Below, in pieces: positions 1 through 64,000 of a DNA stretch of 64,000 nucleotides. Source of the stretch: Butyrivibrio sp. (GTDB taxonomy: Bacteria > Bacillota > Clostridia > Lachnospirales > Lachnospiraceae); the NCBI GenBank assembly GCA_015056565.1, contig SVGB01000014.1, forward strand, positions 1-64,000. The letters are read 5' to 3'. Made by a program: the position numbers and the translations under genes. The first letter of the stretch is position 1; each line of letters opens with the position of its first letter. The notes under the pieces are model-generated. The model had not been told where the DNA came from and did no database searches. It worked only from the letters and a program-made list of their open reading frames with translations.

Positions 1-63
1 CAAAATGACTCAGGGAGGATGAGTCCCGAGGATAAAAAATCTTACCTCTTCAGTTCTGAATAA
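1..63 (+). CDS. possible C-terminal end of an upstream gene (partial)
   Basis: Frame 1 is open from the window edge to a TAA at 61-63 and would encode about 20 residues ending KKSYLFSSE. A strong terminator follows 17 bases later, which fits the end of a gene entering from the left. Frame 2 also closes early, at a TGA near base 20, so the reading frame of the upstream gene cannot be settled from this window. No family can be assigned. Confidence 0.25.
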   Translation, partial: QNDSGRMSPEDKKSYLFSSE

Positions 64-79
64 AATTCCCAAAGACAGA

Positions 80-106
80 GACACGGGTCAGACCCGTGTC
101 TTTTTT
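80..106 (+). terminator. intrinsic terminator
   Basis: An 8-bp stem GACACGGG/CCCGTGTC with loop TCAGA is followed directly by six T. It closes the transcription unit entering from the left and insulates the promoter that starts 7 bases later. Confidence 0.85.
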
Positions 107-112
107 ATTGCC

Positions 113-141
113 TTGACAGTGGTGGTATGATTGTATACAAT
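113..141 (+). promoter_or_regulatory. sigma-A promoter with overlapping GntR-type operator
   Basis: TTGACA (113-118) and TACAAT (136-141) are separated by 17 bases. The perfect palindrome ATTGTATACAAT (130-141) covers the -10 box. Palindromes with a GTATAC centre are typical operators of FadR-subfamily GntR repressors, and such a regulator is the second gene of the operon. Autorepression is therefore the likely control, by inference. Transcription should begin near base 148, which rules out the GTG at 153 as a start with a normal leader. Confidence 0.8.
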
Positions 142-182
142 TATACCAAAGTGTGTTTATAGAAAGGCAATGGGGCTTAACT

Positions 183-1616
183 ATGAGTGATCAGACTACT
201 TTTCAGAATCGACCTGTGACAATGAACGAGAAGAATAACCTGCTTAAGATCGAAGAGCACATGTATATTCTTGATGACGTTGTCAAACCAAACGTATTCA
301 GAAACATGTTTCCGTATGAGGAGATTCCTAAGATCCCTTTTAACGACAGGATTGTTCCTCACAACATGCCAAAAGAGATTTGGATAACGGATACTACTTT
401 CAGGGATGGACAGCAGTCCAGAGCACCATACACCACAGATCAGATCGTAAGGATCTTTGACATGTTCCATGAGCTTGGCGGTCCCAACGGAATGATCCGC
501 CAGAGCGAATTCTTTTTATATTCAAAGAGCGACAGAGATGCAGTCTACAAGTGCATGGAGAGGGGCTATGAGTTCCCTGAGGTTACCAGCTGGATTAGAG
601 CCAGTGAAGAGGACTTCAAGCTGGTAAAAGAGATCGGAATGAAGGAAACCGGTATTCTTGTAAGCTGCTCTGATTACCATATTTTCTTAAAGCTCAAGAT
701 GACAAGAAAACAGGCACTTGAGCATTATCTTAGTATCATCAGGTCATGTCTTGAGGAGGGCATAAGCCCAAGATGCCACCTGGAAGACATTACAAGGGCA
801 GATATCTACGGATTTGTAGTTCCTTTCTGTATCGAGCTTATGAAGCTCAAGGAGGAGTACAAGATCCCAATCAAGATAAGAGCCTGCGACACAATGGGCT
901 ATGGCGTCAATTTCTCAGGTGCTGTTATTCCAAGAAGTGTCCAGGGTATCATTTACGCTATCAACACCAACGCTTCAGTGCCAAGTGAACTGATCGAGTG
1001 GCATGGCCACAATGATTTCTACAAGGCTGTCACCAACTCAACTACAGCCTGGCTGTATGGATGTGCTTCTGTTAATACATCACTGTTTGGAATCGGTGAG
1101 AGAACAGGTAACACACCTCTTGAAGCCATGGTATTTGAATATGCTCAGCTCAAGGGACACCTTAATGGTATGAACACCCAGGTGATCACAGACCTTGCTG
1201 AGTACTATGAAAAAGAGATCGGATTTACTGTTCCTGCCAACACACCATTTGTTGGTAAGAACTTTAATGTTACAAGAGCAGGAATCCATGCTGACGGACT
1301 TCTTAAGAATGAGGAGATCTACAACATCTTTGATACTGAAAAGTTCTTAAGAAGACCTCCTGTAAGTGCGGTTTCCAATACCTCAGGTCTTGCGGGAATC
1401 GCTCACTGGATCAATGTGCACTATGGTCTTAGGGATGAGCATGCTCTTGACAAGAAGTCAGAGCTTGTTTTAAAGCTTAAGGACTGGGTAGATAAAGAGT
1501 ATGAACATGGCCGTGTAACAGTAATGACAGACGGCGAGCTTGTTGCCAAGATTGATGAAGTTGGAAAAGAACTTGGCATTGTAGTTAAGGAAGGAGAAGT
1601 GGTTACTTTAAAGTAA
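183..1616 (+). CDS. HMGL-like acyl transferase, probable Re-citrate synthase
   Basis: A TIM-barrel enzyme of the isopropylmalate/homocitrate synthase (HMGL-like) family. These enzymes condense acetyl-CoA with a 2-oxo acid. The divalent-metal and substrate motifs are visible: TTFRDGQQSRAPYT near the N-terminus and WHGHND in the barrel. It lacks the leucine-feedback domain of LeuA. The neighbour, NADP isocitrate dehydrogenase, suggests the substrate is oxaloacetate and the enzyme is the Re-face citrate synthase known from Clostridium kluyveri. That would start the oxidative branch leading to 2-oxoglutarate and glutamate. The ORF track starts at GTG 153, but the promoter places the transcript start about there, so ATG 183 (477 residues) is preferred. 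A homocitrate synthase role is the main alternative. Confidence 0.7.
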   Translation: MSDQTTFQNRPVTMNEKNNLLKIEEHMYILDDVVKPNVFRNMFPYEEIPKIPFNDRIVPHNMPKEIWITDTTFRDGQQSRAPYTTDQIVRIFDMFHELGGPNGMIRQSEFFLYSKSDRDAVYKCMERGYEFPEVTSWIRASEEDFKLVKEIGMKETGILVSCSDYHIFLKLKMTRKQALEHYLSIIRSCLEEGISPRCHLEDITRADIYGFVVPFCIELMKLKEEYKIPIKIRACDTMGYGVNFSGAVIPRSVQGIIYAINTNASVPSELIEWHGHNDFYKAVTNSTTAWLYGCASVNTSLFGIGERTGNTPLEAMVFEYAQLKGHLNGMNTQVITDLAEYYEKEIGFTVPANTPFVGKNFNVTRAGIHADGLLKNEEIYNIFDTEKFLRRPPVSAVSNTSGLAGIAHWINVHYGLRDEHALDKKSELVLKLKDWVDKEYEHGRVTVMTDGELVAKIDEVGKELGIVVKEGEVVTLK

Positions 1617-1628
1617 TCCACAAATATT

Positions 1629-2309
1629 ATGGAAAATCGCGATTTAAAACAGGAAGTCACTGACAAGTACTCCCTGCGAGGCAGAGTCTTCAACAGGATA
1701 AGAGAGGACATTCTTAACGGCAAATACAAAGACCATGAGGAGCTTAAAGAGGTTGCCATCGGCAATGAACTTGGAGTCTCAAGGACACCTGTCAGAGAGG
1801 CTTTTCGTCAGCTTGAGCTTGAAGGTCTTATCCAGATAATCCCCAACAAGGGAGCTTATGTTACAGGCATAAAGGCCAAGGACATTCAGGATATCTATAT
1901 GATCAGGTCAAGGCTTGAAGGTCTGTGCGCAAGATGGGCATGTGACAACATTACAGATGAGCAGCTTGAGGAGATGGAAGAAGTTATTTACCTTGCAGAG
2001 TTCCACGCAGCCAGAGGTCACATGGAGCAGATGGCTGAGCTTGACAACAGGTTCCATACAATCCTCTATGAATCATGTAACTCCAAGATGCTTGAGCATC
2101 TTTTAAAGGATTACCATCAGTATGTATGGCGCGTAAGACAGCAGACTCTTTCAAGCGGAAGAGGCGCTGTATCAAATGTAGAGCACAAATATATCATGGA
2201 AGCCATCAGGGAAAAGAATGCAGACAAGGCTGAAGAACTTGCCAACCAGCATATGGTCAATGCCTATGAGAATATGGTAGACCAGGGCCTTTTAGAAATG
2301 TACGACTAA
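1629..2309 (+). CDS. GntR family regulator, FadR subfamily (FCD domain)
   Basis: A 226-residue regulator. Residues about 12-80 form the GntR winged helix, with the signature [17 protein letters not shown]. Residues about 85-220 form an all-helical FCD ligand domain, whose usual metal or acid-binding His/Asp positions fall around LDNRFH and the later helices. It lies 12 bases after the citrate synthase gene and 26 bases before icd. The palindrome at the operon promoter matches the operator type of this family, so it probably senses a carboxylic acid such as citrate or 2-oxoglutarate and represses its own operon. The ligand is inferred. Confidence 0.85.
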
Positions 2310-2335
2310 GAAAACCAACTATAAGGAGAAAAGCA

Positions 2336-3541
2336 ATGAGTAAAGTTACTATGACCACCCCTATTGTAGAGATGGACGGAGATGAGATGACAAGAGTCCT
2401 TTGGCAGATGATCAAGGACAAGCTTATTCTTCCTTACATTGATCTAAAGAGCGAGTATTACGATCTTGGTCTTAAGCACAGGGATGAGACTGACGACCAG
2501 GTAACAATTGACAGCGCCAACGCTACATTAAAGTACGGAGTAGCTGTAAAGTGCGCAACCATCACACCTAACAATGAACGTGTCACAGAGTATAATCTTA
2601 AGAAGATGTGGAAGAGCCCAAACGGAACTATCAGGGCTATCCTTGATGGAACAGTGTTCAGAACCCCTATAATGGTCAAGGGTATAGAGCCCAATGTAAG
2701 GACCTGGACAAGTCCAATAACTTTGGCAAGACACGCTTACGGTGATGTTTACAAGAACGTAGAGATCAGAGTGCCAGGACCTGGTAAGGCTGAGCTTGTA
2801 TTTACAGGAGAGGATGGAAAAGAAATCCGTCAGACCATCCACGAGTTCGATGAGCCAGGTATTATCCAGGGTATCCACAACAAGGATTCGTCCATAAGAA
2901 GCTTTGCAAGAGCCTGCTTTAAATATGCTCTCTCAGAGAAAAAAGAGCTCTGGCTTGGAACTAAGGATACAATATCAAAGACCTATGACAGAAGATTCAG
3001 AGAGATCTTTGATGAAGTTTATGAAAAAGAGTTTAAGGCTGATTTTGAGAAGGCAGGGATCACCTATTTCTACACCCTTATTGATGATGCTGTAGCAAGA
3101 GTAATGAAGTCAAAGGGCGGATTTATCTGGGCCTGCAAGAACTACGACGGCGATGTTATGAGTGATATGGTATCATCAGCATTTGGTTCACTTGCCATGA
3201 TGACATCAGTACTTGTTTCACCAACTGGAGTATATGAGTACGAAGCAGCTCATGGAACAGTACAGAGACACTACTACAAGTACCTTAAGGGTGAGCCTAC
3301 ATCTACAAACCCTGTAGCAACTATTTTTGCCTGGACAGGAGCCCTCAGAAAGAGAGGCGAACTTGACGGCATCAGCGGACTTGTGGAGTGGGCTGATAAA
3401 ATGGAGAAGGCAACTCTTTCAGTTATAGAATCTGGCCGTATGACTGGAGACCTTGCACTTATCACATCACTTCCAAATCCGGTAAAGATGGGAAGCGAAG
3501 AGTTTTTAGATGCAATAGCGCAGGAATATGCTATACTTTGA
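2336..3541 (+). CDS. icd: NADP-dependent isocitrate dehydrogenase
   Basis: A 401-residue cytosolic enzyme that oxidises and decarboxylates isocitrate to 2-oxoglutarate. Length and sequence match the homodimeric type II class shared with eukaryotic IDH1: the N-terminus has [12 protein letters not shown], then [16 protein letters not shown] for isocitrate binding, and [10 protein letters not shown] near the cofactor site. A good AAGGAG site precedes ATG 2336. In the same operon as the putative citrate synthase it would supply 2-oxoglutarate for glutamate synthesis. An aconitase gene is not in this window. Confidence 0.95.
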
Positions 3542-3569
3542 AGCAGAGATTTAGTTTTGGAGTTTAGTG

Positions 3570-5561
3570 ATGATTCTTTCAGTACACGGAATAAATAAAA
3601 GTTTTGATGGAAAGGACATCCTTAGGGATGCCTCTTTTCATGTGGAAAAAAATGAGAAAGTAGCTGTTGTTGGCATTAACGGAGCGGGAAAGACAACCCT
3701 TATTAAGATGATCGTGGGACAGCTTCCTCCTGACGACGGCGAGATTATTTTTTCCAAGGATATAACCTGGGGATATCTTGCCCAGAACCAGAACGTTGAT
3801 ACAGACAACACGGTATATGAAGAACTTAAGGAAGTAAAAAAAGACGCCATAGAGCTTGAGGAAAGTATAAGACAGGCTGAGTATGACATGAAACACCTTG
3901 AAGGTGCAGAACTTGAAGCACTCCTTGATAAGTACACCCGTATGAACGAGCAGTACCAGAGAATGTCTGGTTATGCCTGGCAGAGCGAGGTGAATGGCGT
4001 TCTAAAGGGACTTGGCTTTCTGGAAGAGGAGTTTGATAAAAAGATAAACACCCTGTCAGGAGGTCAGAAGACAAGAGTAGCTCTTGGTAAGCTTCTTTTG
4101 CAGAGCCCTGATCTTATAATCCTTGATGAGCCCACAAACCACCTTGATATGAATTCCATAAGGTGGCTTGAAAACTACCTTCTTAACTACAAGGGGGCAG
4201 TTATCATCGTATCCCACGACAGATATTTCCTTGATAAGATCGCAGAGAAGGTCATTGAGGTAGAAAACTGCAAAGTCTCAAGCTTTATTGGCAATTATAG
4301 TGATTATGCTGTTAAGAAAGAGCAATTGCGAATTGCCATGTGGAATGCCTACATCAAGCAGCAGGCTGAGATAAAGCACCAGGAAGAAGTCATAGCCAAG
4401 CTTAAGTCCTTTAACAGGGAGAAATCCATTAAAAGGGCTGAGAGCAGAGAAAAGATGCTGGATAAGATCGAGGTTTTGGACAAGCCCGCCACCATTGATG
4501 ACAGCATGAAGATAAGTCTTAAGCCTGTGTGTGAGAGCGGAAACGATGTTCTGTCTGTTGAAGGTTTGTCCAAATCCTTCGGAGATGAGAAGCTCTTTTC
4601 TGATATTAATTTCGAGATCAAAAAGGGTGAGCATGTGGCCATCATCGGTGACAATGGAACTGGTAAGACCACTCTTTTAAAGATAATAAACGGCATTGAG
4701 AAGATGGACGATGGCAAGATAACCCTTGGGGTTAAGGTCCACATTGGCTACTATGACCAGGAACACCACGTTCTTCACGACGACAAGACGCTGTTTGAGG
4801 AGATATCTGACGCCTATCCAACCCTCAATAACACTGAGATAAGGAATACTCTTGCTGCATTTCTTTTCACAGGAGATGACGTATTTAAGAGGATAAAGGA
4901 CCTCTCTGGCGGCGAGAAGGGAAGAGTATCACTGGCCAAGCTTATGCTGTCAGATGCAAACTTCCTTATCCTGGATGAGCCTACTAACCACCTTGATATC
5001 ACCAGCAAGGAGATCTTAGAGTCAGCAATTTCAGGCTATGAGGGAACAGTTCTATACGTAAGCCATGACAGATATTTTATAAACAAGACTGCGAACAGGA
5101 TCCTTGATCTGACCAGAGGACAGGTGGTTGAGTATATAGGTAACTACGACTACTACCTTGAGCATGTGGAGGACAGGACAAAGCGCCTGTTTGGTGAAGA
5201 TACCACAAGTGGCGCCGCGCAGGCAGCTCTTCAAAGCGGAAGCTATAAGTATGAGGGTAGCAAGGCTCAGGCAGATACCTCGGCAGATCAGCCAAAGTCC
5301 ACTGGCGGAGCTGGGGACTGGAAAGCACAGAAGGAAGCCCAGGCCCTTAAAAGAAAGCTGGAGGCTGCTCTTAAAAAGTGCGAGGAAACAATAGCAAAGC
5401 TTGAGAAGAGGGAAAAGGAGATCACTGAGGCGCTCTCTGATCCGGCTGTTGGAACAGACCTTGGGAAACTGAGGGCTCTTACAGATGAGCAGACAGATAT
5501 TCAGGAAAAACTCACATCTTTGTATGAGGAGTGGGAACAGCTTTCGGAAAATTCAGATTGA
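3570..5561 (+). CDS. ABC-F family ATPase (YdiF/Uup-like)
   Basis: A 663-residue protein with two ABC nucleotide domains and no membrane segments, the layout of ABC-F ribosome-associated ATPases. First cassette: Walker A GINGAGKTTL, signature LSGGQKTRVALGK. Second cassette: GDNGTGKTTL and LSGGEKGRVSLAK. A charged linker joins them, and a lysine/glutamate-rich coiled coil occupies residues about 590-655. Family members act on stalled ribosomes or confer ribosome protection; the coiled-coil tail resembles Uup/YdiF housekeeping types rather than antibiotic-resistance types. ATG 3570 is preferred to the GTG immediately before it. It follows icd by 28 bases and may be co-transcribed. Confidence 0.9.
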   Translation: MILSVHGINKSFDGKDILRDASFHVEKNEKVAVVGINGAGKTTLIKMIVGQLPPDDGEIIFSKDITWGYLAQNQNVDTDNTVYEELKEVKKDAIELEESIRQAEYDMKHLEGAELEALLDKYTRMNEQYQRMSGYAWQSEVNGVLKGLGFLEEEFDKKINTLSGGQKTRVALGKLLLQSPDLIILDEPTNHLDMNSIRWLENYLLNYKGAVIIVSHDRYFLDKIAEKVIEVENCKVSSFIGNYSDYAVKKEQLRIAMWNAYIKQQAEIKHQEEVIAKLKSFNREKSIKRAESREKMLDKIEVLDKPATIDDSMKISLKPVCESGNDVLSVEGLSKSFGDEKLFSDINFEIKKGEHVAIIGDNGTGKTTLLKIINGIEKMDDGKITLGVKVHIGYYDQEHHVLHDDKTLFEEISDAYPTLNNTEIRNTLAAFLFTGDDVFKRIKDLSGGEKGRVSLAKLMLSDANFLILDEPTNHLDITSKEILESAISGYEGTVLYVSHDRYFINKTANRILDLTRGQVVEYIGNYDYYLEHVEDRTKRLFGEDTTSGAAQAALQSGSYKYEGSKAQADTSADQPKSTGGAGDWKAQKEAQALKRKLEAALKKCEETIAKLEKREKEITEALSDPAVGTDLGKLRALTDEQTDIQEKLTSLYEEWEQLSENSD

Positions 5562-5626
5562 CCGAAATAGTACGCGAATATATAATATATGAGATTCTAT
5601 AAGCATTTGTAAGGAGATATACGGCC

Positions 5627-6259
5627 TTGAATCGTTTATATATACCATTATTATGGGAACTTTTGTTTATTATAACGACAATCCACTGGCCTAAATATAC
5701 CCTGTATCTTTTCTTCGTTTTCTATCTGGGAATCTTGTACTACTTTTATTATTTTTACAAGCAGTTTTCATTTAGAAAGCTCAAAAAGAACTTTGGGCGC
5801 ATTGTGACCTTTTGGATTCCGGTGGCACTTACCTTTGCCGGACTGTACATTGCAAACTATATAAAGGTACAGATAATTCCCTATAAGTTTATTGGGGTAA
5901 GGGATGGAACAGTTCAGATAATCTATCACAATGAATTATTCCCAACAATTATCTATGCTCTGATGATGATAGTGATAAAGCCTGTTGCGGAAGAGCTCTT
6001 TTACAGAAAGGCTCTTATCAAGTTTGGCAGTAAAAAGAAGGTTATAGCCTTTACTGTTCTGAGCCTTGTTTTATGTGCACTATCAAGAGCCCATGGACTT
6101 CTTGGAATAGCAGAGTGGATGCTCATGGCTCTTCCTGTGACAATAGCATATGTGGCTACAAGGAATATCTACATCTCCCTGACTGCTCACGTGCTCTTTG
6201 AGTTTTACGACAATATATATTCAGTTGTCTACGCTATTGCAAGGATATTTAACAGATAA
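5627..6259 (+). CDS. CPBP family intramembrane metalloprotease
   Basis: A 210-residue multi-pass membrane protein. The CPBP/Abi hallmark EELFYR (EExxxR) is at residues 122-127, and later helices carry a histidine (SRAHG) and HVLFEFYDN, matching the second and third metal-site motifs in place, though the usual phenylalanine before the first histidine is not obvious. Family members are related to type II CAAX prenyl endopeptidases and in bacteria often process membrane peptides. The start is TTG after AAGGAG. The substrate is unknown; no peptide precursor lies next to it. Confidence 0.8.
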   Translation: MNRLYIPLLWELLFIITTIHWPKYTLYLFFVFYLGILYYFYYFYKQFSFRKLKKNFGRIVTFWIPVALTFAGLYIANYIKVQIIPYKFIGVRDGTVQIIYHNELFPTIIYALMMIVIKPVAEELFYRKALIKFGSKKKVIAFTVLSLVLCALSRAHGLLGIAEWMLMALPVTIAYVATRNIYISLTAHVLFEFYDNIYSVVYAIARIFNR

Positions 6260-6275
6260 CAGGGTGTGATAGCTT

Positions 6276-6309
6276 TGCCGGTGACTTTATGTGCCGGCAT
6301 AATTTTTTT
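6276..6309 (+). terminator. intrinsic terminator
   Basis: The stem TGCCGG/CCGGCA has a 12-base loop and is followed by TAATTTTTTT. It separates the CPBP gene from the SPFH pair. The T-run ends immediately before the AGGAGG site of the next gene, so read-through or leader attenuation of the HflK-like gene is possible. Confidence 0.7.
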
Positions 6310-6323
6310 AGGAGGAAATGTGT

Positions 6324-7277
6324 ATGGGAGCTTTTATGAAAAAGCAAAAGGTTTTTACCCAGGGGGAGAACCCTCTGAAAAAGGGCAAGAAGGCAATTAT
6401 CATCGCTTTTGTTGTTATCTTTGCTCTAGTGTTTGTCAATAACTGCTACTATCAGGTCAAGGAGCAGGAACAGGCAATCCTTACAATGTTTGGAAAGGTC
6501 CTTAGAGTTGATACCGCAGGTCTTTATTTCAAGGTTCCTTTTGTTCAGAGTGTCCATAAGGTAGATATGACAACCCATGGAATCGGGATCGGTTACACAA
6601 TCGAAAATGGACAGAATATAACTGTTGAAGATGAAGGGATCATGATAACCTCTGACTTTAACTTTGTAGATATCGATTTTTACCTGGAGTACAAGGTAAG
6701 TGATCCTGTTGCTGCGTACTACAATTCAGAGAACCCTGACCTTATCATGAAGAATATGGCTCTTGCCAGCATCAGGAATACAGTTGTCAATTACCCTGTT
6801 GATGATGTCATCACAACAGCTAAGGGACAGATCCAGTCAGAAGTAAAAGAAAAACTCCAAAAGGAACTTACTGACAAGAACATAGGTCTTACAGTAGTAA
6901 ACCTTTCTGTTCAGGATGCTGAGCCACCAACAGCAGAGATCGTACAGGCATTTAAGTCTGTTGAGACTGCCAAGCAGGGAAAAGAAACTGCAGTTAACAA
7001 TGCCAAAAAGTACCAGAGCGAAGAGCTTCCAAAGGCAGAGGCTAACGCAGATAAGATCGTCCAGGATGCAGAGGCTCATAAGGAAGCAAGGATAGCTGAG
7101 GCTCAGGGACAGGTGGCAAGATTTAATGAAATGTATGAGCAGTACAAGCTCCAACCCTATATCACCAAAAAGAGACTATTCTACGAGACCATGGAAGATA
7201 TCCTTCCTGATCTTAAGGTGATAGTAACTGATGGCAATACCCAGCAGCTTCTGCCGCTGGAAGGCTTTAATAACTAA
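6324..7277 (+). CDS. hflK: SPFH domain protein, HflK-like
   Basis: A single N-terminal membrane helix (about residues 20-42) is followed by an SPFH/band-7 domain and a long charged helix, the plan of HflK. HflK and HflC form a membrane cage that modulates the FtsH protease. The start is moved to ATG 6324 because AGGAGG at 6310-6315 lies 8 bases before it and only 2 bases before the track's ATG 6318. The next gene is an HflC-like paralogue 11 bases downstream, so the two are an operon. With 317 residues it lacks the Gly-rich N-terminus of proteobacterial HflK. Confidence 0.8.
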   Translation: MGAFMKKQKVFTQGENPLKKGKKAIIIAFVVIFALVFVNNCYYQVKEQEQAILTMFGKVLRVDTAGLYFKVPFVQSVHKVDMTTHGIGIGYTIENGQNITVEDEGIMITSDFNFVDIDFYLEYKVSDPVAAYYNSENPDLIMKNMALASIRNTVVNYPVDDVITTAKGQIQSEVKEKLQKELTDKNIGLTVVNLSVQDAEPPTAEIVQAFKSVETAKQGKETAVNNAKKYQSEELPKAEANADKIVQDAEAHKEARIAEAQGQVARFNEMYEQYKLQPYITKKRLFYETMEDILPDLKVIVTDGNTQQLLPLEGFNN

Positions 7278-7288
7278 GGGAGGAGCAT

Positions 7289-8176
7289 ATGGAACAGCAG
7301 AAAAAGGGAAGTTTCCTAAAAGTATTTATAATTGCCCTGGTAGTTATAGCGATTATGGTTTTAAGCTCAGGGTTTTATGTAGTTCATCAGAATGAATACG
7401 TAACAGTAAGAAGATTTGGTAAGATCATTTCAATTGAGAAGGAGCCGGGACTCCACTTTAAGGTTCCTGTTGTAGATGATACACAGTCAATAAGTGCAAA
7501 GGTTGTGCTTTATGACATTCCTGCATCAGACGTAATAACCAAGGACAAGAAGTCCATGATCACAGATACTTACGTTTTATGGAAGGTATCAGACCCACGT
7601 AAGTATGTTCAGACCCTTAATGCCATCGAGGCTAGAGCTGAAGAGAGAATTGAGGCATCTGTTTACAATGCCACCAAGAATGCTATTTCATCCATGACTC
7701 AGGACGAAGTTATTGAAGCAAGAGGAGAACAGCTTACTAATCATATCACAGAAGAGGCAGAGGCTGACATGACAGGTTATGGCATTACAATTGTCCAGGC
7801 TCAGATCAAGGCTCTTGATCTTCCTGACGACAACAAACAGGCTGTCTATGACAGAATGATCTCTGAGAGAAACAACATCGCAGCTTCCTACACGGCTGAG
7901 GGAGAGGCGGAAGCACAAAAGATACACAACCAGACAGACAAGCAGGTTGCAATTGTAACAGCACAGGCCCAGAAGGACGCAGCAGTCCTTGAGGCTGAAG
8001 GAGAAGCTTCCTACATGGAGACTCTTTCACAGGCTTATGATACAGAGGAAAAGGCAGATTTCTACAGCTACTTAAGAGGTCTTGATGCTCTTAAGGCTTC
8101 AATGAAGGGCGATAAGACAATTGTCCTTGATAAAAACTCTGAGCTTGCCAAGATCCTCATGGGCAGCTTTGATTGA
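7289..8176 (+). CDS. hflC: SPFH domain protein, HflC-like
   Basis: A 295-residue partner of the preceding HflK-like protein. It has an N-terminal membrane helix (about residues 12-32), an SPFH domain with VRRFGKI and EPGLHFKVPVVD, and a C-terminal helical segment rich in Ala, Glu and Gln. HflC-type subunits alternate with HflK in a ring around FtsH. A perfect GGAGGAG site precedes ATG 7289, and a strong terminator closes the pair. Confidence 0.85.
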   Translation: MEQQKKGSFLKVFIIALVVIAIMVLSSGFYVVHQNEYVTVRRFGKIISIEKEPGLHFKVPVVDDTQSISAKVVLYDIPASDVITKDKKSMITDTYVLWKVSDPRKYVQTLNAIEARAEERIEASVYNATKNAISSMTQDEVIEARGEQLTNHITEEAEADMTGYGITIVQAQIKALDLPDDNKQAVYDRMISERNNIAASYTAEGEAEAQKIHNQTDKQVAIVTAQAQKDAAVLEAEGEASYMETLSQAYDTEEKADFYSYLRGLDALKASMKGDKTIVLDKNSELAKILMGSFD

Positions 8177-8193
8177 TACTGAAAAACTACCGA

Positions 8194-8221
8194 CCCCGTA
8201 CAGTTTATGTACGGGGTTTTT
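8194..8221 (+). terminator. intrinsic terminator after hflC
   Basis: A 9-bp stem CCCCGTACA/TGTACGGGG with loop GTTTA is followed by TTTTT. It ends the hflK-hflC operon. The roughly 190 bases from here to rho hold only a weak promoter candidate (TTGTAT-17-TATTGT at 8271-8299) and no recognisable gene. Confidence 0.9.
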
Positions 8222-8414
8222 CTTATGCTGCATTGTGATATAAAAAACAGTTGATTTTTGGAAAAAGATGTTGTATTTTTCTTATGTAAGATTTATTGTG
8301 TATTAGTTCTTTAAACAAAGCATTATTTGCAGTCGTTTACTAATTCCCACAGATGATAATTTATAAATGTAATTGATTTTTGGTGCCTTAGTGGGCACAG
8401 ATAAGGAGAAATAC

Positions 8415-9902
8415 TTGAGAGAAAGGTACGAGACACTTAAACTTAATGACCTTCGTGAAATAGCGAAGAAAAGAGGTATCAAGGGAGCAACAGGCATGAA
8501 AAAGTCTGAGATCATTGATCTTATGTGCGAACTTGATGAAAAGGAAGCTGCGGCCAAGAACTCTGGTCTGGCTCAAATTGACAGCAGCAAGGAAGAAGGG
8601 AAAGCATCTTCCCAAAAGCCCAAGAAAAAAATAGTTGTGGCATCTGGAAATACCAGTGCAAAACAGGGCGGAGATTCTCAGCCCAAGAACAAGAAAGAGG
8701 CAGTTAAGAAGCCTTTGGATGAAAACGTTAAGGAAGTAGCTGTCAGCAAGGAAGAACCTGCGGAAACCGAGATAGTAGATGGCGATCAGGCATCAGGCAT
8801 ACTTGAGGTGATGCAGGATGGCTATGGATTTATCAGATGTGAGAACTATCTTCCTGGTGAGAACGATGTTTACGTTGCACCATCACTTATCAGAAAGTTT
8901 AATCTTAAGACTGGTGATATATTAAATGGCCTTTGCAGAGCCAAGAAGGAGACAGACAAGTTTGCAGCTCTCCTTCGTCTTGACACTGTTAATGGCTACA
9001 AGCCTGAGGTCGCCATGGGAAGATGGGATTTTGAGAAGATGACTCCAATTTTCCCTAATAACAAAATAAGACTTGAACAGCCTGGAAGCAGTGTTGCCAT
9101 GAGGATCATGGATCTTATAAGCCCAATTGGTAAGGGACAGAGAGGAATGATCGTATCTCCTCCTAAGGCTGGTAAGACAACACTTCTTAAGGAAGTTGCC
9201 AAGTCCATCCTTAAGGGCAACAGCGATATTCATCTCATCATCCTTCTTATTGATGAAAGACCAGAAGAAGTAACAGATATCAAGGAAGAGGTAGAGGGAC
9301 CTAATGCAGAGGTTATCTACTCAACCTTTGATGAGCTTCCTGAGCATCACAAGAGAGTTGCTGAGATGGTAATGGAGAGAGCAAAGCGCCTTGTGGAACA
9401 CGGCAAGGATGTGGTCATACTTCTTGACTCCATCACAAGGCTTACAAGAGCGTATAACATTGTAGTTCCTCCTTCAGGAAGGACACTTTCTGGTGGTCTT
9501 GATCCTGCAGCACTTCATATGCCAAAGAGATTCTTTGGTGCAGCAAGAAACATGAGAGAGGGCGGAAGCCTTACAATTCTTGCAACTGCTCTTATTGAGA
9601 CTGGTTCCAAGATGGATGATGTTATCTACGAGGAATTTAAGGGAACTGGTAACATGGAGATGGTTCTTGACAGGAAGCTTCAGGAGAAGAGAATATTCCC
9701 TGCTATCAACATTCCTAAGTCAAGCACCAGAAGAGAAGATCTTCTTCTTACACCTGAAGAACTTGCTGCTATCAACAGCCTGAGAAAAGGCTTCAACAGC
9801 ATGAAGGCAGATGATGCAGTTGATCAGTGCATCAACCTTTTTTCAAAGACCAGAAACAATGTAGAGTTTGTTCGTATGGTTGAAAAACAGATAAGATTTT
9901 AA
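8415..9902 (+). CDS. rho: transcription termination factor Rho
   Basis: The hexameric RNA helicase that ends transcription at Rho-dependent sites. It has an N-terminal Rho-N helix bundle ([17 protein letters not shown]), a Lys/Glu-rich insert of about 80 residues, the RNA-binding cold-shock-like domain ([14 protein letters not shown]), then the ATPase with Walker [11 protein letters not shown] and Walker [12 protein letters not shown]. The ORF track begins upstream at TTG 8373, but AAGGAGA lies 6 bases before TTG 8415, giving 496 residues. The N-terminal insert makes it longer than E. coli Rho (419), as is common in Clostridia and Actinobacteria. Confidence 0.95.
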
Positions 9903-10759
9903 ATATCTCTAAGGTCCAGCAGGCTTGCGATTTCTCTAGCCTGCTGGGCTATTTTTTCGTCTTTTTTACTCTGTCTTATTGAGCCTCTTTCTACGTGCTC
10001 TAAATTGCTGGGATCAAGAGGATTACCAGAGATTGTGATGGTGCGTGGAATTGCAGGAGCCTCATCCTTTGCGATATCTTCTTCAACCTCTTTAACCTGC
10101 TCCTGTTGAGAAATGGCAGGATTGAGATTGGTCTCAGTTTCAGTAAACTGCTGTTTCCTCTTGGTATCGAGAAGACCTACGAGATCCACATTGAGGTTAG
10201 ATATGGTGCAGCCTACTGCTCTTTTGCCATCAATGTCAAAAAGTCTGACAATCGTAGAAGAAACTTCGTAACTGTGCAGAGTTGCTCCATATGTAAAGCG
10301 CACATTGAGAGAATCACCAACTTTTACCTTGGTGTAATTGTCTAAGATAAGAGCCATGCCTCGCATGGAAATGTCGTAGACGATACAGTTCTTAAGGTTT
10401 TGATTGTCACCGTTTACTGACATGACGCCAAGCTTTTCAATATTGAAGCGCTGAGCTCGTCTTGAGTTTTCTGGCTGAAGCGAGGAAGAACTTTTGATCA
10501 GATGAAAATAACCATATCTGGTTTTTACGGGAGTGATGGTAGTAGACATAAATCTGTAGACTCTGCCATCTCTTTTATTTTTGATCTGTACGTTGGATGG
10601 TTCAAGAAACTGCATATATTTTCCAAAATATTCCATTGGCTTTACTAAAAGTCCGGCAGATACGCCAAAGATTGCCTCTGTCATAAGAACTATGTTGTGG
10701 CCATTTATGCTTGCGTGAATTTTTACTGCAGAACCATTAGAAATTTCGCTGACTTTCAT
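9899..10759 (-). CDS. PilZ domain protein, putative c-di-GMP receptor
   Basis: A 286-residue soluble protein. An N-terminal YcgR-like domain (residues about 1-90) precedes a PilZ domain (about 95-200). The c-di-GMP motifs are intact: RRAQR (RxxxR) and, about 30 residues later, DISMRG ([D/N]xSxxG). The C-terminal 80 residues are polar and end in a predicted helix. Family members slow flagella or control polysaccharide export when c-di-GMP rises. Its stop codon overlaps the rho stop on the other strand. A GGGGGTGG ribosome site precedes ATG 10759. A GGDEF protein is encoded about 1.3 kb away. Confidence 0.85.
   Translation of the reverse strand: MKVSEISNGSAVKIHASINGHNIVLMTEAIFGVSAGLLVKPMEYFGKYMQFLEPSNVQIKNKRDGRVYRFMSTTITPVKTRYGYFHLIKSSSSLQPENSRRAQRFNIEKLGVMSVNGDNQNLKNCIVYDISMRGMALILDNYTKVKVGDSLNVRFTYGATLHSYEVSSTIVRLFDIDGKRAVGCTISNLNVDLVGLLDTKRKQQFTETETNLNPAISQQEQVKEVEEDIAKDEAPAIPRTITISGNPLDPSNLEHVERGSIRQSKKDEKIAQQAREIASLLDLRDI
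9916..9957 (+). terminator. rho terminator embedded in the PilZ coding region
   Basis: The perfect 10-bp stem CCAGCAGGCT/AGCCTGCTGG with a 12-base loop is followed by GCTATTTTTT. It starts 13 bases after the rho stop codon and lies wholly inside the 3' coding end of the convergent PilZ gene, where it encodes an AQQAR...ASLLD segment. The opposite strand lacks a T-run, so it should act only on rho transcripts. Confidence 0.8.
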
Positions 10760-10845
10760 CAGATACCACCCCCAGAGCTTCTACTTTTAAGCTATATTTT
10801 ATGATATACTACACGTGGAAAAAAATCTACAACATGGAGCGTACT

Positions 10846-11541
10846 ATGATAAAAGAAAACATAGGTGTAGTACAGGAAAACATAAAAAGGGCCTGTGAAA
10901 GAGCAGGCAGAGATGTACAAGATGTAACTCTTATTGCAGTGAGCAAGACAAAACCTGTATCTGATATCAGACAGGCAATGGAGGCTGGACTGACAGTCTT
11001 TGGAGAAAACAAGGTACAGGAGATCAGGGAAAAAACAGAGGAGATTAAAGAAAATGTGGACTTCCACATGATAGGCCATCTCCAGGCAAACAAGGTAAAA
11101 TATCTTCCTGGTAAGGTTGTAATGATCCACTCAGTTGACAACGTAAAGCTTGCTCAGGAAATAGAGAAGCAGTTTGCCAAGGCTGATATGAAGATAGATG
11201 TGCTTATCGAGGTAAACATGGCAGGAGAAGATACCAAATTTGGTCTTTCTCCAGAGGATGCGCCTTCATTTGTACAGGAGATCAGCTCACTTTCCCACCT
11301 TAACATCAGGGGACTTATGACCATTGCGCCATATACAGATGATCCTGAGAGCAACAGGATTTATTTTGCAGGGCTTCGCAGTCTGAAAGATAAGATAAAT
11401 GCCATGAATATCCCTGGAGTAAATATGGATACCCTTTCCATGGGCATGACAGGGGATTATGAGGTTGCAATAGAGGAAGGAGCTACCTTTGTAAGAGTTG
11501 GCACAGGAATTTTTGGAGAACGTAATTATTCAATCGTGTGA
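10846..11541 (+). CDS. yggS: YggS family PLP-binding protein
   Basis: A PLP-dependent fold III barrel protein of the YggS/PROSC/YlmE family, which holds and delivers pyridoxal phosphate and has no known catalysis. The cofactor lysine is in LIAVSKTKP, and the other signatures GENKVQE, HMIGHLQANK and LSMGMTGDYE are present. The track start at ATG 10801 overlaps a -10-like TATACT at 10805. ATG 10846, 6 bases after GGAG and giving the usual MIKENI start, is preferred (231 residues). It is transcribed divergently from the PilZ gene. Confidence 0.93.
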   Translation: MIKENIGVVQENIKRACERAGRDVQDVTLIAVSKTKPVSDIRQAMEAGLTVFGENKVQEIREKTEEIKENVDFHMIGHLQANKVKYLPGKVVMIHSVDNVKLAQEIEKQFAKADMKIDVLIEVNMAGEDTKFGLSPEDAPSFVQEISSLSHLNIRGLMTIAPYTDDPESNRIYFAGLRSLKDKINAMNIPGVNMDTLSMGMTGDYEVAIEEGATFVRVGTGIFGERNYSIV

Positions 11542-11568
11542 CGAAAATCTAAAATAAATATAAACGAA

Positions 11569-11597
11569 TTTACACTAAAATAAGTAGATAGTATAAT
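11569..11597 (+). promoter_or_regulatory. sigma-A promoter of the 90-residue gene
   Basis: TTTACA (11569-11574) and TATAAT (11592-11597) are separated by exactly 17 bases and lie 24 bases upstream of the ATG at 11621. The leader is short and contains GGAAGGAAAG. Confidence 0.8.
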
Positions 11598-11620
11598 TGA
11601 TTCTATAGGGAAGGAAAGAT

Positions 11621-11893
11621 ATGCTAAAGACAGTACCTTTATCTAAGAACTTATCTATAGATCAGTTGAATCACTTGATAGACACCGGGCATGTGTTTGT
11701 CACTCCATTTGGTCTTAACAGAACCTGTTACATTGTAGTAAACCATAAACCATTCATGGTCATTGCTACAGATGTATCGATCAGAGGAGTACAGCTGTCG
11801 GGATCCTGGTATACATGGGAAGAAGTCGAGGCCATGGGCGGTGTTTATGATTCTGAATTTGAGGCCTTAAAAGCCATAGCTGATGGGGCGTGA
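11621..11893 (+). CDS. small protein of unknown function
   Basis: A 90-residue soluble acidic protein beginning MLKTVPLSKNLSID, with no recognised domain. It has its own strong promoter, a good GGAAGG ribosome site and its own terminator, so it is expressed alone. The pattern of alternating hydrophobic residues in the middle (YIVVNHKPFMVIATDVSI) suggests a small beta-rich fold followed by a helix. I cannot assign a function. Confidence 0.75.
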   Translation: MLKTVPLSKNLSIDQLNHLIDTGHVFVTPFGLNRTCYIVVNHKPFMVIATDVSIRGVQLSGSWYTWEEVEAMGGVYDSEFEALKAIADGA

Positions 11894-11898
11894 TAAAA

Positions 11899-11921
11899 AA
11901 GGAAGCTGAGAGCTTCCTTTT
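11899..11921 (+). terminator. intrinsic terminator
   Basis: The stem AAGGAAGCT/AGCTTCCTT has a GAG loop and ends in a short T-run, right after the stop codon of the 90-residue gene. Confidence 0.75.
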
Positions 11922-12031
11922 AATTTGCGGCAAATTATAAATTATTCATAAATTGCCTTAAACATAGAGTATTATTGAGGTTTTTGTGCTAAAATATTTC
12001 TCACGTATTGAATTTGGGGAGGCTCTTGGCT

Positions 12032-13183
12032 TTGACATACGTTTTCTATTACGTTCAAGCGCATATTGCTTGTATTCTTTTGCTATCTATAGTTTTTTAC
12101 AAGATAGTAAAGGGTGTTAACAAGCAGGCATCACAGATATATTTAGGTAATCTTGTTGTTACACTGATGCTTTATTATATAGCTGAGATATTCTGGGCAC
12201 TTGTTGATGGCAGTGCTATAAGCTCTGGACCAACAATGCTTTATCTTTCTAATATTTTCACCTACATCTTAATAAGCGTTGCAGCCTATTACTGGTATAT
12301 CATTTCTGAGGCACTTCAGAGAGACAAACTCATTGAAAATGCTGTACTTAGAAGGCTTCTTGCAACTCCGGTCCTGGTGTCAGCACTTCTTGTTATTACT
12401 GCATACAGGACAGGACTTGTTTTTTATGTTGATGAAAATGGCAGGCTGGTAAACGGAAGCTTTTACGTTATTCTTGTAATTGTTCCTTTTGCTTACCTTA
12501 TTGCATCATCTGTTAAGGCATTTAGCAGATTTGCCAACAAGGACAGATATGTTGACAGAAATATCTATTTCATGATCGGAGTATTTCCTTTTGCACCTAT
12601 CATTCTTGGAGCAATGCAGGCTATTTACTGGCGAGTTCCTTTTTTGTGCTATGGAACAGTAGCAGCAGTTTATTATGTATATCTGACAACTCAGGACAAT
12701 CTTATTTCTATAGATCCTCTTACACAGACCAATAACAGGAATCAGCTTTATAAGTATCTTGTTCAGAAGATGCGTCAGGAAGAGCAGGGAATGAGTCTTT
12801 TCCTTATCATGGTTGACATTGAAAGACTCAGAGATATCAATGAGGCCTATGGACATGCAGAGGGCGACAGGGCGCTTAACAGAGTAGCAAGAGCTATCAA
12901 GGACGCCTGCCAGGGATCCCGCAGCAGGATGTTTGTATCAAGATATGGAGCAGATGAATTTGTGGTTGTGGCTGAGATGGCCTATAGAGCTGAGGCAGCA
13001 TGGCTTGCTGACCAGATCAAGAATGAGGTCAAGAGAGCTACAAATGTTGATCGTGCTCCCTATGACATCCATGTAAATGTGGGTATATCCCAGTACGATT
13101 ATCAGGCTCCTGTATCAATACAGTCATTTATCGCAAGGGCTGATTCAGACCTGTATCAGAACAAGAAGTTAAATGCCAATTAA
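12032..13183 (+). CDS. membrane-bound GGDEF domain protein
   Basis: The N-terminal 210 residues hold about seven membrane helices, a histidine-kinase-7TM-like sensor. A diguanylate cyclase fold follows with DPLTQTNNRNQLY and DINEAYGHAEGDRAL. The signature is RYGADEF (residues 304-310), so the second glycine of GGDEF is alanine. This may lower or abolish cyclase activity and leave a GTP- or c-di-GMP-binding role. The start is set at TTG 12032, 9 bases after GGGGAGG, rather than TTG 12008. The PilZ gene nearby could be a receptor in the same circuit. Confidence 0.85.
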   Translation: MTYVFYYVQAHIACILLLSIVFYKIVKGVNKQASQIYLGNLVVTLMLYYIAEIFWALVDGSAISSGPTMLYLSNIFTYILISVAAYYWYIISEALQRDKLIENAVLRRLLATPVLVSALLVITAYRTGLVFYVDENGRLVNGSFYVILVIVPFAYLIASSVKAFSRFANKDRYVDRNIYFMIGVFPFAPIILGAMQAIYWRVPFLCYGTVAAVYYVYLTTQDNLISIDPLTQTNNRNQLYKYLVQKMRQEEQGMSLFLIMVDIERLRDINEAYGHAEGDRALNRVARAIKDACQGSRSRMFVSRYGADEFVVVAEMAYRAEAAWLADQIKNEVKRATNVDRAPYDIHVNVGISQYDYQAPVSIQSFIARADSDLYQNKKLNAN

Positions 13184-13272
13184 AACAGTGAATTAACGAA
13201 GTTTATAACTAGTCCTGCAAGAATAAATGCTGCAAGGATTGCTATCGCATATATATATTTCATTCTTCCCAT
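13180..13272 (-). CDS. 30-residue single-pass membrane peptide
   Basis: This minus-strand ORF is too short for the ORF track. It reads MGRMKYIYAIAILAAFILAG and continues to 30 residues ending NSLF. GGCAGGAGGAGC places a near-perfect ribosome site 5-6 bases before ATG 13272. The product is a positively charged start plus one hydrophobic helix, typical of small regulatory membrane proteins. The stop overlaps the stop of the convergent GGDEF gene. A TATAAT-like box lies on the minus strand near 13330-13340. Function unknown. Confidence 0.65.
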   Translation of the reverse strand: MGRMKYIYAIAILAAFILAGLVINFVNSLF

Positions 13273-13395
13273 AAGTGCTCCTCCTGCCTTAAATTTCTCT
13301 GGCTCATGCGCCAAAGAAGCTTAACTGTGATAATATTATATTATAGCTGGTTTTGCGTTATATGCACAGCAGAAGGTAGATTGGAGGGCATCGGT

Positions 13396-16062
13396 ATGCA
13401 GATTTATGTATCTGGGAATGTGCGTAGAAGTGGTGACGGATCCATGGAGCATCCTTTTAGGACAATCCAGGAAGCAGCGCTTATTGCAGGGCCTGGGGAT
13501 GATGTACTTGTTGCACCTGGTATCTATAGAGAGTGGGTACGACCAGCCAATTCAGGCACAGACAGTGAACGGATCAAATATGTGAGCATGGTTAAGGGCG
13601 AGGCAGTCATAACTGGTGCTGAGCGCTTAAATGGATGGGAGAAGTTTGAAAACATCTGGCGTGTTCGCATTCCTAATAGTTTCTTTGGGGATTACAATCC
13701 CTATACAGATGTAGTTTTCGGCGACTGGTTTTTTACATCTGAAAACATTCCACACACCGGCGAAATTTATATTGATAACAGATCAATGACAGAGGTCTTT
13801 GACCTCTCTGTTTGCATGCATCCGCAGATCGACAAAAGATCCTGGGATCCTGACTGGACCAGATACGTATGGTTTACAGCCCAGGAGGGTGGGGATACTG
13901 TTATCTACGCTAATTTTGGGGACAGGGATCCAAACGAAGAAAACGTTGAATTTGCTGTAAGACGAGCATGCTTTTACCCTGAAAAAGAAGGGGTAAACAA
14001 TATCACCTTAAGAGGCTTTACTGTAAGATGTGCTGCTACCCAGTGGGCTCCACCAACTGCTGTACAGATGGGAATGATTGGCCCTCACTGGTCCAGGGGA
14101 TGGATCATAGAGGACTGTGATATCTATGAATCCAAGTGCAGCGGAATATCCCTTGGGAAGTATTATCAGAAGGGCAATAACAACAAGTGGAGCATGACTT
14201 TTGTCAAGGATGGAACTCAGACCCAGAGGGATGCAGTCTGTCAGGCTGTGAATGAGGGCTGGGATAAAGAAAAAGTTGGCTCCCATATAATAAGGCGATG
14301 TGATATCCATGACTGCGGTCAGACTGGAATCGTTGGTCATATGGGCGGAGCTTTCTCTGTCATTGAAGATAATCATATCCATCATATAAATAACAAGCAC
14401 AATCTGAAAGGCGCAGAGATTGGCGGTATCAAGCTTCATGCTGCTGTTGATACCATCATAAGGCGAAACCACATTGACCACTGCACAAGAGGTATATGGC
14501 TTGACTGGCAGGCGCAAGGGACCAGGGTTTCCCAGAACTTCTTGCACGACAATATTCCGCCGGAAGGAACCTTTATTGAAGATGGACTTTCACTTGGAGA
14601 GGATATCTTTATTGAAGTGTCCCATGGGCCTACTCTTGTAGATCACAACCTTCTTCTCTCGGAGATGGCAGCAAGGCTCAGTACCCAGGGAATAGCTTTT
14701 GTACACAACCTTATAGCCGGATCCTTTACCTGGGTTGGAAACGGAACTGATAACAGCACCAAAAAGCTGTCTTCAGACAGATACACACCTTATCATCTGC
14801 CGCATTCTACCAAGATTGCAGGGTTCATGACAATCCTTCACGGAGACGCAAGATTCTATAACAATATCTTTTTGCAAAAAGAGGTACGTCAGGACCTTTT
14901 GGACTATTGTACAAAAGAGAATATGGATACTCTGGACAAGGCTAATTTCATAGTGGGAACCTGCCCATACAACAAGTTCCCAACAGCCCCTGAGTACTTT
15001 GCAAGATTTAAGAAAAATGTCTTTGCTGAATATGGATCCAATGATGTCTACTACGACCATCTTCCTGTATATACAGGAGGCAATGCATATTTCAATGGCG
15101 CAAGGCCATGTGATACTGAGATAGCAGCCCATGTGGATAAGGATCACAAGATAAGTCTGTATCTTGATAATACAGATGGAAGATATACCATTCACACCAA
15201 TCTTTATGAGTATCTTCCAAGGAATTTCACAATGCCCATCAATACTGAGAGTCTTGGTATTGCTTTTGAACCTGAGCAAAGGTTTGAAAACCCTGACGGA
15301 AGTCCTATCATGTTCGACAGTGACTACTTTGGAAGAAAGAGGGGACTGCATCCAGTTGCAGGACCATTTGAGGAGTGCAACACAGACAGGTTTACTGTGA
15401 CAGATGAGTTTGGCTCCTACAGAATAAGTGGAAGGGATAACCTAAGGATTGAGGGTCCATGGCAGGAGTTTTCCGAAGCGTTGGAAAAAGATCAGGAGTC
15501 TTTAGAAACCAAGGATAAAAGATCTGAGGAAGATGGGCCTGATATTCCGGAGCCTGGCGATGAGCCTGAGGTAATAAATGCAAACATCATGCTTACGGGA
15601 TGTGAGGATGCCGGGATATCTTTTCCCTATGAGGGATCTCTTTTCCAGGTAAGAGATATGTTTGTAAAGGGCAATGAAGTGTGGCTCTATGACGGAAACA
15701 GTGACAAGCTTGTGGAGCTTGACTGTGAATACGGAATTTACAGAAGCCTTAAAAAATGGTCTGTTGGCGCATTACAGTCAATAGACGTCTCTGACGACCA
15801 TAACTGTGAAGGCTTTGTAAGGACTGCAGGTACACTTTTGTGTATCCTAAGTAAAAACATGGCAAGTGATCCAGCTGATACCTGTAATGCCATTCAGGAC
15901 AAGGTTAATCAGGGAATAGAACCAAAGGGTATAAAGATGCGCTTTACCACCAAGTACCTTAAGTTTATCCGCAACAAGAAGTTTATATCTCTTGAGGATG
16001 TTATCTACAGGATAAACAAGGCTGGTATGGATATAGTCACAGAGAGACTTGAAAAACTCTGA
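13396..16062 (+). CDS. GH120 family beta-xylosidase with C-terminal extension
   Basis: A right-handed parallel beta-helix enzyme closely following the GH120 beta-xylosidase XylC of Thermoanaerobacterium. Shared signatures are HPFRTIQEA, GIYREWV, SFFGDYNPY, WAPPTA, GWIIEDCDIYESKCS, GIKLHAA and WLDWQAQGTRVS. The nucleophile Asp is D370 (WLDWQ) and the acid/base Glu is E407 (FIEVSHG), both conserved. There is no signal peptide, so it should cleave imported xylo-oligosaccharides in the cytoplasm. GGAGGG lies before ATG 13396; the track's longer start is unlikely. After an acidic linker (about residues 695-730) come some 155 extra residues of unknown fold, so at 888 residues it is longer than the usual 640-700. 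Confidence 0.9.
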   Translation: MQIYVSGNVRRSGDGSMEHPFRTIQEAALIAGPGDDVLVAPGIYREWVRPANSGTDSERIKYVSMVKGEAVITGAERLNGWEKFENIWRVRIPNSFFGDYNPYTDVVFGDWFFTSENIPHTGEIYIDNRSMTEVFDLSVCMHPQIDKRSWDPDWTRYVWFTAQEGGDTVIYANFGDRDPNEENVEFAVRRACFYPEKEGVNNITLRGFTVRCAATQWAPPTAVQMGMIGPHWSRGWIIEDCDIYESKCSGISLGKYYQKGNNNKWSMTFVKDGTQTQRDAVCQAVNEGWDKEKVGSHIIRRCDIHDCGQTGIVGHMGGAFSVIEDNHIHHINNKHNLKGAEIGGIKLHAAVDTIIRRNHIDHCTRGIWLDWQAQGTRVSQNFLHDNIPPEGTFIEDGLSLGEDIFIEVSHGPTLVDHNLLLSEMAARLSTQGIAFVHNLIAGSFTWVGNGTDNSTKKLSSDRYTPYHLPHSTKIAGFMTILHGDARFYNNIFLQKEVRQDLLDYCTKENMDTLDKANFIVGTCPYNKFPTAPEYFARFKKNVFAEYGSNDVYYDHLPVYTGGNAYFNGARPCDTEIAAHVDKDHKISLYLDNTDGRYTIHTNLYEYLPRNFTMPINTESLGIAFEPEQRFENPDGSPIMFDSDYFGRKRGLHPVAGPFEECNTDRFTVTDEFGSYRISGRDNLRIEGPWQEFSEALEKDQESLETKDKRSEEDGPDIPEPGDEPEVINANIMLTGCEDAGISFPYEGSLFQVRDMFVKGNEVWLYDGNSDKLVELDCEYGIYRSLKKWSVGALQSIDVSDDHNCEGFVRTAGTLLCILSKNMASDPADTCNAIQDKVNQGIEPKGIKMRFTTKYLKFIRNKKFISLEDVIYRINKAGMDIVTERLEKL

Positions 16063-16091
16063 AAAATATTTGTTGAGGAAAATTTTTATTT

Positions 16092-17369
16092 ATGGAAAAA
16101 AGAGCTAACTGGTACGAGCTTGATAATGCAGCCAAGATAGTACCATCTACAGCAAAAGGAGCTAATACCAGGGTATTCAGGCTTACCTGTGAGCTGACAG
16201 AAAAAGTTGACGAGGATATACTCCAGAGGGCACTTGATGACACAGTGCTGGAATTTCCATTTTTTAACTGTGTCCTGCACAGAGGAATATTCTGGTACTA
16301 CTTAGAGGACAGCGACCTTAAGGCAGTGGTGGAAAAGGAACATACACCAGCCTGCCTTCCGCTTTATATACCAGGGAAAAAGAACCTTCTTTACAGGGTC
16401 AACTACTTTGAAAAGAGGATAAACCTCGAGATGTTCCATGTACTTGCTGATGGAACAGGAGCTTTTATGTTCTTTAAGGCCCTGATCATCAGGTATCTGC
16501 AGATAAAGTACGACTTAAGCCATGACATCAAGCCTGTAGATGAGTTTTCTGTTGAGGAAAAGAATGAGGATGCTTTTACTGGCAATTACAACAAACAAAA
16601 GGGTCTGGGGCAGCTCAATGAGATGAAGGCTGTAAAGGCTTATCAGATAACAGGAGAGGTGGATGATAATCTTTTGCCACATCTACTTGAGGGAACAGTG
16701 TCTTCCAAAAAGTTTATTGAGCTGGCCCATAAGTATGATGCCACTGTTGGAGTGCTTTGCGTAGCTCTTTACATTAAGGCTATTATTCAGGGCATGAACA
16801 GATTCCAGAAAAGACGACCTATAGTTGTGAGCGTTCCGGTTAACCTTCGCCAGTTTTATAAGAGCGGAACAGCAAGGAACTTTTTTGGAGTAATAAACAT
16901 TGAGTATGACCCCGCTGATTATAACGGGGAGCTAAAGAGCATCATAGATCCTGTTGCCAAAGACTTTAAGGACAAGCTCTCAGCTGAAAATATTGAAAAG
17001 ACCATGAATTCCTATTCAACCTTAGAGCACAACCTGGCCATCAAGATGGTTCCACTGCCTATCAAGGACCTTGTAATAGGCTATTTTGACAGGGCAGCTA
17101 AAAAAGGCGTTACCACATCAATGTCTAATCTTGGACAGATCAAGATGCCGGAAGAGGTTTCTGAATACATAGAGAGATTCAGTGCCTTTATGACGGCTTC
17201 TTCACAGCAGGTATGCGTATGTTCTTACAAGGACAAGATGGTATTTGGCGAGGTATCACCCTTTAAGACCCACAAGTCCATGCTTAATTTCTTCAGGTGC
17301 CTAACACAGGAAGGACTTGAAATTGAGCTTGGCACCAATGACTACGATGAATACGACAAACATAAATAA
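16092..17369 (+). CDS. condensation-domain-like acyltransferase
   Basis: A 425-residue soluble protein with the chloramphenicol-acetyltransferase/condensation fold of alcohol acetyltransferases. The catalytic HxxxDG motif is HVLADG, His116 to Gly121. The second half has VSVPVNLRQFYKSGTARNFFG, matching the conserved core that shapes the active-site tunnel. Such enzymes move an acyl group from a CoA or carrier to an alcohol or amine. The next two genes, a DUF6320 membrane protein and a pectin-acetylesterase-like hydrolase, are closely spaced, so the three likely modify one product. That shared substrate is inferred. Confidence 0.75.
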   Translation: MEKRANWYELDNAAKIVPSTAKGANTRVFRLTCELTEKVDEDILQRALDDTVLEFPFFNCVLHRGIFWYYLEDSDLKAVVEKEHTPACLPLYIPGKKNLLYRVNYFEKRINLEMFHVLADGTGAFMFFKALIIRYLQIKYDLSHDIKPVDEFSVEEKNEDAFTGNYNKQKGLGQLNEMKAVKAYQITGEVDDNLLPHLLEGTVSSKKFIELAHKYDATVGVLCVALYIKAIIQGMNRFQKRRPIVVSVPVNLRQFYKSGTARNFFGVINIEYDPADYNGELKSIIDPVAKDFKDKLSAENIEKTMNSYSTLEHNLAIKMVPLPIKDLVIGYFDRAAKKGVTTSMSNLGQIKMPEEVSEYIERFSAFMTASSQQVCVCSYKDKMVFGEVSPFKTHKSMLNFFRCLTQEGLEIELGTNDYDEYDKHK

Positions 17370-17387
17370 CTATAGAGGTATGGATAC

Positions 17388-18053
17388 ATGCAGGTTTGTA
17401 AGAAATGTAATATCAAAATAAGAGGAAGAAAAGAGTGCTGTCCGCTTTGCCAGGGAAAACTATCTGAGGCAGAGGGAGATGAGAATGCGGCGTTTCCAGT
17501 TCTTGAAAAGAGAAAGATAACCAGTATCACTTTCTTCAAAGTATGTACTTTCATATTCATTACCATGGAGATCATATTTGGCACCATTAACATCATGACA
17601 GAAGGCAAATATTCTTTTATTGGCCCTATCATGCTGGGAGCTTTGGTTGCCTGGATCGATATCTATGCCACGATGTATCTTAGGAACAACCTTATTAAGG
17701 TCATAACATTTGAGGTGCTGGTGGCTATCGTCGTGGACTTCTATATCGACTTAAAGACAGGGTTTTACGGCTGGAGTGTCAACTGGATGATCCCAATGAC
17801 ACTTATAGGTCTTGCTATTGTGACCATTGTTACGGCTCTTATATTAAAGCTGAGGCTTGATGAGTACATTCTCTATATAGTTTTTGACTTTATCATGGCA
17901 CTCTGCCAGATCATAACAATCAAAAATGGCATGAACACACTGCCATGGCCAGCAGCCAGCAGTATCATGTTCTATCTTATCCTCATTGCAGCCCTGGTGA
18001 TCTTCAGATTCAGGGATCTTAAAAATGCTTCGGAGAAAATGTTCAATCTATGA
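17388..18053 (+). CDS. DUF6320 family membrane protein with zinc ribbon
   Basis: A 221-residue protein. The N-terminus has CKKC...CCPLC, a zinc-ribbon pair, followed by about six hydrophobic helices filling residues 45-210. The architecture matches DUF6320 proteins, which have no proven function. It lies 18 bases after the acyltransferase gene and overlaps the next gene by 4 bases (ATGA), so the three proteins are probably translated together. Confidence 0.65.
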   Translation: MQVCKKCNIKIRGRKECCPLCQGKLSEAEGDENAAFPVLEKRKITSITFFKVCTFIFITMEIIFGTINIMTEGKYSFIGPIMLGALVAWIDIYATMYLRNNLIKVITFEVLVAIVVDFYIDLKTGFYGWSVNWMIPMTLIGLAIVTIVTALILKLRLDEYILYIVFDFIMALCQIITIKNGMNTLPWPAASSIMFYLILIAALVIFRFRDLKNASEKMFNL

Positions 18054-19231
18054 GTTTGACTAACAGGCACAAAAGAAACTTAAAAGCAGGCATTGTATTT
18101 GCCTCAAGAGCTGGAGATTTTGTAGAAAACAGGATTGGAAAAGCTATAGAAAACTCTGGTCGTAAGGCAGAAGATCTGCCTGATGAGCCAAAGCCAATGA
18201 CCTGGTACAGAGTTCCGCTTGAGAGGGGACTTTCTGGCGATGGGTCCGAGTATTACATCTATGTAAAGCTTGGAGACCCAGATAAACTGTGCGTATTTTT
18301 CTCAGGAGGGGGAGTGGCATGGAATGAGTACACTGCAGCCCGCCCTGTAACAGGGGGCAAGGTGGCAGCAGGCCAGCCTAACTACTATTGGAATAATCTA
18401 AGACCTTTTACCCAGATCATGAATATCAATGTGGGGATAACTGATATTGGCAGCGAAAAGAATCCCTTTAAGGACTGGAGCTTTGTTGTAATAACTTATG
18501 CTACCGGTGATTTTCACGTAGGCAATAATGATTATCCTTATAAAGCAGAGGATGGAAGCGATGAGGTTCTGCACTTCCATGGATATGTTAACTTCCTTCA
18601 GAGCATGGCTGTGAGTAAAGAGCTTTTTCCAAAGCCAAAACAGATACTGATAGCAGGTAATTCTGCCGGAGCTTTTGCGGTTCCTGCCCTTGCTGGGGAA
18701 ATAGCGGATAACTATTATCCCTCAGTAAAGAATATAACTCTGTTTTCTGACTCAGGTCAGCTTCTTTATAAGAACTGGAGAAAGACAGCAAAAAACATAT
18801 GGCAGTGCAAAGAATCCATATGGAAGCCAATCCGCACAAGCAATATCACTCTGGACTGGTATAAGGATCTTTATGATAAGCATGGCGAAAGATTCAGATA
18901 CCTGTATTCCAGTTCTGTAAGAGATTATCTTTTAAGTGCTTATTACAATGACATTATCAATAAGAAGTATAAAAGTGATTCGCTGGTACAGGAAGAGTAT
19001 TTCCGCCAGCTGCAGGAGATGGTGGCTGAGCTTAAAAAGCTGACTCCACACTTTGGGATATTCTTAAATGAATGGAAGATACCTTTGATAACCATGGGTG
19101 GCACTGTGCATACAAGTGTCAGAGAACCTCATTTTACACTGTTTTCGCAAAATGGGATAACAATGGCAAAGTGGCTTAAGGATGCCACCGATGGTAAGGT
19201 TTATGATGTGGGACTTGATCTGCTTAAGTAA
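18050..19231 (+). CDS. pectin-acetylesterase-like serine hydrolase
   Basis: A 393-residue alpha/beta hydrolase of the pectinacetylesterase/Notum type. The oxyanion segment FFSGGGVAWNE is near residue 90 and the nucleophile motif GNSAGA has Ser205. A histidine near the C-terminus (GGTVHTSVREPH) is a candidate for the third catalytic residue. There is no signal peptide, so it acts inside the cell, unlike plant enzymes. Translational coupling to the DUF6320 gene and the acyltransferase upstream suggests an acylation/deacylation pair. Pectin itself need not be the substrate. Confidence 0.75.
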   Translation: MSLTNRHKRNLKAGIVFASRAGDFVENRIGKAIENSGRKAEDLPDEPKPMTWYRVPLERGLSGDGSEYYIYVKLGDPDKLCVFFSGGGVAWNEYTAARPVTGGKVAAGQPNYYWNNLRPFTQIMNINVGITDIGSEKNPFKDWSFVVITYATGDFHVGNNDYPYKAEDGSDEVLHFHGYVNFLQSMAVSKELFPKPKQILIAGNSAGAFAVPALAGEIADNYYPSVKNITLFSDSGQLLYKNWRKTAKNIWQCKESIWKPIRTSNITLDWYKDLYDKHGERFRYLYSSSVRDYLLSAYYNDIINKKYKSDSLVQEEYFRQLQEMVAELKKLTPHFGIFLNEWKIPLITMGGTVHTSVREPHFTLFSQNGITMAKWLKDATDGKVYDVGLDLLK

Positions 19232-19233
19232 GA

Positions 19234-19404
19234 TCAGTCTATAAAACACTGCTCGATGCGCTCTTCGTATTCACCCCTTAGCTCCTCAGGGATATCATAC
19301 TCGTCAAGAGCCTCGGATACTGACCAGTGCTCGTTGACCATTGAGCGTAGAATGTTGCGGATCACACTAAGATCAAGTGCTTCTATAGTAGCAACGTCAG
19401 TCAT
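19234..19404 (-). CDS. small acidic protein of unknown function
   Basis: A 56-residue protein starting MTDVATIEALDLSVIRN. The track begins 10 codons upstream, but GAGGAGG lies 9 bases before ATG 19404. It is helical and acidic, with a compact EALDEYDIPEELRGEYEERI end that looks like a short helical adaptor. It is transcribed divergently from the membrane protein gene at 19558, and the two share a promoter region with a perfect palindrome. Confidence 0.65.
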   Translation of the reverse strand: MTDVATIEALDLSVIRNILRSMVNEHWSVSEALDEYDIPEELRGEYEERIEQCFID

Positions 19405-19453
19405 ATTTTCATACCTCCTCATAAAACATAACACATTACCGTTAAAAATTATC

Positions 19454-19482
19454 TTTAACTACAATATATTGTAGTTTATAAT
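19454..19482. promoter_or_regulatory. divergent promoter with 20-bp perfect palindrome
   Basis: The + strand has TTTAAC (19454-19459), 17 bases, then TATAAT (19477-19482). The 17-base spacer is filled by the palindrome AACTACAATATATTGTAGTT (19457-19476), which also overlaps the end of the -35 box. On the minus strand the same palindrome supplies TACAAT as a -10 for the small gene, 16 bases from an upstream TTGTAT. One dimeric regulator bound here would control both genes. The TACA-N6-TGTA form does not match the BlaI/CopY spacing. Confidence 0.7.
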
Positions 19483-19557
19483 TTTTTATATACAAGTATT
19501 GACATTTCAATGTTGAGTGTTTTTGTAAAATATGCACAGAAATGTAAGGGGATTTTC

Positions 19558-20718
19558 ATGCATATGACTACAATGGTTTTAATTCTAGCAATACTGGGGC
19601 TTGTGGCGTCTGCCTTTTTAGTGGGAGGCGTCATCAGTGCGGCTGTGCTTGGCTTTGGAATTTATCTTTTTATAAAAGACAAGACCATAGAAAACCTCAG
19701 GATCATTGCCATATCGGCTGCAGGAGTTATCCTGCCAATCATCATGTATCTAAATACATACGGCTTTCATCTTCCATACGATGATGGCAGTGGAAGGAAC
19801 GCATATAAGACCATTCTTGCCACCAATTATGAGAACCTGGGAATAGATCTGTTTGGAAAAGAAAGGTCTAAAGAGGCATCCATGGCTGCTGAAAGTGGGG
19901 AAGCTGATACTGAATATATAAACGCTAAGTCAGAAATAGCAGACGACGCTGCCTTAGCAGAAACTAGCGAAAATGTTGAGAGTGCACTGGCCAGGCTAAA
20001 AAACAAAAATGAGCAGCAGGGTGAAAACTCTGAAGCTCAAGAGAATTCCGGGAGTATCTTTGAGAGTCTTGACAGCATCCGCAAGGAAGACAAAAACAAA
20101 GGCGGGATTGTGAGCATTGCTCCTTCTGATGATAATATGCCATCCTATGGAGGGCTTCCTGTGGGAACCATACTGATCGCTCAGTACTTCCGCGAGGACG
20201 ATCACAACTGTAATCCGGTCCTTGTGCTTCAGAATAAGACAGGAGACCTTGTAAGATACGAGTGCAGGTTCATTGCAAGGGATAAGGAAGGTGAAGAGCT
20301 TGCTACATCAGAAAAAACAGTGGAAGTTGTAAGAGATGGAGCGCTCTTTGTATTTGAAGGCCGTTTTGATAAAAGAGATTTAGGCGGCAATATCCCGGAT
20401 TCCTACGAATTCTCAATCACCAAGCGTGAACCCTATGAAGATGACATGGCAAATCTGGTGTCAGTATATACAGCTACAGAAGGTTCGTCAGCCCTTCTTA
20501 CTGCAGAAAATAAGAGCGACAGAAAAGTCAAAGTAGATGCCTATGTTCTGTTCTTTGATGGAACTGAACTTGTGGACTGCATGTGGATGATTCCCCAAAA
20601 CACCGATGAAGTCTGCCTTGACCCAGGCAGCGCAGCCACAATAAGGGGAGATGCATACTACCGCTTTGACAGAGTTGAGACCTTCTACACCGCCTACGAA
20701 GCCATCGGAGAAGGGTGA
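19558..20718 (+). CDS. membrane-anchored protein of unknown function
   Basis: A 386-residue protein. Two N-terminal hydrophobic helices (about residues 4-40 and 52-68) anchor it, followed by a low-complexity acidic stretch (about 100-180) and a C-terminal region of about 190 residues with alternating beta-like segments such as VLVLQNKTGDLVRYECRF, which resemble one or two immunoglobulin-like folds. ATG 19558 lies 6 bases after AAGGGG, so the track's TTG start is rejected. No family was recognised. Confidence 0.7.
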   Translation: MHMTTMVLILAILGLVASAFLVGGVISAAVLGFGIYLFIKDKTIENLRIIAISAAGVILPIIMYLNTYGFHLPYDDGSGRNAYKTILATNYENLGIDLFGKERSKEASMAAESGEADTEYINAKSEIADDAALAETSENVESALARLKNKNEQQGENSEAQENSGSIFESLDSIRKEDKNKGGIVSIAPSDDNMPSYGGLPVGTILIAQYFREDDHNCNPVLVLQNKTGDLVRYECRFIARDKEGEELATSEKTVEVVRDGALFVFEGRFDKRDLGGNIPDSYEFSITKREPYEDDMANLVSVYTATEGSSALLTAENKSDRKVKVDAYVLFFDGTELVDCMWMIPQNTDEVCLDPGSAATIRGDAYYRFDRVETFYTAYEAIGEG

Positions 20719-20747
20719 CTTTTGCAGTATTCTGGTGAGTCAAACTG

Positions 20748-20833
20748 GACGAGACACGGGGACGGTTCTTCTGTCTTGTTTTATCAAGATAAAATAAGAC
20801 AGAAGAACCGTCCCCATGTCTCGTCCCCGTGTC
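20748..20833. repeat. REP-like inverted repeat with GGGGACGG core
   Basis: Two 38-base arms (20748-20785 and 20788-20825) are exact reverse complements except at two positions, separated by only AA. The arms carry GGGGACGGTTCTTCTGTCTT. A further GTCCCCGTGTC (20823-20833) repeats the start of the arm in reverse, allowing an alternative fold. GGGGACGG palindromes of this kind are spread through many Firmicute genomes and are linked to REP-associated Y1 transposases (RAYT). No transposase is present here. It can also serve as a strong terminator for the upstream gene. Confidence 0.8.
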
Positions 20834-20922
20834 ATGAAAGCTTTATACTATGTTTAGTATTTTGTGCAAAAGGGTGTGATATACTGATAATAAGGCGGTT
20901 TATTGGTTGATCAGGTGGTGAG

Positions 20923-23900
20923 ATGGCTATGGGAAATGAGATTGGTAATCTGGAAAAGAGAAAGAAGTGGACCAAGGTAATCTTTAAGGCTTTGCAGGTT
21001 ATTATCTGGATGGCACTGACAAGGACGTGTGTATATTCGGCCTTGCATGGGGAGAACATGACGCTTCAGTTTTTGGGAGAGCTGGATTTTGCTTTTATAC
21101 TTTTTCCATATCTTTTGCTTGGTGGTTTGTATGGATATGTCATTTCTTTTGTCTCGTTTCTTATAAGCTTTACCTGTGCCATATTATTTGAGATGGAGAC
21201 GGCTTATTGCATGGCTGTATTTTTGGCAGCTACTACATGCTTTGCGCTGTTTTCTCAGTATTTTTTCTTTAAGACCATAAAAAAGACCCTTATTGCTTCA
21301 TTTACAACTCTTTTGGTCACTTCATCTGTGGAATTCTGGTGTGTCACTGTGCTGGCGGCGTCAGAGTTTAACACAGAGTCTTTCAAGAACTATCCGCTGT
21401 TTCTATTAAAAGAGATTTTGATCATATTTGGTATTGGCTTTATTCTTTATCTTTTTTACACCAAAGCTCCGGATATCATAAAGATGATATTTCCCATTGG
21501 TGCTGGCTACACAAGCGCCTACCAAAAAGATGTGGAGATCCAAAGAAGTGTCAGGAAAACTAAGATAAGCATTAAGATCACGGCCATAATTATTGGTATT
21601 GAGCTTATGCTGGGCCTTGCAGTTTCAGTTTTCATGATAGCTCTTTTCCCGGATATGAAGGACATGTTGGTCAACAACATCAAAGACCACAGACAGGAAG
21701 TTGTAGAAAGCACAAAAAAAGAGGTCGAAGATGGAGACAGTGATCTAACAATAAAATATATTGAAAATATGAACTTCGTCATGGATAACTACGCACTGAC
21801 CTACGATATCAAGATGGTGCTACTTATGCTATGCATTGGTGTTCCCCTTGGCGGAATTGCCAACTTCTATATCAAGTTTACAGTGGGGGGACCTCTTGGA
21901 GTTCTGTCTGACTTTATGTATGAATACACCAATGCAGATGACGATCAAAAGCTCCTGGTGGGAGAAAAGGTGGACAAGATCCGCACATTCTCAAAAGATG
22001 AGATACATGTTGTGGCGCAGTCCACAAAGGAAATGGTTCATTCCATAGAGGATTATATCGAGAGGACCAGGCAGGAGCAACAGCTTAAGCTTGACCTTGA
22101 AGTTGCCCAGAAGGCCAGTGAAGCAAAGAGCAGCTTCCTTTCAAACATGTCCCATGAGATCAGAACACCTATAAATGCAGTTCTTGGCATGAACGAGATG
22201 ATCCTTAGGGAAAACAGTGACCCTCAGATCGAAGAGTACGCCCAGAATGTTAAGAGCGCAGGCAATTCCCTTCTTGGAATAGTCAATGATATCCTTGATT
22301 TTTCCAAGATCGAAGCTGGGAAAATGGACATACTTAACGTGGAATACCACTTAAGCTCCATGGTCAACGATCTTTTGAACATGATATCCGTAAAGGCTGA
22401 AGATAAGGGGCTTGAAGTTATTGTTAACGTGGATGAGAAAACTCCCGACAAGCTCTTTGGCGATGAGGTCAGGATAAAGCAGTGCGTCACGAACATCCTG
22501 ACAAACGCTGTTAAGTACACTGAAAAAGGCAGCGTTACATTAAATGTAGGCTTTAGAAAAGCAGAAGATGATGACGAAATATATCTGAAATTCCAGGTTG
22601 TTGATACAGGTATCGGAATTAAAGAAGAGGATCTTTCAAAGCTCTTTTCACCATTTGAGAGGATCGAGGAGATCAGAAACAGGACCATTGAAGGCACAGG
22701 TCTTGGCATGAGCATTGTCAAAAAGCTCCTTGCCCTTATGGATACAAAACTTGTGGTTGAGAGCGAATACGGCAAGGGCTCAGATTTTTCTTTTGAAGTA
22801 AAACAGAAAGTAGTAAGCGCAGAAGAAATCGGAGATTTTAAGGAAAAGTATAAACTCTATCTAAAGAGCCTTAAAAAGTACCACGAGTCCTTTACGGCTC
22901 CTGATGCTGAGATCCTTGTGGTGGATGATACCGCCATAAACTTAACGGTGGTGAAGGGACTTTTAAAGAGTACGCTTGTTAAAGTGGATACTGCAGAGAG
23001 CGGAAAAGAGACTTTGGCATTAGTCACAAAAAAGAAGTATGATGCCATATTCATCGACCACCGAATGCCTGAGATGGACGGTCTTGAGACCCTTGCAGCC
23101 ATGAAGGAGCTGGAGGGGAATCTTAATACAGACACTCCATGCATAGCGCTTACAGCCAATGCTGGTTCTGGCGCAAGGGATGAGTACATTGCTGCAGGGT
23201 TTGATGATTATCTCTCAAAGCCTGTGGATGGAAAAGTGCTTGAGAGAATGCTCATGCAGTATCTGCCAGAGGGAAAGGTTCTTGCAGCTTCAGCGTCAGA
23301 TGCGTCAATGGAAGACGATAATAAGCCTGAGCTTTCTAAGGATGAGCAGGGCGGAGGAGATTTTCTTGGAAGGCTACAGGGTGTGGACCTTAACGAGGCA
23401 CTTACAAACTGCGGAAGCCGTGAGATACTGATGGACGTGGTAAAAGAGTTCCTCATATCCATAGACAAGAAATCCGGCGACATTGAAAGCTTCGCAAATG
23501 ATAAGGACTTCAGGAATTATACAGTTGCAGTCCATGCCCTTAAGAGCTCAGCAAGACTTGTGGGAGCCCTGCAGCTTTCTAAAGATGCAGCATATCTGGA
23601 AAAGTGTGGCAATGATGAGAATGCTGAAGAGATAGCTGCAAAAACACCGGAACTTTTGGCACTTTACAGAAGCTACAAAGACAAGCTTTCTGCAGCAAAT
23701 GAAGATGAAACATCAGATGATGACAAGGAACTTATTTCTGATGACGAACTTGAAAGTGCATTTTCTGACATGAAAGAGCTGCTTGAGGCATATGATTTTG
23801 ATACGGCAGATGGTATCATGGATATGTTAGATACTTACAAGATCCCTGATAGCAAGAAAGAGAAGTTCCTTAAGGTAAAAGAGCTTATGGCGGCAGTGGA

Positions 23901-23928
23901 CAGAGATGCGCTTTTAGAGCTGTTATGA
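20923..23928 (+). CDS. hybrid sensor histidine kinase with receiver and HPt domains
   Basis: A 1001-residue membrane kinase. Residues about 15-190 contain a multi-helix membrane domain. A further helix near 215 and another near 300 flank an extracytoplasmic loop. Then come a coiled coil, HisKA with SHEIRTP (His411), an HATPase domain (NILTNAVKYTE, DTGIGIKEED, GTGLGMS), a receiver domain with VVDDT and Asp712 in FIDHRMPEMDG, and an HPt domain with His871 in HALKSSA. All phosphorelay residues are present, so phosphate can pass His to Asp to His. The final acceptor is probably the receiver protein encoded 22 bases downstream. AGGTGG precedes ATG 20923. Confidence 0.92.
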   Translation: MAMGNEIGNLEKRKKWTKVIFKALQVIIWMALTRTCVYSALHGENMTLQFLGELDFAFILFPYLLLGGLYGYVISFVSFLISFTCAILFEMETAYCMAVFLAATTCFALFSQYFFFKTIKKTLIASFTTLLVTSSVEFWCVTVLAASEFNTESFKNYPLFLLKEILIIFGIGFILYLFYTKAPDIIKMIFPIGAGYTSAYQKDVEIQRSVRKTKISIKITAIIIGIELMLGLAVSVFMIALFPDMKDMLVNNIKDHRQEVVESTKKEVEDGDSDLTIKYIENMNFVMDNYALTYDIKMVLLMLCIGVPLGGIANFYIKFTVGGPLGVLSDFMYEYTNADDDQKLLVGEKVDKIRTFSKDEIHVVAQSTKEMVHSIEDYIERTRQEQQLKLDLEVAQKASEAKSSFLSNMSHEIRTPINAVLGMNEMILRENSDPQIEEYAQNVKSAGNSLLGIVNDILDFSKIEAGKMDILNVEYHLSSMVNDLLNMISVKAEDKGLEVIVNVDEKTPDKLFGDEVRIKQCVTNILTNAVKYTEKGSVTLNVGFRKAEDDDEIYLKFQVVDTGIGIKEEDLSKLFSPFERIEEIRNRTIEGTGLGMSIVKKLLALMDTKLVVESEYGKGSDFSFEVKQKVVSAEEIGDFKEKYKLYLKSLKKYHESFTAPDAEILVVDDTAINLTVVKGLLKSTLVKVDTAESGKETLALVTKKKYDAIFIDHRMPEMDGLETLAAMKELEGNLNTDTPCIALTANAGSGARDEYIAAGFDDYLSKPVDGKVLERMLMQYLPEGKVLAASASDASMEDDNKPELSKDEQGGGDFLGRLQGVDLNEALTNCGSREILMDVVKEFLISIDKKSGDIESFANDKDFRNYTVAVHALKSSARLVGALQLSKDAAYLEKCGNDENAEEIAAKTPELLALYRSYKDKLSAANEDETSDDDKELISDDELESAFSDMKELLEAYDFDTADGIMDMLDTYKIPDSKKEKFLKVKELMAAVDRDALLELL

Positions 23929-23950
23929 GCAGATAAAGGAGACTTAACAT

Positions 23951-24721
23951 ATGGATAAAAGGGTTCTGCTAATAGGCGGTGGAAAGAGCTTTATGGTCAC
24001 CTCTATAGCCAATGAACTAAAGAGCAAAGGCTTTGAAGTTATAACAGCTCAGCCTGACGTAACAGAAATCGAGAGGATTGAAAATAAGCCATCAGTCTAT
24101 CTTATCTATGTGGATGACATAGAGGATATGATGGAGCTGTTCGTATACCTAAGGGATCGTACAGTTGAGGACGACTTATCCATCAGCGTTATAGGTTCTC
24201 ATGATGAGATGGAAAAGATCTACGGCACTGCCCACAGGGACAAGATCGCTGCGATATTTGAAAGACCTGTTAACGTAAAAGAGCTTGGTCAGAAGATGAT
24301 AGAGGTGGTTGAAAAAGAAGACCTTCGCCTTCAGAAAAAGAGGATCCTTGTTGTTGATGACGATGGCACAATGCTAAGGACCATAAAGAGCTGGCTATCA
24401 GAAAAGTATCAGGTATTTATGGTAAATTCCGGAATGGCGGCCATAACCTTCCTTGCCAAAAACGAGGTGGATCTTATCCTTCTTGATTATGAGATGCCAG
24501 TTACAACAGGACCACAGGTTCTTGAAATGCTGCGGAGCGAACCTTCAACAAGCGGGATTCCTGTTATGTTCCTTACAGTCAAGAGTGACAAGGAAAGCGT
24601 TATGAAGGTGGTTTCACTTAAGCCTGAGAAATATCTTTTGAAAACGATGCCACCGGCGGAGCTTATCGCGAATATAGACGAATTCTTCGAGAAACAAAAA
24701 GCAAAGAAATTCATGGAATAA
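23951..24721 (+). CDS. two-domain response regulator (pseudo-receiver plus receiver)
   Basis: A 256-residue protein. Residues 1-115 form a receiver-like fold (RVLLIGGGKSFMV) lacking the acidic pair and the phospho-Asp context. Residues 130-250 form a full receiver with VVDDD and phospho-Asp179 in LLDYEMP, plus KPEKYLLK for the conserved lysine. There is no DNA-binding or enzymatic output domain, so it probably acts through protein contacts. The AAGGAG site and 22-base gap show it is co-transcribed with the hybrid kinase, whose HPt domain is the likely donor. Confidence 0.85.
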   Translation: MDKRVLLIGGGKSFMVTSIANELKSKGFEVITAQPDVTEIERIENKPSVYLIYVDDIEDMMELFVYLRDRTVEDDLSISVIGSHDEMEKIYGTAHRDKIAAIFERPVNVKELGQKMIEVVEKEDLRLQKKRILVVDDDGTMLRTIKSWLSEKYQVFMVNSGMAAITFLAKNEVDLILLDYEMPVTTGPQVLEMLRSEPSTSGIPVMFLTVKSDKESVMKVVSLKPEKYLLKTMPPAELIANIDEFFEKQKAKKFME

Positions 24722-24741
24722 ATAACTATTGGGAGGTTAAA

Positions 24742-25050
24742 ATGACAGTCGGAAGAGAAGATCTTATCCATTCACTTGCAAAATCCATGGGTGTTGGTGG
24801 GGAGGCCCAGAAAAATCAGTATGTTGCCACAAAATATAACGCTGACAGCGGCACAATCTTCACCAATGGTCACATGATCAATAAGACTACTATAGAGCAG
24901 GCAAGACAGTACTTTACAGTTCAGTACAGAAAGCTTGCAGAAAAGGACGATGAGGGCGCCAAGGACATGGCAGGCATTTATGAGGTTGCAATGGAGGCCA
25001 TAAATATGATGATAGAAAGTGGTCAGGGCGGAGCACCAACTCAGGGATGA
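24742..25050 (+). CDS. small helical protein of unknown function
   Basis: A 102-residue protein starting MTVGREDLIHSLAKSMGVGG, mostly helical, ending in a Gly/Gln-rich tail. GGGAGG precedes ATG 24742, and it lies 20 bases after the receiver gene, so it belongs to the kinase operon. The spacing suggests an output partner or adaptor of the phosphorelay. No domain was recognised. The 265 bases after it hold the leader of the next operon. Confidence 0.65.
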   Translation: MTVGREDLIHSLAKSMGVGGEAQKNQYVATKYNADSGTIFTNGHMINKTTIEQARQYFTVQYRKLAEKDDEGAKDMAGIYEVAMEAINMMIESGQGGAPTQG

Positions 25051-25227
25051 CAGGCAATTCTAAGACAACAGGCTAAACCACAGGTATAGTACGGAAGCCT
25101 TGATTTTACCTATGCTTTCAGATATATTTATTTTATGTAAGACAAATGCATTTTTATGCAATAGTCGTACCAAAAAAACTTGAAAAAGGATTTGACAGTT
25201 TATGGAATATAGGGGCGACAAGTTGGT

Positions 25228-25283
25228 AATAAGCTCGGAGACGGGTCTTGAATTTACGTTCAGGACGTGGCTCTGAGCTTATT
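25228..25283 (+). promoter_or_regulatory. leader hairpin upstream of the AAA+ operon
   Basis: An outer stem AATAAGCTCGGAG/CTCTGAGCTTATT (13 bp, one mismatch) encloses an inner stem TCTTGAA/TTCAGGA (one wobble) with loop TTTACG. It is followed by TTCATTAAAAATATAG, a weak T-run, 32 bases before the first gene. A TTGACA lies at 25192, and TTGAAA-17-TGGAAT at 25180-25208 is the best promoter candidate. It could be an attenuator or a structured leader. It does not match the c-di-GMP-I consensus that I know. Confidence 0.5.
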
Positions 25284-25315
25284 TTCATTAAAAATATAGT
25301 GCGAAAGGAAAAATC

Positions 25316-27118
25316 ATGGAAAACGCAATTAGAAACGCAATTAGAAACACAATTAAATATATGCTATTTGGAATGTTTGCAGGGGCGATATTTCTTTTGA
25401 CACCAAGGACAGTCCATGCTGAAGTAAAAACCTATGAGATTGAAATGATCGATGTTGGAGATGGAATTAAGGTGCCTGCTGATTATAACAATCTTAAGGT
25501 TAAAAATGAAAAGGGTGAGTATGCTGTTTTGCCAAATCCCACAGAGCAGACCTATGAGCCTGTTCCGATTCCCTTTGAAAAATGCACATTTGATGATATT
25601 GGATGGAACATGTCAAAGGAGCTTGAAGGTGGCTATAAGGTGAAAAAGTTTTTTATGTTTGACCTTAGACCGGAACGCGAAGTTGTTATGCGTCCACATG
25701 CAGAAGGGCTCCTTCCAGATTATAACACTAAAGACGGATATGAATACTATGAAATAACTGATGGAGCCGGTAATCTGGTTTGCAGATATGGTTTTGATGC
25801 TCAGGTAGATCTCACATCTGGATTGCGACTGGTTTATCACATGATGATTGCTGAAGAGGATGGAGATGTATCATGTACGACCTATGGCGATATTCAGCCA
25901 TATAAAAGGGAAAGCGATGGAAAACAAGATATCGTCGTAGACGCTCTGGAAAAGCCCGGGGCTATATCTTATAAAGACGTAGAGCGCCAGATTCAGGAAG
26001 AATATATTTCCTCAACAATAGGTGGAGGTGACGAAGAATTTTACCAGTCAGGACTCTATCTTAAAAGTCACACGACGCTTAAGGATGGAGAGATTGATAA
26101 ATGTTACATGTATGACTACGATACTCCGGCATGGCATGAAAAAAATAATAGCACTCCGGTCATAGGGGATGGCTCTGAGGACAGCTATATGCAGATGTGG
26201 TATGACTGCAAAGATCTTGAAATCTGGAGATTTGAGATTCCTTTGGGTAAGGATTATCAAAAGGGTTCAAATGTGCCACCACAACGATATCTTGATCGAC
26301 AGATACCAACTGTTGTTCATCCAAGATACTCTGATGAAGCTTTCTATGCTTTGAAGATCCAGTATTTTAAGCCTGAATTGATGAGAGAAGGCGAATGCAA
26401 AGAGGATTTCTGGTATTTTACCAAGGAGGACTATGATTTTCTTGTGGCCAATAACATTACAAGTGCAGAAGTTATCTTTTCACAATACCCGGAAATGACC
26501 ATCAAATATAGCGAGGCATTATATGACCATGAGGCTACGATAAATGCGCTTAATAAAGCAATGCGTCAGCACAGGGATGCCATAAGCAAGATAACACAGG
26601 TAAATACTGAGGAAGAACCTAAAGATGGGGAAGGAGCACAGGACAGCAAAACATCTGGAGAGAATGCAGGAGCTACCCCGCAGTATCGGGAAGGATATCC
26701 GTATTATACTCAGAAGATCACCGGAGATGTGCCACCAATAAAGGGCATGATTCCGACAATGTGTGAAACATGGATAAAAGATGGCCATTATCATGTGTCT
26801 CTCTATGATGATAATTGGAATCGTGTATGTAAGCAGGATCTTCCTGCAGGCGACTGGTATACCCATCAATATGTGTACTTTACGTTTATATCTGTTATGG
26901 ATAATAATACTGTCGTATTTCAGATTGCAGGTTCAGACAGCCCAGTAAGTGGAAACATAAACTACGTACAAGAGTCAGATATTGAAACAGAAAATGGATA
27001 TACAGGATCTACTGACTACTTTAACCGTGATGACTACTCAGGGCCTCTTGATCAGTATGAAGGTCAGCAGGAAATTGAATATCAGACTCCTACATTAAAT
27101 GTACCAAATGAGGATTAA
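25316..27118 (+). CDS. secreted protein of unknown function, first gene of AAA+ operon
   Basis: A 600-residue exported protein. A signal peptide with hydrophobic core MLFGMFAGAIFLLT ends at VHA-E near residue 35. The mature part is acidic and rich in Tyr, Asp and Gly, with many aromatic beta-like segments (SCTTYGDIQPYKRES, WYTHQYVYFTFIS). It has no cell-wall anchor motif. The N-terminal NAIRNAIRNTIK comes from a 12-base tandem DNA repeat. AAAGGA precedes ATG 25316. The lipoprotein gene follows 4 bases later. No family was recognised; an envelope sensor or substrate role for the operon is a guess. Confidence 0.7.
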   Translation: MENAIRNAIRNTIKYMLFGMFAGAIFLLTPRTVHAEVKTYEIEMIDVGDGIKVPADYNNLKVKNEKGEYAVLPNPTEQTYEPVPIPFEKCTFDDIGWNMSKELEGGYKVKKFFMFDLRPEREVVMRPHAEGLLPDYNTKDGYEYYEITDGAGNLVCRYGFDAQVDLTSGLRLVYHMMIAEEDGDVSCTTYGDIQPYKRESDGKQDIVVDALEKPGAISYKDVERQIQEEYISSTIGGGDEEFYQSGLYLKSHTTLKDGEIDKCYMYDYDTPAWHEKNNSTPVIGDGSEDSYMQMWYDCKDLEIWRFEIPLGKDYQKGSNVPPQRYLDRQIPTVVHPRYSDEAFYALKIQYFKPELMREGECKEDFWYFTKEDYDFLVANNITSAEVIFSQYPEMTIKYSEALYDHEATINALNKAMRQHRDAISKITQVNTEEEPKDGEGAQDSKTSGENAGATPQYREGYPYYTQKITGDVPPIKGMIPTMCETWIKDGHYHVSLYDDNWNRVCKQDLPAGDWYTHQYVYFTFISVMDNNTVVFQIAGSDSPVSGNINYVQESDIETENGYTGSTDYFNRDDYSGPLDQYEGQQEIEYQTPTLNVPNED

Positions 27119-27122
27119 TACT

Positions 27123-27668
27123 ATGGAAAAGAAAAAATATATAGCAGGTATTGTGCTTTTTATGACGCTGCTTCTTGCAGGCTGCGGAAAAGAAAATGTG
27201 GCAGAAACAAACTCTGGAACAGAGGTTAGTACTACAACGGACGCCAAGGCGCTTGAAACAGAGACAGAAACTTCAAATGAAGTATCAAAAGAGGAATTTG
27301 ACCGCCTTGCAGCGGAGAATAAAGAGCTTTTGAATCAGGCTATGACTCTTATGTATGAGCAACATCAGACTTTGGCAAATGAAGACCTTCTGCCATCATT
27401 TGAATCTGGTAAATTTTATACAGATACCACGATCAGACATCAGGAAATGACAGCTGCAGCTATGATGATGCAGAATGTGATCGATGGTACAAGCGACTAT
27501 AGCTCGTTATTACCGGAGGTCCAAGACGTCAATATGCTTGAAGGAATCGAAATAGCGGACTTTGAAGAAGTTTCTAAGGAAGATCTTGAAGAGGCCATAA
27601 ATGAGGTAAGAGCTCAGAACGAAGCACTTTCTGAGCTTATCAGTAAAATGTCGCCCAATAGCAAATGA
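27123..27668 (+). CDS. lipoprotein of unknown function
   Basis: A 181-residue lipoprotein. The signal peptide MEKKKYIAGIVLFMTLLLAGC has a clear lipobox LAGC with the lipidated cysteine at position 21. An acidic Thr/Glu-rich linker and a helical region follow, including a coiled-coil-like EEFDRLAAENKELLNQA. The track start upstream is rejected because ATG 27123 gives the exact signal peptide. It lies 4 bases after the secreted protein and 39 bases before the first AAA+ gene. Confidence 0.75.
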   Translation: MEKKKYIAGIVLFMTLLLAGCGKENVAETNSGTEVSTTTDAKALETETETSNEVSKEEFDRLAAENKELLNQAMTLMYEQHQTLANEDLLPSFESGKFYTDTTIRHQEMTAAAMMMQNVIDGTSDYSSLLPEVQDVNMLEGIEIADFEEVSKEDLEEAINEVRAQNEALSELISKMSPNSK

Positions 27669-27707
27669 TTGTATAAAAGCGATATACATCAGAGGTGAAT
27701 TTCGGAG

Positions 27708-29669
27708 ATGATCAGATTATTCCAAAATAGGAACACTGTTAAAGGTTTTGCCTATATAGATTCATGGATCAATATGTACCTTAAGGAGGTAAGCATCGAT
27801 AATGATGATGAACTGAGGGGCGTATTAAAGCTGATATTCTTTTTTAAAAATAATGAGGACATTTCAAAGAGGGATTATCCCTTGTTTTTGAGGGATTACT
27901 TTGGAACCCATAGAGACTCTGGCTTATATGGACGCTCAAAGTTTTCGCTGGTTTTGCAAAACAACAAAGAAGCAGTGGTTGAAATCGTGATAAGTGCACC
28001 CATTTCTGAAAGTGACAAAAAGCTGCTTATAAAGACAGCCGGAATGCTTTGCGATGGAGAATGGACAGAGGATAAATTTGAAAGCGGGCTTAAATTTCTT
28101 TTATGGAATGCTGGTCAGCAGGAGGACCTTAGAGACAGGCGCTTTATGCTGGCAAACCTCCGCTATGGAATGGATAAGATCCTGGAAGATAAGGGCGAGA
28201 TCGATCCGGACAGGATACCTTCAAACATTTTCTATCTGTTCAGGTTTCCCAAGATGCAGATTGAGTCTCTTGAGAGGTTCATAATCGCTCGCTATGAAGA
28301 ATTCAATGGATCTTTAAGAGGAGAAAGAGATAAAGATGCCCTTGCCTGGTTTATAGATCAGGCAAGGGAGGTTTTTAAAGAATATCAAAATGGTAGAGAA
28401 GAGGCTCCTTTTTTCAGGCTCCTTTGTAATTTGCGTGAAGATATAGAATATGATCATGAGTATTTTGAAACCCTTGCGGAACCGGTAATTGAGTGGCTTT
28501 TGGAGGAACTTCCTTTTGCATACTTTAGCTGGTTTGGTAATGAGGATGAAAAGCAGCCCTGGCAGGACGGAGAATACTTATCATCCATGGAGCTGCTTAG
28601 GGAGATGCATACTAATCTTTTTAAAGCCCCGGATGTAGAACCGTCAAGGCTCTATGCATATTTAAACCGCTTTGTCATTGGACAGAACAGGGCAAAAAAG
28701 ATCCTGTCAACTGCAATTTATGGTCATATGAAGCGGATCAGGCACAAAAGAGAAAAGTTTCTTCCTGACGCTGTGCTCCTGGTTGGCCCATCAGGAAGCG
28801 GAAAAACTGAGCTGGTGCGGCATCTTATCGACGCTACCATGCTTCCTGCTGCCATAATTGATGTTTCAGGAATGAACGGAAGCCAGTATTCAGGGGGACT
28901 TCACAGGGAACATCTTCTGATAGAACTATTAAACAAGGCAAATGGAGACCTTGAAAAAGCACAAAACGGGATACTGTTCATGGATGAGTTTGATAAGCTT
29001 CTTATCCCATCCTATGACAAAAACGGCATAGATACCCATGATGAGGTCCAGAGTCAGCTCCTTACTGTCATCGAAGGAAGTGAGATACCCGTTACCTTCA
29101 GAGACGAAAAAATCTTGTTCGATACCTCAAGACTTCTCTTTATCCTGGCAGGTGCATTTCAGGGAATTGAAGAGAATATAAGGGAAGATTCAGATAAGAA
29201 CATGAAGACTAGTGGAAGCATAGGCTTTGATGCTTCACTACAAAAAGACAGCCAGGTAAAAATGGACTCAAAGAGTGTGACGACAGATGTTCTGATATCT
29301 TTCGGCATGAAGCGTGAGCTTGCTGGAAGGATTGGAAGCGTTGCTGTACTTGACGGTCTCTCTCGAGATGATCTTAAAAGAATCCTTACCCAGCCAAAGA
29401 ACAGCATACTAGAGAGATTTCAGGATGAATTTAATGCTCTTTGTGGTGGGGAGCTTGTTCTTGAAGATGATGTAATTGAAAGAATAGTTGATAAGGCAAT
29501 GTCTTATAAAGTTGGAGCCAGGGGCTTATCAATTGCTCTTAGAAAGATGCTTTCTCCCGTAATGTATGAGGCTCCGGATCACAGAGACTGCAGATGTGCA
29601 AAACTGTCTCTAAAAGGCGGCGAAATTTTTGCGGAGTGGATCAGCTCTTTTAAGGAGGCCATGCTTTGA
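27708..29669 (+). CDS. ClpX-like AAA+ ATPase with large N-terminal domain
   Basis: A 653-residue protein. Residues 1-310 form a new N-terminal region in place of the ClpX zinc domain. From about residue 320 the AAA+ module follows ClpX closely: Walker A GPSGSGKTE (G360), Walker B ILFMDEFDK (D426), LLFILAGAFQGIEENI, then ISFGMKRELAGRIG, TQPKNSI and sensor-2 GARGLSIALRK. The loop before the arginine-finger segment contains IGF at residues 505-507, in the position of the ClpP-docking loop of ClpX. It may therefore unfold substrates for ClpP. Its stop overlaps the next gene's TTG start. Confidence 0.85.
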   Translation: MIRLFQNRNTVKGFAYIDSWINMYLKEVSIDNDDELRGVLKLIFFFKNNEDISKRDYPLFLRDYFGTHRDSGLYGRSKFSLVLQNNKEAVVEIVISAPISESDKKLLIKTAGMLCDGEWTEDKFESGLKFLLWNAGQQEDLRDRRFMLANLRYGMDKILEDKGEIDPDRIPSNIFYLFRFPKMQIESLERFIIARYEEFNGSLRGERDKDALAWFIDQAREVFKEYQNGREEAPFFRLLCNLREDIEYDHEYFETLAEPVIEWLLEELPFAYFSWFGNEDEKQPWQDGEYLSSMELLREMHTNLFKAPDVEPSRLYAYLNRFVIGQNRAKKILSTAIYGHMKRIRHKREKFLPDAVLLVGPSGSGKTELVRHLIDATMLPAAIIDVSGMNGSQYSGGLHREHLLIELLNKANGDLEKAQNGILFMDEFDKLLIPSYDKNGIDTHDEVQSQLLTVIEGSEIPVTFRDEKILFDTSRLLFILAGAFQGIEENIREDSDKNMKTSGSIGFDASLQKDSQVKMDSKSVTTDVLISFGMKRELAGRIGSVAVLDGLSRDDLKRILTQPKNSILERFQDEFNALCGGELVLEDDVIERIVDKAMSYKVGARGLSIALRKMLSPVMYEAPDHRDCRCAKLSLKGGEIFAEWISSFKEAML

Positions 29670-31306
29670 GTATTTATTCATTTTTTGAATCCTGCGATTA
29701 CAGGACGGGAGCTTCGATGGTAAAGAGAGCCTGTACGATATTTAAAGAGCAGGAAGGGAAAAGTTTTTCAATATACGAAACTATTCTTTGGCTGTATTTT
29801 CACATCAGGACCTGTGTGCCAGAAGAAGACCAAAATGACGATACCCTGATCTCAATGCTAAACATACTTGTTCCTCTAAAAAAAGAAGGAAAGTTGATAG
29901 ATAGATGCCGCTTTGGAGAGATGATCAGAGAAGATAATGATGAACTGGTTAAGGAGATAAAAAAGGCAAGGAGTGAAAGACTTCTAAACGATCAGGAATA
30001 CATTACTCTTTATGGTGGCCGCACTTCATTTATGAGCGGCTGGACACTTGCGCGTTATGCCTGTGCAAGGGATTTTCTGTACTGGTATGCATCAGACATT
30101 GGAACAGAATATGACAGATACCGCAGAAGAGGACTTATTCGCTATATAGACACCCATGAGGAAGGAAAAGAAGTTTCTCCCATAGGTGGATGCAATTCAT
30201 CCTGGTGCAGTGAACTGTCTGATGTCATGAATGTATTTAATGTGACAAGGGATGAACTCTCAAACCGCGCTATTTCTTTTCTTGAAAAGAATACTCCAAG
30301 CGAGATCAAAAAGGAACTTGATACATATATAATTGGTCAGGACGAGGCAAAAGAGCTTCTTTCTGCTGCTGTTTTTAACCACTATTTAAGAATGGCTTAC
30401 CCTGACAAGAGACTATACAAATTTAATGTCCTTGTCATTGGTCCATCAGGAAGCGGTAAGACAGAGCTGGTACGCAGGATAAGGGAGCTGGTGGATGTAC
30501 CTGTGGTATTAGAGGATGTATCAGCGCTGGTTGCAACTCCGTTCCGGGGAAGGAATAAGGAAGAGCTATTGCTTAGGCTCATTCAGGAAGCTTCCGGAGA
30601 TCTGGAACTTGCAAAGCACGGGATCATTTTCTGCGATGAATTTGATAAGCTGTGCAAACCAAACGGAGTAAGGGGCCATGACAATAACGACATGATAATG
30701 GGGCAGTTTCTTGGAATGATGGAAGGAGCTGTCATTGACACAGCGCAGCGAACAGGGAAAAGCAGCGATGATACAGATTTCGAGATAGATACCAGCGATA
30801 TCCTGTTTGTCTGCATGGGAGCTTTTGAAGGACTTGAGGACATCGTGCTCAAGGATATGGCAAGTGAAGGAGACCAAAGCGGAGAAAATGCCTTTGGCCT
30901 TAAACCTAAGATATCTGGCCACAAGATAATGCATTCAAGGGATGTGGAACTTAAGCACCTTGTAGAGTACGGCATAAAACCAGAACTTGCAGGAAGGCTG
31001 TGCAATCTGGCAGTTCTTGATGCTGTGGACAGGGATCTTTTACTTCGCATCATGAAGGATGCAGAGGATAGCCCAATAAAGCGCATCCAGAAAGAGCTGT
31101 TTCTTGACGATAAGATCACTCTTGAATTCGAGGATGAAGCTCTTTTGTCACTGGCAGATCTTGCTTCGAAGACAGGAACAGGAGTGAGGGCTCTCAACGG
31201 AGTATTAAGAAAAGCTCTTGAAGACATTTTATTTAATGCACCGTCCATGGAAAAGGGGACAGTAGTAACGGTAACTAAAGAAATGATAGACAAGGCACAT
31301 GAATGA
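29666..31306 (+). CDS. second ClpX-like AAA+ ATPase
   Basis: A 546-residue paralogue of the preceding gene. Residues 1-200 are an unrelated helical N-terminal region. The AAA+ core has Walker A GPSGSGKTE (G259), Walker B IIFCDEFDK (D324), ILFVCMGAFEGLED, VEYGIKPELAGRL and sensor-2 GTGVRALNGVL. The docking-loop position reads NAFGLKP, so the IGF tripeptide of the first ATPase is lost. It starts with TTG 29666, overlapping the previous stop (TTGA), 7 bases after AAGGAGG. Tight coupling suggests the two ATPases are made in fixed ratio and may form a mixed ring. Confidence 0.85.
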   Translation: MSIYSFFESCDYRTGASMVKRACTIFKEQEGKSFSIYETILWLYFHIRTCVPEEDQNDDTLISMLNILVPLKKEGKLIDRCRFGEMIREDNDELVKEIKKARSERLLNDQEYITLYGGRTSFMSGWTLARYACARDFLYWYASDIGTEYDRYRRRGLIRYIDTHEEGKEVSPIGGCNSSWCSELSDVMNVFNVTRDELSNRAISFLEKNTPSEIKKELDTYIIGQDEAKELLSAAVFNHYLRMAYPDKRLYKFNVLVIGPSGSGKTELVRRIRELVDVPVVLEDVSALVATPFRGRNKEELLLRLIQEASGDLELAKHGIIFCDEFDKLCKPNGVRGHDNNDMIMGQFLGMMEGAVIDTAQRTGKSSDDTDFEIDTSDILFVCMGAFEGLEDIVLKDMASEGDQSGENAFGLKPKISGHKIMHSRDVELKHLVEYGIKPELAGRLCNLAVLDAVDRDLLLRIMKDAEDSPIKRIQKELFLDDKITLEFEDEALLSLADLASKTGTGVRALNGVLRKALEDILFNAPSMEKGTVVTVTKEMIDKAHE

Positions 31307-31356
31307 CAAATTGCATGTGCCATAAAAGATCACAGAGTGATCATGGAGGAAAAAAT

Positions 31357-31665
31357 ATGAGCGGAATTGGTGTAAGCCAGAGATTGTTTCCGGAGCATTA
31401 TCCGGAAAGAGGCGGCGATGATGATGAATATTTTGACCTTGAGGATAATGATGCATCTGAGGTAAATAAAAATATCCCTAAAGAGGTTCTTGCAGAAGTT
31501 GAAAAAGAGCTTGATGAAAAGTTTAAGGACTATCCCAAGGGGATGGGCTTTTGCCACATATATTGGACTCACAAAAAGCAGGCTCTTGAACAGCGGGGCT
31601 ACACCTGGTTGAGTCCTCAGGATGTTGCGAATTCTGATCCGCATAATAGAACTATTTATGACTAA
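31357..31665 (+). CDS. small acidic protein in AAA+ operon
   Basis: A 102-residue protein starting MSGIGVSQRLFPEHYPERGG, with an acidic stretch (DDDEYFDLEDND) and a conserved-looking C-terminal part with WTHKKQALEQRGYTWLSPQD. GGAGG lies 8 bases before ATG 31357; the track's earlier ATG overlaps the upstream gene without a good ribosome site. No domain was recognised. Its place between ATPases and Sel1 proteins suggests an adaptor or substrate tag, by inference only. Confidence 0.7.
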   Translation: MSGIGVSQRLFPEHYPERGGDDDEYFDLEDNDASEVNKNIPKEVLAEVEKELDEKFKDYPKGMGFCHIYWTHKKQALEQRGYTWLSPQDVANSDPHNRTIYD

Positions 31666-31688
31666 AGAAAAGAAAGAGGATTGAGAAT

Positions 31689-32759
31689 ATGGGAATCCTT
31701 AAGGACCTACAGGAAAAGAGAGAGAAAGAGAAGAAAGAAAAAGAGCGTGAGATAAAAAGAAAACAGAGAGAGAAAGAGTATAAAGAAAAGTACGCCGTAT
31801 ATGTGGCAGTTGAAGACGATATTAGCCGAATGATGGATCAGGTACCGCCTGATTATGTCGGCGTCAATAAAGTAATGAATAAAATAAAAGATAGCCCCAT
31901 ACCAGAATCTGGAAAGGCAATTTGGGCGCTTTGTCAGGCAGCATGTTATGTAGATTTTAATGTTCGGGCATTCTTGGGAGATGAATATGATTTTGATACA
32001 ATAACAAATTCGTTTGGAAAATATAATGAAGAAATAACAGCATTATATGAATGGTCATTGGCACGGAATGCACATGATGAAAAGAAATTTGATCATTTTC
32101 AAAAGGGATCAAATATAGAAGTTGCCTCATATGAACCGGATTATTATCGTGTTATTCCACAACTGTGTAGAGTTGGCCTTGCTCGTTGCTACTACCATGG
32201 AGAGGGTACCAGGCAAGATTTCAATAAGGCGAAAACCATTTGTAAGGATATTGTTGATAATAATTTGATTCCCAAAGGCTATGGGGATTATGAGGATGCT
32301 GAACGAATATTAAATTATATCGCAGAGTATGAAGAAGAATTAAAGCGTAAAGAGGAAGAAGCAAAGCGCAAGGAAGAAGAGGAAAAGCGTTTTGAGGAAG
32401 AGGCAAAGCGTAAGGATGAAGAAATAGAAAAACTAAAAAGTGCTATTAAAGAAAAAGACATAAAATCTGTCAATGAGAAATATCACGAAGATGTTGTAAG
32501 TGTATCACAGGAAAAACCTCCAAAATACAAAGAAGTAAAAGAGCTTCCTGATGTGAATAAAGATAACCTTTCTGATGAAGGAAAGCTATACCTTGACCCA
32601 TCTGAATATGATCAGATATTTGCTTGGATGCTGTGCTGTAACAATGGGTATTTTATTACAGATGATCGACCAGATGAAAAGGGAAGATATACCGATAATG
32701 ATCGGATCAAGGCAGATGCCTTCAGGGCATCTGTAGTCTATGATGGAGTATTGGGATGA
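31689..32759 (+). CDS. coiled-coil protein with Sel1-like repeat
   Basis: A 356-residue soluble protein. It begins with a very basic and acidic coiled coil (residues 5-35). The middle holds a Sel1/TPR-like segment, GLARCYYHGEGTRQDFNKAK, preceded by a weaker repeat. A second Lys/Glu coiled coil spans about 217-255, before a C-terminal domain with YDQIFAWMLCCNNGYF. Sel1 repeats mediate protein contacts. It overlaps the next gene by 4 bases (ATGA). Confidence 0.7.
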   Translation: MGILKDLQEKREKEKKEKEREIKRKQREKEYKEKYAVYVAVEDDISRMMDQVPPDYVGVNKVMNKIKDSPIPESGKAIWALCQAACYVDFNVRAFLGDEYDFDTITNSFGKYNEEITALYEWSLARNAHDEKKFDHFQKGSNIEVASYEPDYYRVIPQLCRVGLARCYYHGEGTRQDFNKAKTICKDIVDNNLIPKGYGDYEDAERILNYIAEYEEELKRKEEEAKRKEEEEKRFEEEAKRKDEEIEKLKSAIKEKDIKSVNEKYHEDVVSVSQEKPPKYKEVKELPDVNKDNLSDEGKLYLDPSEYDQIFAWMLCCNNGYFITDDRPDEKGRYTDNDRIKADAFRASVVYDGVLG

Positions 32760-34864
32760 AAGATGAAGATTTAACGTTATGGGAAGATAATCCTGCAACA
32801 GACGAACAGGAGCTGACCTTATGGGAAGATGCAACTGAAGATGAACAGGAGTTGTCTCTATGGGAAGAAGAAAAAGTTTTGGGACAAAATGGTTCTGAGA
32901 AAATATCTTTATGGTCAGATGCAAAAGAGCTTCCTCCTATTTCTCAGCTTCTTATTCGTGAAGAAAATTTAGGGGGAATATCTCTTCCCGAGGGTTTTGA
33001 AGATTGGAAGGAAGTAGTGGACTGCTTTATTAAATACTATAACAAAGATGCTGATCTAGGCATTGATGAAAGCAGACCACTTACAAAAAGTCTTGAAGGA
33101 GCAGCCTTATATGGAAGCGATGACTCGGCAAAGCAGTGGGAAGGCTCAGAACTTATTAGTGATGCTGCAAACAGAAAAGATGCAGTTGGAATGAGGCAGA
33201 GAGCGGTTGTGCTGCTTGAAGGGCTGGTATGTGAAAGAGACCCTGAGTCTGCGCTTAAATGGCTTCATATGGCAGTTCGGGCCGGGGATATCAAGGCACT
33301 TAGGATTTTGGTGTATTCACTCTATGGAATGGAAAAAATACTTGTTGCGCCCAGAGAAAATGCTAAGGCAGGTGATAATGAGGGCAGGTCGATCAAAATT
33401 TCTGATCTTTTTGATGGAGTAACAGTATCTGAAAAAGATAAGCTGCATTATGTCAGAAGACTTATTGATCTTACTGAAAAATATTATTCAATAGATTGGG
33501 GCGACAGGCTGATAAAGGGGTCGCACTATAAAGACAGACCGCTTCTTACTCTTGTATATGGGTATCTTACGCGGCTTTATGAAATAGACAAAACTATTCC
33601 TGATTCCGAGAGTGTCCTCAATAAATGGGGAAATGAACTTTATGCTGAAATAAAGAAAGAGCCTTTATACGATGGGCTACTTATCCCTGAAAGAGAGTCA
33701 GAAACAAGGCAGATAGATAACCTATGTAGGATATTTGATGTGGAAGAAGAGGATCTTGCTCAGCCACTTTCCTTGAGCTGGAATCCTATTAGGTTGTTCC
33801 CTAAACGAGAAGGTGACTTTGTAAACCTGATAAGGGATAATGCTTATGGTAATAATCGTGAGCACAATTTTTTGATCGAGAAAAAGGAAGAAATCAAAAA
33901 CTGGACATGGAGAAAGCTTAGAAGGATTGTCTGTGATCATGATCCAGAATATTTTTTCGCGCCCTTTTATGTTTGCTGCATGGAGGCAATGGTCGAAAAA
34001 CTCTTCAAGGAAGGAATCAATTATTCTGAAAAAAATGGTATAAGAAAGATTCAGGATGTTAAAAATATTTTTAATACAGTTCGATTCCTTGGGAAAACTG
34101 GTTCGTACCGATACGGTTATGGGGATTTTAACAAGAGTTATTGGTATGAATACTTTATAGAAAAAGAAAAACTGTTTTGGGAAATGGCAGATAGAATACC
34201 AGATCTGATAATAGAAAAGAATAAAATTAAAAAGGTAGATATAAAAACTAAAGAGGAAGTTGTCAGAGAAAATGTCTCGAAATACAGTAAATACTTCTCT
34301 GCTGATGAATTCAATGCACTAAAAGAAGCAGCTGCCGGAAGCGATTGGAAGAAAGAAGCAGCTTATTTACTGGGGCTTAGATATGAGTATGGACAGGGAA
34401 CAGAGGCAGATTGGGGCGAGGCAGTTAAGTGTTTTGAAATCGGACAGGAGGGCATGTTCAAAAAGAACAGCAAAAAGCATCTTGATCGACTGCAGCCACA
34501 GGTAGAGAACTTTAGGGAACTCAAAAATCTTTTGCCTGTTCTTCATTCACCTCAGGCTGCAACTGCTGCGGCAAGAATAGAGCAGCTATCACAAAGAGGC
34601 CTATCACCAGCAAAATTCCTTATGGCAAAACAGATGCTGGAACCCAATGTGCAAAAGAGAGAAAACTTTATTTTTCCTTATGATCCCGAGCGTGGTCTAA
34701 AGCTTTTAGAGCAAGCTGCTGACAAGGGAAATTATTCTGCAATGTATGAGCTTGTTCTTATAGGACGAAATTGTAAGTACAATTTTGATCATGATGAATT
34801 TTTAGCTAATAAGTATCAGAGCATGCAAGAAAAAGCACTTGAAGAGGATCTGCGCATAGAATAA
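32756..34864 (+). CDS. Sel1-like repeat protein with LxLWED motifs
   Basis: A 702-residue protein. The first 60 residues contain four copies of a short motif: LTLWED, LTLWED, LSLWEE, ISLWSD, spaced by acidic DEQE linkers. Sel1-like helical repeats follow: DAVGMRQRAVVLLEGLVCERDPESALKWLHMAV near residue 150, AAYLLGLRYEYGQGTEADWGEAVKCFEIG near 545, and LKLLEQAADKGNYSAMYEL near 665. The N-terminal motifs look like repeated docking peptides for one of the operon's other proteins. ATG 32756 overlaps the previous stop. Confidence 0.75.
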   Translation: MKDEDLTLWEDNPATDEQELTLWEDATEDEQELSLWEEEKVLGQNGSEKISLWSDAKELPPISQLLIREENLGGISLPEGFEDWKEVVDCFIKYYNKDADLGIDESRPLTKSLEGAALYGSDDSAKQWEGSELISDAANRKDAVGMRQRAVVLLEGLVCERDPESALKWLHMAVRAGDIKALRILVYSLYGMEKILVAPRENAKAGDNEGRSIKISDLFDGVTVSEKDKLHYVRRLIDLTEKYYSIDWGDRLIKGSHYKDRPLLTLVYGYLTRLYEIDKTIPDSESVLNKWGNELYAEIKKEPLYDGLLIPERESETRQIDNLCRIFDVEEEDLAQPLSLSWNPIRLFPKREGDFVNLIRDNAYGNNREHNFLIEKKEEIKNWTWRKLRRIVCDHDPEYFFAPFYVCCMEAMVEKLFKEGINYSEKNGIRKIQDVKNIFNTVRFLGKTGSYRYGYGDFNKSYWYEYFIEKEKLFWEMADRIPDLIIEKNKIKKVDIKTKEEVVRENVSKYSKYFSADEFNALKEAAAGSDWKKEAAYLLGLRYEYGQGTEADWGEAVKCFEIGQEGMFKKNSKKHLDRLQPQVENFRELKNLLPVLHSPQAATAAARIEQLSQRGLSPAKFLMAKQMLEPNVQKRENFIFPYDPERGLKLLEQAADKGNYSAMYELVLIGRNCKYNFDHDEFLANKYQSMQEKALEEDLRIE
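32771..32935 (+). repeat. tandem degenerate repeat encoding LxLWED motifs
   Basis: Units of about 40-60 bases start with TTATGGGAAGAT or CTATGGGAAGAA and contain GACGAACAGGAG or GATGAACAGGAG. The first two units are the most alike and the last is strongly diverged. The repeat keeps reading frame, so protein function rather than DNA structure seems selected. Confidence 0.7.
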
Positions 34865-34889
34865 TAACGAAAGGATATGGTGTAATTAA

Positions 34890-35597
34890 GTGAATATAGG
34901 AAAAGTGGAATTTGAACAAAGAGGTGATGGCGCTGCGGGTAATGGATTTGACGCAAGGGCATCAATGGATGCTCTTGCAAAGCTTCAAAATGCCTCTGAT
35001 GGGAGAAAACGCAGAGAACTTGCGGCTTTTTATCGGGATGCTGCAAGAAAAAGAAGCCCTGAATATATGAAAAATCTCTCAAAGCTTGTGAAACTCAGAG
35101 CAGAGAGAGACAGAATCCTTGCCGGTGATGAAGCAAAAGCTGGGAATTCATCTGAAGAAAATTACGAGACTAATGCGGCTTTAGAGACATCACCAAATGA
35201 GAGCGCGGAGAATCTGCAGAAGACCAAAGAGATAAAAACTCTTGAAGAAATAGATAAAGAAATTGAAGAAGTTGGCAGAGACCTTGAAAAGGAAATGCCA
35301 CAGGGAAGCTTTTTCCTGACACTTATCTTCTGGAGTATTTATCAGGATGTTCTGGCGCAGCAGGGAATAATTTCGCCTGGCGAGCATGAGGCTTACACAG
35401 ATGTAGAAGAGCTTATCAAGAGGTGTGGAGCTGAAAATAACGAGAAAGCAAGAGAGCAGCTTCGACGTGGTGACAGTGTGCTTCGGAATGAGGGCGCAGG
35501 ATGCATGGCTGTTGAAATTTATCTCGATGCCATTTGTGTGATCTACCCTGATGGAGCTGTAAAGGTGCTCAGAGGGGACCCTGATCTTGGGGTATGA
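34890..35597 (+). CDS. coiled-coil protein of unknown function in AAA+ operon
   Basis: A 235-residue soluble protein with a GTG start. The N-terminal region is helical with a basic patch (GRKRRELAAFYRDAARKRSPEY). A central acidic coiled coil (about 105-135) leads to a C-terminal region with FFLTLIFWSIYQDVLAQQG, a short hydrophobic helix, and a beta-rich end GAGCMAVEIYLDAICVIYPDGAV. It lies 25 bases after the LWED protein and 38 bases before the triple-AAA gene. No family was recognised. Confidence 0.65.
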   Translation: MNIGKVEFEQRGDGAAGNGFDARASMDALAKLQNASDGRKRRELAAFYRDAARKRSPEYMKNLSKLVKLRAERDRILAGDEAKAGNSSEENYETNAALETSPNESAENLQKTKEIKTLEEIDKEIEEVGRDLEKEMPQGSFFLTLIFWSIYQDVLAQQGIISPGEHEAYTDVEELIKRCGAENNEKAREQLRRGDSVLRNEGAGCMAVEIYLDAICVIYPDGAVKVLRGDPDLGV

Positions 35598-35635
35598 GTT
35601 TTGAAAATAATGATCGTTTGGAGGATTTGTAATAA

Positions 35636-38617
35636 ATGTCTCAGGAATTTCTAAGCAAAAGTGTGGGACTTATAGTAGGCCAAAAGAATTATGTTCTTTT
35701 ACATCAGGGAGAGTCACTTCCTATAGCTGAGAGACATCTTGATATGGGCTCACTTGGAGGAGAAATCGTTATACAGGTTTCGGAAGGTGACAGTGACAGC
35801 CCGACAGATGTGTATTTACTGGGTAGAGGAGTCCTTAGGGCTCCAAAGCACGAAAAAAAGCAGCGTCTTATAGTGACACTATCTGCTGATGAGAACGAGA
35901 AGATAAGGTTATATATAAAGGACACAGCAAGTGGTAAGGAAAGTGAGGATTTCTTTTCTCTGGCTGGAATAAAAGAACCTGAAGTTGCCAATGAGGAAAC
36001 CGATGTTGATCTGAAAGAAGATGACGCTAAGGCTAAGGATACAGCTGATGAAAACAGGCAGGAAACTACGAAAAGTGAAAGTGCAAAAGCGCTTGCTTCA
36101 CAGGTTGATAAGCATTCAGAAAGGCGTGTAAACGAAGAAATTGAGGAACGGTTTTCTGATAAACACCTGATCGGATTATCTGATGTTAAGCGTGATCTGA
36201 GTGCACAATATAATACGCTTCTTATGGGGGATGATCTTCGAAGGAGCGGTAGTGGCGGTGAACTACTTATTCCATGGAACTTTTTTATTGGTGGAGGTTC
36301 AGGCTCTGGCAAGCATGCTATAGCAAGGATCATAAGTGAACTTCTGTATGATAACAGCATGACAGACCGCAAAGAACCGGTTATTACCAATGCTATCTCT
36401 ATAGACGCTTCAAAACCGGCAGAGTTTTTTGAGCAGATAGCATCTGAAGGTCGAACGGTTATCATAGAAAATACAGAGCTCCTTATTTCGGACGATGAAG
36501 ACGGTAAAGATAATGTCAAAATGTGGCTTTTGATCTCTTCGATCCTGGAAGCTGCAAATGAAAAACAGAACTGTTTCTATATTTTCCTTGGTGAAAAGGA
36601 GGCTATGGAAAAACAGATCCAAAAGCTGCCAAGATTGTCCAGAGTAGTGACATCTATCAGTATTCCTTCATACGACGTGGAAGAGCTAAAGACTATAGCA
36701 CTTGGATTTATAAAAGACCAGGGATTTAAACTTGACCCAGATGCAGAAGATATCTTTGACAGAACGATCCGAAGTGAAGCTGTTCTTCCGGGATTTGCAG
36801 GTGCAAACGCACTTAAGGTACTTATTCGTGACGCTGTCAAAAGAAAGAGCTTCCGTTACATGGAAGGCGGAGAGCTGGATAAGCTCATTGTTGCCCAGGA
36901 TTTTGTTGAGTCAGAAGACAGTGGAGAGACACTTGAAGATATCTTAGCAAAGCTGGATGATATGACTGGCCTTGCCCGTGTAAAACAGGAAATTCAGAAC
37001 ATTATAGAGGATGTGAAATTTGATAAAAAGATGCGCGGCGCAGGAAGTAAAGGGCGTAGCAGATCTCTTCATATGATGTTTATAGGAAATCCAGGAACTG
37101 GTAAGACAGATACTGCAAGGCTTGTGGCAAAGATTTACGGAAAACTTGGACTTTTGCCAAAACCGGATCTTTTCATAGAAGCTGACAGATCATCCCTTGT
37201 TGGCGCATATATGGGTCACTCCGAAAAGGCCACAAAGGAGCTGGTTGAGAGGGCTATGGGCGGAGTACTGTTTATTGATGAGGCCCACAGGATCGTATCA
37301 GGAGATCAGGATGACTACGGAAAACAGGCCTTTGGTGTGCTGATCAAGATGATGGAGGATTATCGCGACCGTTTCATGGTGATCTTTGCAGGTTATGACA
37401 ACATGGAGCAGGTATTGTCCCAGTACGACCCTGGTATAACCAGCAGAGTACCGACAAAACTTCACTTTGATGATTATTCTCAGGAAGAACTCTTTCAGAT
37501 CTTTGAAGGAATGCTTCGCAAAAATGACTTTCCAATGGTTCTTGATGAAGAGGCAAGGAAAGAGGCTGTTGCCCTTATAAGGGAACGTTCAACAGTACCA
37601 AACTTCGGTAATGCCCGGGGAGTCAGAAATATAGCAGATGACGTTATAAGGATTGTGAAGAGAAGATTGGCAAAATCGGATGATGAGGCACTTTCTCTCT
37701 ATGAGGACGGCGAGAACTTAAAGCCAATAACTGTATTAAAAGAAGATATCATGGAGAGCGGAAACAGAAAGAGCAGCGGCCCAACTCTTGAAGAATATAT
37801 GCAACAGCTTGATGAGATGATAGGTCTTTCCAAGATCAAGGAAGAAGTACGGGTAATGCAGGATAGGATCAACCTGGAACAGGCCCGTATCAGAATGGGT
37901 GAAGAACCCAGCGATAGCTTTTTCCTTCACTCCGTGTTCTTTGGCAATGCAGGTACTGGTAAAACTACAGTTGCAAGACTAATTGGCAAGATATACAACA
38001 AGATGGGGGTTCTTCCTGCCGGTGATAAATTTGTTGAGGTTACAAGAGGAGATCTTGTTGCAGAATATGTGGGACAGACTGCAATAAAGACAAGGCGCGT
38101 TGTAGAGTCAGCGATAGGAGGAGTTCTTTTCATTGACGAAGCATATGCTCTGTGCACCGGACCAGACGATCAGTTTGGCATGGAGGCTCTTAATACACTT
38201 CTTACTCTTGCAGTGGATTATCGCGACAGACTGATGATCATTCTTGCAGGCTACGAGGGGCCAATTAAGCGCCTTATGAACCTGAACCAGGGAATAGAGC
38301 GTAGATTCCCTAATCAGTTCCATTTTGAGGATTATTCAGAGGATGAGCTCTATGATATTTTCTGCTACAAGCTCAAAAAGAACAACAGAGTTCTTGAAGA
38401 TGGTGCTTCTGACGTCATAAAGGAGATCATCAGAAAAAGGATGAAACGAAACGGTTTTGGCAACGCAGGCGGAATAGAAAATATCATGAAAGACCTTATT
38501 GCTGCGCAGTCAGTTCGCCTTAGGCCGATGCTGGATTCTGAAGACCTGACACCGGAGCTCTTTAGAACTATTACCTTAGAGGATGCGCAGAATCTGCTGA
38601 CAGCCGGAAGGGAGTGA
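35636..38617 (+). CDS. triple AAA+ protein with Hsp70-substrate-domain-like N-terminus
   Basis: A 993-residue protein. Residues 1-105 resemble the beta-sandwich substrate domain of Hsp70: SVGLIVGQKNYVLL, GESLPIAER, IVIQVSEGDS, LLGRGVL, then a DxNxK-like beta pair. Three AAA modules follow. Module 1 has GGGSGSGKH (from G219), with His where Ser/Thr is usual and a poor Walker B (VIIENTELL), so it is probably inactive. Module 2 (GNPGTGKTD at G484, LFIDEAHRI) and module 3 (GNAGTGKTT at G770, LFIDEAYAL) are intact CbbX/SpoVK-type ATPases. It is the last gene before a strong terminator. It likely remodels protein assemblies together with the ClpX-like pair. Confidence 0.85.
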   Translation: MSQEFLSKSVGLIVGQKNYVLLHQGESLPIAERHLDMGSLGGEIVIQVSEGDSDSPTDVYLLGRGVLRAPKHEKKQRLIVTLSADENEKIRLYIKDTASGKESEDFFSLAGIKEPEVANEETDVDLKEDDAKAKDTADENRQETTKSESAKALASQVDKHSERRVNEEIEERFSDKHLIGLSDVKRDLSAQYNTLLMGDDLRRSGSGGELLIPWNFFIGGGSGSGKHAIARIISELLYDNSMTDRKEPVITNAISIDASKPAEFFEQIASEGRTVIIENTELLISDDEDGKDNVKMWLLISSILEAANEKQNCFYIFLGEKEAMEKQIQKLPRLSRVVTSISIPSYDVEELKTIALGFIKDQGFKLDPDAEDIFDRTIRSEAVLPGFAGANALKVLIRDAVKRKSFRYMEGGELDKLIVAQDFVESEDSGETLEDILAKLDDMTGLARVKQEIQNIIEDVKFDKKMRGAGSKGRSRSLHMMFIGNPGTGKTDTARLVAKIYGKLGLLPKPDLFIEADRSSLVGAYMGHSEKATKELVERAMGGVLFIDEAHRIVSGDQDDYGKQAFGVLIKMMEDYRDRFMVIFAGYDNMEQVLSQYDPGITSRVPTKLHFDDYSQEELFQIFEGMLRKNDFPMVLDEEARKEAVALIRERSTVPNFGNARGVRNIADDVIRIVKRRLAKSDDEALSLYEDGENLKPITVLKEDIMESGNRKSSGPTLEEYMQQLDEMIGLSKIKEEVRVMQDRINLEQARIRMGEEPSDSFFLHSVFFGNAGTGKTTVARLIGKIYNKMGVLPAGDKFVEVTRGDLVAEYVGQTAIKTRRVVESAIGGVLFIDEAYALCTGPDDQFGMEALNTLLTLAVDYRDRLMIILAGYEGPIKRLMNLNQGIERRFPNQFHFEDYSEDELYDIFCYKLKKNNRVLEDGASDVIKEIIRKRMKRNGFGNAGGIENIMKDLIAAQSVRLRPMLDSEDLTPELFRTITLEDAQNLLTAGRE

Positions 38618-38657
38618 ACAAAACTATATAGCTCAAGTTATACTTGAAATTATTCTT

Positions 38658-38700
38658 GAAACCTAAATCCATACTAGCTAGAATGGATTTAGGTTTCTCT
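38658..38700 (+). terminator. terminator of the AAA+ operon
   Basis: A perfect 15-bp stem GAAACCTAAATCCAT/ATGGATTTAGGTTTC with a 10-base loop is followed by TCTTTAT. It marks the end of the operon that begins at 25316. Confidence 0.85.
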
Positions 38701-38730
38701 TTATGATGAGGGCATAAGGAGGGTATGCAA

Positions 38731-39546
38731 ATGAGCATCGGAACAAATATTAAGGGACTTCGTGAGGAAAGAGGACTTACCCAGGAGCAGATTGCAGAAG
38801 CTCTTGGTGTTAGCTTTCAGGCGGTTTCATCCTGGGAGAGGGATGAGTATAAGCCTGATACCGACAGGGTAATAAGGCTTGCTGAAGTATTTGATGTATC
38901 AGTGTCAGCAATTCTTGAGGAGAAGCACAAAGCCTTTAAGACCAAGGAAGCTATCTATAACTGGGAACATATGAAGACCTATGTGAAGACTTCTGCCAAG
39001 AACCTGGGCCTTGATAACACCTTTAAGGCTGTGGATTTTGCGGTGGAAGCCCATGAGGGACAAAAGAGAAAGAGGTCGGTGATCCCATATATCTACCATC
39101 CGCTTAATCTTGCCTGTCACGCTCTTTCCATGGATATCAAAGAGGACGATGTGATAGCAGCCTGCATGCTGCATGATGTGGTGGAGGACTGCGGAGTTAA
39201 GCTTTCAGACCTTCCTGTAGATGATGATACAAAAGAGATAGTAAGGCTGATGACTCGCCCTAAATGTTCAGATAAGGAGAGGGATGAGGTTAACAGGCGT
39301 TATTACAGCGAGATGGAGAAAAATCCAAAGGCCTGCCTTGTAAAGTGTCTGGACAGGTGTAACAACCTGACCACAATGTCTTTTGGCCTTAGCAGGGACA
39401 GGATATACAGAATGATAAAAGAGACAGAGGAGTACTACCCAAAGCTCATTGCTGTTCTTAAAGCAACGCCAAGGTACAACAGCGCTTCCTGGCTGCTTAG
39501 ATACCAGATGGAGAGTATGCTTGATATATACAAGAGGCTTATGTAA
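38731..39546 (+). CDS. XRE-type HTH fused to SpoT-like ppGpp hydrolase domain
   Basis: A 271-residue protein. Residues 1-60 form an XRE/Cro HTH (GLTQEQIAEALGVSFQAVSSWE). Residues about 75-190 form an HD phosphohydrolase of the RelA/SpoT hydrolase type: AHEGQKR, YIYHPL, the HDVVED metal motif and KCLDRCNNLTTM, matching the KxxDRxxN motif of SpoT and Mesh1. There is no synthetase domain. It could hydrolyse (p)ppGpp or a related nucleotide while binding DNA. AAGGAGGG lies 7 bases before ATG 38731, so the track's ATG 38725 is rejected. Confidence 0.8.
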   Translation: MSIGTNIKGLREERGLTQEQIAEALGVSFQAVSSWERDEYKPDTDRVIRLAEVFDVSVSAILEEKHKAFKTKEAIYNWEHMKTYVKTSAKNLGLDNTFKAVDFAVEAHEGQKRKRSVIPYIYHPLNLACHALSMDIKEDDVIAACMLHDVVEDCGVKLSDLPVDDDTKEIVRLMTRPKCSDKERDEVNRRYYSEMEKNPKACLVKCLDRCNNLTTMSFGLSRDRIYRMIKETEEYYPKLIAVLKATPRYNSASWLLRYQMESMLDIYKRLM

Positions 39547-39558
39547 AAAGGGGAGAAA

Positions 39559-40710
39559 ATGAAACTTTTAATTCATGACCTTAATGACGAGGAATGGCAA
39601 AAATTAGCAGATAGCTACGAGGGATATGAAGTAATATCTGATAATGGAACAATAAAGCCTTGTGTCGGATGCTTTGGCTGCTGGCTCAAGACTCCCGGAA
39701 AGTGCCTTATTGACGATGGATATGGCAGGATGGGAGAGCTGATCCACAAGGCTTCAGAGGTAGTGGTGATCAGCAGTTACACCTACGGCGGTTTTAGCAG
39801 TTTTGTTAAAAATGTGTTTGACAGGAGCATCGGACTTGTCCTGCCCTTTATGTTCATCAAGGATGGTGAGATGCATCATAAAAAGAGATACGAAGAGGAA
39901 AAAGAGATCTCTTTTATCTTCAGAAAAAGTAGTTTCACGGAAGAGGAAAAGGCTCATGCAAGGCAGTACGTAGAGGCTGTGTGCAGAAATTTCCATGGGA
40001 TCATAAAGAAAGTGGAGTTTGAAGAGTGCATCGAAAGTAAGACTGTAAATTTGTTTGAAAGACAAAGTGAATACGGGGGAAAAACTGTACTTATTAATGG
40101 TAGCCTAAGAGGTGATAACTCTAATTCCAGGAAGTTTATGGACAGACTCTCAGGAAAACTTGGGGACTGCGCGGTTTCTTTTAATCTTTTGTCTTATTTA
40201 AATAAATATGAGGAACTGGCACAGATTGTTTCATCAGCAGATAAGGTTGTTTTTGTGATGCCTCTTTATGTGGACGGAATTCCTTCACAGGTCCTAAGGC
40301 TTATGGAAATGCTTGAAAAATCCGGCAAAGATCCGGACAAGAAGATCTACTGTATAGCCAATATGTGATTTTATGAGAGCCATCAGATAAGAAACCTTCT
40401 TAGCATGGTCAAGGAATGGGCGGATAAATCAGGATTTATCTACTGCGGAGGTCTTGCGATCGGGGCTGGAGAGATGGTAGGCAGCATGATGAGAATGCCA
40501 GATCCTTCTAAAGGTCCTGCAAAAAATGCGACAATTGCAATTGATGAAGTGGCAAAGGCAATTAAAGAAGGAGCTTATATTTCTGATATTTATGCTGATG
40601 CCAGCAAGTTCCCAAGATTTTTATATATGTTTGCAGCCAATTGGGGCTGGCCAAGGGGAGCCAAGGCAAATGGCATTAAGCCAAAAGAACTTTATCATAG
40701 GTGCGAGTAA
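39559..40710 (+). pseudogene. tandem flavodoxin-like NAD(P)H-FMN oxidoreductase broken by in-frame TGA
   Basis: Two track ORFs (39559-40368 and 40405-40710) are one gene in the same frame, separated only by TGA 40366-40368 and 12 further sense codons. The intact product would have 383 residues: a first flavodoxin-like module with CVGCFGCWLKTPGKC, then a second with LINGSLRGDNSNS and MPLYVDGIPSQ. The context CIAN-M-stop-FYESHQ matches the family's NxGFYE loop, so a glycine codon GGA probably became TGA by one base change. Everything downstream keeps coding character, so the event is recent or is a sequencing error. Confidence 0.8.
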
Positions 40711-40765
40711 ATATGATATCATAGACTTACCGTACTAAAAATCGTTTAGCCAAGGAGAATTATTT

Positions 40766-41749
40766 ATGCGACGCAGGTTGATCACAGCAGCTTTAATTGG
40801 TGCTATCAGCACTATGATGTTTTCTACTACAGCTTTTGCAGCAACTAACGAACTTACAGGACTTCCAGTGGACGACTCAATAGCTACCCAAAGACCTGTA
40901 GCCATCATGGTTGACAATGAAAAGAAGGCACTTGCACACTTCGGAACAGGAGAGGCTGATATTGTCTATGAGATGATGAACAGCACAGCCAATGGAAGAG
41001 TTACAAGGCTTATGTGCCTTTATAAGGACTGGCAGAATCTTGGACAGACAGGCAGCATCAGAAGTGCGAGAACAACCAATGTCATGCTGACTGGAGAGTA
41101 CAATGCAGTTCTGATTCATGACGGCGGACCTAAATATATAAAGACATATCTGGCACAGCCTTACGCTGCACATCTAAGTGGAAGCTTTTCGAGGATCAAG
41201 AATGGCAAGCCTACTGAGTACACAGAGTACTGCTTCGGATCTGAGCTTGTTTCAAGATTTGCTAAGGCTGGACTTCCAACTACATACACATATGGACTTG
41301 AGAGGCCTACGCATTTTCTTTTCAATGATACGGATGTTGTAAGGGAAGGCGCACCTGCAGGCACAGTTGATCTTAATGGAGTATTTCCTCACAACAGGAG
41401 TATACTTACATTTAACCCACAGACTAGTACCTATGACTACTCTGAGTACGGCGCTCTTCACCTGGATGCTGAAGATGGTCAGACTCTTACTTTCAAAGAT
41501 GTGATCCTGCAGGAAGTTTCTTTTAACCAGCTTGATAAGAATGGATATATGACCTATAACGTTGTGGGCTCTGGAAATGGATATTATATCTCAAACGGCG
41601 TTGCTATTCCCATTACCTGGTCAAAGGGAAGTGAGACTGGTTTTACTCATTACTATGATGCAGGTGGAGCAGAGCTTATGATCAACAGAGGTAAGATTTA
41701 TATAGGACTTGTGCCTTCTGATACCTGGGGGTCACTGGTAATTGGCTGA
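40766..41749 (+). CDS. DUF3048 (YerB-like) exported protein
   Basis: A 327-residue protein with signal peptide MRRRLITAALIGAISTMMFS, probably cleaved after AFA near residue 25; there is no lipobox cysteine, unlike B. subtilis YerB. The mature part carries the DUF3048 core: NELTGLPV, RPVAIMVDNEKKA, ADIVYEMMNS, GSIRSARTTN and HDGGPKYI. The family has no firm function; B. subtilis YerB is a lipoprotein. AAGGAG precedes ATG 40766. It appears to be a single-gene unit. Confidence 0.88.
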   Translation: MRRRLITAALIGAISTMMFSTTAFAATNELTGLPVDDSIATQRPVAIMVDNEKKALAHFGTGEADIVYEMMNSTANGRVTRLMCLYKDWQNLGQTGSIRSARTTNVMLTGEYNAVLIHDGGPKYIKTYLAQPYAAHLSGSFSRIKNGKPTEYTEYCFGSELVSRFAKAGLPTTYTYGLERPTHFLFNDTDVVREGAPAGTVDLNGVFPHNRSILTFNPQTSTYDYSEYGALHLDAEDGQTLTFKDVILQEVSFNQLDKNGYMTYNVVGSGNGYYISNGVAIPITWSKGSETGFTHYYDAGGAELMINRGKIYIGLVPSDTWGSLVIG

Positions 41750-41842
41750 TAATAGTAAATGGTAACAGGACCGAAAGAGTTGTTGTTTTTGAATTGATGA
41801 TATTATAGTATTAGTAATAGGGGACTCAAATAAAAGACATAT

Positions 41843-41848
41843 TATAAT
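41843..41848 (+). promoter_or_regulatory. -10 box of the RiPP cassette promoter
   Basis: TATAAT lies 25 bases upstream of the precursor ATG. No good -35 hexamer sits 16-18 bases before it (the site reads GGGGAC), which suggests an activator-dependent promoter. AAAGGAAA follows as ribosome site. Confidence 0.5.
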
Positions 41849-41872
41849 ACAACATAAGAAAGGAAATGTTCT

Positions 41873-42019
41873 ATGACATATGCAAATGAAAATGTAAATG
41901 GGGTAGATTTTATACTGTCACTACAGAATTCAAACGATTACGACAATACTAACGCGTGGGAAGTAGACTCCTGGCCAAACTATGAGGAGTATCACGACTC
42001 TTGGTATAATGCCTACTAA
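41873..42019 (+). CDS. RiPP precursor peptide, candidate triceptide substrate
   Basis: This 48-residue ORF is absent from the ORF track. AAAGGAAA lies about 8 bases before ATG 41873. The leader begins MTYANENVNGVDFILSLQNS; the C-terminal 20 residues are WEVDSWPNYEEYHDSWYNAY. It is dense in aromatics and contains WPN, YHD and WYN, the aromatic-x-[N/D] pattern crosslinked by radical SAM three-residue-cyclophane enzymes, as well as a duplicated DSWxN. It contains no cysteine, so it is not a lanthipeptide or sactipeptide. The maturase gene starts inside its last codons. Small size and position directly before a radical SAM/SPASM gene make the precursor role likely; the crosslinks are inferred. 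Confidence 0.85.
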   Translation: MTYANENVNGVDFILSLQNSNDYDNTNAWEVDSWPNYEEYHDSWYNAY

Positions 42020-43148
42020 TCCAGCGTTTATAACACCAATCATCAAGGTGGTTGAACACTGCAATTTTACTTGTGAATATTGCAGGTATGCCAACCACCC
42101 ACCCAAAGACAACTCTATTATGTCTGTGGAGTTGTGCAAGAAGATCATAAAAGAAGTATGTGAATATAATATTTCTCAAGGTATATTTAATATTTCCCTT
42201 ATTTTTCATGGAGGAGAACCTCTGCTTTGGGGAAAAGATAGATTTGAAGAAATCTATCAGTTTGAACAGGATCTTAGGAAAGAGTACCCTGATATTAAAA
42301 TAAAAAATGATGTTCAGACAAATGCTTTCCTTATCGATGAAGAATGGATATGCTTGTTTAAAAAAATGAAGTTTGACGTGGGGATAAGCATTGATGGTCC
42401 CTCTGACATTAATTTTCATTATGGGAAGATGGGCCAGAAAGCTTCTACGGAAACTGTATTAAAAAACATCCATTTACTACAGGAAAATGGTATTAAACAT
42501 GGGATTTTAAGTGTTATTACAGAAAAGCATTTCCCATATGCTAAAGAATATTTTGATTTTTTGGAAAATGAAAAAATAGATAATGCCGGATTCTGCTATT
42601 GCTATAATCCGTTAGATGATTATGCAATTGATGCAGAAAGGCTTGGTAGTTTTTTGTGTGAGTGTTTTGACATATACTACAATTCTGTTCGCAGAGTCCA
42701 TATCCGAGAATTTGAAAATTTAATCAAAAGGATTTATGGCTTACATAAAAACAGTTGTGTGTGTAAAGAACGTACAGATTGTGGCAATTTTATGGCATTT
42801 ACACCAAATGGAACAGTATGTTTTTGTGACGCTTACGAAAAGGATTCAAAAGTAGTAGGCAATATCCAAGAGGAAGATATTCTATCTGTAATAAACTCCA
42901 AATCATATAAGGATACTAAGGCAGAATATTGCTCAACAGCTGAAACAACCTGTAAAGATTGTGAATTTAAGTGTGTTTGTGGCTGTGGATGTTCAAGAAG
43001 TGATATCATTTTGGAAAGTGGTGAACGTAGAAATTATTTTTGCTCGACTAATAAAATTCTTTGCAGCCATATTTTAGAAGTTGTTAAAAATGATAAAAGG
43101 CTGGCTGAACAGAATCAGAAGATTATCGAACCATTAAAGCTCCTTTAG
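42009..43148 (+). CDS. radical SAM/SPASM peptide maturase
   Basis: A 379-residue enzyme. The radical SAM cluster is C18-x3-C22-x2-C25 (CNFTCEYC), followed by GGEPLLW for SAM binding and SIDGPSDIN. The C-terminal SPASM region is cysteine-rich (CGNFMAFTPNGTVCFC, later CKDCEFKC and CGCGC) and would hold two auxiliary 4Fe-4S clusters. This matches peptide-modifying SPASM enzymes of RiPP pathways. ATG 42009 overlaps the precursor by 11 bases in another frame, so translation is coupled; the track's ATG 41982 lies deep in the precursor. The gene is visibly more AT-rich than its neighbours, suggesting transfer. No peptidase or exporter lies beside it. Confidence 0.88.
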   Translation: MPTNPAFITPIIKVVEHCNFTCEYCRYANHPPKDNSIMSVELCKKIIKEVCEYNISQGIFNISLIFHGGEPLLWGKDRFEEIYQFEQDLRKEYPDIKIKNDVQTNAFLIDEEWICLFKKMKFDVGISIDGPSDINFHYGKMGQKASTETVLKNIHLLQENGIKHGILSVITEKHFPYAKEYFDFLENEKIDNAGFCYCYNPLDDYAIDAERLGSFLCECFDIYYNSVRRVHIREFENLIKRIYGLHKNSCVCKERTDCGNFMAFTPNGTVCFCDAYEKDSKVVGNIQEEDILSVINSKSYKDTKAEYCSTAETTCKDCEFKCVCGCGCSRSDIILESGERRNYFCSTNKILCSHILEVVKNDKRLAEQNQKIIEPLKLL

Positions 43149-43201
43149 GGGGCTGATCAAATTTTTTGAGTGGTTGCCAGAGTTTAGGGCTATGTGCATA
43201 G

Positions 43202-43321
43202 TCAGACGTGGTTTCTACAGGATTCCATGGATGGGAGCATATTCCAGAGGCTCTTCAGCTTATGAAGGACAAGCCTGCTGACCTTATCAAGCCTGTTGTT
43301 ATTCTTGATAACCAGCCTTGA
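43202..43321 (+). pseudogene. C-terminal remnant of a dehydrogenase-like gene
   Basis: After a TAG at 43199-43201, one frame reads SDVVSTGFHGWEHIPEALQ and on through LIKPVVILDNQP to TGA 43319-43321. It has no start codon or ribosome site, yet it looks like the tail of a zinc-type alcohol dehydrogenase or similar enzyme and is followed by a proper terminator. The rest of that gene is missing, probably lost when the AT-rich RiPP cassette arrived. The family call is tentative. Confidence 0.5.
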
Positions 43322-43350
43322 ATAGAATAAACTGAATTTTATAGAATCAG

Positions 43351-43376
43351 AAGGACGGTCATTGGCCGTCCTTTTT
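43351..43376 (+). terminator. intrinsic terminator
   Basis: The stem AAGGACGG/CCGTCCTT has a 7-base loop and ends in a T-run. It follows the dehydrogenase remnant and now also ends the RiPP cassette. Confidence 0.8.
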
Positions 43377-43438
43377 CAGACAAAGACTTAGCCCTTTAAT
43401 GAAAATGCTAAGACTGTGACAGCAAATGGAGACTTATC

Positions 43439-44266
43439 ATGAGTGTAGAAGCATATTTAAATCCGGATTTTACAGTAGGCAAGAAGCTCTTATTTCTTTT
43501 AGTGACAGCTGCCTTATTAGGAATCGGAATAGGGTTTATATATCTGGTATCACTTCTTGTTCTCGGGAGAGACATACCGGTGGGAAACAGGAAACAGGCA
43601 GTTCTTGGAGCACTGGAAGACAAGGTACAGAGATTTTTTGAGATGATAATTGCAGGGACTTCCGTTATGTCTTTTTCCTGCGCATATGTTATCATCAACC
43701 ATGTGAACACTCTGGTACAGTCAGGAGTAGCAGGGAATCTGACGCCTATGGAACAGCGCCTTATTGAGGCCTGGGCAGAGGGCAAGGACTTCGTGCTTCT
43801 TTTGCTTATCTGTTTATCCTGTGTGATCAATACTATTTTGGATTCTCTGATCATTCCTTTAAAGAAGCTGTCCAAGGCGGAAAAGGCTACCATGAGGATG
43901 CTGGCGATGTTCTATGTCATTATCCTTTTGATGTACCTTAACTACATCGGAGATGAAAGTCAGTATAGCCCGGTTATGATGTATTATTTTGGCTTGATGA
44001 TAGGTAGATTTGTTTACTTTGATGCATCCTTTAAGGATTTCCTTGAAGCTTTAAAGAATATGTTCTTCAACCTGCCATATATGGCACTTAGCCTTGCTTT
44101 GACAGGCGCGTTGTGTGCCTTTGGCTTTGGTGTTGGATATTTCCTTGAAAGAAATTACTTTATCATGGGTATTTTCTATACACACTTGTTTATGCTTGTC
44201 TGCATATTTGTTATCCATCTTGTGTGGATGATAGTTAAATGTGCTGGCAATAAAGATAAAGAATAA
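43439..44266 (+). CDS. multi-pass membrane protein of unknown function
   Basis: A 275-residue protein with about six hydrophobic segments: residues about 15-42, 68-88, 120-140, 155-172, 210-235 and 242-265. GGAG precedes ATG 43439. There are no catalytic motifs or charged pore signatures that I recognise. The hydrolase gene 27 bases downstream may be in the same unit. Confidence 0.65.
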   Translation: MSVEAYLNPDFTVGKKLLFLLVTAALLGIGIGFIYLVSLLVLGRDIPVGNRKQAVLGALEDKVQRFFEMIIAGTSVMSFSCAYVIINHVNTLVQSGVAGNLTPMEQRLIEAWAEGKDFVLLLLICLSCVINTILDSLIIPLKKLSKAEKATMRMLAMFYVIILLMYLNYIGDESQYSPVMMYYFGLMIGRFVYFDASFKDFLEALKNMFFNLPYMALSLALTGALCAFGFGVGYFLERNYFIMGIFYTHLFMLVCIFVIHLVWMIVKCAGNKDKE

Positions 44267-44293
44267 AATATTGGCATTTTGGAGGATGTTAGT

Positions 44294-44815
44294 ATGAGAA
44301 AGCTATTAGTTGTAATTGACATGCAAAAGGACTTCGTTGACGGAGCTCTTGGTACTAAGGAGGCAGTGGCTATTGTTCCAGCTGTTGTAGAGAAGATAAA
44401 GAGCTATGACATTGGTGACGTATTTGCCACAAGAGATACTCATCAGGAAAACTACATGCAGACCCAGGAGGGAGCTAATCTTCCAGTACCGCACTGCATT
44501 GAAGGCACAGAAGGCTGGGAGATTGATAAGGAAGTTGCAAAGGTCCTTGATGGCGCAACTATCATCAACAAGCCTACTTTTGGATCAACTATCCTTGCTG
44601 ACGAGATCGCGCAGATCGCTGCAAAAGAGGAAATTGAAATTGAGCTTGTGGGTCTTTGCACAGATATCTGTGTTGTGTCAAATGCTCTTATGCTGAAGGC
44701 TGTTATGCCAGAAGTTAAGATATCCGTGGACTCAAAGTGCTGCGCCGGAGTAACACCACAAAAGCACGAAGCAGCTCTTGAAACCATGCGCTCCTGCCAG
44801 ATCAACGTGATGTAA
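44294..44815 (+). CDS. isochorismatase-fold cysteine hydrolase, nicotinamidase-like
   Basis: A 173-residue cytosolic enzyme. The catalytic triad of the family is visible: Asp9 (VVIDMQKDF), Lys93 (INKPTFGS) and Cys126 (LCTDICV). The overall pattern, with RDTHQENYMQTQEG and PHCIEGTEGW, follows the clostridial nicotinamidase-like group, which hydrolyses nicotinamide or a similar amide. GGAGG lies 8 bases before ATG 44294; the track's earlier start is rejected. It is followed by a REP-like hairpin that may act as terminator. Confidence 0.85.
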   Translation: MRKLLVVIDMQKDFVDGALGTKEAVAIVPAVVEKIKSYDIGDVFATRDTHQENYMQTQEGANLPVPHCIEGTEGWEIDKEVAKVLDGATIINKPTFGSTILADEIAQIAAKEEIEIELVGLCTDICVVSNALMLKAVMPEVKISVDSKCCAGVTPQKHEAALETMRSCQINVM

Positions 44816-44825
44816 CGAAACAAGA

Positions 44826-44918
44826 CAACAGGGGTGGACCATGGGGACGGGGTTAGTGGTTCATTGGAATGATTTCCAATGAACCACTAACCCCGTCCCC
44901 ATGGTCCACCCCCTGTTG
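44826..44918. repeat. REP-like inverted repeat with GGGGACGG core
   Basis: Arms 44826-44869 and 44874-44918 are perfect reverse complements except for one extra G/C, with loop TGAT. The arm contains CCATGGGGACGGGGTTAGTG. It shares the GGGGACGG core with the element at 20748 but the flanking sequence differs, so the two are not simple copies. It can form a very stable hairpin and lies just after the hydrolase stop codon. Confidence 0.8.
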
Positions 44919-45052
44919 CATATGTACAATATTACTTTACTGCTTTAAAGCAAGTTGTGCATCTTTTATAGTTTTTGTGTGATAATCAGACAAAATATGT
45001 ACAAGATTTTTGTTAATAAGTACAAAAAATAAAAAATATATAAACAACCCTA

Positions 45053-45081
45053 TTGCATTTTGCACAAAGTGGCGATATGAT
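45053..45081 (+). promoter_or_regulatory. glp operon promoter
   Basis: TTGCAT (45053-45058) and TATGAT (45076-45081) are separated by 17 bases. The predicted leader is about 180 bases and contains the attenuator at 45209. The AT-rich stretch 44919-45052 upstream shows no gene and no clear cre site. Confidence 0.6.
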
Positions 45082-45208
45082 TAGTTTGTCGTTAAGAACT
45101 GACCGATAGTCGAGATTGTAATATTTGGATTCTTGGAAAGTTAACGGTGGCAATATGATCAGTCATTATTTAAAAATTATAGAGAGCCTTGAGAAAAGAG
45201 TAAGGGTT

Positions 45209-45250
45209 AAATGAGGGAGAACCTCATTTTACTTTGTTTGCTCTTTTTTT
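45209..45250 (+). terminator. leader attenuator before glpP, candidate GlpP target
   Basis: The stem AAATGAGG/CCTCATTT with loop GAGAA is followed by TACTTTGTTTGCTCTTTTTTT. It lies in the operon leader just before glpP, so transcription would stop here unless relieved. GlpP is a glycerol-3-phosphate-responsive antiterminator in Bacillus, making this hairpin its probable target and the operon autoregulated. Confidence 0.7.
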
Positions 45251-45266
45251 ATTTGACTTATTGGGT

Positions 45267-45848
45267 ATGAAAAATCGTGAATTTATTAACAAGATTGAGA
45301 TAAATCCTATCATCGCAGCAGTAAAAAATGATGAGGGACTTGAAACAGCACTTACAGAAGATGTGGAGATCATCTTTGTGCTATACGGGGATATATGTAC
45401 GATCCCGGGAATAGTAAAAAAGATAAAACAGGCCGGTAAGGTGGCTATGGTCCATGTGGACCTTATAACAGGGCTTAATAACTCCAAGGATGTGTGCCTT
45501 GACTTTATCAAGAATAACACAGAGGCTGACGGGATCATTACAACCAAGAGCAACCTCATAGCTCACGCCAAAGAGCTTGAGCTAAATACAGTGCTTCGAT
45601 ACTTCATCCTGGATAGCATGGCACTTCAGAATATTGAGAAGCAGGCAAAGAGTCCTGGAGTAAGGCCAGATATCATAGAGTTTTTACCAGGTATCGTTCT
45701 TCCTAAGATGATCAAGAGGATCAACAAGGTCAGCAGAGTTCCGATAATAGCCGGGGGGCTTATCGCGGACAAGGAAGATGTAATGAATGCTCTGGACGCC
45801 GGGGCACTTGCAATCTCAACCACCAATGAGATGGTTTGGGGGCTTTAA
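45267..45848 (+). CDS. glpP: glycerol-3-phosphate responsive antiterminator
   Basis: A 193-residue TIM-barrel-like RNA-binding regulator. It carries the GlpP core: NPIIAAVKN, VFVLYGDICTIP-like segment, HVDLITGL, DGIITTKSNLI, RYFILDS, PDIIEFLPG and IIAGGLI. With glycerol-3-phosphate bound, GlpP prevents termination in glp leaders. The start is ATG 45267, downstream of the T-run of the leader terminator; its ribosome site is weak. It is followed 62 bases later by glpK. Confidence 0.92.
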   Translation: MKNREFINKIEINPIIAAVKNDEGLETALTEDVEIIFVLYGDICTIPGIVKKIKQAGKVAMVHVDLITGLNNSKDVCLDFIKNNTEADGIITTKSNLIAHAKELELNTVLRYFILDSMALQNIEKQAKSPGVRPDIIEFLPGIVLPKMIKRINKVSRVPIIAGGLIADKEDVMNALDAGALAISTTNEMVWGL

Positions 45849-45907
45849 AGAGAAGTTAAAGCGAGAGAGCTTTAAATAATTTTTTCACAAGAAAAAAGGA
45901 GGGTTAA

Positions 45908-47413
<1,506 letters not shown>

Positions 47414-47475
47414 TAAGCGGTCAGACTAAATTAGTGAAAAAAAATTTACATATACTCAAAAGGGGGTAAAAACAA

Positions 47476-48198
47476 ATGAGTGTTTATTTAGGCGAGTTTA
47501 TTGGAACTATGTTACTTGTTCTTCTTGGCGATGGCGTTTGCTGTAACGTAAGCCTTGAGAAGTCAGGCTTCAAGGGTGGCGGAGCTGTTCACATCCTTAT
47601 CGGATGGGGTATGGCAGTTATGGTTCCTGCATTTGCAATGAGCAATTTCACAGGATGCCCTTCAGCATTTAACCCTGCAGTTACAATTGGTATCGCTATC
47701 AGAAGTGGTGACTGGAGCACAGTAGTTGGCCAGATCATAGCTCAGATGCTTGGTGGATTCCTTGGCGCAGCTATCCTTATGGTTCTCTATGGAGATCACA
47801 TCAAGGCTACAGCTAATGATGATGTTGTTCGCGGATGCTTCTGCACAGCACCTTCAATTCCTAACCAGGTACTGAACTTCCTTTCAGAGTTCGTAGCTAC
47901 ATTCGTTCTTGTTTTCACACTGGCTCTTATCCCAGCTGGAACAGACCGTGTTGTATGGCCACTTGTTTACGGTGTAATCGTTGCTTGCGGCGCTTCCTTC
48001 GGTGGACTTACAGGATACGCTATGAACGCAGCAAGAGATACAGCTCCTCGTCTTGCATACCTCTGCCTTGCACCTAACTTTGGCAAGAAGAATGGTAACT
48101 GGAGCTATGGCTGGATCCCTGCAGTAGCACCTATCTGCGGCGGTATCGTTGCATCTCTTCTTTACAATGCACTTGCAGCTGCTCACATGTTTGGTTAA
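47476..48198 (+). CDS. glpF: glycerol uptake facilitator (MIP family)
   Basis: A 240-residue six-helix channel. The two half-helix motifs are FNPAVTIG and MNAARDTAPR; the aspartate after the second NPA-like motif (here NAARD, with Ala for Pro) is the aquaglyceroporin signature. GGGGG precedes ATG 47476. It passes glycerol across the membrane to GlpK. The second motif NAA is a small departure from NPA seen also in other Firmicute GlpF. Confidence 0.95.
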   Translation: MSVYLGEFIGTMLLVLLGDGVCCNVSLEKSGFKGGGAVHILIGWGMAVMVPAFAMSNFTGCPSAFNPAVTIGIAIRSGDWSTVVGQIIAQMLGGFLGAAILMVLYGDHIKATANDDVVRGCFCTAPSIPNQVLNFLSEFVATFVLVFTLALIPAGTDRVVWPLVYGVIVACGASFGGLTGYAMNAARDTAPRLAYLCLAPNFGKKNGNWSYGWIPAVAPICGGIVASLLYNALAAAHMFG

Positions 48199-48267
48199 TC
48201 AAATATGATTTGTGCTTGCACAAAGACCAAATTGTAGTATTATTAATTTAACTTGATATTGAAGCGG

Positions 48268-48324
48268 AGGCGAGAGTGAGCACATATCTGTGGGGAACAC
48301 AGTTTGCTTTCTCTCGCCTTTTTT
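48268..48324 (+). terminator. attenuator between glpF and the glpA-like gene
   Basis: An outer stem AGGCGAGAG/CTCTCGCCT is followed by TTTTTT. Inside it lies the hairpin CTGTG-GGGAA-CACAG. The small hairpin shares loop form GRGAA with the hairpin before glpP but has a different stem. It could be a second GlpP-controlled antitermination site, so the dehydrogenase genes are tuned separately from uptake. Confidence 0.7.
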
Positions 48325-48370
48325 GAGCAAAGCTATTGTTTATCTATATCGATCTATAAAGGAGACAATT

Positions 48371-49822
48371 ATGACGTACGATGTGATCGTGATCGGAGCT
48401 GGTGTTACCGGTTCTGCAGTCGCAAGAGAGCTTTCCAAATATGAAGCTGAAGTTTGCGTACTGGAAAAATGCGAGGATGTCTGTGAGGGAACATCCAAAG
48501 CTAATTCAGCCATCGTTCACGCTGGATTTGACGCAGCTGTTGGTTCACTTATGGCCAAACTCAACGTCCGCGGCAACGAGATGATGGATGATCTTGCAAG
48601 AGACCTGGATATACCATTTAAGAGAAATGGATCTATGGTTGTATGCATCCACAAGGAAGCTCTTGACGGGCTTAAGGACCTTTATGACAGAGGCGTAAAA
48701 AATGGTGTTAAGGATCTTAAAATCTTAACTAGAGAAGAAGCTCTTGAAATGGAGCCAAATCTTTCTGAAAACGTAGAAGGAGCACTTTGGGCTCCAACAG
48801 GTGGAATCATCTGTCCGTTCGAACTCAACATTGCTATGGCTGAAAACGCTAATATGAATGGCGTTGACTTCCGCTTTAACACAGAAGTTGAAGATATCAA
48901 AAAAGGCGAAGACGGCAACTGGCACCTGCGCACCAACAACGGTGAGTATGTTGCAAGATATGTTGTCAATGCAGCTGGTGTCTATGCTGATAAGATCCAC
49001 AATATGGTAAGTGCAGACAAGATGCACATCATCGAGCGTAGAGGTGATTATTGCCTTCTTGATAAGACTGTCGGAGGACATGTAAAGCACACGATCTTCC
49101 CACAGCCTACAAAACTTGGTAAAGGCGTTCTTGTATCTCCTACAGTTCATGGAAACCTCATTGTTGGTCCTACAGCAGTAGACATTGAGAACAAGGAAGG
49201 AAACAACACCACAGCAGCTGGTATCGATGATCTTATTGCCAAGGCAGGAGATCACGTAAGAAACCTTCCTATTAGGAACGTTATCACATCCTTTGCTGGG
49301 CTTCGTGCTCATGAGGAGCATCACGAGTTCATAATCAAGGAAGTTGATGATGCCAAGAACTTTATCGACTGCGCCGGAATAGAGTCTCCAGGTCTTACCA
49401 GCAGCCCTGCTATAGGCGAGATGGTTGGAAACATGATGAAGGAAATGATGAACCTTAAGCCTAAGGCAAACTGGATCAGCACCCGTAAGGGTGTTAAGAA
49501 GACAGAAGGTCTTAGCATTGAAGAGAGAAATGAGCTCATCAAAAAGAATCCTGCATATGGAACAATCATCTGCAGATGTGAGTCCATTACTGAGGGAGAG
49601 ATCCTTGATGCTATCCACAGACCACTTGGAGCAAGAAGCCTTGACGGCGTAAAGAGAAGAACTCGCGCCGGAATGGGCAGATGTCAGGCTGGTTTCTGCT
49701 CACCACGTACAATGGAGATCCTCCACAGAGAGCTTGGTATTCCATATGAGAAGATCACCAAGAGCGGCGGTAAATCCAACATTGTACTTGAGAGAACAAA
49801 AGGGGAGGTAAGCGGGTCATGA
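48371..49822 (+). CDS. glpA: FAD-dependent glycerol-3-phosphate dehydrogenase-like protein
   Basis: A 483-residue flavoprotein with N-terminal FAD motif VIVIGAGVTGSAVAREL, the DAO-type core (ANSAIVHAGFD, VNAAGVYAD, HEEHHEFII), and a C-terminal BFD-like [2Fe-2S] domain, CRCESITEGEI...RCQAGFC. This is the architecture of clostridial GlpA-type subunits, which oxidise glycerol-3-phosphate to dihydroxyacetone phosphate. AAAGGAGAC precedes ATG 48371; the track start lies inside the attenuator. The stop overlaps the next gene (ATGA). Confidence 0.85.
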   Translation: MTYDVIVIGAGVTGSAVARELSKYEAEVCVLEKCEDVCEGTSKANSAIVHAGFDAAVGSLMAKLNVRGNEMMDDLARDLDIPFKRNGSMVVCIHKEALDGLKDLYDRGVKNGVKDLKILTREEALEMEPNLSENVEGALWAPTGGIICPFELNIAMAENANMNGVDFRFNTEVEDIKKGEDGNWHLRTNNGEYVARYVVNAAGVYADKIHNMVSADKMHIIERRGDYCLLDKTVGGHVKHTIFPQPTKLGKGVLVSPTVHGNLIVGPTAVDIENKEGNNTTAAGIDDLIAKAGDHVRNLPIRNVITSFAGLRAHEEHHEFIIKEVDDAKNFIDCAGIESPGLTSSPAIGEMVGNMMKEMMNLKPKANWISTRKGVKKTEGLSIEERNELIKKNPAYGTIICRCESITEGEILDAIHRPLGARSLDGVKRRTRAGMGRCQAGFCSPRTMEILHRELGIPYEKITKSGGKSNIVLERTKGEVSGS

Positions 49823-51087
49823 AGACATATGATATCGTAATTGTAGGCGGCGGCCCTGCTGGCCTTGCGGCAGCTGTAGCTGCAAAAGAAGCTGGTAATG
49901 ACAGCATTTTGATCCTTGAAAGAGATCATGAGCTTGGCGGAATCCTCAATCAGTGCATCCACAATGGTTTTGGACTTCACACCTTCAAGGAAGAACTCAC
50001 AGGTCCTGAATATGCTTACCGTTTCATCAAGCAGGTGCTTGATCTTGGTATAGAGTATAAACTCAACACAATGGTTATGGACATTGCTGCAGACAAGACT
50101 GTCACGGCAATGAACAGAGAAGATGGAATGTTCCAGATCCCTGCCAAGGCAGTTATCCTTGCAATGGGGTGCAGAGAACGTCCTCGTGGAGCCCTTAACA
50201 TCCCTGGATATCGTCCTGCAGGTATCTTCTCAGCAGGTACAGCCCAGAGACTTGTTAACATCGAAGGCTACATGCCAGGAAGAGAAGTAGTTATCCTTGG
50301 ATCTGGTGATATCGGACTTATCATGGCAAGAAGAATGACTCTTGAGGGCGCCAAAGTTAAGGTTGTAGCAGAGCTTCTTCCTTATTCCGGAGGACTTAAG
50401 AGAAATATCGTTCAGTGTCTTGATGACTATGGAATCCCTCTTAAGCTGTCCCACACAGTAGTTGATATTGAGGGAAAAGAGCATGTGACAGCCGTTACTA
50501 TTGCTGAGGTTGGCCCTGACAGAAAGCCTATTCCTGGAACAGAAGAAAGGTATACCTGCGACACACTCCTTCTTTCCTGTGGACTTATCCCAGAGAACGA
50601 GCTTTCAAGATCTGCCGGCGTTACAATGAATCCTGTAACCTCAGGTCCTATAGTTAACGAGTCACTTGAGACCAATATCCCTGGCGTATTTGCCTGCGGA
50701 AACGTCCTTCATGTACATGATCTTGTTGACTATGTTTCTGAAGAAGCTAAGAGAGCTGGTCAGAACGCTGTTAAGTATATTGCAGATGGCTGCAAGGATG
50801 AAAAGGGAAGCGACGTGATCGAACTCTTTGCTACTGAGGGAGCCAGATATACTGTTCCAAGTACTATCAACAAGGCAAGAATGGATGACCTTCTTACCGT
50901 AAGATTCAGAGTTGGTGATGTTTACAAGAACTCATTCGTAAGTGTTTACTTTGATGATGAGAGAGTAATGCACAACGAGAAGAGGATCCTGGCTCCTGGT
51001 GAGATGGAACAGATCATCCTTCAGAAAAAGAAACTTGACGAGTATCCAAATCTTAAGAAGATAACTGTAAAGATAGAAAAGGAGTGA
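49819..51087 (+). CDS. NAD(P)/FAD-dependent oxidoreductase of the glp operon
   Basis: A 422-residue two-dinucleotide-fold flavoprotein. The FAD motif IVIVGGGPAGLAAA is at the N-terminus and the NAD(P) motif VVILGSGDIGLIMARR is near residue 155, with VFACGNVLHVHDLVDYVSEE near the C-terminus. It likely passes electrons from the GlpA-like subunit to NAD or another acceptor, standing in for GlpB. It is translationally coupled to the gene before it and 7 bases from the DUF1667 gene, as in many Clostridia. Confidence 0.82.
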   Translation: MKTYDIVIVGGGPAGLAAAVAAKEAGNDSILILERDHELGGILNQCIHNGFGLHTFKEELTGPEYAYRFIKQVLDLGIEYKLNTMVMDIAADKTVTAMNREDGMFQIPAKAVILAMGCRERPRGALNIPGYRPAGIFSAGTAQRLVNIEGYMPGREVVILGSGDIGLIMARRMTLEGAKVKVVAELLPYSGGLKRNIVQCLDDYGIPLKLSHTVVDIEGKEHVTAVTIAEVGPDRKPIPGTEERYTCDTLLLSCGLIPENELSRSAGVTMNPVTSGPIVNESLETNIPGVFACGNVLHVHDLVDYVSEEAKRAGQNAVKYIADGCKDEKGSDVIELFATEGARYTVPSTINKARMDDLLTVRFRVGDVYKNSFVSVYFDDERVMHNEKRILAPGEMEQIILQKKKLDEYPNLKKITVKIEKE

Positions 51088-51094
51088 CAAGCTG

Positions 51095-51460
51095 ATGGAA
51101 ACAAGAGAACTTACATGTATCGGATGTCCCATGGGATGCCTTCTTACAGTTACTTTAGATAATGGTGAAGTTACGGAAGTAAAGGGCAATACCTGTGCAA
51201 AGGGTGACATCTACGCAAGAAAAGAAGTTGTTAATCCCACAAGGATCGTAACAAGTACAGTTAAGATAGAGGGTGGTGACAAAGAGAGAGTCTCAGTAAA
51301 AACTGCAAATGATATTCCAAAGAGCAAGATCTTTGAAGTTATGAAGGATATCGATGCAGCGTGTGTGAAGGCTCCTGTCCATATCGGAGACGTACTTGTA
51401 AAAGACGTTGCTGGATGCGGCGTTGACGTTATCGCCACAAGAAATGTAGAAGCTGTATAA
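51095..51460 (+). CDS. DUF1667 protein
   Basis: A 121-residue protein. The N-terminus CIGCPMGC and a later GNTCAKGDIYA supply four cysteines for an iron-sulfur or zinc site, as in all DUF1667 proteins. The family always accompanies the GlpA-like and FAD oxidoreductase pair and is thought to be the third subunit of that complex. GGAG precedes ATG 51095. Confidence 0.9.
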   Translation: METRELTCIGCPMGCLLTVTLDNGEVTEVKGNTCAKGDIYARKEVVNPTRIVTSTVKIEGGDKERVSVKTANDIPKSKIFEVMKDIDAACVKAPVHIGDVLVKDVAGCGVDVIATRNVEAV

Positions 51461-51491
51461 AAAAGTATTGCAACAATCATCCGGTTGATTT

Positions 51492-51540
51492 AGAATACAA
51501 AGTGTACTAATACTAATAGTACACTTTGTATTCTTTTTTT
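51492..51540 (+). terminator. glp operon terminator, possibly also a GntR operator
   Basis: A perfect 18-bp stem, AGAATACAAAGTGTACTA with its complement, and a 7-base loop are followed by seven T. The central GTGTACTA...TAGTACAC resembles operators of YtrA-type GntR repressors, and such a gene begins 107 bases later. TTGATT-17-TAATAC (51486-51514) is a possible promoter across it. Confidence 0.85.
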
Positions 51541-51556
51541 GTGTAGAGCACCTGGT

Positions 51557-51622
51557 GAGGTCTTTTCGAACCTGGTGCGAACCACTCACGTGCACTTAAA
51601 GAGGTTCTTTCGAATTTAGTGC
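51557..51622 (+). repeat. two 22-base direct repeats, 44 bases apart
   Basis: Copies at 51557-51578 and 51601-51622 match at 17 of 22 positions; all differences are transitions. The shared frame is GAGGTYYTTTCGAAYYTRGTGC. Each copy lies in an imperfect hairpin (GCACC...GGTGC and TGCAC...GTGCA). They sit between the glp terminator and the GntR start, so they may be regulator sites or a structured leader. Confidence 0.6.
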
Positions 51623-51646
51623 AGCGTGAGCTGATGAGGGAACAAC

Positions 51647-52036
51647 ATGAGCATGATTAATTTCCAGGATAGTAGACCTATCTATGAACAGATAGTCGAG
51701 AATTTCAAAATGCAGATGTATAAAGGGATCCTGCAAGAGGGCGATCAGATGCCATCTGTAAGGAGTCTTGCAGTGGAATTGTCCACCAATCCCAATACTG
51801 TTCAAAAGGCATATGCAGAGCTTGAGAGACAGGGATTTATTTACACTGTCAAAGGAAGGGGTAACTTTGTTAAGGGTGATGCTCTTTTAAAAGACAACAA
51901 GAAAAAAGAGCTTGTGGACAAGATTGTGGAGCTGTTTATGGAAGCTCATGAGATCGGATTATCAATTGATGAGCTGGTATCTGATATCAAAGAGCATCTT
52001 GCAAGGATAGAAAGTGGGGAGAAAAAGTATGATTGA
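51647..52036 (+). CDS. GntR family regulator, YtrA type
   Basis: A 129-residue regulator: GntR winged helix at residues 5-75 (RPIYEQIVENFKMQMYKG, QMPSVRSLAVELSTNPNTVQKAYAELERQG) plus a short helical dimerisation tail. This small form is the YtrA subfamily, which nearly always controls an adjacent ABC transporter and often responds to antibiotics or envelope stress. It overlaps the ABC ATPase gene by 8 bases. Confidence 0.9.
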   Translation: MSMINFQDSRPIYEQIVENFKMQMYKGILQEGDQMPSVRSLAVELSTNPNTVQKAYAELERQGFIYTVKGRGNFVKGDALLKDNKKKELVDKIVELFMEAHEIGLSIDELVSDIKEHLARIESGEKKYD

Positions 52037-52934
52037 ACTTTTAGATCTGTCTAAGGATTTTGACGAGGTAAAAGCAGTGAATAGCGTCTCATTAAATGTC
52101 CTTGATGGAGAGGTGTTTGGCCTGGTGGGGACCAATGGCGCAGGAAAGAGCACCATCCTTAGGATAATCTCAGGAGTTATAAAGCCGGATTCTGGAATTG
52201 TTCTTGTGGACAAGAGACCAGTTTACGACAACCCGGAAGTTAAGAGTGATATCTTTTATATTTCAGATGATCAGTACTTTTTGCCGGCAGCAACACCTGA
52301 AGAGATGGCAAGCTACTATGATGAGATTTACAAAAACTTTGATAAATTAAGGTTTCATAAGCTGTGTACTGGCTTTGGCATTGATACCAAAAGAAGGATA
52401 AGTACTTTTTCAAAGGGAATGAAAAAACAGGTTTCAATAATCCTTGGCCTCTGCGCAGGAACCAAGTATCTTCTTTGCGATGAGACCTTCGATGGTCTTG
52501 ATCCTGTAGTAAGACAGGGAGTTAAGAGCCTTTTTGCAGCAGATATGTCTGACAGAGGACTTACACCAATAATTGCATCCCATAACCTTAGAGAGCTTGA
52601 AGATATTTGTGATCACATAGGTCTTCTTCATCAGGGAGGAGTTATCCTTTCTGAAGACATTGAGGACATGAAGCTCAGGATGCAGAAGGTACAGTGTGTA
52701 TTCCAGAATGAAGAGGACGAAAAGGCTGCAACAGAAGGTCTTGAGGTACTTCTTCATGACAGGAGAGGAAGGCTTTCCACATATACGATCCGTGGGGACA
52801 GAGAGGAAGTGGAGAGTGCTTTCAAGAGAGGAAATCCAGTATTCTTTGAGGTTTTGGCACTTTCACTGGAAGAGATCTTTATTAGTGAAACGGAGGTAGT
52901 TGGGTATGACATCCGCAAATTTGTCCTTGGGTGA
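52029..52934 (+). CDS. ABC transporter ATP-binding protein (ABC-2 type)
   Basis: A 301-residue ATPase. Walker A is GTNGAGKST, the signature STFSKGMKKQVSI, Walker B LLCDETFDGLDP, and the switch histidine is in IASHNLRELED. The variant signature SKGMKKQ is typical of YtrB/EcsA-type exporters. A C-terminal regulatory part of about 80 residues follows. GGGGAG lies 7 bases before ATG 52029. It overlaps the permease gene that follows. Confidence 0.9.
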   Translation: MIELLDLSKDFDEVKAVNSVSLNVLDGEVFGLVGTNGAGKSTILRIISGVIKPDSGIVLVDKRPVYDNPEVKSDIFYISDDQYFLPAATPEEMASYYDEIYKNFDKLRFHKLCTGFGIDTKRRISTFSKGMKKQVSIILGLCAGTKYLLCDETFDGLDPVVRQGVKSLFAADMSDRGLTPIIASHNLRELEDICDHIGLLHQGGVILSEDIEDMKLRMQKVQCVFQNEEDEKAATEGLEVLLHDRRGRLSTYTIRGDREEVESAFKRGNPVFFEVLALSLEEIFISETEVVGYDIRKFVLG

Positions 52935-55068
52935 GAAAATTAAAAACAGAAGAACGTACCTTAACAGAACGCTTTGGACAAGCCTTGTTGTTACGCCATT
53001 TTATGCTGCATACTTTATTCTTGGCGTTATCATGATGGTTTCAAGATCCATCAACTATGCAAATGTTTATCATCAGACTGCCGAGCAGCTTCGTATGGAG
53101 AAGATTAGTGCTGTAGCTAATATTGTAGGTTTTGGATCAATTGCATGGATCCTGGTAGTAGGTACAGCTGTAATGTTTGCACTTCAGGGCTTTTCCTATG
53201 TATTTAATGTAAGTCAGATGGACTTTTATTTAAGTCAGCCCACCACAAGAGCCCAGAGGATAAAGAAAAACTATTTAAATGCCTTTGGAACATTCATTTC
53301 AATATACGTTTTGACAGAAGCTGTTGCACTTATAATTGCTGCAGCCATGGGAGCTGTAAATGGCAATGTTCTTATGTCAGCTCTTATTGAAACAGTAAGG
53401 TCCATAATACTTTTCTTTGCTTTTTATAACATGACGGTACTTGCCGTAATGCTTAGTGGTTCACTTCCTATAGCTATACTTGTAACCGCCGGTTTTACAT
53501 TTCTTTCGGTTATCATATTTGGAGAAATAGCTCTGTTTAAAGGAATTTTCTATTCAACCTTTTATGGTGAGGAACCCTTTAGAGTATACCTTTCCCCAAT
53601 CTATGACAGAATTTCTGCGATGAGCCATCTTATCACTGTAACTAAGGATGATCTTCTTAAAGCAGGATATATCACTAAGTGTATAGATTGCATCATTGAC
53701 AAGGAAATAGATATCTTGATCGTGGGGGCACTTGCTTTTGTGGCAGTTCTTATCTTTGCAAAGCTCCGTCAGGCGGAGATGGCTGGAAAGAGCATTCCCT
53801 TCAGACCATTCAGATGGTTTATCAAGGTTATTTCCTGCGCTATCGTTGGCGTTGGAAGCGGTTATTTTGTTTATCTTGTCTATAGCTCAGTATGGAATGC
53901 CAAGCTCTATGTGATGATGTGCGCTATCATGGTTATTGCAACTATCTTTGCAGGCTGCATCATAGAAGTGATTCTTGAGGGCAACATAAGGCGCATGTTC
54001 AAGGGAATGGCTCAGACAATAATGGCAATAGCACTTGTAATACTGACGTTTGTGATCTACAAAGGAGACCTTCTTGGATTTGACAGCTTTGTTCCTTCAG
54101 CTGAAAAAGTTGAAAGCTGTGCCATCTTAAATGGTGAAAGAACTTTCAATTTCTATAATGGTTTCTATAGTGAGAGCCGTTTTAGCAGCAACGAGTTTAT
54201 GAAGCTTACAGATGTAGAATCCTTCATAGAGCTTGCAAAAGTGGGAATGGAGACACAGAAAAAAACAAAAGATAGCGAGAATAGAGGCCTTTATATAAAC
54301 TCTGGCTATCAGGTGGGTATCCTTTACAGAATGAAGAATGGAAAGGATATTTACAGATACATAACAATTCCTTACGACACAGTTGATGACAGCCTTGATA
54401 GAATTGTTTCCAGCAAAGAGTATAAAATTGGAAACTTTGAAGTATTCCAGGATGACTATATCAGAGAAAATTCTCTTTTGGCATCAAACAGTACACTCAG
54501 GTATGTGACACCGCTTGAGAGTAAAGACACGAAAAACTTCGACTATGCGAGGTTTAGTGATGCTTACAGGCAGGATATTCTTGACCATTACAGCTTCAAG
54601 GATATGAAGGATAAGATGCCAATAGGCTCAGTTGAATATGAAGTCAACGATGGAAATTATGTATATGGATCTTTTGATGTGTATGACACCTATAGTAATA
54701 CCATTGCACTTCTAAAAGAGTATGGTATATATTCAGAAACCACTTTGACAGTAGATGACATAAGAAAGATCAATGTTATAAACTATTATCCAGGATATGA
54801 CCTTGAGCAGATGGAAGATGGGGAATATATAAATATTGATGCCCCTCAAAACAAAGAGATGTCATATACTGATAAGGACAAGATGGAAGAAATCCTTGGG
54901 GCAGTTGTTTCCACAGATTTCTGGAATCCCTGGTATAACTACAACAATAATAATCAGCAGTACAGTGCTCAGATATATACAAATGATGACAGATCAAAAT
55001 ATGATACGGCTTACTATACATTTTTAAAGGGGAAGGTTCCTGATTTTGTCGTTAAGGATACTAACTGA
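52906..55068 (+). CDS. large ABC-2-like permease
   Basis: A 720-residue membrane protein. The first 400 residues hold about nine or ten membrane helices in ABC-2/YtrC-like order, starting with TSLVVTPFYAAYFILGVIMM and a QMDFYLSQPTTRAQR cytoplasmic loop. The last 310 residues form an extracytoplasmic, mixed alpha/beta region (HYSFKDMKDKMPIG), unusual for this family. GGAGG lies 9 bases before ATG 52906; a TTG 6 bases earlier is an alternative. It is the likely partner of the preceding ATPase. Confidence 0.8.
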   Translation: MTSANLSLGEKIKNRRTYLNRTLWTSLVVTPFYAAYFILGVIMMVSRSINYANVYHQTAEQLRMEKISAVANIVGFGSIAWILVVGTAVMFALQGFSYVFNVSQMDFYLSQPTTRAQRIKKNYLNAFGTFISIYVLTEAVALIIAAAMGAVNGNVLMSALIETVRSIILFFAFYNMTVLAVMLSGSLPIAILVTAGFTFLSVIIFGEIALFKGIFYSTFYGEEPFRVYLSPIYDRISAMSHLITVTKDDLLKAGYITKCIDCIIDKEIDILIVGALAFVAVLIFAKLRQAEMAGKSIPFRPFRWFIKVISCAIVGVGSGYFVYLVYSSVWNAKLYVMMCAIMVIATIFAGCIIEVILEGNIRRMFKGMAQTIMAIALVILTFVIYKGDLLGFDSFVPSAEKVESCAILNGERTFNFYNGFYSESRFSSNEFMKLTDVESFIELAKVGMETQKKTKDSENRGLYINSGYQVGILYRMKNGKDIYRYITIPYDTVDDSLDRIVSSKEYKIGNFEVFQDDYIRENSLLASNSTLRYVTPLESKDTKNFDYARFSDAYRQDILDHYSFKDMKDKMPIGSVEYEVNDGNYVYGSFDVYDTYSNTIALLKEYGIYSETTLTVDDIRKINVINYYPGYDLEQMEDGEYINIDAPQNKEMSYTDKDKMEEILGAVVSTDFWNPWYNYNNNNQQYSAQIYTNDDRSKYDTAYYTFLKGKVPDFVVKDTN

Positions 55069-55084
55069 TAAAAGAAAACATAGC

Positions 55085-55951
55085 ATGACAGCAAATAAAA
55101 GAAAAAGCCTGATTTCCTGGCTTTTTCTTTTGCCGTCACTTCTTGGAGTGACACTATTTTTTGTTGCTCCATTCTTTGTTGTTATCTATTACTCTGTTAT
55201 AGACAACCCGATTCAGGGGAATTTTGTGGGCTTTGAAAACTTTATAAATGTCTGGAACAATGCGGCTTTTAAGCAGGCAGGTATAAACACTCTTAAGTTT
55301 TCACTTCTGGCGGTTCCACTTGCAGTACTTCTATCTCTTTTCCTTGCAGCAGTTATGGAATCGAGGATCCCTGGAAAGAGCTATTTCAGGACTTTTTTCT
55401 TAAGTCCCCTTATGGTGCCTACAGCTTCTGTGGTACTTATATGGCAGGTTTTATTTAACTACAACGGGATCATAAATAATGTTCTTAAGTTCTTTGGAAG
55501 TGACAAGATAGATTTTCTTAAGTCGGATAAAGCCCAGATCGTTATCGTAGTTCTTTTCCTGTGGAAGAACCTTGGATATAACATGATCCTGTTTATGGCA
55601 GCTCTTGCAAGTATTCCCAAGGAGCTTATGGAAGTGGCAGTCCTGGAAAATGCCAGCAAATTTCAGGTTTTCTGGTATGTAAAGGTCAGGTTCATGTCAT
55701 CTACGATACTGTTTGTGGCCATTATGTCCCTCATCAATTCATTTAAGGTTTTCAGAGAAATTTACCTTATGACAGGAGATTACCCTTATAGCAGTCTTTA
55801 TATGATGCAGCATTTTATGAATAATACCTTTGCATCCCTTGATTATCAGAAACTCTCTTCAGCAGCCATAATCATGTTCATTGTGGTCTCGGCCCTTGTT
55901 TATGTGATGTATCAGGTTGAAAATTTCTATGGAAAGGACCTTGAAGGCTAA
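55085..55951 (+). CDS. MalF-type ABC sugar permease
   Basis: A 288-residue binding-protein-dependent permease with six helices, starting SLISWLFLLPSLLGVTLFF. The cytoplasmic EAA loop is visible as ELMEVAVLENASKFQVFWYVKV, with alanine-rich variations. ATG 55085, just after the previous stop, is chosen over a TTG inside the previous gene, though its ribosome site is weak. It pairs with the next gene. No dedicated sugar ATPase is present, as is common in Firmicutes that share one MsmK-type ATPase. Confidence 0.88.
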   Translation: MTANKRKSLISWLFLLPSLLGVTLFFVAPFFVVIYYSVIDNPIQGNFVGFENFINVWNNAAFKQAGINTLKFSLLAVPLAVLLSLFLAAVMESRIPGKSYFRTFFLSPLMVPTASVVLIWQVLFNYNGIINNVLKFFGSDKIDFLKSDKAQIVIVVLFLWKNLGYNMILFMAALASIPKELMEVAVLENASKFQVFWYVKVRFMSSTILFVAIMSLINSFKVFREIYLMTGDYPYSSLYMMQHFMNNTFASLDYQKLSSAAIIMFIVVSALVYVMYQVENFYGKDLEG

Positions 55952-56883
55952 TGGGGATGATGGTCAGAGGAAGCGATAGACTTCGCATCCTGCAAAAAAG
56001 AAAGAGGATAGATAAGCTAAAGACGACAATGGTAACAGCTATGGCTGTACTGTTTGCGTTAGTTTTTCTGCTTCCAATAATACTTACCTTTACCAACTCG
56101 TTTATGTCAGCATCTGAGATAAGCGCAAATTACGGAAGCATATTTGCTACTACTGATAAAGGCGGAAAAGTCTTTGTTTCAAAGACAGTAAACCTAAAGC
56201 TCATACCTGATATGATAACCTTAGGACAGTATATTACAGTGCTGTTTAAGAGTCCGGAATATCTTTTTAAATTCTGGAATTCAGTAATATATGTAGTACC
56301 AATCGTGGTAGTACAGCTGGGAATAGCAACCCTTGCTTCATATGGATTTGCAAGATACGACGGGAAGTTTAAAAGAGCTATCTTTTTTGCATATATAGTA
56401 ATGATGCTGATGCCGTATCAGGTAACATTGGTTCCAAACTTTTTGGTTTCAAAATCCCTTGGCCTTTATGGAAGTGCCTGGTCCATACTTCTTCCGGGAT
56501 TTTTCTCGCCTTTTGCAGTGTATCTTCTTACCAAGTTCATGAAGAGGATACCCACAGAGGTCATGGAAGCAGCATCAATTGATGGAGCAAATGAGTGGAT
56601 GATCTTTTCAAGGATATGTATGCCGCTTTGTAAGGGGGGACTAGCTTCAATCGCCATTTTAGTATTCTTTGACTATTGGAATATGGTTGAGCAGCCACTT
56701 ATTTTATTGCCAGATGCAGATAAGCACCCGCTTTCGGTGTTCTTATCCAGGATAAATACAGGAGAGATCAGCCTTGCATTTGCTGTGGCGGTGATCTATC
56801 TGGTGCCACCACTTCTAATTTTCCTCTATGGAGAGGATTATCTGGTAGAGGGAATTTCCTACCAGGGAGGAATAAAGGGATAA
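55951..56883 (+). CDS. MalG-type ABC sugar permease
   Basis: A 310-residue permease with six helices. The EAA motif EAASIDGANEWMIFSRICMPL is clear. The first periplasmic loop is longer than usual (about residues 50-95). It starts at ATG 55951, overlapping the previous TAA by one base, so the two permeases are co-translated. With the MalF-like protein it should form an import channel fed by the lipoprotein at the end of the operon. Confidence 0.9.
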   Translation: MGMMVRGSDRLRILQKRKRIDKLKTTMVTAMAVLFALVFLLPIILTFTNSFMSASEISANYGSIFATTDKGGKVFVSKTVNLKLIPDMITLGQYITVLFKSPEYLFKFWNSVIYVVPIVVVQLGIATLASYGFARYDGKFKRAIFFAYIVMMLMPYQVTLVPNFLVSKSLGLYGSAWSILLPGFFSPFAVYLLTKFMKRIPTEVMEAASIDGANEWMIFSRICMPLCKGGLASIAILVFFDYWNMVEQPLILLPDADKHPLSVFLSRINTGEISLAFAVAVIYLVPPLLIFLYGEDYLVEGISYQGGIKG

Positions 56884-56898
56884 TTTTTGGAGAGTAAT

Positions 56899-58458
56899 AT
56901 GTCAGAAGAAATCGTAGTAAAAGAGCAAAATGAAATCGAATTAAAGGATGGGGAAAAGAAACCTCCTAAAAACAGAAAGGACATGGTCAAGAACTTTGCC
57001 ATTGGATTTTTGTCCGTAATGCTTGTTCTTACTTTCTTTTCCAATACCATCATGAATTATTCGCTGCCCCAGGTGGTGACCAGACAGATCATGGGTGGCA
57101 GCATAAGCCCTCAGATAAGGGGAACTGGAACTGTAAGTGCTGAAGATCCATATAATGTTACAGTCAAGGAAACCAGAAAGATCTCAGGTGTTGCTGTTAA
57201 GGAGGGCTCTCACGTTGAGATAGGCGATGTTATCTACTATCTCGAAGACAAGGAGTCTTCAGAGCTTTCTGAGGCAAAAGAAAAACTGGATACCATGGAG
57301 CTTTCTTATGAACAGGCTCTTTTCTCCGGAGATGTGCCAAACGATGTCATCACCAATGTAAGAAGCGGCAGGAATACCACATTTGATACCTATCAGGCAG
57401 AGCTTGCGGAGGCTAATACCAATTACAACAACGCCTTAAATGCAGATAATGAAGCTCAGGCTGCAATTGATTTTGTGACCCAGAAGGGAAACTATGACTC
57501 AGCTGGTAACTCCTACAATGCAGCAACTCCAGAATATACCCTGGCACAACTTCAGTATGAACTGGTTGTTGCACAGCAGGAAGAGAATGAAGATAGGATC
57601 AAGGAACTTAACGAGCAGATCGCGAGTCTGACAAGAGATTCCAGTCAGCTTGAAAACTACGGCGGTCAGCAGGAATTAAGCTATAGCCAAAAGCTTGCCC
57701 TGCTCAATCAGCAAAAAGCCAAGACAGCAGCAGATTTGAAGGCAGCGGAGAAGGCCAAGACTGAGCTTCTTACAAGTATTAAAACAGAGATAAGCCTCTG
57801 CCAGCAAAGAGACAAGATCAAAGAGCAGAAGGATAAGATCGCCAAGCTTGAAGAAGAATCTGTTGGAGCTTCTGTAAAAGCACCAGTTGCAGGAACTTTA
57901 TCAAGTGTAAGTAAGGTTGCTGGAGAGTCCACCTCAGCTGATGAAACCATAGCAGTTATTCAGGTTGATGGAAAAGATATGACTACAAGCTTTTCTGTAA
58001 CCAATTCCCAGGCTCAGAAGCTCAAGGTTGGAGACAGCGCAAGACCTCAGAATATCTGGCAGTTTGGTGATGACTTTAAGGCGACTTTAACATCAATTAA
58101 AAATGATAAGACAGACCCTGCAAATAAAAAGCTCCTTACATTTAAGCTTGAGAGCAAAGACTTAACACCTGGTCAGTCCATTTCTCTTTCAATTGGAGAA
58201 AGATCAGTGGAATATGACCTGGTAGTTCCAAACAGTGCCATAAAGACAGACAGTAACGGAAAATTCATCCTTGTGGTCAACAGTAAGTCAAGTCCACTTG
58301 GAAACAGATACATCACATCCAGGGTAGATGTAAATGTTCTTGCAAGCGACGACAACAACAGTGCTATAACAGGCGCAATTGACGGAGATGAATTCGTTGT
58401 GACAACAGCTACATCACTTATAAAACCGGGAGATCAGGTGAGGCTGGCAGAGCAGTAA
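56899..58458 (+). CDS. HlyD-like membrane fusion (adaptor) protein
   Basis: A 519-residue protein with one N-terminal helix (about residues 34-55), then a half lipoyl domain (GTGTVSAEDPYNVTV, VAVKEGSHVEIGDVIYYLED), a long Gln/Glu coiled coil (about 125-325), the second half lipoyl motif (ASVKAPVAGTLSSV) and beta-barrel domains. This is the layout of periplasmic adaptor proteins which, in Gram-positives, accompany MacB-type exporters. GGAG lies 8 bases before ATG 56899. The next gene supplies a MacB-like domain. Confidence 0.85.
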   Translation: MSEEIVVKEQNEIELKDGEKKPPKNRKDMVKNFAIGFLSVMLVLTFFSNTIMNYSLPQVVTRQIMGGSISPQIRGTGTVSAEDPYNVTVKETRKISGVAVKEGSHVEIGDVIYYLEDKESSELSEAKEKLDTMELSYEQALFSGDVPNDVITNVRSGRNTTFDTYQAELAEANTNYNNALNADNEAQAAIDFVTQKGNYDSAGNSYNAATPEYTLAQLQYELVVAQQEENEDRIKELNEQIASLTRDSSQLENYGGQQELSYSQKLALLNQQKAKTAADLKAAEKAKTELLTSIKTEISLCQQRDKIKEQKDKIAKLEEESVGASVKAPVAGTLSSVSKVAGESTSADETIAVIQVDGKDMTTSFSVTNSQAQKLKVGDSARPQNIWQFGDDFKATLTSIKNDKTDPANKKLLTFKLESKDLTPGQSISLSIGERSVEYDLVVPNSAIKTDSNGKFILVVNSKSSPLGNRYITSRVDVNVLASDDNNSAITGAIDGDEFVVTTATSLIKPGDQVRLAEQ

Positions 58459-59756
58459 TGAAGTTTAAGATTTCTTTTGACAAGATAAAAGAGAATATTA
58501 AAAGCTTTGGACTTGACTTCATAAAAGACAAAAAGAAAGTGGCCTTATGGGCAGTGTGCCTGTGCCTGATGCTTGTTTTTGCTATTTTGGGAGCTGTAAG
58601 TGGCCACATAATAGCCGGACTACCAGATCAGCTTGGAGCTGACAGGTGGTCTGATGAAATGAGGATGGCTCAGGTGTCTCTTTTCCTTACCCAGGACCAG
58701 AAGATAACCGAGGACGATATCAAAAGATTTGAGTATGTTCTTGAGCGAAAACTTCTTGACGCCGGAGTTTCGGATGCAGCTGATGCCAAGGAGGATGCGC
58801 TGTCAGGACCTAAGATCATTGACACCATTGGTATTGATGAGATGTACGGAAGTCCCAAGCTCTCCAATGAGGAAGATGATGGGATAGGAAATCTTTATAC
58901 CGTAGCCTATTGTGCTCAGGGAACAGCAACTCTTTCTTTTGAAGGCAGAATTTTGGAAAATGCTGCAGCTATTGGGGTTGGAGGAGACTTCTTTATATTC
59001 CATCCACTTACTCTTGTGAGCGGAGCTTACTTTGATGGTGATGACTACATGAAGGACAAGGTTGTAATTGACGAAGATACAGCCTGGCAGCTCTTTGGCT
59101 CCACTGACATTATTGGACAGAGCGTATTAATATCGGGGGTGCCGCATTATATTACTGGAGTTGTGAAAAAAGAAACAGGTAAGCTTTACGAAGCAGCAGG
59201 ACTTTCTAAAAGTTACGTCTATATGTCCTATGACTCCCTTTCAAGATATGGAAAAATCTTAAGCGGAGTTGTTGAAAGCAAGAAGATTTCCGAGGATGGA
59301 GCCATGGCAAGTGTGGGCGGAATAAACTGTGTGGAAGTTCTTTGCCCTAATCCTGTAAATGGGCTGGCTCTAAAGATATCTAAAGAAAGTCTGGTGTCTG
59401 ATGACAGCGTAGTAGTTGCAATTGACAATACAGACAGATTTTCAGCCTTTTCTCTTTTTGCAGTGCTTAAAAGCTTTTTTACCAGAAGTATGTGGGGCAA
59501 AGCCATTTTTTATCCATATTGGGAAAACGTGGCAAGAGGATATGAGGACATACTTGCACTTATACTCCTGGTTAGATCGATAGCTCTTTTGATCGTGGTG
59601 ATCATAGCTACGATTGCCATAATAAATCTTTACAGGCACAAGAAGTGGACAGTAAGAGGAATAGTTAAATATCTTTCAGATAAAAAGTATGATCTGGAAG
59701 CAGAATATAAACAGAAAAAAGACAAAAAGATGATAGATAGTGCCGACAATGTGTGA
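58458..59756 (+). CDS. MacB periplasmic-core-like membrane protein
   Basis: A 432-residue protein with a helix near residues 30-52 and another near 375-398. Between them is a MacB_PCD-like extracytoplasmic region (VVIDEDTAWQLFGSTDIIGQSVLISGVPHYITGVVKK, typical of FtsX-family permeases). The usual four FtsX helices are missing, so it is not a full permease. It overlaps the adaptor gene (TAATGA), supporting a complex between the two. Confidence 0.75.
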   Translation: MKFKISFDKIKENIKSFGLDFIKDKKKVALWAVCLCLMLVFAILGAVSGHIIAGLPDQLGADRWSDEMRMAQVSLFLTQDQKITEDDIKRFEYVLERKLLDAGVSDAADAKEDALSGPKIIDTIGIDEMYGSPKLSNEEDDGIGNLYTVAYCAQGTATLSFEGRILENAAAIGVGGDFFIFHPLTLVSGAYFDGDDYMKDKVVIDEDTAWQLFGSTDIIGQSVLISGVPHYITGVVKKETGKLYEAAGLSKSYVYMSYDSLSRYGKILSGVVESKKISEDGAMASVGGINCVEVLCPNPVNGLALKISKESLVSDDSVVVAIDNTDRFSAFSLFAVLKSFFTRSMWGKAIFYPYWENVARGYEDILALILLVRSIALLIVVIIATIAIINLYRHKKWTVRGIVKYLSDKKYDLEAEYKQKKDKKMIDSADNV

Positions 59757-59774
59757 GGGCAGAGAGGAGAAATT

Positions 59775-62135
59775 ATGAAAAAGAGGACACTGCGTAATAG
59801 GTTGCTTGGCCTTGGACTGTGCGGACTAATGGCCGTTACTGCATTTACAGGATGCGGTAAAAAGAGCGGAGAGAGTCTTGTGGATCAGGCCAGCAGCAAC
59901 ACCAAGGAGTATGTTTTTAGTCAGGAGTTCATTGACCTTGGAGGGAAGTACGACTGCAGCAGCCTTTCACTTGCTGGTGACAGGGTATATGCGACTACTT
60001 ACTCTGATAACGGATACATCACGATCTTTTCATTTAATCCTGATGGAAGTGATATGAGATCAATAAAGATCCCAGAGGCAGAAAATGAAGGCCATGGATA
60101 CATGACCTTTAATGAAGCTGGGGAAATGTACTGCACCCTCAATATTTATGACTACAGTAACTATGAAGAAGATGATGGCGAAATGCACATCATGAATGGA
60201 GAAGGTGAGGAAGCTGATACTGATCCTCAGGATCCTGGTGAGTTCATAGACGAGTCAGTAGATGAGCAGCAATACCTTGTTAAGTATGACGCATCAGGTA
60301 ACGAAGTATTAAGACTTGACCTTTTACAGGATATCAAGGACGATGATGACTACTTCAGCGTCTATGGAATGGCTTATGATGATAAGGCGGGGCTTATTGT
60401 CAGCGCAAATAAAGGAATTTTTAAATTTGATGAGGAAAGTGTAAGTCTTAAGGCTATTTCTGAAACTGCAGCTGACAGCGATCCCAATTCCTACCAGGGC
60501 GCAGTTAGTATTTACAGAGGATTCCAGGGTAAGCTCTTTACATCCAAGTGGGGCGATGCTGGAATGGAGTTCATGAGTTTCGACGCTTCTACAGGTAAGT
60601 TTGGAGAGAAATCTGAACAGTTTAAAAACTATGAGGACTTTTCTTTCTTTGGCGGAAATGGATATGACATATATGTATCAAAACAGGATGGCATTTATGG
60701 CTTTGACTATAAAAAGGACCAGCTTACCAAGATCCTCGACTACATGGATTCTGACCTGAGTGTCAGCTACTCTCTTTCATCTGTTGTAGCTATAAGTGAT
60801 AATGAGTTTATTGCAAATCTTCCAGATGAGGAGTACAACTACAATCTCGTAAGACTTAAGAAGGTTCCGGCTGATCAGGTAAAAGACAGAACCGTAATAA
60901 CTCTGGGTGGCTACTATATCGACTACAGGATCAGACAAAAGGTATACAAGTTCAATTCTGAAAACCAGGATTATAAGATAAAACTCGTTGATTATTCTTC
61001 CTTAAACAGTGCAGAAGATGAGAATGCCGGACCAAATCAGTTTAATCTTGATATCGTGTCTGGAAATGTTCCTGATATTATGTATTTTTCAACAGAGTCA
61101 CCTGTTGACAGCTACATCAATAAAGGGCTGTTTTTGGACCTTGCACCATTTATCAAAAATGATCCTGAGTTGTCAAATGTTGAATTTGTAGACAATGTAT
61201 TTAAGGCTTTCATGACTGGAGATAAGGTATATCAGCTTGTTCCTTCTTACTACATCAACACTTTTTCTACCAAGTCATCCTACCTCCAGGGAAAAGAAAT
61301 CCTTTCTCTGGATGATGCTATAGACATGATGGAAGCAAAAGGGATAAAGTATTCTGATTCCTTTGGTCTTACTACAAGAGATAACATTTTAGATGCAGGT
61401 ATCACAGCAGCCGGAAGCGGATTTATAGACTGGGAAAACAAAACCTGCCACTTTGACAGTGATGAGTTTATTAAGTTCATAGAGTTTGTGAAGAACTTCC
61501 CTGAAACTCTTCCTGAAGATGCATGGATGGATTACAAAGAAACCTGCTTTATTGAGGGAAGCTCTCTTTTCTCACCTACATATCTCAATGGCTTCAGATC
61601 TTATAGGAGATATGTTGATGGTACATTTGGCGCGCCTATTACCCTCATAGGATTCCCTAACAACATGGGAAGAAACTGTTCTGTTCTTGTCCCTTCTCAG
61701 AGGATATGCGTAAGCTCTAAAACCAAGTATTCAGATGTCTGCTGGCAACTGGTAAGACAGTTCCTTATGGAGGACTATCAGGACGAGTTTGAATACGAAT
61801 TCCCTATCAGAAAGTCAAGCTTTGATAAGCTTGCAGATAAGTCAATGGAGCGCTACTTCTGGACTGACGATGATGGAACCAAGCACTATGAGGATGACAC
61901 ATACTGGATCGGTGATCAGGAGATAACTGTTCAGCCTCTTACAAAAGAAGACGTAGAATATGTTAAGGGCTTTATTTGTTCTCTTGACGACTCAAATGTC
62001 TATAATGCAAACAAGAACGTTTATAACATTATAAATGAAGAGGTGGCTGCATTTTTCGGGGGTCAGAAAACTGCAAAAGAGGTTGCTGATATAATCCAGA
62101 GCCGGGTAAGCATTTATGTCAATGAAAACAGCTAA
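59775..62135 (+). CDS. large lipoprotein with solute-binding domain
   Basis: A 786-residue lipoprotein. The signal peptide ends in the lipobox FTGC (Cys27). Residues about 40-375 have repeated beta-strand units (FSVYGMAYDDKAGLIVSANKGIFKFD, YDIYVSKQDGIYGFDYKKD), suggesting a beta-propeller. From about 385 to the end comes a family 1 extracellular solute-binding fold (YKIKLVDYSSLN, FNLDIVSGNVPDIMYFS, YLNGFRSYRR). The fusion of propeller and binding protein is unusual. It would deliver a ligand to the MalF/MalG-type permeases. GAGAGGAG precedes ATG 59775. Confidence 0.82.
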   Translation: MKKRTLRNRLLGLGLCGLMAVTAFTGCGKKSGESLVDQASSNTKEYVFSQEFIDLGGKYDCSSLSLAGDRVYATTYSDNGYITIFSFNPDGSDMRSIKIPEAENEGHGYMTFNEAGEMYCTLNIYDYSNYEEDDGEMHIMNGEGEEADTDPQDPGEFIDESVDEQQYLVKYDASGNEVLRLDLLQDIKDDDDYFSVYGMAYDDKAGLIVSANKGIFKFDEESVSLKAISETAADSDPNSYQGAVSIYRGFQGKLFTSKWGDAGMEFMSFDASTGKFGEKSEQFKNYEDFSFFGGNGYDIYVSKQDGIYGFDYKKDQLTKILDYMDSDLSVSYSLSSVVAISDNEFIANLPDEEYNYNLVRLKKVPADQVKDRTVITLGGYYIDYRIRQKVYKFNSENQDYKIKLVDYSSLNSAEDENAGPNQFNLDIVSGNVPDIMYFSTESPVDSYINKGLFLDLAPFIKNDPELSNVEFVDNVFKAFMTGDKVYQLVPSYYINTFSTKSSYLQGKEILSLDDAIDMMEAKGIKYSDSFGLTTRDNILDAGITAAGSGFIDWENKTCHFDSDEFIKFIEFVKNFPETLPEDAWMDYKETCFIEGSSLFSPTYLNGFRSYRRYVDGTFGAPITLIGFPNNMGRNCSVLVPSQRICVSSKTKYSDVCWQLVRQFLMEDYQDEFEYEFPIRKSSFDKLADKSMERYFWTDDDGTKHYEDDTYWIGDQEITVQPLTKEDVEYVKGFICSLDDSNVYNANKNVYNIINEEVAAFFGGQKTAKEVADIIQSRVSIYVNENS

Positions 62136-62186
62136 TTTTATCTTTAGATTGTACTGATTTTTCATATGTTATCAGTCGATTAGACG

Positions 62187-62215
62187 TTGAATGCTTGTTT
62201 TGAGTAGCATATAAT
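62187..62215 (+). promoter_or_regulatory. sigma-A promoter of the PP2C gene
   Basis: TTGAAT (62187-62192) and TATAAT (62210-62215) are spaced by 17 bases. The predicted transcript start falls at about 62222, right at the first ATG, so the message would have almost no leader. Confidence 0.75.
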
Positions 62216-62221
62216 TTAATT

Positions 62222-64000
62222 ATGCATACTTTTATCATGATAATAAAAATGTCAGCTGTTACATTGCTGTATATCCTTTTGATAGTAGCAATGTGGCGGC
62301 TGACCAGAGATAAAAAGATCACGAATCCATGGAAAGTGCTTATAGGGCTGGTATTTGGACTTAGCTCTGTATTGTCGACTCACTATGGTATTTCTTACGA
62401 GGGCATGATCATCAATGTGAGAGATTTAGGCCCTCTTTCTGCTGGACTTTTCTTTTCGCCTGTATCAGGTATTATCGCAGGACTAATTGGCGGCATCGAA
62501 AGGTATATTGCCGGAACATATTTTGGCGTCGGCTCATACACAAGAGTTGCATGTAGCGTGGCAACCTGCGTGGCAGGCTTTGTTGCTATGGGAATGAATG
62601 CTTGTGTCTTTAAGGGAAAGAAGCCTTCTCCTGTGTATGCTTTTTTTATGGGAGCCTTCATGGAAGTGTTCCACATGTATGTGGTATTCATAACTCATCG
62701 TGATGACCTGCACAGTGCTTTCATGGTGGTGAAGATCTGTTCAGTTCCAATGATTATGTTCACAGGAATCGGCCTTGCACTTTCATCATATCTTTTGCAG
62801 GTCCTTTCAGGGGAATGGAGAAATCCTTTTGCAAAGAAAAAAGCAGAAGAGGTTCCTGTCTCTACAAGATTCCAGAGATGGCTCTTTGCTGTGACTTTTC
62901 TTGTCCTTGTAGCCGGATTTTTCTTTTTCTACTATCTGCAGACCGGCTCAGAGTATCAGGACAGCATCCACACAATTGAAGAAAGTGCAACGCATATCAA
63001 GCAGCGAATACTTGATGGCGATAACAATATTGAGCCTGAGGGAGATGTTTCTTTTGACCACATGATCCTTGCAGATGGATATATAAACAATGGAACTCAT
63101 AAGGGTATGACTGTTGGAGGAGATGAGGCTAATTCTCTTAAGAGCCTTGCAGGGAAAACTGTTAAACGCACATATCTTGGGAAAAAATCCCTGCTGCGAG
63201 TAGAAGCAATTGATCCTGAGCATATTCTTGTGGTATCAATGACCAATGAACAGGTCTACTGGTACAGAGATGCCCAGGCCTATGAAACCGGGCTTTCCAG
63301 CATTCTTTTGTTTACAGTAACCTACGTACTCATAGCTTATCTTGTTAATATGATCGTCGTAAATAACATTCAGAAGATAAATGGTTCCCTTTCCAAGATC
63401 ACAAACGGGAACCTTGATGAGGTGGTTGATGTAAGAAGCTCTTCAGAGTTTGCCGAGTTATCTGACGATATCAATGAGACGGTAATGGCTCTTAAAGGCT
63501 ATATCAGCGCTGCGGAAAAGAAAATGGAGCAGGAGCTGACACTTGCCAGGATAATCCAGGATTCTTCGCTTCCAAAGTCTTTTAATTTCCCTGACAGGGA
63601 TGAGATAGAGATTTATGCTACCATGAAGCCGGCAAAAGAAGTTGGTGGTGATTTCTATGACTTCTTCCATGTGGACGTCAACAGAATGGCCTTTGTCATT
63701 GCTGATGTTTCAGGTAAAGGTATTCCTGCAGCCCTTGTTATGATGAGAAGTAAGACTGCAATAAGAACTGTCGCCCAGGAAGGTGGAACTCCAGCAGATA
63801 TCATTGAAAAGACCAATGAAGCCCTGTGCGAAGGAAATGACGCTGAGATGTTTGTAACAGCCTGGATCGGAATACTTGATCTGCCAACAGGTCTTTTAAC
63901 CTGTGCCAATGCAGGCCACGAATATCCTGCCATCAAGAGGGCAGGAGGAGAGTATGAGCTATTTAAGGATAAGCACTCTCTGGCGCTTGCAGCGATGGAT
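62222..64000 (+). CDS. membrane SpoIIE-type PP2C phosphatase (partial, cut by window end)
   Basis: The frame stays open from ATG 62222 to the last base (593 codons), so it is missing from the ORF track. The N-terminus has a 5TM-LYT-like sensor (YEGMIINVRDLGPLSAGLFF, GIIAGLIGGIERYIAG), then a helix near 220, an extracytoplasmic domain and a helix near 365. A HAMP-like segment (INGSLSKITNGNLDEVV) leads to a PP2C SpoIIE domain with LARIIQDSSLPK, GGDFYDFF, IADVSGKGIPAAL and ANAGHEYPAI. It would dephosphorylate an anti-sigma-factor antagonist. Starts at 62237 or 62249 are possible; none has a clear ribosome site. Confidence 0.88.
   Translation, partial: MHTFIMIIKMSAVTLLYILLIVAMWRLTRDKKITNPWKVLIGLVFGLSSVLSTHYGISYEGMIINVRDLGPLSAGLFFSPVSGIIAGLIGGIERYIAGTYFGVGSYTRVACSVATCVAGFVAMGMNACVFKGKKPSPVYAFFMGAFMEVFHMYVVFITHRDDLHSAFMVVKICSVPMIMFTGIGLALSSYLLQVLSGEWRNPFAKKKAEEVPVSTRFQRWLFAVTFLVLVAGFFFFYYLQTGSEYQDSIHTIEESATHIKQRILDGDNNIEPEGDVSFDHMILADGYINNGTHKGMTVGGDEANSLKSLAGKTVKRTYLGKKSLLRVEAIDPEHILVVSMTNEQVYWYRDAQAYETGLSSILLFTVTYVLIAYLVNMIVVNNIQKINGSLSKITNGNLDEVVDVRSSSEFAELSDDINETVMALKGYISAAEKKMEQELTLARIIQDSSLPKSFNFPDRDEIEIYATMKPAKEVGGDFYDFFHVDVNRMAFVIADVSGKGIPAALVMMRSKTAIRTVAQEGGTPADIIEKTNEALCEGNDAEMFVTAWIGILDLPTGLLTCANAGHEYPAIKRAGGEYELFKDKHSLALAAMD

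Follow-up and report, generated by a model that had tools for sequence, protein, structure and literature searches.

The window, by which we mean the whole 64,000-nt stretch analysed, lies on contig C33 of a metagenome-assembled genome (G000; 3.04 Mb, 87% complete), and Rfam and tRNA scans over its full length gave no matches. It holds two adjoining genes for ClpX-family AAA+ proteins, here called ATPase1 and ATPase2, which open a cassette of seven genes (Table 1). Direct reading of the junction places the TTG start of ATPase2 over the stop of ATPase1, with AAGGAGG upstream, so the translation of the two genes is probably coupled.

Table 1. Features of the two ATPase genes and of the cassette genes that follow them, in window coordinates
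Feature	Position	Strand	Basis or remark
ATPase1, ClpX-family AAA+, 653 aa, helical N-region and IGF docking loop	27708..29669	+	ORF; TIGR00382
ATPase1 N-domain, about residues 1-175, homologous to ATPase2 N-domain	27708..28232	+	hhalign; no Pfam match
ATPase1 Walker A, GPSGSGKT (360-367)	28785..28808	+	alignment
ATPase1 pore-1 aromatic, Y394, QYSGG replacing GYVG	28887..28889	+	alignment
ATPase1 Walker B, ILFMDEFDK	28971..28997	+	alignment
ATPase1 docking segment, IGFDASL (505-511), unchanged in the orthologous ATPase1	29220..29240	+	alignment, codons
ATPase1 arginine finger, R541 (ELAGR)	29328..29330	+	alignment
ATPase2 ribosome-binding site, AAGGAGG, inside ATPase1 3' end	29652..29658	+	read directly
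ATPase2, ClpX-family AAA+ paralogue without IGF tripeptide, 546 aa, TTG start	29666..31306	+	ORF; TIGR00382
ATPase2 N-domain, homologous to ATPase1 N-domain	29666..30190	+	hhalign
ATPase2 docking-position segment, NAFGLKP (408-414); orthologue SSFGMKP	30887..30907	+	alignment
Small conserved cassette protein, ~102 aa, no known family; kept in L011	31357..31665	+	start reset to conserved Met, GGAGG upstream
Cassette protein p356, weakly similar to Sel1 proteins, middle part coiled-coil-like	31689..32759	+	conserved in L011
Sel1-repeat cassette protein, 702 aa	32756..34864	+	PF08238 1.5e-11; conserved in L011
Cassette protein p235, without known family; conservation strong in C-terminal half	34890..35597	+	comparison with L011
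Tandem AAA protein, 993 aa, two SpoVK/CbbX/EccA-type modules	35636..38617	+	TIGR02881; 57% identity in L011

Our searches recovered one intact orthologous cassette, in the same genus (L011, also seen as L020/G831, assembly RUI315). All seven genes keep their order in the two loci; the flanking genes differ and the genomic sites are unrelated, and the cassette is therefore a discrete unit. By tblastn, the window and L011 proteins are 49% identical for ATPase1 and 59% for ATPase2. Intact cassettes occur in 2 of the 79 species of the genus, and remnants of ATPase1 were found in two more of its genomes, one a 172-aa N-domain with a stop near the contig end (G826; L017:1501-2019, C36) and the other only 27 residues long (G781; L022:6435-6515, C52). 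The window's own genome alone was matched when we searched for the ATPase1 N-domain in 397 family genomes, for the small cassette protein and for full-length ATPase2 (at 1e-85) in 391 class genomes, and for p235 in 399 phylum genomes. As far as sampled, the cassette is confined to one Lachnospiraceae genus, judging from these sequence comparisons.

The surroundings of the cassette and of its remnants share some features. A similar leader with a terminator-like hairpin, which gave no Rfam match, lies upstream of the ATPase1 remnant in both G781 and G826. In the window the cassette is preceded by genes for a 600-aa exported protein (25316-27118) and a lipoprotein (27099-27668); homologues of the 600-aa protein flank the G781 remnant (L022:2885-6393), two lipoprotein genes related to 25316-27118 follow it, and none stands beside the RUI315 cassette. 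Genes of this type may accompany the cassette in certain genomes, RUI315 not being one of them. Several possible affiliations were set aside. As for anti-phage defence, PADLOC gave AAA-level similarity only (IetA, DolB), with one marginal match among the non-AAA genes. A scan of IMG/VR with the N-domain returned no viral relatives, the plasmid matches in tblastn were ordinary ClpX only, and a ClpX-like gene on a rumen plasmid (L014) keeps MGF and has no cassette genes adjoining.

The last gene of the cassette bears on what kind of machinery is encoded here. Its 993-aa product scores 469.6 bits against TIGR02881, above the cut-off of 422.95, and by eye its N-terminal part appears to include one more AAA module, whose motifs (GGGSGSGKH, IIENTELL) are degenerate. 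The novel N-terminal region has no Pfam match, and an Hsp70-like substrate-binding domain suspected there by eye was dropped for want of Pfam support. In 245 class genomes this region found AAA-level relatives, without other cassette genes. Proteins of the SpoVK/CbbX/EccA clade are dedicated chaperones with no peptidase association (PMC10659427), and the cassette protein carries two modules of this clade; it differs from them in being multi-module, in its novel N-region and in sitting with ClpX-type unfoldases. A gene for a related tandem AAA protein of SpoVK/CbbX type adjoins genes that by eye resemble Hsp70 and J-domain genes in another Clostridia family (L065:683-13399; G562:C7), which suggests that such proteins recur in chaperone clusters. 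Because the clade is chaperone-only, models in which ClpP takes part have a serious competitor in the view that the entire cassette is protease-free. Both ATPases would then be remodelling chaperones, and the IGF of ATPase1 would be inherited or would bind a cassette partner.

Both ATPases resemble ClpX over the AAA+ module. ATPase1 matches TIGR00382 over residues 311-628 with 205.6 bits (NF003745, 221.5 bits) and ATPase2 with 248.0 bits (NF003745, 254.4 bits). These scores lie below the ClpX equivalog cut-offs (370.75 bits for TIGR00382 and 359 bits for NF003745), so the two proteins are ClpX-like and not ClpX. Both have the large and small ClpX-type AAA+ domains, with intact Walker A/B motifs, arginine finger and sensor 2. 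The aromatic residue of pore loop 1 is also kept, as Y[ST]G in ATPase1 and [FY]RG in ATPase2 versus YVG in ClpX. In the alignment, the RKH loop and the RDV pore-2 loop are replaced in both paralogues and in both orthologues of each, and these changes in the pair fit the protease-free reading.

At the docking position the two paralogues part. A sequence-only reading of the locus had placed an IGF tripeptide in ATPase1 at residues 505-507, where ClpX carries the loop that docks on ClpP, and NAFG at the same place in ATPase2; both placements hold. Codons 505-507 (29220-29228) read ATA GGC TTT, that is I-G-F in the context SIGFDASL, and in the MAFFT alignment this tripeptide falls on the IGF of the ClpX encoded in the same genome and on residues 408-410 (NAF) of ATPase2. 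The corresponding stretches of the canonical ClpX (NSIGFNAEI) and of a second ClpX (TSIGFDADL) of the same genome stand in register with ATPase1. ATPase2 reads NAFGLKP in a loop of equal length. In ATPase1 and ATPase2 alike, the GAF motif and the tripeptide are 23 residues apart, and the tripeptide and the GMK/GIK motif 27, which gives the NAF-over-IGF register without any gap.

In E. coli, ClpX touches ClpP with the side chains of I268, F270 and V274, and each of the changes I268L, F270L and V274A severely impairs binding (PMC7112951). The V274-equivalent residue is Leu in both ATPase1s, as in the second ClpX of the genome (SIGFDADL), and Pro in both ATPase2s, whose I268- and G269-equivalent positions hold polar or small residues. 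Relative to canonical ClpX, ATPase1 has about 5 extra residues on the N-side of this loop; altered loop lengths lower the affinity of E. coli ClpX for ClpP (PMC7112951).

A two-residue shift of ATPase2, made with compensating gaps by one of two larger alignments, sets FGL/FGM over IGF, so the loss in ATPase2 can also be read as degeneration to FG[LM]. ATPase2 would then still dock on ClpP through the shifted tripeptide, and both ATPases would be ClpP partners of different affinity. The conserved F-G-[LM]-K-P-K of both ATPase2s and the full length of their loop go with that alignment. The ungapped register, however, matches both flanking distances of ATPase1, I268L or V274A alone severely impairs ClpP binding in E. 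coli ClpX (PMC7112951), and an aromatic first residue in the tripeptide is found in no relative among 116 sequences except in this shifted ATPase2 register. We consider docking by ATPase2 very improbable.

The 116 ClpX-family sequences comprise ClpX and the second ClpX from the window's genus, ClpX from the order, 83 sequences from IMG/VR contigs, one plasmid copy, one divergent 334-aa protein and the four cassette ATPases. In this set, which is biased toward the best-scoring query matches and holds near-duplicates, 114 carry [IVM]G[FIL] at the docking position, and the two exceptions are the ATPase2 orthologues. Retention of IGF in ATPase1 is therefore ordinary; what calls for explanation is its loss in ATPase2. 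Being nearly universal in the family, the motif need not have been kept in ATPase1 by selection within the cassette. Two divergent ClpX-like proteins of the same genus (L064:2192-3196, G843:C232, 334 aa; L165:4679-5716, G831:C12, 345 aa), both with W-K-G pore loops, have IGF at the docking position too, and the latter, from the genome with the second cassette, reads SIGFGAD. That the tripeptide is kept even in very divergent members makes it weak evidence of function and lends weight to the protease-free reading. It also stands among the observations in favour of a division of labour in which ATPase2 has given up the tripeptide.

The L011 pair reads TIGFDASL in ATPase1 and SSFGMKP in ATPase2. 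The one intact orthologue thus keeps IGF, and a [LIV]-G-[FL] tripeptide, as in unfoldases that partner ClpP, stands in both ATPase1s and in neither ATPase2 (NAF, SSF). A comparison of the two ATPase1s shows 7 of 7 identical positions in IGFDASL and 6 of 24 in the loop flanks (4 and 2 per 12-residue side), for which a hypergeometric estimate from these counts gives ~6e-4; with two intact cassettes, conservation within the cassette is a comparison of two sequences per family. This constancy amid a fast-changing loop, the V274-equivalent contact included, speaks against a protease-free ATPase1. So does the ability of ClpX homologues that do not work with ClpP to lose the motif, as in yeast Mcx1 (PMC10886707) and in ATPase2.

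The placement of the loop was also examined in AlphaFold2 monomer models, for which proteins of the window, L011 and IMG/VR were aligned in 43 rows. Over most of each AAA+ module pLDDT is >90, and the best PDB fold matches of both ATPases are ClpX chains in ClpXP (TMt 0.84-0.85 for ATPase1 and 0.83-0.86 for ATPase2). The IGF of ATPase1 is predicted on loop 502-525, between helices 487-501 and 526-532, at the position of the ClpX IGF loop, as the sequence-only reading would have it; the loop thus falls between the sensor-1 helix and the region of the arginine finger. The pLDDT of ~70 there is as expected of a flexible loop. By analogy with ClpX, this monomer model would have the docking loop of ATPase1 face ClpP.

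Which ClpP could be involved is constrained by the genome. A co-conserved ClpP paralogue had been suggested as something to look for; the genome has one ClpP only, directly adjoining the canonical clpX at the housekeeping locus, and the cassette contains no peptidase, ClpP included. This single ClpP has a C-terminal Arg aligned with the R192 region, which binds the IGF loop in E. coli (PMC7112951). A PF00574 search of the RUI315 genome (G831, a 95%-complete assembly) returned no ClpP. We do not take this as ClpP loss: the whole tig-clpP-clpX-ysxC block is absent, with canonical clpX, trigger factor and YsxC missing too, and an assembly gap is the simpler reading. Since trigger factor and YsxC, which in the window's genome are encoded as neighbours of clpP and clpX, are lacking as well, the absence of ClpP there cannot be used for or against docking. 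The lack of a peptidase in the cassette speaks for the reading in which neither ATPase works with ClpP, and on balance we regard that reading as possible, on the unlikely side.

The sequence-only reading had unrelated N-terminal regions replace the zinc domain of ClpX. As regards the zinc domain this stands: neither region matches the C4 zinc-binding domain or anything else in Pfam, lax thresholds included, and the alignment shows no CxxC...CxxC arrangement. The two regions are, however, related to each other. An initial profile comparison of the two N-domains was weak (probability 12), but when restricted to residues 1-175 and with the G826 fragment added hhalign gave probability 81 and a score of 39.5, against 19.5 for the best of 100 column-shuffled controls. 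The motif WT-x9-FL-x-W-x-A is present in 5 of 5 N-domain sequences, and the helices predicted for the N-regions in the AlphaFold2 models run parallel over ~160 residues. In a tree of the AAA+ modules, ATPase1 and ATPase2 group together (support 97/85), each on a long stem (1.88 and 1.83 changes per column), and the program warns of possible long-branch attraction. The homology of the N-domains points to an old duplication of one gene that already combined N-domain and ClpX module. The simplest history suggested by these sequences is that the duplication predates the split of the two cassettes and that the docking motif was lost on the ATPase2 stem.

The sequences, their conservation and homology, the place of the loop in the models and the make-up of the cassette are established by this analysis; from them we infer assembly into hexamers, docking on ClpP, separate rings, recognition of clients and a division of labour, in the following form. 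The two ATPases would be an old paralogue pair in which a common new helical N-domain has replaced the ClpX zinc domain. An ATPase1 hexamer would pick cassette-specific clients through this N-domain, the RKH loop that serves for ssrA tags being absent, and its IGFDASL loop would let it dock on the one housekeeping ClpP, leading to client degradation. ATPase2 has retained its motor and a loop as long as that of ATPase1, but neither the tripeptide nor the V274-equivalent hydrophobe; with these gone, it would most likely be a ClpP-independent unfoldase or remodeller in a ring of its own, acting in the company of the Sel1 proteins and of the tandem AAA protein of SpoVK/CbbX type. Of the pair, only ATPase1 probably feeds proteins to ClpP. 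The complete model, with an accessory ClpP-docking unfoldase and a ClpP-independent remodeller in separate rings sharing out the work, is our tentative preference, held at somewhat less than an even chance.

The sequence-only reading had pictured the two ATPases as subunits of a mixed or regulatory ring, for which we found no direct support. In such a hetero-hexamer the number of IGF loops would tune the strength of ClpP docking. The overlapping stop and start with a strong internal ribosome-binding site imply coupled expression of adjoining genes, the N-domains and AAA+ modules are homologous, and both ATPases are conserved together, all of which would suit subunits of one ring. On the other hand, each ATPase has its own complete ATP site, with Walker A/B, arginine finger and sensor 2, so that either can form its own ring; separate rings are the simpler assumption, and a mixed ring is neither required nor excluded by the intact sites. 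In work on E. coli, removal of loops from the ClpX ring is said to weaken ClpP binding steeply, and a ring with IGF in half of its subunits would thus be expected to be a poor ClpP partner. It is the IGF loops that form most of the interface between ClpX and ClpP (PMC7112951, PMC7707817), and in ClpXP and ClpAP structures five or six of the loops are engaged (PMC7707817). Taken together, a mixed ring seems to us rather improbable. A broader picture, in which an AAA+ machine of a kind not described before, made up of ClpP-docking and ClpP-blind sisters with a common new N-domain, Sel1 adaptors and the tandem ATPase, acts on one set of clients and sorts them between degradation and remodelling, possibly with subunit exchange within one ring, we would call unlikely.

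Splits of this kind between IGF-bearing and IGF-less unfoldases are already known. In Actinomycetota, ClpIa and ClpIb are members of one unfoldase family that differ in having or lacking the ClpP-docking tripeptide, and proteolytic and independent roles have been proposed for them (PMC10149685), as we propose for the pair here. ClpI is, however, double-ringed and ClpC-like, its ClpIb loop is shortened (~5 aa), and its genes lack strongly conserved neighbours (PMC10149685), whereas ATPase1 and ATPase2 are single-ring proteins, the ATPase2 loop has full length, and the pair adjoins in a fixed seven-gene cassette. An IGF-less ClpX is also known: Mcx1 of yeast mitochondria is, like ATPase2, without the tripeptide and is thought to act as unfoldase or chaperone only, but yeast has no known ClpP (PMC10886707), while the cell of ATPase2 has ClpP and an IGF-bearing sister encoded next door. 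With ClpX itself, both ATPases share Walker A/B, arginine finger, sensor 2, a loop at the IGF position and the best PDB fold, and ATPase1 also the IGF and a hydrophobe at V274; both differ from it in lacking the zinc-binding domain and the RKH and pore-2 motifs and in having a new helical N-domain, and ATPase2 further in lacking IGF. As far as these tools show, what is new is a side-by-side single-ring pair in a fixed cassette, with a common new N-domain and a full-length loop altered at its contacts.

If the preferred model is right, the pair would offer a natural side-by-side test of what makes a ClpX-type unfoldase a protease partner. The strength of the comparison would lie in sister ATPases with homologous N-domains and equal-length loops that differ at the docking contacts. 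Accessory operons would, in that case, borrow the single ClpP of the cell. The question of a mixed ring can be tested directly with the two proteins.

The genus also has a second ClpX (ClpX2), present above the curated cut-off in 13 of the 13 genomes examined (L002, G000:C41:16580-17923; L056-L063) and in 0 of 8 same-order genomes of other families. These proteins of ~510-570 aa have a Ser/Gly/Asp-rich N-terminus, keep IGF and show a KNAM-like sequence in place of RKH. The copy in the window's genome (L002, 557 aa) has a docking segment, SIGFDADL, nearly the same as that of ATPase1, from which it differs in its presence throughout the genomes examined, its score above the ClpX cut-off and its retained Cys-rich N-terminal region.
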